From a virus, in IMG/VR virus record IMGVR_UViG_3300023116_004122, positions 1 through 26,879 of that record: a stretch of DNA of 26,879 nucleotides. The stretch is one strand, 5' to 3'. The notes below the pieces were generated by a model that was given only the letters and a program-made list of their open reading frames with translations, had not been told where the DNA came from and did not search any database. Position numbers and translations under genes: made by a program. How positions within the stretch are numbered: the first letter of the stretch is position 1; the number at the start of each line of letters is the position of its first letter. Below are positions 1 through 26,879 of this stretch, piece by piece.

Positions 1-502
1 AAGAACCTTGACCGAAAGGATAGACCAGGAACACTGCACTCGCTGCAGCGACAGGAGCAGAGTATGCTACGCAAATCCAAGGACGCATCCCCAGACGGTA
101 AGAAAGTTCCCACTCACGACCCATGTAGGCGTAGATGCCGATGAGGAAGTGGAAGACAACAAGTTGGAAAGGACCACCGTTGTAAAGCCACTCATCTAGG
201 GAAGCAGCTTCCCAGATGGGGTAGAAGTGAAGTCCAATTGCATTGGACGAAGGAATAACAGCACCAGAGATGATGTTGTTTCCGTACATGAGTGAACCAG
301 CAACGGGTTCACGGATGCCATCAATGTCTACAGGAGGTGCAGCAATGAAGGCAACGATGAAACAGATTGTAGCAGCAAGAAGGCAAGGAATCATGAGGAC
401 TCCGAACCAACCGACATACAGACGGTTGTCAGTGGAAGTAACCCACTCGCAGAACTGTTCCCAAGTATTCGATTGTTTTTGACGTGAAAGTGTAGCAGTC
501 AT
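1..502 (-). CDS. psbA: Photosystem II reaction-centre protein D1, 5' part only
   Basis: The minus-strand reading frame starts with ATG at 502 and runs off the left edge, giving the first 167 of about 360 residues. The text is unmistakable D1: the N-terminal block [14 protein letters not shown], the [17 protein letters not shown] region, and YPFGQGS at the edge. Tyr161 (redox-active TyrZ) is present and residue 130 is Glu, the form associated with high-light D1 variants. D1 carries the charge-separation cofactors of photosystem II in the thylakoid; phage copies are thought to keep photosynthesis running during infection. No intron interrupts the visible part. The start fits the standard D1 N terminus, although no strong Shine-Dalgarno precedes it. 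Confidence 0.98.
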
Positions 503-657
503 TGTTTTGAACAAGTAAGTAGATCCATCAGGGAAATGGTGGAGGTACTTATTTCTTCGCCACCCTCAGGCGAAGATATGAGAGACTGTGTTTATACTCC
601 CCATAGGTCTCGGTTAGGAAGAGTTTATTAAAAACCGTTACAATTTGTAACCGTTCA
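503..657 (-). promoter_or_regulatory. psbA 5' leader with hairpins
   Basis: The predicted psbA leader contains a perfect 7-bp stem, CTTCGCC (555-561) with GGCGAAG (569-575) and a 7-base loop, extendable by one pair. Near its start lies the 15-base palindrome at 637-651 (GTTACAA / TTGTAAC around one base), followed on the minus strand by five T residues, a weak attenuator-like arrangement. PhotoRC RNA motifs have been described in front of photosystem genes of marine cyanobacteria and phages; whether this leader belongs to that class was not tested. Confidence 0.45.
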
Positions 658-659
658 TG

Positions 660-694
660 TATTTATCATAACATGAAGTTTGGTAAACTGTCAA
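660..694 (-). promoter_or_regulatory. psbA promoter: sigma70-type overlapped by a late-type motif
   Basis: On the minus strand TTGACA (694-689) is followed after 18 bases by TATGAT (670-665), a close match to the host housekeeping-sigma consensus. The -10 box runs directly into GATAAATA (667-660), which resembles the T4/cyanophage late motif NATAAATA. The -35 box overlaps the stop codon of the upstream gene. Transcription would start near 658 and leave a leader of about 155 bases before psbA. Confidence 0.7.
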
Positions 695-912
695 CCCCTG
701 GCGTAATACGCTTTGTAATACGCAACAATTCCATCGGTTCTCATATTTCCCTGCGACACCCAGTCGTGACAACACTCAGTGATACTCTCCATTGAGTACA
801 CTGGTTCCCCATTCTCATCGACTTCAGATCCAAATCTACCAAGAAGGAGTGTATAGACCTTCTGTCTCAACTCCATCCTCTCTTCACTGTAACGCCAGTC
901 ATTTTCGTTCAT
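691..912 (-). CDS. Conserved small cyanophage protein, function unknown (73 aa)
   Basis: I chose ATG at 912; an in-frame TTG at 921 would add three residues. The protein is soluble-looking, with an N-terminal charged helix (SEERMELRQKVYTLLLGRFG) and a C-terminal block ending in GIVAYYKAYYARG. The same C-terminal block and helix occur in the 59-residue product at 24769-24948, so the two are paralogues. The start overlaps the end of the 47-residue gene upstream by 14 bases, suggesting translational coupling. The gene ends inside the psbA promoter. No function is known to me. Confidence 0.8.
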   Translation of the reverse strand: MNENDWRYSEERMELRQKVYTLLLGRFGSEVDENGEPVYSMESITECCHDWVSQGNMRTDGIVAYYKAYYARG

Positions 913-1042
913 GGTTTTCAAATGGGTCTCTCTGCCCCTTCACTATAGCACAAGCCCTCTTGTAGTACCAGTTATCTGTGTTACCACTTTCCTCAAAGGT
1001 TTTTTTAATCTTCACCCAATTGGCATAGGTGTCTTGATCCAT
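899..1042 (-). CDS. Small hypothetical protein (47 aa)
   Basis: This ORF starts with ATG at 1042, preceded by AGGA eight bases upstream (AGGACAATCAAATG), and stops with TGA at 899, overlapping the next gene by 14 bases. The protein is polar with aromatic residues (NWVKIKKTFEESGNTDNWYY) and ends in a basic tail. A Shine-Dalgarno sequence, the overlap with its neighbour and filled coding space make it a likely real gene. The function is not recognised. Confidence 0.7.
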   Translation of the reverse strand: MDQDTYANWVKIKKTFEESGNTDNWYYKRACAIVKGQRDPFENHERK

Positions 1043-1067
1043 TTGATTGTCCTATAGACCATCAAAC

Positions 1068-1075
1068 TATTTAAG
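1068..1075 (-). promoter_or_regulatory. Weak late-promoter-like motif
   Basis: CTTAAATA on the minus strand lies 26 bases upstream of the ATG at 1042 and matches TATAAATA at six of eight positions. The spacing is like that of the clearer late promoters in this window. It could start a transcript of the two small genes and psbA after the long sugar operon ends at 1133. Confidence 0.3.
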
Positions 1076-1132
1076 TAAAAGAGTTCATTACGATACATTA
1101 AGTTTCGGTATCAAGACATAGATTAAGAAAAT

Positions 1133-1954
1133 CTATTGTCCTTGAAGTTCCTTTCTAGCAGCATCCATATAGACCGAAGGGGGACACCTACCAGCATACT
1201 CGTCAAGAACCATCAATTCTTTTACATCAACATCAGGTCCATTCTGTCTCCAGTAATCTGCTAGAGCAGTACAAGATTTCTCATGGAAGATTCCAATGTG
1301 CTCGGGATGAATATTAGAACCAAGATCTAAACGGTAAGAAAAGATGGGCACAGCATAACCCTTACCACCATCAAGAATAAGGTCTTCAGACACCGCTCTA
1401 GGACGCACACCGTTGTCCAGACGCCACCTATCATTACCTTTATCATGATACTTCAAAACTTTCTCTGCATAATGCCGTGTAATTAGATAACACGCAGCAG
1501 AAAAATCATTGATGAACCTGGCATGGATCTTCAATGTAATACCATTCGGATTGATAATTGTAAACTGACACGTATCAAAATTATACGGAAGACCTTTACG
1601 AATATCTTTCCAATTAAAAGTCCAATGTTTTGCAGTGCTGAAATCTACATCATCTTCGCAAATCATAACCTCGTCAAGGTCAGTCTCCTCAACAAAATAC
1701 TTCAGTGCTTTCAGATGTGTCATGCAACAACCAATCTCACCTGGGTTCATGTTGTCGGGAACACGACCTTTCAGGTGAGAAGTTGGGTCATCAATGGTTG
1801 CGTCGTAACCAGAAATTCTTACATGATCCTCGATGCTCCAGTGGTCAAACTGGTCTTCCATGTACTTACGACGTTCTTCACATCGATCAAGGTTCAACCA
1901 TAGAACTTTAGGGAACCCAGCAAGTTTAAATTTCGCTTTGTTTTTATCAGGCAT
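1133..1954 (-). CDS. Glycosyltransferase family 25 (LPS-type)
   Basis: This 273-residue protein looks like a GT25 sugar transferase of the kind that adds hexoses in LPS or O-antigen synthesis. The N terminus has the GT25 opening (VLWLNLDRCEERRKYM, about 17-32), then GEIGCCMTHLKAL (72-84) and the acidic metal-binding motif CEDDVDF (99-105). It is the last gene of the sugar operon, and its start overlaps the end of the preceding glycosyltransferase by 8 bases. It would act on the cytoplasmic face of the host membrane with a nucleotide-sugar donor. The specific sugar cannot be read from sequence. Confidence 0.85.
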   Translation of the reverse strand: MPDKNKAKFKLAGFPKVLWLNLDRCEERRKYMEDQFDHWSIEDHVRISGYDATIDDPTSHLKGRVPDNMNPGEIGCCMTHLKALKYFVEETDLDEVMICEDDVDFSTAKHWTFNWKDIRKGLPYNFDTCQFTIINPNGITLKIHARFINDFSAACYLITRHYAEKVLKYHDKGNDRWRLDNGVRPRAVSEDLILDGGKGYAVPIFSYRLDLGSNIHPEHIGIFHEKSCTALADYWRQNGPDVDVKELMVLDEYAGRCPPSVYMDAARKELQGQ

Positions 1955-2762
1955 TGCGATTCCTCATATACTCTACATTAGAATAATATTCTTTCAGTTG
2001 AACTTTGTCCATCTGATTAATAGTTTCCCAAAGTTTTTTATTACTTTCAATATGTGGGTTAGTAAACCAAGAATTTTGTGTTCTAGCGTGCTCTAGGTGA
2101 TAGATCCAAGCATCAAGTCTCTCTAGTTTTGCAAGTTTAGAGAACCTGTAGAACCTTTCATCGTCTTCATACCCATAAGATACAAAGTTTTCATTCTCCA
2201 GTCCACATTCAATATATTTTTTCCTGTTAAAGAACTGGCAGAATCCATACTTAGCATCCCAAACCCTAGATTTAGATTTAAGTATGTCAAAATTAAAGTC
2301 ATTATTGATAAAATCTGTTACTAGATTATTATCCGCCATAACTTGATACTGCCAATTTCCCATCCCGTAAGGATAGACAACATCTGCTTCACCAGAAGTA
2401 ATAAGTTCCTCTGCCTTCCTGTAGGTATCAAGTTCCAATAGAACATCAGAATCATAATTGACTACTACAGGCGTTGTTGCCGCCATCGTCATGTCATTCA
2501 AAATTCTAGTTCTATGAAAAACAGGGTTGTCATTAGCAATAAAGACGTGAATTAGATTCGTGATCTTTTTACCAACAACAGAACTAATCTGCGGAACACA
2601 GTCTTGTGCAAAGCGTGAGATAACATCTTCTTCTTGAACAAGGATCTTTGCATCTGTGTTCTCCAACAGATAGATGCAAGTGGTCAGGATGTTCCGCATC
2701 CTGTCCTCAGATTCAATCCTCAGTGGGATGACAAAGGTTGTTTTACTTAGATTACTTCCCAT
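1947..2762 (-). CDS. GT-A glycosyltransferase (GT2/galactosyltransferase-C like)
   Basis: The 271-residue protein begins with a GT-A nucleotide-binding segment (TTFVIPLRIESEDR, 8-21), has a DxD-type motif NYDSDVLL (102-109), and a C-terminal block YGYEDDERFYRF (196-207) followed by HLEHAR (222-227). The GYEDDE and H..H pattern resembles the C-terminal galactosyltransferase domain of chondroitin-synthase-like enzymes. ATG at 2762 overlaps the end of the GT11 gene by 16 bases, as elsewhere in the operon. Donor and acceptor are unknown. Confidence 0.8.
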   Translation of the reverse strand: MGSNLSKTTFVIPLRIESEDRMRNILTTCIYLLENTDAKILVQEEDVISRFAQDCVPQISSVVGKKITNLIHVFIANDNPVFHRTRILNDMTMAATTPVVVNYDSDVLLELDTYRKAEELITSGEADVVYPYGMGNWQYQVMADNNLVTDFINNDFNFDILKSKSRVWDAKYGFCQFFNRKKYIECGLENENFVSYGYEDDERFYRFSKLAKLERLDAWIYHLEHARTQNSWFTNPHIESNKKLWETINQMDKVQLKEYYSNVEYMRNRNA

Positions 2763-3529
2763 CGGTCACAATACAAATCAGAGGTGTCATGTGCAGCAGT
2801 GTATCCAGTACCAAACCACTTGCTAGGAGCAATGATACGCTTATCTGGATTATCACTCAACCAGGATCCCCACCAGGAGAAAGAAGAGTTAGCAATGATA
2901 AAGTCACTACACAGTGACATCATGCAAAGGTCAGCAAGATTGTCTCCGCCTTCAGAGATAAGGAATCTGTCGTCGCTGAACTGATTATTACACCAAGCAG
3001 GATCGTCAGAAAACACAATAACAGTACGATCTGAATCGAATCTCTCCAATGCTGCATCGTAATACTCCTTACCGCAAGGAGGGTGATTGTCAGAATTAGT
3101 TAGGTAATCACCACGACGCACATGTAGAGCAATAGGATTCTCTACTGTATCCATCATCTCTTTGCAAGGAGCATAGATGCTATTCTTAAACTCAAAGTCC
3201 CGACGAATCTCACTTTCAATGTGTGCAAAGTATTTTTCACTTTGCAGATATGCATAGATGTTGTGACCATCAGGCATATTGTCAAACAGGTTTTGATCGA
3301 ATGCAAAACTTGCTTCCTGGACATAAGGACCAGGCATCATCTTAATGTTAGTTAGACCAGGGAGTTTAAATGCTTCAAACAACTGGTGATCATGCCATTG
3401 ATCTTTGAATTCACTGGGGGGAATACAAAACTCATATCCATGTTTTGCAGCAATGCCACGAAGTCCAGCATACTGGAACATCTGATTGCCCAGGCGACCA
3501 TGCCTTCCTAGGTGATTAAATCCAATCAT
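2747..3529 (-). CDS. Alpha-1,2-fucosyltransferase-like glycosyltransferase (GT11)
   Basis: This 260-residue protein carries the GT11 signatures: GRLGNQMFQY (11-20), the donor-binding motif HVRRGDY (136-142), VIVFSDDP (170-177) and the C-terminal SSFSWWGSWL (215-224). Family members transfer L-fucose or similar 6-deoxy sugars from GDP-sugar to position 2 of a galactose-type acceptor. A GDP-sugar donor would fit the GDP-mannose 3,5-epimerase in the same operon. No GDP-fucose synthase is present, so the donor may come from the host or be GDP-L-galactose. Start and stop overlap neighbours by 4 and 16 bases. Confidence 0.9.
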   Translation of the reverse strand: MIGFNHLGRHGRLGNQMFQYAGLRGIAAKHGYEFCIPPSEFKDQWHDHQLFEAFKLPGLTNIKMMPGPYVQEASFAFDQNLFDNMPDGHNIYAYLQSEKYFAHIESEIRRDFEFKNSIYAPCKEMMDTVENPIALHVRRGDYLTNSDNHPPCGKEYYDAALERFDSDRTVIVFSDDPAWCNNQFSDDRFLISEGGDNLADLCMMSLCSDFIIANSSFSWWGSWLSDNPDKRIIAPSKWFGTGYTAAHDTSDLYCDRWEVI

Positions 3530-4242
3530 AATCCGTGTTTAGATAAACAGTATTCTACTTCAGTTGACATCTTTTTGTCAAATTCTGCTTGATTCTGCAT
3601 CAGTCTAGATGTCTGATTCTGATGCTCTCGATTAGAAATGTGAACTTTATCGATTACTTTGGGTGGACCGTACTTATGATAGAGTCTGTGGTACATTTCA
3701 CAGTCCATCAGCATCGTTACGTTCTCATCAAAGTATTCAATGGCACCTTTCTTCATGCTGAGGATTGATGGGGAACTGAATGTGTTAACCCCACGAATCA
3801 TATTATCATTCCACTGAGGCAACTTTGCATTATAATGGGTCTTGCCTTCATCTACAGTGTGGCAGAATGAGCACACACCCCACTGCTCAGGTGAGTTATG
3901 TAGTGCTTCATACGTTTGCTCAAGAACTCTAGCGGTCAGGATAAAGTCATCTTGAAACATAACCTTAACAATTTCGGCACCAGTCTCTTCACCTAGTTCA
4001 ATGGCAGTATTTGTATTAGGAATAAAACCAGGATTCTCTTTGTTTGGATAATAAGAGATGTCTACAAGATCTGCATATTCCTTACACACATTCAAGACAG
4101 ACTCATCTTTAGATTGATCTGAGATGCAGACTGTGAAGTTCTTGAATGTCTGATGGTGCAAAGTAAACAAGAGGTTTCTTAGATAGTTGTCACCTTTACC
4201 ATGCGCTTCCCAGCATGGAATTACAACAGCGATATCAGACAT
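3526..4242 (-). CDS. Glycosyltransferase family 2
   Basis: Starting at ATG 4242, the 238-residue protein opens directly into a GT2 fold: MSDIAVVIPCWE (1-12), LHHQTFKNFTVCISDQS (28-44) and VMFQDDF (94-100) as the DxD-equivalent. The seven extra upstream residues to 4263 lie inside the preceding gene and do not match the family, so I excluded them. It overlaps the methyltransferase-like gene upstream by 8 bases and GT11 downstream by 4. The sugar specificity is unknown. Confidence 0.88.
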   Translation of the reverse strand: MSDIAVVIPCWEAHGKGDNYLRNLLFTLHHQTFKNFTVCISDQSKDESVLNVCKEYADLVDISYYPNKENPGFIPNTNTAIELGEETGAEIVKVMFQDDFILTARVLEQTYEALHNSPEQWGVCSFCHTVDEGKTHYNAKLPQWNDNMIRGVNTFSSPSILSMKKGAIEYFDENVTMLMDCEMYHRLYHKYGPPKVIDKVHISNREHQNQTSRLMQNQAEFDKKMSTEVEYCLSKHGL

Positions 4243-4909
4243 TGAGCAGTACCGATGGTGCATTCTTACCCCGACACTTCAGGGCATCAATGATTTCTCT
4301 AGGAACAACAGTAGGATCAACATACCATTCTTCTTGAGGTAGTGAACCATTAGACACATCTTGTGCTACTAGTTCGTAACCATAACCCTCAAGGTACTCT
4401 CTGTGAGAATAACGATCTGCCCATCCGCGATAGGCATCATGTTCGTATGTGATCACAGTGAATCGGTATTCATCCAGAGGAAGTTTCTTCAGACACTCCC
4501 AAGTGATCTCGGGGGGTTCTAGGTCCAAAGACAGGTAGTCAATCTGCTTTGGCATCTTGTGTTTCTTCAGTGCCTTCGCATAGTCAAACGTGAGGGCATC
4601 GTCCTGATAGATCTTAGTCTTCCTGACGCCTTCCCATTGGTCAGTAAACTCTTTCTCCAATTCGATAGAGAATCCACGCCAATCATATTCCTTCTCTAGC
4701 AACCAAGTATTGTTGCCAATGCAAGGAACTGCACCACCAATCTCAAGGAAAGTACCCTTTTTCTTAGCGATTGTGCAGGTGAGCACAAAAATGTCTTGCC
4801 AGACCTGAGAATAGTTTGTCTCAAGATCTTTCATTCCGTCAACTTGAACCTTGCACAGATTAAAATCAGACTTGATCCAATTGCTTTGGTTCTCCACATA
4901 CTGAGGCAT
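4235..4909 (-). CDS. FkbM-type methyltransferase-like protein (copy 1)
   Basis: The 224-residue protein has the FkbM/Methyltransf_21 layout: SQVWQDIFVL (34-43), the SAM-binding FLEIGG (54-59), NNTWLLE (66-72) and SIELE (81-85). Family members O-methylate sugars or small molecules. It is paralogous to the product at 9412-10089: both have SQ..QD.FVL at residues 34-43 and a shared C-terminal half with YRF.VITYE, then NGS.P.E.W.VDP..VP. Its start lies 44 bases inside the GT10 gene, the longest overlap in the operon. A role in capping or decorating the glycan is inferred from context. Confidence 0.78.
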   Translation of the reverse strand: MPQYVENQSNWIKSDFNLCKVQVDGMKDLETNYSQVWQDIFVLTCTIAKKKGTFLEIGGAVPCIGNNTWLLEKEYDWRGFSIELEKEFTDQWEGVRKTKIYQDDALTFDYAKALKKHKMPKQIDYLSLDLEPPEITWECLKKLPLDEYRFTVITYEHDAYRGWADRYSHREYLEGYGYELVAQDVSNGSLPQEEWYVDPTVVPREIIDALKCRGKNAPSVLLNV

Positions 4910-5693
4910 TTACATACTCCTTAATTTTGCGTGTGATTCTGGGAACAACATCGTTTTCCCCATAAAATTCTTTTGCTCTGTTGAAGTTTTCTTCAACGTA
5001 TAAAAGTCTCCTAGCATATTCATCTGTTGTGATGTTATCTAGGATGTACTTTAGTTCATCTAGATCAGAGAACTGAATGATTCCCCTGGTATCAAACCAG
5101 TCACCAATGTTTAGACAACCATAGTAGATCGGAATAGTTCTACTAGCAAAACAGTCGATAAGTTTCTCAGTGAAATAATTATAAGTCATTGAGTTCTCAA
5201 CGGCAATGTGGAACATTGCATTGTTGAAGAAGTCATTCCTAGTCTGATGAAAAGGTGGTGATTTGTGTTGGAAGATTTCTAGGTCTCCAGCGTAATCGAT
5301 GGTCTCCAAATAATCATAAATCTTGAGTCTTAGTTTATGACCATCAGCATCCGATTTACTACTGGTGACAAAAGTCATGATTGGTTCTTTCTCAAACTTC
5401 AAGTTTGGAATATCCAACCAAGTAGATCCCCACTCAAACATCTCGGCATTTAATTTATGCATACCGAGGACCATATAGTTAAAACTATAGATCTTATCAA
5501 ACTTACCACCCTCAAGAACTGCCCTATCATTAAAGTCTGGACAAATTGATGGTGGTTCTGCCATAAACAAAATTTTCAAATCGGCATTCTCATCACACTT
5601 CATCGTGTCAATTGAAATGCTAACGTTGATAGGGAAATCAAGTTCAATATCTTGAAAAGGATTCCACCATAAATGATGAATGCTAGGTTTCAT
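4866..5693 (-). CDS. GT10-like (alpha-1,3-fucosyltransferase-type) glycosyltransferase
   Basis: The hallmark is FHIAVENSMTYNYFTEKL (161-178) followed by CFASRTIPIYYG (181-192), which matches the GT10 donor-site pattern (F.ENS...YvTEK...G.vPvY.G). An N-terminal half of about 110 residues would form the acceptor domain. Length (275 aa) is on the short side for the family. ATG at 5693 overlaps the upstream stop as ATGA. A GDP-linked deoxysugar is the expected donor, consistent with GT11 and the GDP-mannose epimerase in the operon. Confidence 0.85.
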   Translation of the reverse strand: MKPSIHHLWWNPFQDIELDFPINVSISIDTMKCDENADLKILFMAEPPSICPDFNDRAVLEGGKFDKIYSFNYMVLGMHKLNAEMFEWGSTWLDIPNLKFEKEPIMTFVTSSKSDADGHKLRLKIYDYLETIDYAGDLEIFQHKSPPFHQTRNDFFNNAMFHIAVENSMTYNYFTEKLIDCFASRTIPIYYGCLNIGDWFDTRGIIQFSDLDELKYILDNITTDEYARRLLYVEENFNRAKEFYGENDVVPRITRKIKEYVNASVCGEPKQLDQV

Positions 5694-6220
5694 AAGTTAT
5701 AAAATCGATTAGTGTTAGTCATGATTCTATCATGATAGTCAAATGCCATAGTAATCCTAACATCGTCTTCAGGATATGGTGCAGTCCCATGACCCAATTC
5801 ACTATTGAATACAGTCATTTCGCCAGGCACATTTTCATGAACTATCGGTTCCCAATTTTCATAATAAGTTGTACCAACAGTAGGATCACCACATATAAAA
5901 AGATTAGAGCAAATAAAGTTGTACCCATGAGCGTGGTTGTCAATTTTTTCACCTTTCCGATATGTATTTGCCCAACACTGAATTGATCGTGCTTCGGGCA
6001 CAAGTTCTTTCAACTTAGGTATCAATATATCACCTATCGGGGTATAAAGATAATTGAAATAGTGATGCCTACCACCCAAAGAATCAGATGATGTACCTAC
6101 ATATTGGTCTGGTCCCAAAGACTTTACATAATCCTCTGATGCTAAAATATAATCCTTGATGAATTTGATCTCAGATTCATCTAAAATTTTAGTTTTGAAA
6201 AGTATCTTTGGATCATTCAT
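5690..6220 (-). CDS. 2OG-Fe(II) oxygenase-like protein inside the sugar operon
   Basis: The 176-residue protein has a double-stranded beta-helix pattern: NHAHG (95-99), NLFICGDPTVGTTYY (106-120), then NSELGHGTAPYPEDDVRITMAFD (H144 as distal iron ligand, R155 as the 2-oxoglutarate anchor). The first ligand motif reads H-A-H rather than the usual H-x-D. Such proteins hydroxylate proteins, sugars or small molecules. It overlaps its neighbours by 4 bases at each end. A target among glycans or glycosylated proteins is inferred from location only. Confidence 0.75.
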   Translation of the reverse strand: MNDPKILFKTKILDESEIKFIKDYILASEDYVKSLGPDQYVGTSSDSLGGRHHYFNYLYTPIGDILIPKLKELVPEARSIQCWANTYRKGEKIDNHAHGYNFICSNLFICGDPTVGTTYYENWEPIVHENVPGEMTVFNSELGHGTAPYPEDDVRITMAFDYHDRIMTNTNRFYNL

Positions 6221-6885
6221 CGAATCTCTTGAAAATGATAATGAAACCCGAAGGTTTCTTGTTCACTGTCGGGGAGCATTTCCTCTCTAGAAAATTTAGA
6301 TGCTACAGATACTGGTGCAAAGACACAACCCTGTTCTTCAAAGATGTGTCTATTATGAACACAGATGTTGCCATCTTCATTATATAGACCAGCATTCATG
6401 TGCTTATAAAAGTCACCCACATTGACCTCCCAGGGGACCTCTACGCGCCCTGGAACGTCCAGAAGTTTCTTACTACGGAGAGAGAACCCTCCATTGCCTA
6501 CACGCTGGTTCCTGCCCCAGGGATCAAGGTATGCGGTGGGGTCATCTCTCCAAGGTGCTCCGATATAATCATATTGCAACCACGACTCATCCCACAGATG
6601 AGGTCGAATAACATACCCATCTGGATGGATGAGAAGAAGATGTGAAGTTTGACAATGCTGTCCTAGATTGTAGATGCAATAAAAATTGAAATCATCAATC
6701 GATTGGATTGGATATGTTTCTTCGTAAGTTGCCTGGTCACACAAACCATCGGGGTTTCCCTTACTACCAAGAAACTTTACAGCACCCCATTCAATCTTTT
6801 CACAAGATTTGTTGACTGCATAAACCGCTTCAGGAATATCGATGTCTGCCAACATCAATAAAGTTACATCAGGAATCTTGAGCAT
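6217..6885 (-). CDS. DUF5672-type putative glycosyltransferase
   Basis: The 222-residue protein shows a compact pattern that I associate with DUF5672: LLLIHPDGYV (83-92), YDYIGAPW (105-112) and VGNGGFSLRSKKLL (129-142). Proteins of this group sit in bacterial and phage surface-polysaccharide clusters and are considered glycosyltransferases. The start at 6885 overlaps the exostosin-like gene by 17 bases. Substrates are unknown. Confidence 0.75.
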   Translation of the reverse strand: MLKIPDVTLLMLADIDIPEAVYAVNKSCEKIEWGAVKFLGSKGNPDGLCDQATYEETYPIQSIDDFNFYCIYNLGQHCQTSHLLLIHPDGYVIRPHLWDESWLQYDYIGAPWRDDPTAYLDPWGRNQRVGNGGFSLRSKKLLDVPGRVEVPWEVNVGDFYKHMNAGLYNEDGNICVHNRHIFEEQGCVFAPVSVASKFSREEMLPDSEQETFGFHYHFQEIR

Positions 6886-7801
6886 TTTTCAAAGCACGAT
6901 TGAATACAGTATAGAGATCAAGAAGATTTGAATCGATAGTCTTTGCTTTCAAATACAAATCATTGTTTTGTGTCAACAATGTTTTAGTAATTTTTGCGTA
7001 ATCATCAACCCACAGAATAGGATAGTCTTTGTATAGTTCCTGCAGATAATCCGTCTTCTTCATGATAGGAACTCTACCCAAGTATAACACTTCCCAGTTC
7101 CTATGGCAATCCACCCCGTTACCCTGAGGACAAACCACAAACTTGTGATTTAGAATGTCTTGACAATATTGTTCGTAGTGTACTCTTTCAGATACCGTTG
7201 CATAGTTTTTACCATGAAATATCTCACGAATATTACCACGCTCACTCAAATTAGTATGTTCGGCGTGATTAATATACAATAGTTTCTTTGGTTTAACATC
7301 AGATCCGATGTAGTGATTCAAAATAGGAATCCTGTTATCAGACTTGTGTAGAATTCTCTGGACTCCATAGGGAAAGGGATGAACCTTACCACCATATCCA
7401 GTTGCATTGACACCATAGATTGCAAGGACATTCTTAGGAATTTTGTTTTGAATATCTTCCTCGATCGGAGTGTCTTCTAGATTAGTGAAGATGATGAACT
7501 TAGTGTCTTTGAAGTGCTTACACATCTTCAACAAATCATTCTGTTCATACAAACCATCAATCCATTGACGGTCATAATCATTTGTAGTTGGAATGTGCCT
7601 TTTGTAAAGTCGAATATTATCAATGAAGAGAATCATAGTGTCTCTCTTCTTTCTCAGTGCCTTATGTGCTTCAATGAAGTCTTCGTTACTCTTGTGTGCC
7701 AACTTCATAAAAGCACCTTCAACTCTTCCGATGCACCCCGACTGGTCACCAAAAGAATAGTCACACAGATTAGATACTGCTACGCCTTCGATGATGTTCA
7801 T
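6869..7801 (-). CDS. Exostosin-like glycosyltransferase
   Basis: The 310-residue protein has the donor-binding block KFVVCPQGNGVDCHRNWE (220-237) followed by VLYLGRVPIM (238-247) and YKDYPILWVDDY, as in exostosin/GT47-related GT-B enzymes (F..CP.G.G.D.HR.WE.L..G.IPIV). The N-terminal half contains KFIIFTNLEDTP, probably the acceptor domain. ATG at 7801 overlaps the GT17 stop by 4 bases. It probably transfers one sugar of the phage-specified glycan; linkage unknown. Confidence 0.8.
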   Translation of the reverse strand: MNIIEGVAVSNLCDYSFGDQSGCIGRVEGAFMKLAHKSNEDFIEAHKALRKKRDTMILFIDNIRLYKRHIPTTNDYDRQWIDGLYEQNDLLKMCKHFKDTKFIIFTNLEDTPIEEDIQNKIPKNVLAIYGVNATGYGGKVHPFPYGVQRILHKSDNRIPILNHYIGSDVKPKKLLYINHAEHTNLSERGNIREIFHGKNYATVSERVHYEQYCQDILNHKFVVCPQGNGVDCHRNWEVLYLGRVPIMKKTDYLQELYKDYPILWVDDYAKITKTLLTQNNDLYLKAKTIDSNLLDLYTVFNRALKNAQDS

Positions 7802-8637
7802 TTAATAAAATCCCTCAGTTGTTCTTGGTTCTGAATAATGTACTCTGGGAAAGAGTCATCAATTGGAACTACCTTTGGTTTATATAGATAATCTCTACCA
7901 AAGGGATCTACACCCTGCTCAATTCTTGCCTCCATAGTATCACGGAATTGCTTCAGGTTATTTTCTTGATGCTCATACGCATCCATTTTAGCACGAACTG
8001 TATCGGCATCACCAAAGAAACTCCAGTGCCAACTACCATCAAGAATTCTCCATGCTTTTTCATGAGACTGGCGGAGTTTATCGATGCTCATTGTTTTCAA
8101 TGTCTTCATCGTACACGCTCTAGTTCCCATCCATTCCTTTTCACATAGAAGATTTAGATAGTAATAATAAACTGGACCCACCAAAACATAATGACAATCA
8201 GGATTAAACCACTTATCAATTGCTTCTAACGCTAAAGGATTGGCAATTTCATCAGCGTCACTGGTTAAAATGATATCATCATCGTCTGCTTTATCTAATA
8301 GAGCGTAAATTGCACTATCTTTATGGAAGCAAGCACGCTGGTAGTGGAGTGGAAGTTTGTAGATATCGTCTTCCTTCATACTCCTATGATATGGAACACC
8401 TTCCCAATACTTTTCTAGTGTCTGATTGCTATCTTCGGTGACATGATGAATAATTTTATGTTCCCACTTTTTAAATCTCTCACGATTTTCTGCAAAGTAA
8501 AGTGGTTTTGGTTTACCAGTGAAGGTAATGTTTGCTTCGTTAATAACAAAATAATCTACTGTGTCACCAAGGATATTCATCCTCAGTTCCAGTAGATCTA
8601 GTTCATTGAAAAAAGTAAAAACATCATAAATTTTCAT
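7798..8637 (-). CDS. GT17-type glycosyltransferase (MGAT3-like)
   Basis: From ATG 8637 the 279-residue protein starts MKIYDVFTFFNELDLLELR, the typical GT17 opening, followed by YFVINEANITFTGKPKPLYF (29-48) and a DxD-type SDADE (126-130). GT17 includes beta-1,4-N-acetylglucosaminyltransferases. The start is supported by GGAG about nine bases upstream and by the fact that the longer reading frame to 8691 lies within the upstream gene. The two genes are separated by one base. A GlcNAc donor is family-based inference. Confidence 0.85.
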   Translation of the reverse strand: MKIYDVFTFFNELDLLELRMNILGDTVDYFVINEANITFTGKPKPLYFAENRERFKKWEHKIIHHVTEDSNQTLEKYWEGVPYHRSMKEDDIYKLPLHYQRACFHKDSAIYALLDKADDDDIILTSDADEIANPLALEAIDKWFNPDCHYVLVGPVYYYYLNLLCEKEWMGTRACTMKTLKTMSIDKLRQSHEKAWRILDGSWHWSFFGDADTVRAKMDAYEHQENNLKQFRDTMEARIEQGVDPFGRDYLYKPKVVPIDDSFPEYIIQNQEQLRDFIK

Positions 8638-8638
8638 T

Positions 8639-9415
8639 TCACATCTCCAAAACCATTTGACGTTGATAATCAGTGTTGTTCCATTCACCAACCTTAAGGT
8701 ATTTCATGGGCAACTCATACAGGGCAATATCTATTCCAGTTCCTAGCAGCATTTTATAGTTTAGATGCTCCGTGATATGAAGATCAGTACACCAAAACTG
8801 TTTAATGTTGGAACTACAAAGAGCAGCAGCAACACCAAATGTACCAACACCAGAATTCGCAAGGTGTTTTGCCGACATCAACGTGGCAAAATCCTCCTCA
8901 ACAGAAGAAGACTGAATCCTTACTTTAGGGTTTACTTCAAGCACATCGATGATTGGATTGTGCGTATCAGGTTCCGTAACAACAATGGCCTTTTCAAATT
9001 GGTCAATGAGGTGGTTATAAAAACTAAGAGGATTAGGAGTATATTGACTAGGGTTAACCACCCCTTTGTCAAAAACATCTCCACTACGAATATGAATGAC
9101 AATAGTGTCATCCCCAAGAGGAGTTCTTTGCGGGATGTTGAGATTGGGTGCAATATACTCCTTACACACCCGCCGCATATTTTGATAGATGTAATCCACA
9201 GGAAGATTAACCTCTTTATAAGGTCCTTCCCAATAGAACCACTTCGATACGTAACTTGCCGAACCCTTCCCAAAAGTGTTGGTGTGTTTTTTAATGAGAT
9301 CATGATCTAGTGTTTGTTGAAAGGAGGACTCAAGTGCCTCAGCAACCATGTTGCCTACAGCACATTGTTGAATATTGTTCCCCAGTCTACCATACCAATG
9401 TGAGATTTGTATCAT
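8639..9415 (-). CDS. Fucosyltransferase-like glycosyltransferase
   Basis: The 258-residue protein carries YGRLGNNIQQ (8-17) near the N terminus and VIHIRSGDVF (106-115), the two donor-site landmarks of the GT11/GT23/O-fucosyltransferase superfamily (GRLGNQ and HIRRGD), plus SAKHLANSGVGTFGVAAALC as the C-terminal loop. It differs from the GT11 gene at 2747-3529 (HIRSGD instead of HVRRGD) and is not a recent duplicate. It overlaps the FkbM-like gene by 4 bases. Confidence 0.75.
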   Translation of the reverse strand: MIQISHWYGRLGNNIQQCAVGNMVAEALESSFQQTLDHDLIKKHTNTFGKGSASYVSKWFYWEGPYKEVNLPVDYIYQNMRRVCKEYIAPNLNIPQRTPLGDDTIVIHIRSGDVFDKGVVNPSQYTPNPLSFYNHLIDQFEKAIVVTEPDTHNPIIDVLEVNPKVRIQSSSVEEDFATLMSAKHLANSGVGTFGVAAALCSSNIKQFWCTDLHITEHLNYKMLLGTGIDIALYELPMKYLKVGEWNNTDYQRQMVLEM

Positions 9416-10089
9416 GCGTTTTTAATAAAAAGGTGCCGTGCTTCTGCTTCATTTGTGTGGAAGGGTAACCACACTTCTTCGGGCACAATCTCAGGATCAA
9501 CCCACCAATCTTCGTAAGGATTAGAACCGTTACAAACATTACTTGCAACTAGTTGATATCCACGCTCTGTTAGGTATGCCCTTTGCTTTTCTCTAGGTAT
9601 AGGACCATCCTTGTATACATCAGTCTCATAGGTGATGACGGAGAACCTATACTCTTCAGGTAGATTTACCAATGCTTTGTAGGTTGTCTCTGCAGGTTCG
9701 CAATCGATAGAGGCATAGTCAAATCTATTGCTACGCCAGCGTTGTTGCTTGACTGCCTCTTTCCAATCAAAGGTAGTTGCGTCTGCTTCATAACAGGGAT
9801 TTAGACGCTGTGCATTAAATTTTTCTACCATTTCAGGAAGGATCTCAATAGAAATTCCTTTCCAACCAAGAGACTCCAACAATGCTGTGTTGCTAAGGAG
9901 TTGTGGTTCATTAGATCCAATCTCAAGGTATCTTCCATTCAACTTACCACGAAGCATGGTAAGAACAAAAAGGTCCTGGTATGCCTGAGAAAAGTTGCCA
10001 GTTACCTTAGCAGAATTAGGGAAATCATGAATCAATTCGTCATGAATTCCAGAATTAGGCCAGGGGCGATATCTAGAATTAACAGTCAT
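9412..10089 (-). CDS. FkbM-type methyltransferase-like protein (copy 2)
   Basis: The 225-residue product has SQAYQDLFVL (34-43), YLEIGSNEP (54-62), NTALLESLGWKGISIEI (67-83) and a C-terminal YRFSVITYE...NGSNPYEDWWVDPEIVP. These are FkbM/Methyltransf_21 features and align along the whole length with the product at 4235-4909. The SAM motif is more canonical here (GSNEP) than in copy 1 (GGAVP). The start is at 10089, five bases after the epimerase stop, one of the few places in the operon without an overlap. Confidence 0.8.
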   Translation of the reverse strand: MTVNSRYRPWPNSGIHDELIHDFPNSAKVTGNFSQAYQDLFVLTMLRGKLNGRYLEIGSNEPQLLSNTALLESLGWKGISIEILPEMVEKFNAQRLNPCYEADATTFDWKEAVKQQRWRSNRFDYASIDCEPAETTYKALVNLPEEYRFSVITYETDVYKDGPIPREKQRAYLTERGYQLVASNVCNGSNPYEDWWVDPEIVPEEVWLPFHTNEAEARHLFIKNA

Positions 10090-10094
10090 GATTT

Positions 10095-11153
10095 TTATTC
10101 TGCGTAGATTTTTTTAGAGATTTGCCAGTTAATCCATTCGTAAGTCTTACGAATGCCTTCTTCCAGAGTTTGCTGATAGTCCCAACCCAACTTTTCGCGT
10201 ATCAAATCGTTATTAGAGTTACGACCACGGACACCAAGAGGACCATCAATATGAATCTTAGAAACTTCCTTGCCAGCAACTTTAGCAACAGTGTCTACCA
10301 GTTGATTAATGGAGACCATCTCTTCAGAACCAATATTAACAGGTCCGATGAAGTTGCTATCCATTAGTCGTCTAGTCGCTTCAATGCATTCGTCAACGAA
10401 CAAGAAGGAACGAGTTTGTAGACCGTCTCCCCACACCTCGATTGCTCCACCTTCCTGTGGGAGGTAAGCGACTTTACGGCAGATTGCAGCTGGCGCTTTC
10501 TCTCTTCCACCGTCCCAGGTTCCTTCAGGACCAAAGATATTGTGGTAACGAGCAATGCGAACAGGGATGCCATGATTACGGTTGTAAGCAAGGTAAAGTC
10601 TCTCGGAGAAGAGTTTTTCCCACCCGTACTCGCTATCAGGATTAGCGGGGTATGCAGATTCTTCACGGCAATCAGGGTTATCAGGATCCAATTGATTATA
10701 CTCGGGATACATGCAAGCAGAACCCGAATAGAAAATCTTGGTAACGTTCTTACCCTTTTCTTCATTCATCAACCGCTGCTTTTCAAGCACGTTTAGGTTG
10801 ATTGTGACTGAGTTCTGCATGATCTCAGCATCGTTTTCACCCGTAAAGACGAAACCAGCACCACCCATGTCGGCAGCGAACTGATAGATCTCATCAAAAC
10901 ACTGGATGTAACGATAAGGAACTTCGTGATAGAAGTTTCCTTGCGTACCTTTCCATTGAAGAACACGTTTTACAAACCCAGGATCCCTAAGGTCTCCTAG
11001 AACAAATTCATCTGCTTCAGTCTTTGTGAATTCTGGACGTTTAAGGTCAACACCACGAACCCAATATCCTTCTGATTTAAGTCGTTTAACCATGTGACTT
11101 CCAATGAAACCACCTGCACCGAGAACTAGTGCTTTCTTCTGATACTGTGTCAT
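10095..11153 (-). CDS. GDP-mannose 3,5-epimerase
   Basis: This 352-residue extended SDR matches GDP-mannose 3,5-epimerase along its length. It has the NAD-binding GAGGFIGS (12-19), FYSGSACMYPEY (141-152) with the acid/base Cys147, YGWEK (Tyr176, Lys180), the family-specific GGREKAPAA (215-223, Lys219), WGDGLQTRSFLFVDE and VRGRNSNN. The enzyme converts GDP-D-mannose to GDP-L-galactose (and GDP-L-gulose). With the mannose-6-phosphate isomerase-type cupin upstream it defines a GDP-mannose branch, which could feed the GT10/GT11-type transferases. The start overlaps the RfbH-like gene by 4 bases. Confidence 0.92.
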   Translation of the reverse strand: MTQYQKKALVLGAGGFIGSHMVKRLKSEGYWVRGVDLKRPEFTKTEADEFVLGDLRDPGFVKRVLQWKGTQGNFYHEVPYRYIQCFDEIYQFAADMGGAGFVFTGENDAEIMQNSVTINLNVLEKQRLMNEEKGKNVTKIFYSGSACMYPEYNQLDPDNPDCREESAYPANPDSEYGWEKLFSERLYLAYNRNHGIPVRIARYHNIFGPEGTWDGGREKAPAAICRKVAYLPQEGGAIEVWGDGLQTRSFLFVDECIEATRRLMDSNFIGPVNIGSEEMVSINQLVDTVAKVAGKEVSKIHIDGPLGVRGRNSNNDLIREKLGWDYQQTLEEGIRKTYEWINWQISKKIYAE

Positions 11154-12481
11154 ACCGAATGATGGAAAAGATTTTCTTGGGTATATTTTACAACAACCTC
11201 TTCTATGTAGTCAAGCATCGGTTCTGTAATAACAGGAGAGCAACCAATAAAGAATACGTTGTTGAGCACCTTAGATGCGTTTGGATAGTTAGATGCTGGT
11301 TCAATATGCCTATACCCAGGATGCATCAATAGATTACCAGCAAAATAATTTCTAGTCTGGATGTTATTGTCTTCTAAATACTTAACAAGATGATGTTTAT
11401 TTGCTGATACAGGACCATCTTCACAGACAATCGGTACACCAAACCAAGAAGTCTCTGCATGTTCTTTCTCTTCAACAACCCTGACACCAGGGATCTTAGA
11501 AAAGATCTCATGGAGTCTTGCTTTGTTGAAACGACGGATACGATGTATCTCGTCTTGCTTAGTCAGTTGCACCAACCCGATAGACCCTTGCAAGTCAGCA
11601 GGTTTGAGGTTGTATCCCTGAACGCCGAAGACATACTTATGGTCAACCTGTTGGTCATACCCTTTCAACCAGTGGTCGAATCGGTTGCCACAAACGCCAT
11701 TGGGCAATTTGTTTTGGGATCCTACACAATAGCACCCTCTGCCCCACCAAGCATAAGATCTAGCGATCTGTACGATCTCTTCAATGTTAGAGGACACCAT
11801 ACCACCTTCGATCGTACTGATATGATGCGCTGGGTAGAACGAACAAGACGCTGCGACGGCGTGTTTGGTAAGCAGATTACCACGCCAGCGACTTCCAAGG
11901 GAATCACAATTGTCCGCAATGTAGTGGATATTATAAGAATCAAGAATCTCAAAAAACTCATCAAAGTCATAGGGATTTCCCAAGACGGGTGATGAAAATA
12001 CAGCACGAGTCTTTGTAGTAATTTTAGACCTAATCTGATCTAGATTCCAGTTAAGGTCATCATAATTGATATCTACAAATACTGGTTTTAGATTGTTTTG
12101 TAGAATGGGGTTAATTGTAGTTGGAAAACCACAAACACAAACAATAATTTCATCACCATCTACCCATCCAAAATACTTCTTGAGTGCTGCAATCATCACC
12201 AAGTTCGCTGAGGAACCTGAGTTGACCATCACAGAATGACCAAACTCAAACTGCTTAGAGAACGCTCGTTCAAACTTATTAACTTCTTCTCCAGCAGGCA
12301 ACCATTTACCCTGCAAAAGAGTCGTGATCGCAGCAGTTGGTTCTTGGTTATCCCAATAAGGACCAGAATAATAAATCGGTTGACCAGGTTCCCAATTCTT
12401 GTTCGCAAGATAAGGAAATAGATGTTCACCTTCCTGTTCTAGGTTAGTGATAAAGTCAGATACTTTACTGCTTAGAGACAT
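11150..12481 (-). CDS. rfbH: RfbH/DdhC (E1)-type 4-keto-6-deoxyhexose 3-dehydratase
   Basis: The 443-residue protein belongs to the DegT/DnrJ/EryC1/StrS PLP family, with SGSSAN (88-93) and GFPTTINP (118-125). At the PLP site it reads FYPAHH (215-220), so the Schiff-base lysine is replaced by His220, the hallmark of E1 (RfbH) and ColD dehydratases. Cys192-X57-Cys250-X1-Cys252-X11-Cys264 matches the C-X57-C-X-C-X7-C cluster of E1 except for a longer last gap. This favours a 2Fe-2S E1 enzyme over ColD, which lacks the cluster. E1 removes the 3-hydroxyl of CDP-4-keto-6-deoxyglucose in 3,6-dideoxyhexose synthesis and needs an E3 reductase, which is not seen here. Confidence 0.88.
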   Translation of the reverse strand: MSLSSKVSDFITNLEQEGEHLFPYLANKNWEPGQPIYYSGPYWDNQEPTAAITTLLQGKWLPAGEEVNKFERAFSKQFEFGHSVMVNSGSSANLVMIAALKKYFGWVDGDEIIVCVCGFPTTINPILQNNLKPVFVDINYDDLNWNLDQIRSKITTKTRAVFSSPVLGNPYDFDEFFEILDSYNIHYIADNCDSLGSRWRGNLLTKHAVAASCSFYPAHHISTIEGGMVSSNIEEIVQIARSYAWWGRGCYCVGSQNKLPNGVCGNRFDHWLKGYDQQVDHKYVFGVQGYNLKPADLQGSIGLVQLTKQDEIHRIRRFNKARLHEIFSKIPGVRVVEEKEHAETSWFGVPIVCEDGPVSANKHHLVKYLEDNNIQTRNYFAGNLLMHPGYRHIEPASNYPNASKVLNNVFFIGCSPVITEPMLDYIEEVVVKYTQENLFHHSV

Positions 12482-13287
12482 AGATCTTTTACAATGAATT
12501 CTAAATCGAGATGTTGTTCAAACCCAAGTGATTGAAGTTTTTTAGTGTCCATCCAGAAATTCTGGCATTGGACAGTTTTGTGAAACTCGGGAGGATCGAT
12601 GCTCACTACCTTACCCTCCGACTGTATATAGTGGTTGGCAAGAGAGATGATTTCTGATACTGTAGTCGGTTTACCAGATCCGATATTATAAATCTCGTTC
12701 AAGTTGCCTTTGTCTAGTACAAGTTTAATCGCTCTACAAACATCCTGAACATGCATTATATCACGACAATGATTACCGTGATCATACAGTTTGATATCAT
12801 GACCCACTTTAAGTTCGTTAATCATCCAAGTGATTGCGTTCTTTTGGCGGGTAGCATTTTTGTCTCCTGCGCCTAAGACATTACATAAGCGCAGGATACG
12901 ATATTTCATACCATAAGTATCAGCAAAAGACCTAATTAAATCTTCAGCACACTTTTTGGTAATAGAATAGAACCCAGTAGGATCACATCTAGAATCTTCT
13001 TTCGCTGGCATGTAGGGTGTTTTACCGTACACAAACCAAGAAGAGATGAAGTTGAATGTAATGTCCTCTGAACGACAGTAGTCCAGAACCTCACAAAGGA
13101 CTTTTAGATTAGTATCTACATCCTTAGTAATCTGATCATGAACGTGATAGTTGTGCGTTGTAGAAATGAAATACAGGATCTCCTTGTGTCTTGGATACCT
13201 GTCAAATTTCTGTTGAATGTCAACAATCTCTGGATACATTTTGGCAAACTTTCCACCAACAAATCCAGGACCATAAAGTGAAATCAT
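12472..13287 (-). CDS. NAD(P)-dependent SDR, possibly 4-keto reductase of a dideoxysugar
   Basis: From ATG 13287 the 271-residue protein starts in a Rossmann motif, SLYGPGFVGG (3-12), and has ISSWFVYG (81-88) and the catalytic YSITK (107-111), a short extended SDR. The start forms an ATGA overlap with the 4,6-dehydratase stop; the in-frame codons up to 13302 lie inside that gene. Lying between a 4,6-dehydratase-like gene and an RfbH/E1-like gene, it has the position and size of abequose or paratose synthase (RfbJ/Prt type). That specific role is inference; it could instead be an epimerase. Confidence 0.78.
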   Translation of the reverse strand: MISLYGPGFVGGKFAKMYPEIVDIQQKFDRYPRHKEILYFISTTHNYHVHDQITKDVDTNLKVLCEVLDYCRSEDITFNFISSWFVYGKTPYMPAKEDSRCDPTGFYSITKKCAEDLIRSFADTYGMKYRILRLCNVLGAGDKNATRQKNAITWMINELKVGHDIKLYDHGNHCRDIMHVQDVCRAIKLVLDKGNLNEIYNIGSGKPTTVSEIISLANHYIQSEGKVVSIDPPEFHKTVQCQNFWMDTKKLQSLGFEQHLDLEFIVKDLCL

Positions 13288-14216
13288 TGCTTCAAGTACC
13301 AATCAACTGTCATTTCTAATGCTGAGTCAAAACTCATATGAGGAATCCAACCAGTCCTCTGGGTAAGTTTATCATAACTCATACCATAACGCTTGTCTTG
13401 CCCTGGACGACTGTTAGAAACCCCAATCAATGAATGGGGTTTATCAAGAATATCTAGAATTTTTTTAGTAACTTCAATATTCTGCAGTTCACATCCACCA
13501 CCAATATTGAAGTTATCATTTAAAATCCGTTGTTCTTCAATCGTCCAGATAGCACGACAATGATCATGAACATACAACCAGTCACGAATTTGATGTCCGC
13601 CGCCGTACATGTATGTCACTCTATCATGCAAAGCATTGTCAACCACCTTTGGGATCAACTTTTCTTTATGCTGATGAGGTCCATAGTTATTACTGCAGTT
13701 GGTAATAACGTATGGAAGACCGTATGTGTTATGCCATGTTTTAACGTAATGGTCTGATGCTGCTTTACTGGCACTATAAGGATTTCTTGGATCATAAGGA
13801 GTATCTTCAGTGAAAAGATTCTCATCATCATATTCAAGAGATCCATAAACTTCATCGGTAGAAATATGATGAAATTTATGAAGGTCGATTGCAACTGAGG
13901 CATTCAACAAGTTAATAGTACCAACTACATTAGATTCCAAGAAGGGTCGATAGTTCGTAATAGAATTATCGACATGACTCTCGGCAGCAAAATGAAAAAC
14001 CTTTCTGGGTTTATACTTGTGGAAGATGTGGTCCACATGCTGTTCATTTGTAATATCACACCAGACAAATTCAAACTGAGAATCTTGAGGAATGAACCTC
14101 ATGTCTGCAGCATAAGTTAGATTGTCCAGTACAATGACTTTTTCATTGGTAACCTTCCGCATATAATGCAGAAAATTACTACCAATAAATCCTGCACCAC
14201 CAGTTACCAAATACAT
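13284..14216 (-). CDS. rmlB: dTDP-glucose 4,6-dehydratase-like SDR
   Basis: The 310-residue protein has GGAGFIGS (6-13), VIVLDNLTYAADM (27-39), HFAAESHVDNSI (75-86), STDEVYG (119-125), YSASK (147-151) and GGHQIRDWLYVHDHCRA, all RmlB signatures. The enzyme makes dTDP-4-keto-6-deoxyglucose, the entry to most deoxysugars. It is about 40-50 residues shorter than typical RmlB. The RfbH-like enzyme two genes downstream usually takes a CDP-linked substrate, so the true nucleotide may differ from the family label. No RmlA, C or D is in the window. Confidence 0.88.
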   Translation of the reverse strand: MYLVTGGAGFIGSNFLHYMRKVTNEKVIVLDNLTYAADMRFIPQDSQFEFVWCDITNEQHVDHIFHKYKPRKVFHFAAESHVDNSITNYRPFLESNVVGTINLLNASVAIDLHKFHHISTDEVYGSLEYDDENLFTEDTPYDPRNPYSASKAASDHYVKTWHNTYGLPYVITNCSNNYGPHQHKEKLIPKVVDNALHDRVTYMYGGGHQIRDWLYVHDHCRAIWTIEEQRILNDNFNIGGGCELQNIEVTKKILDILDKPHSLIGVSNSRPGQDKRYGMSYDKLTQRTGWIPHMSFDSALEMTVDWYLKQ

Positions 14217-14581
14217 TATTCTGTGTCTTGAGAATCTACTCTTCCATAATCATCTTCTAGTCGTATAATGTCGTCTTCACGACATTCACCGAACTGCACT
14301 TCAATAAACATTACTCCATTATCACCAGCAGTAATGCGGTGACGTGAACCAAGTGGAATAAAGAAGTGTTTACCAGGATAAATTTGCTCTTCATAGTTGT
14401 TGACAAGTGCAAGAGCACTGCCCTCAACTACCACCCAGTGTTCTGAGCGGTGATTATGGTATTGAAGAGAAAACCTGGAGTTAGGATTTACAAAAATACG
14501 CTTTACTTTATATTCATCGCCCTGTTCGATGGTTTCGTACCATCCCCAAGGTCGATCTCTACGCACGCATTTGCAAAACAT
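14216..14581 (-). CDS. Mannose-6-phosphate isomerase type II cupin (ManC C-terminal type)
   Basis: This 121-residue single-domain cupin has RPWGWYETIEQGDEYKVKRI (10-29), the metal site YHNHRSEHWVV (H42, H44, E47/H48) with distal His81, and a C-terminal IEVQFGEC...DIIRLEDDYGR. It corresponds to the isomerase domain at the C terminus of bifunctional ManC/AlgA, without the GDP-mannose pyrophosphorylase part. It would convert fructose-6-P to mannose-6-P, the start of the GDP-mannose branch. It is the first gene of the sugar operon, and its AGAGGG ribosome site can pair with CCCT just upstream. Its start is ATG 14581. Confidence 0.87.
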   Translation of the reverse strand: MFCKCVRRDRPWGWYETIEQGDEYKVKRIFVNPNSRFSLQYHNHRSEHWVVVEGSALALVNNYEEQIYPGKHFFIPLGSRHRITAGDNGVMFIEVQFGECREDDIIRLEDDYGRVDSQDTE

Positions 14582-14796
14582 GTTCCCTCTAGGGTTAGGT
14601 TGTCAGGCTCGCCAAGTTATTTTTTTGACTGGGTAATAACTAAGTCCCAGGCGGGGTTGACCCCATCCGCACCACCTTGTTTTAGGAACAAGGAAACCAG
14701 AGGGTCATAGTGACTCCACCACTTAGTTTTAGGAACTAAGAAACCCAGGGGTCCTAAGACCATCCCGACCAGGGCGTTTTTAAAGTCTTCCCGTGA
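14582..14796 (-). promoter_or_regulatory. Structured leader of the sugar operon with tandem hairpins
   Basis: This gene-free stretch is dense in inverted repeats. Two tandem units share the loop CCTAA (minus strand) and 7-bp stems that differ but stay paired: CTTAGTT/AACTAAG (14722-14740) and CCTTGTT/AACAAGG (14675-14693). The second unit is also closed by GACCC...GGGTC. A TTAGG at 14751-14757 could pair with a hairpin loop as a pseudoknot. Further down come CTGGG...CCCAG, GTTATT...AATAAC and CCCT-AG-AGGG covering the Shine-Dalgarno of the cupin gene. The wcaG RNA motif is reported upstream of exopolysaccharide genes in cyanobacteria and cyanophages; identity with it is untested. Confidence 0.6.
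14672..14754 (-). repeat. Two imperfect direct repeats, each a 7-bp hairpin with the same loop
   Basis: Two copies about 46 bases apart share the flanks (GGTTTC before, GTGGTG after, minus strand) and the loop CCTAA. Each 7-bp stem is perfect although the two stems differ in sequence. This compensated difference points to selection for RNA structure, not just duplicated DNA. Confidence 0.7.
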
Positions 14797-15012
14797 CTAT
14801 GCAACCTCAATAGACTCAAAATCACGAACAAGGCAGTCCATAAGAATGTCATAATCATCAAGTGGGTCACCTGAAAATACCACTCCTTCATTCTCGTAGT
14901 ACCGACGAACCTTTTTGTAAAGTTTCGGATTCTTCACGTCAAGGAAAATTTCGCCATCAGAGGCACTGCGAAGCATTTGAAGGTCTTTCTTGAACTTAGT
15001 TGTGAGTGTCAT
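14797..15012 (-). CDS. Small hypothetical protein (71 aa)
   Basis: The ORF has ATG at 15012 and stops at 14797, just before the structured leader. The protein is soluble and of mixed charge, with a basic first third (TKFKKDLQMLR), a middle KLYKKVRRYYENEG and an acidic C terminus (DDYDILMDCLVRDFESIEV). I recognise no domain. A sigma-type promoter (15063-15035) lies just upstream, so this gene may be first in the transcript that continues into the leader and the sugar operon. Confidence 0.75.
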   Translation of the reverse strand: MTLTTKFKKDLQMLRSASDGEIFLDVKNPKLYKKVRRYYENEGVVFSGDPLDDYDILMDCLVRDFESIEVA

Positions 15013-15034
15013 TTGTTTGAGTGTTGACCCATCT

Positions 15035-15063
15035 AGTCTATCAGACTATGAAATTTTAGTCAA
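15035..15063 (-). promoter_or_regulatory. Possible sigma70-type promoter
   Basis: TTGACT (15063-15058) and TAGACT (15040-15035) on the minus strand are separated by 17 bases. The match is weaker than for the tRNA promoters. A start near 15028 would give a very short leader for the gene beginning at 15012 and could supply the downstream leader and sugar operon. Confidence 0.45.
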
Positions 15064-15067
15064 GTGG

Positions 15068-15238
15068 TTAGGACGCTTCGTTATGATCTGTATAGATTTT
15101 TAGAAGATCGTCATCAGCAGGTATAAAGACTGCTGCAGTTCCATCGTCCCTCACAATGCCTATGTGTTCCCCATTTTCTACTCTTTCTAGAAGAGCATCA
15201 AAATTTTTTTCCCATTCATCAATACTAAAAATTTCCAT
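15068..15238 (-). CDS. Phd/YefM-like antitoxin-type small protein (56 aa)
   Basis: ATG at 15238, TAA at 15068. The sequence MEIFSIDEWEKNFDALLERV followed by ENGEHIGIVRDDGTAAVFIP has the layout of the Phd/YefM DNA-binding domain: an N-terminal strand, a helix with F..LL..VE.GE, and a strand pair ending before a proline. Phd proteins repress their own promoters and bind a toxin through a C-terminal tail, which is very short here. No toxin gene is adjacent. It could be a stand-alone regulator or an antitoxin against a host toxin. No clear Shine-Dalgarno is visible. Confidence 0.6.
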   Translation of the reverse strand: MEIFSIDEWEKNFDALLERVENGEHIGIVRDDGTAAVFIPADDDLLKIYTDHNEAS

Positions 15239-15261
15239 CAGTGTAATCGAAGTTGTTGTAT

Positions 15262-15906
15262 TTAGTCTTTAGTAAAGTCTGCAGACTCTAGAGACATATT
15301 ACCTGCGATGGATATTCTATAATCATCACTAGTATAAAATGGATTTACAGAATGACTCAAATCTGCGGGGAAAAGAATAATCTTACCTTCGTAAGTTTTA
15401 TCCACATTAATAGTATGAGTCATAATCTTTCCCAGATGACTAGTAAAATAAAAATTGAATAAACTAGCATTTCCAGAATTAGACTTGATGCAGTGTGGTT
15501 GCGTCAACTCTTCAGTTAAATCATAAGGAATTTGCATCCAGATAACAAAACTATAAATTCCTGCATGATCATGTACAGGATTAAATTCGTACTTTTTTTG
15601 AAGATTTGCCCAGATACTAGAGATGCACAATGGCAATTCTTCTGTGCATGTGCGTGCTGAATATTTAGAATAAGAAAATCTATTATCATAATCATTTGCC
15701 AAACCGAAAAGATACTCGTAGATATCTTCACTTAAATTATCCTGATTAAGATAATATTCTTCAGAAATATTTCCAGCAAGTTTATGGTTTGCTTCATTTT
15801 TTTGATCAATGGCGTCTCGCAAATGCCCCCATAACTCTTGCAGAATATTCTCTGGGAGATCATCAATCACATATCCTAGACTAGGAAAATCAATAACCTC
15901 AGACAT
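15262..15906 (-). CDS. 2OG-Fe(II) oxygenase-like protein
   Basis: The 214-residue protein has NPVHDHAG (109-116), a hydrophobic strand YSFVIWMQIPYDL (118-130), ILFPADLSHSVNPF (177-190, H185) and DDYRISIAGN (194-203, R197). This is the layout of the phage-abundant 2OG-FeII_Oxy_5-type family (HxH...H...R). Its substrate is unknown; such genes are common in T4-like cyanophages. The start (15906) is one base from the stop of the zinc-ribbon gene, indicating a shared transcript. Confidence 0.8.
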   Translation of the reverse strand: MSEVIDFPSLGYVIDDLPENILQELWGHLRDAIDQKNEANHKLAGNISEEYYLNQDNLSEDIYEYLFGLANDYDNRFSYSKYSARTCTEELPLCISSIWANLQKKYEFNPVHDHAGIYSFVIWMQIPYDLTEELTQPHCIKSNSGNASLFNFYFTSHLGKIMTHTINVDKTYEGKIILFPADLSHSVNPFYTSDDYRISIAGNMSLESADFTKD

Positions 15907-16161
15907 TTATCGAACCTCAAAATCTAATTTTTTAACCTTACGCTTTTTTCTACTTTCTTGAAATTCAAGATCCTGTGATGTCAAATATTTCTTTTTTTCA
16001 TCGACAAGTTCATTATTGACTTTGATAATTTCTACTTGCTTTAAATCAATAGCAGTAATCTTGTCTCCGTCTACAGTCGTCTTATTAGGACATCCGCAAC
16101 AAGTGCGTTTAGAAGATAGAAAAAATTCTTCGTTACAATTTTTACATCTAATTTTAATCAT
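15907..16161 (-). CDS. Small zinc-ribbon-like protein (84 aa)
   Basis: The N terminus has two cysteine clusters, CKNC (6-9) and CCGC (21-24), fitting a zinc ribbon of about 25 residues. The rest is charged, with a basic segment SRKKRKVKKLDFEVR at the C terminus that could contact nucleic acid. It sits between two 2OG oxygenase-like genes, four bases after the upstream stop and adjoining the downstream start. Function unknown. Confidence 0.72.
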   Translation of the reverse strand: MIKIRCKNCNEEFFLSSKRTCCGCPNKTTVDGDKITAIDLKQVEIIKVNNELVDEKKKYLTSQDLEFQESRKKRKVKKLDFEVR

Positions 16162-16165
16162 TGGT

Positions 16166-16735
16166 CTACCACGAACTATGTTCAGTGATCATGATGTTAC
16201 CAGAAATAACTGCACGAACACCAGATTTTGCAGGAAGAACTTCATGCGCTGCCCAAGAAGGAAAGAAGATTAAATCTCCATCTTCTTCGTTAACGTAATC
16301 ATAGTTCTCGCCATAATCACCTATAAATCTGAAACACTTATCCCCATTCGTTTTTAAAAAATGTACAAAAGAAAATTCTACATTTTCTCCTGAGGCATAA
16401 TGATCATGTCTAGGGTGCTTACTATTTACAACATTTGGATCATACATCTGCCACCAACAATTCCATGAATAAGTTCCATTAGTATAAAGATTGTTTCTCT
16501 TCATAAAATCTTGAATTCTATCATCATACAAATTTACAATATAGTTACTAACAACTTTCTCTAAAGGATTACCTCTTTCATTATCAAAAGAAGAAAACGA
16601 CGTAACTATTTCCCCATAGTAATCCATGGTTCTTTGGTATGCTGTATAAAAATTCGGATCAATTAAAACCTTCAGAATATTTTCTGCAAAGGAAATATTT
16701 TCCCTATGATAAACTTTATTGAGTCTTTCCGTCAT
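16166..16735 (-). CDS. 2OG-Fe(II) oxygenase-like protein
   Basis: From ATG 16735 (189 aa; a TTG at 16750 would add five residues) the protein has KHPRHDHYASGE (107-118, H110-D-H112), VHFLKTNGDKCFRF, DLIFFPSWAAHEVLP (154-168, H164) and GVRAVISGN (172-180, R174). The HxH...H...R spacing equals that of the neighbour at 15262-15906, though identity is otherwise low. The two oxygenase-like genes flank the zinc-ribbon gene as a three-gene unit. The substrate is unknown. Confidence 0.8.
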   Translation of the reverse strand: MTERLNKVYHRENISFAENILKVLIDPNFYTAYQRTMDYYGEIVTSFSSFDNERGNPLEKVVSNYIVNLYDDRIQDFMKRNNLYTNGTYSWNCWWQMYDPNVVNSKHPRHDHYASGENVEFSFVHFLKTNGDKCFRFIGDYGENYDYVNEEDGDLIFFPSWAAHEVLPAKSGVRAVISGNIMITEHSSW

Positions 16736-16862
16736 TTTCAATTTGATCAAGTTTTACAAGAACTTTTGTCAGTAGATCTTTTAGTATATCAAATTCTTCA
16801 TGGATATCTTGGTGATGAAACCTTAGAGGTTTTTGAATTATTTTTTTGAGTTTTTTCTTCAT
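16716..16862 (-). CDS. Possible small basic protein (48 aa) starting at the tRNA-Val end
   Basis: An open frame begins with ATG at 16862, whose A is the discriminator base of tRNA-Val, and ends at TAA 16716, overlapping the oxygenase start by 20 bases. The product begins MKKKLKKIIQKP and contains a helix EEFDILKDLLTKVLVKLDQI. The end overlap with the next gene supports it; the lack of a separate ribosome site and the overlap with tRNA speak against it. Confidence 0.4.
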   Translation of the reverse strand: MKKKLKKIIQKPLRFHHQDIHEEFDILKDLLTKVLVKLDQIENDGKTQ

Positions 16863-16933
16863 GGGCGATACAAGGATCGAACTTGTGACATCCTCCTTGT
16901 AAGGGAGGCGCTCTACCGCTGAGCTAATCGCCC
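16862..16933 (-). tRNA. tRNA-Val (TAC)
   Basis: A 72-nt cloverleaf with acceptor GGGCGAT/ATCGCCC and discriminator A. The anticodon arm is CCTCC-CTTACAA-GGAGG with anticodon TAC, and the T arm ACAAG-TTCGATC-CTTGT. CCA is not encoded. The first ten bases overlap the end of the 53-residue gene at 16924-17085. The tRNA therefore comes from a transcript that also carries protein genes. Confidence 0.95.
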
Positions 16934-17085
16934 AACAAATATTCTACAGTGTTAGCGACATCTCCCATTGCATCTCTAAGATCGGGTCTTTGTCCCGACT
17001 CTTGTTTGCAAATAGGACGACGATTATCAGTTAGGGTCCATCTCCATTGACCCATATCTTCACAATACCAGAGATTGATTTTCAT
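16924..17085 (-). CDS. Small hypothetical protein (53 aa) overlapping tRNA-Val
   Basis: ATG at 17085 overlaps the methyltransferase stop as ATGA, a strong sign of a translated, coupled gene. The product begins MKINLWYCEDMGQWRWTLTD and ends NTVEYLLGD; it is rich in Trp and has no membrane segment. Its last codons and the TAG stop lie inside the 5' acceptor stem and D-stem start of tRNA-Val, so translation and tRNA processing compete on the same transcript. Function unknown. Confidence 0.75.
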   Translation of the reverse strand: MKINLWYCEDMGQWRWTLTDNRRPICKQESGQRPDLRDAMGDVANTVEYLLGD

Positions 17086-17759
17086 CTAATAACTAACCAA
17101 AATCTTCGATAGTGAGTTCGATACTCAATATCGTTTTTTACTGTCGGTTGGTATAACAAATAATTGTCAGAAGTCCAGTTGTATACGTTCTGGATAATGA
17201 CATTATCATGCAACCATCCTGTAGTATTTAGATCGGCATTGTCGAAGCGTATAAACTTTGCACCGAGTTCAGTAAGAGTTTTTTCTACCGATGCCTCAGT
17301 GAAGGTTGGATGCAAGCAGTTGTATTCATCGTAATGATATCCACCACCTGGTTCCCAATAATCCTCTACAGTATTATCTGGATGAACCACTGTTTCTAGT
17401 AGCATCAAATTAGAATGATTTAATGCACATGCTAGATCTTGTCTCCAGTTTTCAACATGATACAAAACACCAAAATGAAGAACTAGGTCAAATTGCTGAC
17501 CCAAATCGTACACAGTGTTTTGATCTAATTGAATTAGTTTAGATGCGACTTGTAGTTTTTGTTGAATTGATTCTAAGTGTTCAAATCTAGCGTCACAAAA
17601 AGTAACTTGAGAACCCAACTTGGTGAAAAACATTCCGAAGTCACCATGAGCGGCACCCAGTTCTAGAATTGTTTTACCCAGAAACCAATCATCTCCCAAA
17701 ATATTTCGTGTTTTATTCAGTCTAGACTGAAACCAATCATCATAAAATGGTAATTGCAT
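17082..17759 (-). CDS. SAM-dependent class I methyltransferase
   Basis: From ATG 17759 the 225-residue protein has the SAM-binding motif I KTILELGAAHGDFG (about 29-42), a motif II acidic end VTFCDARFEHLE, and motif IV-like FDLVLHFGVLYHVENW. This is a Methyltransf_11/12-like fold. The open frame extends to 17894, but that part reads through tRNA-Ala and into tRNA-Leu and is not protein. The start lies 20 bases after the tRNA-Ala 3' end. The substrate is unknown. The stop overlaps the next small gene as ATGA. Confidence 0.83.
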   Translation of the reverse strand: MQLPFYDDWFQSRLNKTRNILGDDWFLGKTILELGAAHGDFGMFFTKLGSQVTFCDARFEHLESIQQKLQVASKLIQLDQNTVYDLGQQFDLVLHFGVLYHVENWRQDLACALNHSNLMLLETVVHPDNTVEDYWEPGGGYHYDEYNCLHPTFTEASVEKTLTELGAKFIRFDNADLNTTGWLHDNVIIQNVYNWTSDNYLLYQPTVKNDIEYRTHYRRFWLVIR

Positions 17760-17778
17760 AACACCAAAATAATTTGGA

Positions 17779-17851
17779 TGGAGAATAGGAGACTCGAACT
17801 CCTGACATCCTGCTTGCAAAGCAGGCGCTCTACCAACTGAGCTAATTCCCC
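17779..17851 (-). tRNA. tRNA-Ala (TGC)
   Basis: A 73-nt cloverleaf with acceptor GGGGAAT/ATTCTCC (one G-T pair) and discriminator A. The anticodon arm is CCTGC-TTTGCAA-GCAGG with anticodon TGC, and the T arm AGGAG-TTCGAGT-CTCCT. No CCA is encoded. It follows tRNA-Leu after three bases, so the two form one precursor. Confidence 0.96.
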
Positions 17852-17854
17852 TGG

Positions 17855-17937
17855 TGTCGGTAAGAGGACTTGAACCTCCACGTCGCAAGGACACTGGAAC
17901 CTAAACCCAGCGCGTCTACCAATTCCGCCACACCGAC
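17855..17937 (-). tRNA. tRNA-Leu (TAG)
   Basis: An 83-nt type II tRNA with a long variable arm. The acceptor is GTCGGTG/TACCGAC with discriminator A, the D-region TGGCGGAATTGGTAGACGCG is typical of tRNA-Leu, and the anticodon loop TTTAGGT carries TAG. CCA is not encoded. It is first in the tRNA-Leu/tRNA-Ala pair behind a sigma-type promoter. Confidence 0.95.
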
Positions 17938-17964
17938 ATAAGAGAACCCCACGGGGTTATGGAG

Positions 17965-18002
17965 ATCATAACACAAGTGGGGACTGTTGTCAAGTATTTA
18001 TC
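17965..18002 (-). promoter_or_regulatory. Promoter of the tRNA-Leu/Ala unit (sigma70-type, with a late-like motif upstream)
   Basis: TTGACA (17993-17988), a 17-base spacer and TATGAT (17970-17965) on the minus strand give a near-consensus host promoter about 20 bases before tRNA-Leu. GATAAATA (18002-17995), a late-type motif, lies directly upstream and overlaps the stop codon of the small membrane gene. A 6-bp hairpin AACCCC-GT-GGGGTT (17945-17958) sits between the promoter and the tRNA. Confidence 0.75.
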
Positions 18003-18186
18003 GCTCCAGAATTATTCTCTCACATTTTTCAAGATTCTTTCTGCAGAAGTTACGAACGTAACTATCGGCATCAAGGTCCATTTCATGGTGAGCATGGAGG
18101 TGAAGTCCCTGAATTAGAATCAAGAACCCCATGACCAACAGGTTGAACTGAGTAACGGGGTGAAGTAATACCTTCAAATATTTCAT
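17998..18186 (-). CDS. Small membrane protein (62 aa)
   Basis: ATG at 18186. The protein has one hydrophobic segment (FNLLVMGFLILIQGL, about 14-28) after a basic start, then a His-rich stretch HLHAHHEMD and a polar C-terminal tail ending KCERIILER. This fits a single-pass inner-membrane protein with the tail in cytoplasm or periplasm. It lies downstream of an intrinsic terminator and has only a weak ribosome site. Function unknown. Confidence 0.55.
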   Translation of the reverse strand: MKYLKVLLHPVTQFNLLVMGFLILIQGLHLHAHHEMDLDADSYVRNFCRKNLEKCERIILER

Positions 18187-18212
18187 CAGAAACGATACAA
18201 AATTTTAACCAT

Positions 18213-18239
18213 AAAAAAGGACCCTTGTTAGAGGGTCCT
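18213..18239 (-). terminator. Intrinsic terminator after the exported barrel-like gene
   Basis: On the minus strand AGGACCC and GGGTCCT form a 7-bp stem around an 8-base loop, followed directly by five to six T residues. It lies 22 bases after the stop at 18261 and closes the single-gene unit starting at the late promoter at 18745-18752. Confidence 0.88.
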
Positions 18240-18260
18240 GATTTTTATCTAATCAAGTGA

Positions 18261-18629
18261 TCAGAAGGTCCACTTAACACCTGCTTTGGTGCCGTAACCA
18301 CGGTCAACACCAGCAACGCCAGAACCGACGAAGCTGACTTCACCATAAACACCCAGGTTCTCAGTAGCAGCAACGCTCAGACCTGCCTTACCAGAAGGAA
18401 CAGTGTCAGCAGCAGCACCGTCAGGAGAAACGACAGAAGCACCTGCTTGGACGTAGTAACCGAGAACACCTTCAGTGCCTTCGTAACCTACGTGGAAGTC
18501 AGTGGTCGTGCCAGTGTAGTCGCTACCAGTGAAGCCAGAGTTGGCTTCAACGTTAACGTAGGGTCCTGCCATTGCAGCACCAGCGAAAAGGGGAGCAGCA
18601 GCGAGTGCTGCGAATGCGGATTTAATCAT
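18261..18629 (-). CDS. Exported outer-membrane-barrel-like small protein (122 aa)
   Basis: The protein begins with a clear signal peptide (basic MIK, then about 17 Ala-rich hydrophobic residues, cleavage likely after AMA near residue 21). The mature part alternates polar and aromatic residues in short strands (DFHVGYEG, VLGYYVQAGASVV, LGVYGEVSFVG) and ends in KWTF. A C-terminal Phe is the recognition signal of bacterial outer-membrane barrels. A small 6-8-strand barrel in the host outer membrane is therefore possible; a virion role is the alternative. It has a good Shine-Dalgarno (GAGGT), its own late promoter and an intrinsic terminator, so strong late expression is likely. Confidence 0.75.
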   Translation of the reverse strand: MIKSAFAALAAAPLFAGAAMAGPYVNVEANSGFTGSDYTGTTTDFHVGYEGTEGVLGYYVQAGASVVSPDGAAADTVPSGKAGLSVAATENLGVYGEVSFVGSGVAGVDRGYGTKAGVKWTF

Positions 18630-18752
18630 TTTAGATACCTCGTTATTTTCTCGCAGAGTAATACCTGCGGATGGAAAGAGACTCGACGTGTCTCTGTTTA
18701 ACTTCGTGACTACTTGCGAGTAGTTGAGGCTTTCATCACTTGGTTATTTATA
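18630..18752 (-). promoter_or_regulatory. Late promoter and structured leader of the barrel-like gene
   Basis: TATAAATA (18752-18745) is a perfect T4-type late promoter. The leader of roughly 105 bases contains ACTACT-CGCA-AGTAGT (18724-18709) and AGAGAC...GTCTCT (18695-18677), both perfect 6-bp stems, before the GAGGT ribosome site. Such hairpins may stabilise the mRNA or shape translation. Confidence 0.75.
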
Positions 18753-18777
18753 TTGTATCGGGAATTCGGTTTCCCGA

Positions 18778-18849
18778 AGCGGAGTATCGGAATCGAACCG
18801 ACGACATCTAACTTGGAAGGATAGCGTTCTACCGCTGAACTAACTCCGC
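18778..18849 (-). tRNA. tRNA-Gly (TCC)
   Basis: A 72-nt cloverleaf with acceptor GCGGAGT/ACTCCGC and discriminator T. The anticodon loop CTTCCAA carries TCC. The anticodon stem CTATC/GTTAG has one T-T mismatch at the fourth pair (30-40). The T arm is GTCGG-TTCGATT-CCGAT with one G-T pair. CCA is not encoded. A GNRA-type hairpin (GGGAGA-GAAA-TCTCCC, 18858-18873) lies just 5' of it. Confidence 0.93.
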
Positions 18850-18857
18850 ATTGTGGT

Positions 18858-18873
18858 GGGAGATTTCTCTCCC
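18858..18873 (-). other. GAAA-tetraloop hairpin before tRNA-Gly
   Basis: GGGAGA-GAAA-TCTCCC is a perfect 6-bp stem with a GNRA tetraloop, eight bases upstream of the tRNA-Gly 5' end on the same transcript. It may help define or protect the precursor end. Confidence 0.55.
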
Positions 18874-18900
18874 AACGCACTCCCTCACACGGACAGGAGT

Positions 18901-18930
18901 ATTATAAGACAAGATGTACCACCTTGTCAA
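18901..18930 (-). promoter_or_regulatory. Consensus sigma70-type promoter of tRNA-Gly
   Basis: TTGACA (18930-18925), an 18-base spacer and TATAAT (18906-18901) on the minus strand match both consensus hexamers exactly. The first base of the -35 box is the discriminator base of tRNA-Thr, so the promoter abuts the preceding tRNA. The spacer is one base longer than the 17-base optimum. Confidence 0.82.
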
Positions 18931-19003
18931 GCCACTCGTCGGACTTGAACCGACGACCTACGGTTTACAAAACCGTTGCTCTATCCAGCTGAGCTAGAGT
19001 GGC
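18930..19003 (-). tRNA. tRNA-Thr (TGT)
   Basis: A 74-nt cloverleaf with acceptor GCCACTC/GAGTGGC and discriminator T. The anticodon arm is ACGGT-TTTGTAA-ACCGT with anticodon TGT, and the T arm GTCGG-TTCAAGT-CCGAC. CCA is not encoded. Two bases separate it from tRNA-Asn upstream. Confidence 0.96.
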
Positions 19004-19005
19004 AA

Positions 19006-19077
19006 CTCCCCCGGCAAGATTCGAACTTGCGACCCATTGATTAACAGTCAACTGCGCTACCGCTGCGCCACAGGGGA
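19006..19077 (-). tRNA. tRNA-Asn (GTT)
   Basis: A 72-nt cloverleaf with acceptor TCCCCTG/CGGGGGA and discriminator G. The anticodon loop CTGTTAA carries GTT on stem GTTGA/TCAAT (one G-T pair), and the T arm is GCAAG-TTCGAAT-CTTGC. CCA is not encoded. Its 5' end directly follows the stop codon of the 58-residue gene. Confidence 0.95.
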
Positions 19078-19254
19078 TTACAGGGGTTTAATACCCTGTT
19101 CCTTACAGAGTTTGAAGTAGAGTTTATAATACCTCTGCTTCATCTCATCAAGGATTTTATTGTCCTCTTCAAAACCCAATTTCTTGGTATGGGTATAACA
19201 CCCTTCAAGTTCTCCAATGAGTATTAAAACTTTTATCGGATTGATTGGGTCCAT
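19078..19254 (-). CDS. Small hypothetical protein (58 aa) between tRNA-Arg and tRNA-Asn
   Basis: ATG at 19254 and TAA at 19080-19078, the stop abutting the tRNA-Asn 5' end with no gap. The product starts MDPINPIKVLILIGELEGCY and ends in a basic C terminus (RYYKLYFKLCKEQGIKPL). It looks like two helices and has no recognised domain. No Shine-Dalgarno is evident, but the gene fills the space between two tRNAs on one transcript. Confidence 0.6.
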   Translation of the reverse strand: MDPINPIKVLILIGELEGCYTHTKKLGFEEDNKILDEMKQRYYKLYFKLCKEQGIKPL

Positions 19255-19270
19255 AACGAAAGAAGGACAA

Positions 19271-19344
19271 CGACTCAGGAGGGATTCGAACCCCCGACCA
19301 ACTGCTTAGAAGGCAGATGCTCTATCCTGCTGAGCTACTGAGTC
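19271..19344 (-). tRNA. tRNA-Arg (TCT)
   Basis: A 74-nt cloverleaf with acceptor GACTCAG/CTGAGTC and discriminator G. The anticodon loop CTTCTAA carries TCT on stem TCTGC/GCAGT, with a T-T mismatch at the outermost pair (27-43). The T arm is GGGGG-TTCGAAT-CCCTC. CCA is not encoded. It is the first tRNA behind the promoter at 19389-19417 and preceded by a long hairpin. Confidence 0.94.
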
Positions 19345-19345
19345 T

Positions 19346-19385
19346 TGAGTTGAGAGGAGCGGCAGTGCCTTTCCCTCTCGACTCA
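19346..19385 (-). other. 12-bp hairpin directly before tRNA-Arg
   Basis: On the minus strand TGAGTCGAGAGG (19385-19374) pairs with CCTCTCAACTCA (19357-19346), leaving one G-T pair, and the loop can fold a small GGC/GCC stem. The hairpin starts at about the predicted transcript start (near 19382) and ends one base before the tRNA 5' end. It lacks a following T-run, so it is not an intrinsic terminator; it could be a 5' protecting or processing element. Confidence 0.6.
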
Positions 19386-19388
19386 GAT

Positions 19389-19417
19389 ATTATACTGCCT
19401 TTTGGTCAGAGCGTCAA
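19389..19417 (-). promoter_or_regulatory. Sigma70-type promoter of the tRNA-Arg/Asn/Thr unit
   Basis: TTGACG (19417-19412), a 17-base spacer and TATAAT (19394-19389) on the minus strand. The -35 box overlaps the stop codon of the gene at 19414-19644. The transcript would start near 19382 and run through tRNA-Arg, the 58-residue gene, tRNA-Asn and tRNA-Thr. Confidence 0.82.
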
Positions 19418-19644
19418 CCTTCTTCTGCTGGTGCTTCCTCTGCTGGTGCTTCTGCTTCTGCTTCTTCAGTAACTTCTGGTTCTGGAAGTGCAACTCCAAT
19501 TGCCTGAAGATACTCAATGGCACCTTGTGTCTTCAAAAGAACTTCCCTAGTTCTTGTCGATTGAGATCCAAGATTTTCTAAATCAGAAGCAAGTTTAGAT
19601 CTTTGCTCCATTAATTGTGACAAATGATTCTGTTGTTCGTTCAT
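19414..19644 (-). CDS. Small coiled-coil protein with acidic tail (76 aa)
   Basis: ATG at 19644, 22 bases downstream of a perfect TATAAATA late promoter. Residues 1-40 form a likely amphipathic helix or coiled coil (HLSQLMEQRSKLASDLENL), and the last 20 residues are an Ala/Glu repeat tail (EEAEAEAPAEEAPAEEG). I recognise no domain; a scaffold- or structure-associated late protein is possible. The gene stops within the -35 box of the tRNA promoter. Confidence 0.75.
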   Translation of the reverse strand: MNEQQNHLSQLMEQRSKLASDLENLGSQSTRTREVLLKTQGAIEYLQAIGVALPEPEVTEEAEAEAPAEEAPAEEG

Positions 19645-19665
19645 TTCAGTTTTATGAATTCATTT

Positions 19666-19673
19666 TATTTATA
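19666..19673 (-). promoter_or_regulatory. Late promoter TATAAATA (minus)
   Basis: A perfect T4-type late promoter element on the minus strand, 22 bases upstream of the ATG at 19644. It lies back to back with a weaker plus-strand motif. Confidence 0.8.
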
Positions 19674-19681
19674 ACTAAATA
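19674..19681 (+). promoter_or_regulatory. Late-promoter-like motif ACTAAATA (plus)
   Basis: ACTAAATA matches TATAAATA at six of eight positions and lies 28 bases upstream of the ATG at 19710, a spacing like that of the other late promoters. It would drive the only plus-strand genes of the window. Confidence 0.5.
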
Positions 19682-19709
19682 AAGTCAGTGTGCAACCACA
19701 AATAAAAAA

Positions 19710-20216
19710 ATGAAGAAAGCACTTATCGCTTTTGGAATGTTATTGATGACCGCACCTGCTGCTAATGCTGGTGCCCTTAACCATAAACTATCTTCCAGTG
19801 TTCAACTGAATGTTGATGCTGCTGCTACCAGAGCGGTAAGACTTGGACACTCAATGTCTATTTCGGGTAGTAATGTAACTACAACTGATGGAACTACTGC
19901 TGGTGTTGTTGGTAACTCATTATCAATTACAAATGATGGATTTACTGGTGCTACCAGTGTAATTACAGCATCACAAGCAACATCGGGTGAGGCATTTTCT
20001 TTTAATTCATCTTATACACAAGGAGATGCCGTTCCAACTTCTGCTGTAAATGTTGGTGATGTTGCTAATTTCAGTGACCTTACCTCTACTGCTGCTGGTT
20101 CTGCTGGTACTTTAGCAGGAACTATTGATACTGCTGGTGCTATCAGCATCACCGCAGGTGGAGCAGGCACAAGTGCTATTGGTCAATTTGTTTCCGAAAT
20201 TTCTATCTTCGACTGA
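19710..20216 (+). CDS. Exported protein, repetitive Ser/Thr/Ala/Gly-rich (168 aa)
   Basis: The N terminus is a clear signal peptide (MKKALIAFGMLLMTAPAANA, cleavage near residue 20). The mature part is Ser/Thr/Ala/Gly-rich with beta-prone stretches (SMSISGSNVTTTDGTTAGVV, GAISITAGGAGTSAIG) and has no Cys and very few charges, like surface or fibre-type proteins. The stop overlaps the next start as TGATG, so the plus-strand genes are coupled. Function unknown; export into the host periplasm, or beyond, is the main clue. Confidence 0.78.
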   Translation: MKKALIAFGMLLMTAPAANAGALNHKLSSSVQLNVDAAATRAVRLGHSMSISGSNVTTTDGTTAGVVGNSLSITNDGFTGATSVITASQATSGEAFSFNSSYTQGDAVPTSAVNVGDVANFSDLTSTAAGSAGTLAGTIDTAGAISITAGGAGTSAIGQFVSEISIFD

Positions 20217-20653
20217 TGACTAGATTACAAGAAGCAATCGGTCTCGGGTTGGTTCTTGGTGCTCTACACGGGGCAGCACAAGCTGTCCCTGTAGTTCCTA
20301 ACTTCACCCAAGGCTCTATGACGAGTCATACCGAAACAACACAAACAATCACAGAGACCATCAACTCGATGGACTACTCTACTGGATATCAATATTCAGT
20401 GACAGGAACTGGGGTAGAAACTACAAGTGGTCAAATTAATCTACCCACTACACAATCAAGTAATAGTATAGACGGAGTGACTACAACATGGACTGGATTA
20501 CAAGGATCGCAAACCTGGAAGCAATCAAATCCTGGAGAAGCATTTCAGTTCACAGAAACTTATCAGGGACCAGGACTACAGAATCATACGATAATCCAAA
20601 GAGAAACAATCATAGAATCCGTAACGGACACTACAAGTATCTTCTCGCAGTAG
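20216..20653 (+). CDS. Exported Thr/Ser-rich protein (145 aa)
   Basis: ATG at 20216 overlaps the previous stop (TGATG). A signal peptide (about residues 1-23, ending GAAQA) is followed by a mature part rich in Thr, Ser and Gln with strand-like repeats (TETTQTITETINSMDY, GTGVETTSGQINLP, TTTWTGLQGSQTW). No domain is recognised. Its last 166 bases lie within the long open frame of the third plus-strand gene, so either that gene starts much later or the overlap is real. Confidence 0.75.
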   Translation: MTRLQEAIGLGLVLGALHGAAQAVPVVPNFTQGSMTSHTETTQTITETINSMDYSTGYQYSVTGTGVETTSGQINLPTTQSSNSIDGVTTTWTGLQGSQTWKQSNPGEAFQFTETYQGPGLQNHTIIQRETIIESVTDTTSIFSQ

Positions 20654-21321
20654 TATGTTATGGACTACTATCGCCGTCTCAAGCACTGGGTCAGTCTGTG
20701 GGTGGTGTTAGCGCCACTGCTAATCCTGTTGCTAACTCTTCAGGCTCTGTTACTAACCAGGCAATACAGGTTTTACAAGGCCCGTACATCACAAACACTT
20801 ACGGCGGTGGGATCCAGTGTCAGGGTCCTACACTAAACATTACACCTTATGTAACTGGTAGTATGTCTGCTGCCAAACCATACGAACCATATTACCTTGA
20901 TCCAGTCTATGATGTTTCAGATTTGGACGATGATGGAAGAATTGATAATCCTGGAGATGTATTATTTTTCAAAAATACGAGAACTGGACAGAAAGATAAT
21001 TACAATTTATCCGTAGGATTTTCTGCAACTTGGTCTAAACCACTTGATACTAAACTTCAAGACCAATGTAAACAAGCAGCAGCAACACAGATTGCTTTAC
21101 AGAAACAACTGACTGCTAACAAGAGGCTTGACTTTGAACTCGCTCGTCTCAAGACCTGTGGAAATCTAATGAAGGAGGGTATTCTATTCACTCCTGGCAC
21201 AGAGATGGCAAAGTTATGTGCTGATGTGACAGTGATGAATAAGAATGCAATTGCTCCACACCGACATTCTATTCCCGCTCCCGCCTCTGTAACTGGCGTC
21301 TCTCAAACACAGACAAAATAG
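20488..21321 (+). CDS. Exported conserved phage protein with uncertain start
   Basis: The open frame from ATG 20488 has 277 codons, but the first 50 or so overlap the previous gene. The natural signal-peptide-like segment YLLAVVCYGLLSPSQALG begins only at about 20629 and has no ATG, GTG or TTG just before it. The mature part (from about QSVGGVSATANPVANSSG, 20690) has an acidic DLDDDGRID loop that could bind calcium, a Cys-containing core and a charged helix QLTANKRLDFELARLKTCG. Expression may use a rare start, a frameshift from the upstream gene, or the long overlap. The 3' end overlaps a convergent gene by 53 bases. Confidence 0.7.
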   Translation: MDWITRIANLEAIKSWRSISVHRNLSGTRTTESYDNPKRNNHRIRNGHYKYLLAVVCYGLLSPSQALGQSVGGVSATANPVANSSGSVTNQAIQVLQGPYITNTYGGGIQCQGPTLNITPYVTGSMSAAKPYEPYYLDPVYDVSDLDDDGRIDNPGDVLFFKNTRTGQKDNYNLSVGFSATWSKPLDTKLQDQCKQAAATQIALQKQLTANKRLDFELARLKTCGNLMKEGILFTPGTEMAKLCADVTVMNKNAIAPHRHSIPAPASVTGVSQTQTK

Positions 21322-21925
21322 GTGGATGTTTCCCCCTTGCCTTATTAATCTTATCAATAATCTTTTTGACAGCAGGTTTAATTAACTTCAATAGAAACTC
21401 TGCTATTGGTTTTCCAAAGACTGCTGCCCCTGCTGCTGCTACGGCAATAGTAACCGTTGTTGAAACTTCTTGTGGTGATGGCAAGTATTCTTCTACCCAA
21501 GTAGGTTCTTCTGGAACTTCTACAACTTCCTTCTTTGGTTCCTCTTTTATGATGGGAACAGGAGTTTTGTTAATCTCTGGAATTACTGGTGTTTCGGGAA
21601 TCTCTGGTACATTTCCATCAACTTCAGGAACAGGTTCTGGCGGACCAGTCATTACCATCCCCTCTGGTTCATAATCAATAGGATCAAATGATGGAACCTG
21701 ACCATCACATAAAGTATAAGTTCCATTCGGATCATCCTTAACCAAACCAGGACCGTTAGGATTGTACTCAACGCATCCTGGTATATCAACAATAGGACTA
21801 CCAATAGTCACAGTAACCGGAGGAGACTGTGGAATTGCTACTGGAAGTCCAGTAAAAATATCCCGTACTGGTGGAACACCAATATCTTTTATCTCACCAA
21901 TTCTTACATCACGAATTTCAGGCAT
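21269..21925 (-). CDS. Proline-rich protein with C-terminal membrane anchor (218 aa)
   Basis: The first two thirds are rich in Pro, Val, Glu and Ile (for example EPVPEVDGNVPEIPETPVIP), an extended linker type. A hydrophobic segment follows (TTVTIAVAAAGAAVFG, about 156-171) and then a strongly basic C-terminal tail (KLIKPAVKKIIDKINKARGK). The layout suggests an extended stalk anchored in a membrane or virion. ATG at 21925 overlaps the upstream 35-residue gene as TGATG. The 3' end is convergent and overlaps the plus-strand gene by 53 bases. Function unknown. Confidence 0.7.
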   Translation of the reverse strand: MPEIRDVRIGEIKDIGVPPVRDIFTGLPVAIPQSPPVTVTIGSPIVDIPGCVEYNPNGPGLVKDDPNGTYTLCDGQVPSFDPIDYEPEGMVMTGPPEPVPEVDGNVPEIPETPVIPEINKTPVPIIKEEPKKEVVEVPEEPTWVEEYLPSPQEVSTTVTIAVAAAGAAVFGKPIAEFLLKLIKPAVKKIIDKINKARGKHPPILSVFERRQLQRRERE

Positions 21926-22032
21926 CAGTCCCTAAAGATATTTGAAATAGCAGTAAACAGATGAAAGAAAATTACATACAAGAAGAACTTATCTTGATTG
22001 TCATTTCTCTTTTTTGCTGGAGATCTAGCCAT
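21925..22032 (-). CDS. Tiny single-pass membrane protein (35 aa)
   Basis: The ORF has ATG at 22032 and TGA at 21925, joined as TGATG to the next gene. The product has a basic start (MARSPAKKRN) and one hydrophobic helix (FFLYVIFFHLFTAI). The start-stop coupling and the membrane pattern support a real gene; no Shine-Dalgarno is visible. Confidence 0.55.
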   Translation of the reverse strand: MARSPAKKRNDNQDKFFLYVIFFHLFTAISNIFRD

Positions 22033-22072
22033 GTCAAATCGTACTACATCAATACTATTTAACAATTATTAA

Positions 22073-22306
22073 TTAAAACGGAATTACACCGCCAGTTTTT
22101 GTTGGCATTTCAGGAATTTCTGGGAGTGCAGAATCAATCATTCCTGGAAGAGACTCTGTGATTGTCTTTGTAATCTCTTCTGTTACTTTAGTACGGACAT
22201 CCTCAATCATTGCATCTTTATTTACATAAAGATAGTATCCACCACCCAAAACACCCAAAGAAACTAAACCAGATAAAAGTGCTATTGTGTTGACTAATTT
22301 TTGCAT
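22073..22306 (-). CDS. Small membrane-anchored protein (77 aa)
   Basis: An N-terminal membrane helix (TIALLSGLVSLGVLGGGYYLYV, about 7-28) is followed by an amphipathic helix (KVTEEITKTITESLPGMIDS) and a Pro-rich end. The start overlaps the upstream 52-residue gene by 13 bases. The architecture suggests an inner-membrane anchor with a soluble helix; function unknown. Confidence 0.75.
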   Translation of the reverse strand: MQKLVNTIALLSGLVSLGVLGGGYYLYVNKDAMIEDVRTKVTEEITKTITESLPGMIDSALPEIPEMPTKTGGVIPF

Positions 22307-22452
22307 GGAATTTCTCCGTATGCTAATGGTTCCATCTCATTCAATATTTCATGTAATCTTTCGTATTCATCTTTATAAGATGGATTACCACGCATATTTT
22401 TTTGGTATTTTCTCACAATGGTAAAAACTTCTTGCCATTGTCTTTGTTCCAT
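22294..22452 (-). CDS. Small hypothetical protein (52 aa)
   Basis: I placed the start at ATG 22452, right after the nuclease stop, because GGAG lies at the proper distance (GGTGGAGTAAAATG); the longer frame up to 22554 lies inside the nuclease gene. The product (MEQRQWQEVFTIVRKYQKN...) is soluble, helical and charged, with a CKN end. No domain recognised. Confidence 0.7.
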   Translation of the reverse strand: MEQRQWQEVFTIVRKYQKNMRGNPSYKDEYERLHEILNEMEPLAYGEIPCKN

Positions 22453-22453
22453 T

Positions 22454-22915
22454 TTACTCCACCAGGGTTCCGTGTGCTCTTCTGATTTCACGAAGTTCTT
22501 CAAAGTTCTTTTGTTTGGTTCCACCGTCGTATGACCAAGCATAACCTTCTTCAATCATTTGCTCGTTGAGAGAGACTTCTGCGTCTCCGATGTAGAGCCA
22601 TCCCAGGAGTCTACCGTATTTACCAACACCCCCAACAAGCTCAGTCCTAATAACGAGGTCATCATCACCAGCGATAGCACCGTGGAGTTTCTCTTCGAGC
22701 CAGTGGGTTGCATCGTAACCAAGAGCCTTTTCTTCTTCGTCCTTAGTTCGTTTTTCAGGCGTATCGACTCCTGCCACTCTGACCCTTTCTTTCTTATAAA
22801 GATCGAAACCCAGGTCAATAGTGACATCGATAGTGTCTCCGTCTACAACCCTATTTATTTCCACTACTCGGAAATTATAGCAGGACTTCCTGCTAGGTGG
22901 TATCATTGCTCCCAT
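22454..22915 (-). CDS. Staphylococcal-nuclease-type (thermonuclease) nuclease
   Basis: The 153-residue protein shows the SNase fold landmarks: RVVDGDTIDV (22-31), RVRVAGVDTPE (44-54), with the arginine and the Asp/Glu of the calcium and catalytic site, and GKYGRLLGWLY (98-108). The family cleaves DNA and RNA with calcium. No signal peptide is seen, so it would act in the cytoplasm, possibly in host DNA breakdown. ATG 22915 overlaps the upstream 35-residue gene as TAATG. Confidence 0.9.
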   Translation of the reverse strand: MGAMIPPSRKSCYNFRVVEINRVVDGDTIDVTIDLGFDLYKKERVRVAGVDTPEKRTKDEEEKALGYDATHWLEEKLHGAIAGDDDLVIRTELVGGVGKYGRLLGWLYIGDAEVSLNEQMIEEGYAWSYDGGTKQKNFEELREIRRAHGTLVE

Positions 22916-23022
22916 TACTTCTTCTTGCCTCCGTTTTTAGCTTTCTTTGCTGTTGCGTTGCCCTGGTTCTGCTTCTTGTTGTTTGCAGTTCCCTTCTTGC
23001 CCTTGTTCGGACTCTTGGACAT
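22915..23022 (-). CDS. Tiny Lys/Asn/Gly-rich basic protein (35 aa)
   Basis: ATG at 23022, TAA at 22917-22915 overlapping the nuclease ATG (TAATG). The product (MSKSPNKGKKGTANNKKQNQ...GGKKK) is extremely basic and disordered, as in small DNA-associated or packaged proteins. It overlaps the 69-residue membrane-protein gene over 86 bases in another frame. The coupling overlap with the nuclease supports it. Confidence 0.55.
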   Translation of the reverse strand: MSKSPNKGKKGTANNKKQNQGNATAKKAKNGGKKK

Positions 23023-23146
23023 CTTCTTCTAGTTCCTTAAATGATAGGCGTAGAATATATATGACACAATATGCCGTAAATACGAGTCCACAGCATAAAA
23101 GTATAATGACTGACCACACTGGGTCGTTTAATTCTCTAGCAGTCAT
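22937..23146 (-). CDS. Small membrane protein with acidic tail (69 aa)
   Basis: From ATG 23146 (the frame to 23185 lies inside the upstream gene) the product has a membrane helix (VWSVIILLCCGLVFTAYCVI, about 9-28), then a charged tail rich in Glu and Gln (ELEEDVQESEQGQEG). The start overlaps the upstream gene by 11 bases. The last 86 bases also encode the start of the basic 35-residue protein in another frame. Confidence 0.65.
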   Translation of the reverse strand: MTARELNDPVWSVIILLCCGLVFTAYCVIYILRLSFKELEEDVQESEQGQEGNCKQQEAEPGQRNSKES

Positions 23147-23771
23147 TGAAAGCAGACCCCACTTCAGAACCAATATCAGATCCAACTTTTTGTCCCAGAA
23201 GCACCGCCCATCCTGCTGCTAACCATCCCACATAAGGAATACTAGTCAGAGCAGGAGCAAGTCCTGTTGCAATACTAGCGCCTGCCATTGCACCTTGACT
23301 GCGTGCTCCAGCGTCCGCCCGAATACACTCTTCTGTTTTTGCAAGTGTCTTTCCCTCACCATCAACGGCACCTCCTGTATTGCGAGTGCCATTCATAGTA
23401 TATTCATCTCTACGATATTCACTTCTCTTCTCATTTCCACCACCAAATAATCCTTTTTTATTTCTATCCAATTCCATAGATCTCTCAGATGATAAGACCT
23501 TAGGATCATTTGCTTTATAATCTATAGAATAACCTTCCTTACTAACATTCACATTCCAAGAAGAATATGGCCCAGTAGGAAGGTTTATATTTGGATATTG
23601 TGGTCGATCAGCATACTTCTCAACCATTTTCATCAAGTGTCCAAGAACACCTATATGAGCAATACCAACAGCAGCACCTAAACCAAGTGCAATTAGTTTT
23701 ATTGCCGATGGTTTTTGTTTTGGTGTTTCCACGATTGTTTCCTCAATAGGTTGTTTCTTGGACTTCCACAT
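23136..23771 (-). CDS. Membrane protein with glycine-rich C-terminal helix (211 aa)
   Basis: After a short cytoplasmic-type N terminus there is a first hydrophobic helix (LIALGLGAAVGIAHIGVLG, about 26-44), a polar middle with NEKRSEYRRDEY, and a C-terminal Ala/Gly-rich hydrophobic part (GAMAGASIATGLAPAL ... YVGWLAAGWAVLLG) ending VGSDIGSEVGSAFNDC. This glycine-zipper-like end could insert in membranes. The start directly overlaps the neighbour by one base. No family assigned; a virion or membrane role is possible. Confidence 0.72.
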   Translation of the reverse strand: MWKSKKQPIEETIVETPKQKPSAIKLIALGLGAAVGIAHIGVLGHLMKMVEKYADRPQYPNINLPTGPYSSWNVNVSKEGYSIDYKANDPKVLSSERSMELDRNKKGLFGGGNEKRSEYRRDEYTMNGTRNTGGAVDGEGKTLAKTEECIRADAGARSQGAMAGASIATGLAPALTSIPYVGWLAAGWAVLLGQKVGSDIGSEVGSAFNDC

Positions 23772-24082
23772 TAGTCTTTCTTAGGTTCTACTGCAGATAC
23801 AACTTCTGGTTCTTTCTTTGCCACTGTTTTACCATTTCCACCTCCCGCCTTAGCAGGAGAAAGTCCAAATGCAGCAAGTGATCCAGAGAAAACTGATGCG
23901 ATAAAGGTAGGGTCAAAATCAAGAATTTTTTGACCGTTTGGTAGTCTAACGTAGCTAAACGTGAGAAGAGATGCAGACCATATAAGTACAACAACTTTCA
24001 CTAAATTACCCAAAACTTCACCTTTATCTTCATGATCGTGGTGGTCTTTCTCTTCTACTTTTGCTTTGGGTTTACCGAGCAT
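23771..24082 (-). CDS. Small membrane protein (103 aa)
   Basis: A charged His/Glu/Asp-rich N terminus (KVEEKDHHDHEDKGE) precedes a hydrophobic helix (NLVKVVVLIWSASLLTF, about 26-42) and a second hydrophobic stretch (FIASVFSGSLAAFGLSP), ending in a Lys/Glu tail. This suggests a two-helix membrane protein. It has its own late promoter (AATAAATA 22 bases upstream), is followed by an overlapping membrane-protein gene, and is probably made late. Function unknown. Confidence 0.75.
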   Translation of the reverse strand: MLGKPKAKVEEKDHHDHEDKGEVLGNLVKVVVLIWSASLLTFSYVRLPNGQKILDFDPTFIASVFSGSLAAFGLSPAKAGGGNGKTVAKKEPEVVSAVEPKKD

Positions 24083-24103
24083 TTGTAGAGAGTAAGGCTC
24101 TGC

Positions 24104-24111
24104 TATTTATT
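24104..24111 (-). promoter_or_regulatory. Late promoter AATAAATA
   Basis: A minus-strand late-type element 22 bases upstream of the ATG at 24082, inside the last codons of the metalloprotease-like gene. It shows the same spacing as the perfect elements at 19666 and 26849. Confidence 0.65.
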
Positions 24112-24772
24112 TGATAAAACCCTCTTCACGCAACCACTTCTCAGTTAGTGGTGTTGGTTTGTAGTCAGTCCACATCGTGCCAGCAGCACAAGACTTCAAT
24201 GCCTTAGCAGTCATACCCTCAGTCTTACCTGCCCACTTTGCCTCTGCTTCCCAGGGCACAGCAGACTTAGGGTAACTCTCTTCTACAATCTCACGCCAGA
24301 GTTTAGGCACATCTTCTTCTGGTTTGATAATAGCAATCATACTATTCTTAATAGTGCCTGCCATACAGTCCTGTGCAGCGTGCCAACCTTCATGACGCAT
24401 CACAGTCATAAGAACAGAAGGACGCTTCATGAAAGCATCATTCAAATAAAAATTGTTGGACACCGTATGGTAAACACCACGATGCCCAACAGGGAAATAT
24501 TTTTCTGCTCCTAGAAAAACCATAACTCCGATTTTATCAAGGGATACCAGCATCGAGTCAAACTCGTCAGCAATAGCATCAAAATCAGAATCAGGATACT
24601 CTTTACGAATATCGTTGATACTTTGGATTCTTCGAACATCTTTGGTGCATTCTCGTGTAATCATGCAACCCATAGAATCCATACTATAGAATCCTTTTGA
24701 GATCTTACCTTCTGCCAAAACTGCAGTAGTCAGAAGACAAGATCCCAATAAACCAAATAAAAGTTTTTTCAT
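24107..24772 (-). CDS. Exported HEGWH putative zinc metalloprotease (221 aa)
   Basis: A signal peptide (MKKLLFGLLGSCLLTTAVLA, cleavage near 20) is followed by a 200-residue mature part. The helix VMRHEGWHAAQDC (124-136) has the HExxH zinc motif, and the WEAEAKWAG segment (174-182) offers Glu as third ligand, a gluzincin-like arrangement. Cysteines at 36, 42, 136 and 194 may form disulfides in the periplasm. The substrate is unknown; envelope proteins or peptidoglycan-linked proteins during lysis are possible. ATGA joins it to the gene before it. Confidence 0.72.
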   Translation of the reverse strand: MKKLLFGLLGSCLLTTAVLAEGKISKGFYSMDSMGCMITRECTKDVRRIQSINDIRKEYPDSDFDAIADEFDSMLVSLDKIGVMVFLGAEKYFPVGHRGVYHTVSNNFYLNDAFMKRPSVLMTVMRHEGWHAAQDCMAGTIKNSMIAIIKPEEDVPKLWREIVEESYPKSAVPWEAEAKWAGKTEGMTAKALKSCAAGTMWTDYKPTPLTEKWLREEGFIK

Positions 24773-24948
24773 GACGTATAATACGCTTTGTAGTATTTAA
24801 CCAATCCAGCAGTGGTTACATTTCCTTTAGCGATCCATTCATCAACACACTCATACATTGATGTATTTTTATTGTCCTGACCAAAAGTTTTAAAGAGAAC
24901 TTCAATAGATTGTTCTCGAAGCTTCATCTGCTCTCTGGTGTAATCCAT
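24769..24948 (-). CDS. Small conserved protein (59 aa), paralogue of the one near psbA
   Basis: ATG at 24948 overlaps the upstream stop (TAATG), and the TGA at 24769 overlaps the metalloprotease start (ATGA), so it is coupled on both sides. The product begins MDYTREQMKLREQ and ends GNVTTAGLVKYYKAYYTS. It matches the 73-residue product at 691-912 in the helix (Y..E.M.LR) and the C-terminal GN..T.G.V.YYKAYY. Function unknown; the conserved Cys-Asp/His-x-Trp region (CVDEWIAKGN) may be functional. Confidence 0.75.
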   Translation of the reverse strand: MDYTREQMKLREQSIEVLFKTFGQDNKNTSMYECVDEWIAKGNVTTAGLVKYYKAYYTS

Positions 24949-25352
24949 TAATTAAATTGCCCCATACCAGTACCAGAGTTCCAACCACCAGGACCAGACT
25001 GAAAATTTTCAGATCCACCAGGAAGTTCTTCTTTCCAAGTGCCCCAATACTTAGAAGCACGCTCATACATCATTTGGTGGATATTTTCTGATTCTTTCTT
25101 AGGTTGTGCTGCCTCTACAATTCGTTGCTCTTCAATTTTTTGAGCAACGTGCTTTTCATAGGCAACCACCTTTTCACTCTTCACAGGCTTAGAAAACCAA
25201 GAATCAAAAGGAGTAACAACAGGGGCAACAACTCCTGTGTAAGTCGGTTGTTTCTTTTCAGATTTTTTAGGAGTATCTTCAATGAACTCACTCTTGGGAA
25301 TAAACACTTTCTTAACGTATTTAATACCCTTCTTAATTACTTTCTTAATCAT
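24948..25352 (-). CDS. Basic N-terminus, Gly-rich C-terminus protein (134 aa)
   Basis: The first 30 residues are very basic (MIKKVIKKGIKYVKKVFIPK), the middle has Pro/Val/Glu stretches, and the C terminus is Gly/Ser/Asn-rich (GGSENFQSGPGGWNSGTG). No membrane segment or enzymatic motif is visible. The start overlaps the lysozyme-like gene by 4 bases. A structural or DNA-associated role is only suggested by composition. Confidence 0.7.
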   Translation of the reverse strand: MIKKVIKKGIKYVKKVFIPKSEFIEDTPKKSEKKQPTYTGVVAPVVTPFDSWFSKPVKSEKVVAYEKHVAQKIEEQRIVEAAQPKKESENIHQMMYERASKYWGTWKEELPGGSENFQSGPGGWNSGTGMGQFN

Positions 25353-25960
25353 GCCCAGACAAGTCGTTTAGTATAGTTATAAGCGTATTGTTCACGATAC
25401 CCTTTGATGCCCCAACCTAACCAGTAATAAGCAGGAACCATGTACTGATGAACAGGTTGTCCAGCACCCTCAAACTCTGGAAGAACTTTTTGAAAATGCG
25501 ACTCATTTATCATATAACGAGTCTGTCCTTCAATGCTGCTAGGATTGCAACCATATTTCTTACAGAATTTTCCCAGACCCGTGTATCTGTTGTAGGTAGT
25601 CCATTGAATAAGTCCGTATCCACCACGATAACACTTCTCATAAGGAACGATAGCACCTCCCTCACACACATTAGGACGGAAACCAGACTCTGACTTGATA
25701 TTGCCCATGATCGTTGCAAGGGCATTACGGTCTCTAATCTTTGTACTCTCTTGGAGTTTTTCTAAAACATACTTTTCATTAGGATTGCAACCAGGACACT
25801 TCCAAGATTTTTCTACAACCTCAATTGGAACTGCCTTACCATTATCAACTTTTACATCTACCATTGCAACTTGGGGTGGTGCTTTGATTTCAGAAATCGT
25901 CGGATAAGCACACGCTGCACCAGTTGTTGCAAGAATTGTAGCAATAATTTTGTTAAACAT
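25349..25960 (-). CDS. Exported phage-tail-lysozyme-like protein (203 aa)
   Basis: From ATG 25960 the protein has a signal peptide (MFNKIIATILATTGAACA, about 1-18); the frame to 25987 is unsupported. The core ATIMGNIKSESGFRP (82-96, Glu91 as likely catalytic acid) and GGYGLIQWTTYNR (113-125) match the phage tail lysozyme family (Phage_lysozyme2), whose members have glycan-strand cleavage activity. Cysteine pairs (C55/C58, C99/C110, C133/C138) suit an oxidising compartment. A periplasmic peptidoglycan-degrading role at lysis is likely. Confidence 0.8.
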   Translation of the reverse strand: MFNKIIATILATTGAACAYPTISEIKAPPQVAMVDVKVDNGKAVPIEVVEKSWKCPGCNPNEKYVLEKLQESTKIRDRNALATIMGNIKSESGFRPNVCEGGAIVPYEKCYRGGYGLIQWTTYNRYTGLGKFCKKYGCNPSSIEGQTRYMINESHFQKVLPEFEGAGQPVHQYMVPAYYWLGWGIKGYREQYAYNYTKRLVWA

Positions 25961-26020
25961 TAAATCGATTGAACTCAGCATCCGCATAGAGATAAAATCT
26001 CTGTCGGCACAAGTCTATGT

Positions 26021-26049
26021 AGCATAACATTAAACCCGCACCGTGTCAA
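26021..26049 (-). promoter_or_regulatory. Sigma70-type promoter before the lysozyme-like operon
   Basis: TTGACA (26049-26044), a 17-base spacer and TATGCT (26026-26021) on the minus strand lie inside the end of the 53-residue gene. The leader contains AGAGAT-TTT-ATCTCT (26002-25988), a perfect 6-bp hairpin, before the ATG at 25960. Confidence 0.65.
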
Positions 26050-26191
26050 ACCTGTCAGGGAGTGCTGACCCAAACTCTGGGAAATAAGTTCTGAAAAGTT
26101 GACTTGCTTCAATATGCTGGCCATCATCAACCAACTTTTCACATTCTTTAAGTATTTTCTTTTTAAAACTGTCTGATGCTCCGTTAGTCAT
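26030..26191 (-). CDS. Small hypothetical protein (53 aa)
   Basis: ATG at 26191 has AGGAGA seven bases upstream and overlaps the end of the preceding gene. The product (MTNGASDSFKKKILKECEKL ... VRV) looks helical and soluble. Good ribosome site and overlap make it a likely real gene; no domain is recognised. Confidence 0.7.
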   Translation of the reverse strand: MTNGASDSFKKKILKECEKLVDDGQHIEASQLFRTYFPEFGSALPDRFDTVRV

Positions 26192-26390
26192 CCGTGTCTC
26201 CTAAGTATTCTAGTGAATAGATTTCATGATCTTCGATTTCTGGATCTAACCATTCGTAGAATTCGGCTTTAATAGCGTGTGCATCTTCTATTGTATCCAC
26301 AACATCATAAGTAGGAATTTCACAAAGAGTATGTATACGATCTATTGCCCAATCATGTGTCGCTGATAGAGTGTCTTCCAAAGTTACCAT
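26184..26390 (-). CDS. Small acidic hypothetical protein (68 aa)
   Basis: I start at ATG 26390, since the longer frame to 26471 lies inside the endonuclease gene. The product (MVTLEDTLSATHDWAIDRIH ... EYLGDTDD) is acidic, without membrane segments. It overlaps the endonuclease by 38 bases and the next gene by 8. Function unknown. Confidence 0.65.
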   Translation of the reverse strand: MVTLEDTLSATHDWAIDRIHTLCEIPTYDVVDTIEDAHAIKAEFYEWLDPEIEDHEIYSLEYLGDTDD

Positions 26391-26826
26391 AATCTTTTCG
26401 CATGTAGCGTCCAAGGATGTTACTATTGTAGTACGCTGGACTGCCGTCGTCAAGTGCCTCAGATAAGACATTATTTAAGAATAACTGTTTTGTTTCCTCA
26501 AAATTACAATTACCCTTCGTGGTGTGGAGACTTATTATTTCTCTATTGAAAGTCTCTTTACCGTATTTTTTTAAATCCTCTTTTAATTCTGGGCAAGAAC
26601 CGTAATACTTCTTCCAATCCGATTCTTGTTTTACTTTTCTTTTTTTACCCGGTGGTTTTCTGAACGACCAAAAATACTTTCTACCAATGTAACGTCGTGA
26701 GTTGGACTTATTGGTAATGAGATAAACAAACCCGAAGTAATCCCCAATATCATTACTATCAAAAGGTTTGTTATCAAATGTCCATGGATTCTCATAACTT
26801 ACATCATTATTTATGCCTAAGCTCAT
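26353..26826 (-). CDS. GIY-YIG-type putative endonuclease (157 aa)
   Basis: The protein shows the GIY-YIG pattern as FVYLIT (33-38) and RYIGRKYF (45-52), a basic stretch PPGKKRKVKQESDWKKYYGS (58-77), KKYGKETFNREII (86-98) and a candidate metal-binding Glu in NFEETKQLF (108-116). It is related in layout to phage Seg-type endonucleases, though no DNA-binding repeat domain is evident. The first 30 residues form an extra N-terminal lead. A late promoter lies 23 bases upstream. Whether it is a free homing endonuclease or a conserved phage nuclease cannot be told. Confidence 0.8.
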   Translation of the reverse strand: MSLGINNDVSYENPWTFDNKPFDSNDIGDYFGFVYLITNKSNSRRYIGRKYFWSFRKPPGKKRKVKQESDWKKYYGSCPELKEDLKKYGKETFNREIISLHTTKGNCNFEETKQLFLNNVLSEALDDGSPAYYNSNILGRYMRKDYGNFGRHSISDT

Positions 26827-26848
26827 CTTATAGAACTCAATGAGCTAT

Positions 26849-26856
26849 TATTTATC
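26849..26856 (-). promoter_or_regulatory. Late promoter GATAAATA
   Basis: A T4-type late element on the minus strand, 23 bases upstream of the endonuclease ATG, matching TATAAATA in seven of eight positions. Confidence 0.65.
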
Positions 26857-26879
26857 TTTAACCGGGACAAACCTAGTCT

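Follow-up and report, generated by a model that had tools for sequence, protein, structure and literature searches.

Described RNAs nearest to the element

The described RNA closest to the element considered here is wcaG (Rfam RF01761). The 2010 survey (Weinberg et al. 2010, PMC2864571) put wcaG forward as a candidate riboswitch of cyanophages, with exopolysaccharide or high-light genes under its control, and the regulation of exopolysaccharide genes is repeated in later literature. That survey also describes the STAXI motif as a pseudoknot in tandem, with two or three repeats, and the tandem glycine riboswitch and tandem glnA RNAs as repeated folded units in one untranslated region (PMC2864571).

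Our locus lies in the window, by which is meant the full 26,879-nt stretch of IMG/VR virus record IMGVR_UViG_3300023116_004122. It holds a chain of four pseudoknot modules on the minus strand, and the published wcaG RNA is the last two of these, modules 3 and 4. They match the whole Rfam model, in a cyanophage and beside sugar or exopolysaccharide genes, as expected of wcaG. The window differs in having two additional upstream pseudoknot modules that are absent from the model, and probably in the pseudoknot stems found in both core modules; across the family as a whole the element has a stop codon before it and a terminator after it, which is not the position of a plain 5' UTR. STAXI is alike in its tandem pseudoknots, but it is found with other genes and in other organisms; the comparison is by description. 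The tandem glycine riboswitch and glnA RNAs are alike in having repeated folded units within one untranslated region, but the units of the chain are not copies of one aptamer and the chain is without a demonstrated ligand. No description of a tandem wcaG, or of a placement between stop codon and terminator, was found in the open-access literature. The supposed tandem copy is reinterpreted here as a longer modular chain, common across the family, with two testable models of its function.

The window and its genes

The window is a cyanophage fragment, containing psbA with a PhotoRC-II RNA, and its relatives at the DNA level are Synechococcus phages. The PhotoRC-II RNA (541-634, minus strand; 72 bits against a gathering score of 39) lies directly 5' of psbA, which overruns the window end. 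Seven tRNA genes are packed, with small phage genes in between, inside 2.5 kb (16862-19344, minus strand). A GIY-YIG homing-endonuclease-like protein is encoded at 26353-26826 (minus strand); its top PHROG (phrog_447) carries the annotation 'NAD synthetase', which recurs in phage records and appears wrong for this protein.

The chain fills most of a minus-strand gap of about 215 bases, which opens after the stop codon (14799-14797) of a 71-aa ORF and closes at the start codon (14581) of a cupin gene. The preliminary description had placed the element in front of a sugar operon, and nucleotide-sugar genes do lie directly downstream. The neighbouring features are as follows.

15035..15063, minus strand: promoter-like TTGACT-17-TAGACT, upstream of the 71-aa ORF (consensus match only)
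14797..15012, minus strand: 71-aa ORF, phrog_552, function not known, directly 5' of the chain
14585..14590, minus strand: AGAGGG, likely ribosome-binding site of the cupin gene, judged from sequence
14216..14581, minus strand: cupin gene, PF01050 (mannose-6-phosphate isomerase C-terminal family), gene 1 of the sugar operon
10095..14216, minus strand: remainder of the sugar operon, with two NAD-dependent epimerase/dehydratases, a DegT-type aminotransferase and a further epimerase

IMG/VR contains at least 586 relatives of the 71-aa ORF, a frequent neighbour of wcaG chains. Its stop codon, TAG, overlaps the first stem of module 1, and at the other end some 18 bases separate the chain from the cupin gene's likely ribosome-binding site. 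Neither a minus-strand promoter-like site between the ORF and the cupin gene nor a terminator after the chain was found in the window.

A chain of four pseudoknot modules

The chain extends from 14798 to 14608 (minus strand, about 190 bases), and its four H-type pseudoknot modules are spaced about 50 bases apart. Each module consists of the pseudoknot, a conserved linker and a short hairpin, the hairpin being missing from the last. Written as RNA, the linkers joining modules 1-4 are UGGUCGG, UGGUGGAG, UGGUGCGG and UGGCGAG. The parts are listed below as DNA, stem by stem.

14750..14798, minus strand: module 1; stems AGTC 14798-14795/GACT 14787-14784 and GGG 14792-14790/CCC 14774-14772; linker TGGTCGG 14771-14765; hairpin GGTC 14761-14758/GACC 14753-14750
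14704..14747, minus strand: module 2; stems TGGG 14747-14744/CCTA 14733-14730 and CTTAGTT 14740-14734/AACTAAG 14728-14722 (the first hairpin of the preliminary description); linker TGGTGGAG 14721-14714; hairpin GTCA 14714-14711/TGAC 14707-14704
14653..14698, minus strand: module 3 (P1-P2 of Rfam wcaG); stems GG 14698-14697/CC 14686-14685 and CCTTGTT 14693-14687/AACAAGG 14681-14675 (the second hairpin); linker TGGTGCGG 14674-14667; hairpin GGGG 14664-14661/CCCC 14656-14653
14608..14650, minus strand: module 4 (P3 of Rfam wcaG); stems CTGGG 14650-14646/CCCAG 14633-14629 and AGTTATT 14641-14635/AATAACT 14621-14615; tag TGGCGAG 14614-14608

The pseudoknot stem of module 3 has two pairs only in the window, which is among the weaker cases in the family.

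The two hairpins from which the analysis began are present exactly as claimed, with the common loop CCTAA and common flanks (TTT 5' of the stem, TGGTG 3' of it). Their compensated stems had been taken as a mark of selected RNA structure, and stem compensation is indeed seen in the covariation of relatives. The pairing proposed for the shared loop did not survive. An upstream TTAGG was thought to form a long-range pseudoknot with CCTAA; it sits in the variable loop region of the GGTC/GACC hairpin, it is not a conserved partner, and it is absent from relatives having the same CCTAA loop (e.g. L260). The actual pseudoknot partner of each hairpin is the GG(G) just 5' of its stem, which in module 2 is the TGGG 5' of TTT.

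Searching 601 bases with the Rfam covariance models (cmscan) gave two wcaG matches on the minus strand, both above the gathering score of 42 bits. The first (14701-14601, 67.9 bits, E 1.6e-12) spans positions 1-98 of the model with all consensus pairs formed in the alignment; it corresponds to modules 3-4, which show the three hairpins of wcaG and its conserved UGGUGCGGA linker. The second (14800-14707, 42.9 bits, E 1.1e-6) lies out of register over modules 1-2, with four of the seven pairs of the first hairpin broken, and is therefore not a full second copy of wcaG. The suggested identity with wcaG thus holds for 14701-14601 and fails for the two hairpins as parts of two wcaG copies.

Covariation among relatives

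Searches of IMG/VR with the cupin gene, with the 71-aa ORF and with a 14-base pattern of the core supplied related loci, and phage isolates were added through DNA similarity. With a covariance model made from 12 core sequences, the core was recognised in most of the loci, and 146 distinct contexts were kept. Near-identical relatives of the window (the records of L003 and L004) have the same chain. In L005, whose cupin is 64% identical, the same four-module layout precedes the cupin gene with many stems changed (CCTAG/CTAGG in module 2, GTTGG/CCAAC in module 3).

Across 94 aligned, distinct core sequences, five helices (24 pairs) are 98.5% paired and show 399 double changes, compared with a mean of 105 in shuffles and at most 47 in slid controls; these nested helices are biased towards the model used for aligning, and kin sequences were counted separately. 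The two core pseudoknot stems provide a more independent test, since they are not in the search model: in the same alignment they are 95.3% paired, with 89 double changes as against 15 in shuffles. When the test was anchored, pseudoknots of the module-3 type formed at least three pairs in 76 of 124 sequences (shuffled mean 40, maximum 58 of 2000), and those of the last module did so in 81 of 102 (shuffled mean 30, maximum 44). Covariation across the 94 relatives thus supports the pseudoknots of both core modules. For the stems of modules 1-2 there are 14 double changes against 5 in shuffles, in a set of ten sequences with two rows misaligned; module 1 has a second stem that does not vary in this set and hence lies outside the covariation test. 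Conservation of the core linker is in part built in, many loci having been collected by means of it. Nested folding of the 200 bases is of ordinary stability (z -0.34), so the case for structure depends on covariation and the covariance model.

Layout of the chain across the family

Chains were resolved by their tags, namely B (TGGTCGG), A (TGGTGGAG), C (TGGTGCGG) and E (TGGCG[AT]G), plus the variant TGGTGG[TA][TG]C. Successive tags are about 50 bases apart across the family, and modules have been added one at a time and in variable order. Among 137 resolved chains the commonest tag orders are A-C-E (40), C-E (18) and B-A-C-E (15), the last being that of the window. The preliminary description had considered a duplicated copy unusual. 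This is so for the Rfam matches, two adjacent ones above threshold having been seen in the window lineage only (the window and its near-identical relatives, records G001 and G002), but not for the modules: an A or B module stands upstream of the core in 109 of the 137 chains. Weak neighbouring Rfam matches in several isolates fit extra chain modules. In four loci (L097, L102, L256 and L333) the last pseudoknot module passes directly into a tRNA-Leu gene, and an earlier chain has its end tag just upstream, so that the chains stand back to back.

Where the chain begins and ends

All transcript ends referred to here are predictions from sequence. At its beginning the chain touches or overlaps a stop codon in most relatives. 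Of 129 chains, 115 have the stop of an ORF (50 aa or longer) 0-45 bases ahead of the first tag; the control rates in the same loci are 278/2374 (12%) for random positions and 386/1848 (21%) for non-coding ones. Of 112 scored cases, 61 have the stop no more than 12 bases from the first tag, a position in the 3' half of the first module. The upstream proteins belong to 18 unrelated families, 14 of which include terminator-bearing chains; as many of the loci come from related phages, the counts are not independent, and how widely the chains are spread over upstream families tells more.

At its other end the chain usually stops a few bases short of an intrinsic terminator, found within 120 bases of the last tag in 101 of 134 chains (control 70/2563, 3%). 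Terminator and sigma-70 type promoter are predicted together in 60 of 145 (control 0/2599), and in 58 cases the terminator hairpin contains the -35 box belonging to the promoter of the next gene. In L174, L180, L209, L212 and many others it is the region of the terminator loop and 3' arm that holds the -35 (TTGCAT or TTGACA), 17 bases before TATAAT. Loci collected by the core pattern alone show the stop codon in 67/72 and the terminator in 60/72. The signal is weaker in phage isolates (stop 12/20, terminator 7/20); in place of the terminator, several of these carry a tRNA gene or a hairpin that lacks a T run. With neither terminator nor promoter-like site in its gap, the window is an exception to this boundary pattern.

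Downstream genes and hosts

Genes for nucleotide sugars or surface polysaccharides predominate after the chain and are strongly enriched there; the genes were named from sequence and from the Pfam hits given by their homologues in the window. In 41 loci an epimerase follows that belongs to the family of the window gene 11153-10095, and nucleotidyltransferases, glycosyltransferases, cupins and carbamoyltransferases are further types. In isolates hli is frequent downstream, several having a tRNA gene between chain and hli. The published link of wcaG with exopolysaccharide and high-light genes in cyanophages is therefore real. Mutual prediction of upstream versus downstream genes singled out neither side. 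An Rfam search of 386 cyanobacterial genomes (strict filters, controls without a positive) detected no wcaG; a search for the same family did detect it in phages, to which it looks restricted. Scanning genome contigs for the 14-base core pattern gave, among the matches listed, seemingly chance matches in unrelated bacteria.

Possible functions

Our preferred reading, held tentatively and just short of what we would call probable, is that the wcaG chain is a transcript-boundary element and not a plain 5' leader riboswitch. A start at the stop codon, a promoter after the chain and the lack of an anti-termination signal make a boundary role the better fit to the family, and with a promoter after the chain in most relatives the downstream message need not include the chain at all. 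The fuller version, to which we commit ourselves a shade less, is that wcaG is the conserved core of a modular pseudoknot chain set between stop codon and terminator, closing one transcript and keeping the next operon, of auxiliary sugar or photoprotection genes, apart from it. Ribosomes ending the upstream gene would hold the first module open, and the remaining chain would fold into a compact, hard-to-unwind 3' tail protecting the upstream message and setting it apart from the sugar operon. Terminator and promoter are absent in the window lineage, which would place the chain inside one message running from the 71-aa gene to the cupin gene. It probably acts there within that message, between the two genes, and might separate their expression through message stability or ribosome access. 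The strongly conserved unpaired linkers could be the site of a ligand or protein, which counts against the boundary reading, as do the missing terminator of the window and the weaker signal in isolates. Seeing wcaG as part of a chain alters which gene it should be tested on, accounts for Rfam's weak adjacent matches in many phages, and makes definite predictions of where messages end when phages infect important ocean bacteria.

A leader riboswitch or attenuator, in which the chain senses a metabolite (e.g. a nucleotide sugar) and controls read-through into, or translation of, the sugar operon, is on balance doubtful, but it stays a serious rival because the sugar and polysaccharide enrichment downstream is unexplained by a pure 3'-end role. 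Sugar genes follow in most loci despite differing upstream families, the chain is directly 5' of the cupin start codon in both the window and L005, and the literature treats wcaG as a candidate riboswitch with this gene association. Such a leader is hard to reconcile with the terminator and promoter that separate chain from gene in most relatives, with a chain that abuts or overlaps the stop codon of another gene, and with the tRNA gene that intervenes before hli in several isolates. Nor do the terminator arms (69 distinct among 94) co-vary with the chain, as pairing for anti-termination would have them do.

Type III antitoxin RNAs (ToxI, CptI) are tandem H-type pseudoknots followed by a terminator, an outline that the family resembles, the terminator being present in relatives and not in the window. 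By this analogy a terminator-ended 3' fragment might act in trans as a decoy, binding a host or phage protein, for instance a nuclease or a type III-like toxin, and the conserved linkers would suit such binding. We think this unlikely: the window modules are heterogeneous and not near-identical repeats, and the adjoining gene encodes a cupin, not a toxin.

Very unlikely is a true duplication of the whole wcaG RNA into two independent sensors in series. Two adjacent Rfam matches above the gathering score are what it would produce, but the second is out of register, relatives add modules singly and in varying order, and comparison of the modules, together with that register, contradicts a clean duplication. 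Chance hairpins without function, for which the ordinary folding energy of the 200 bases might be cited, can practically be dismissed, being contradicted by the covariance matches and the many compensatory changes in relatives.
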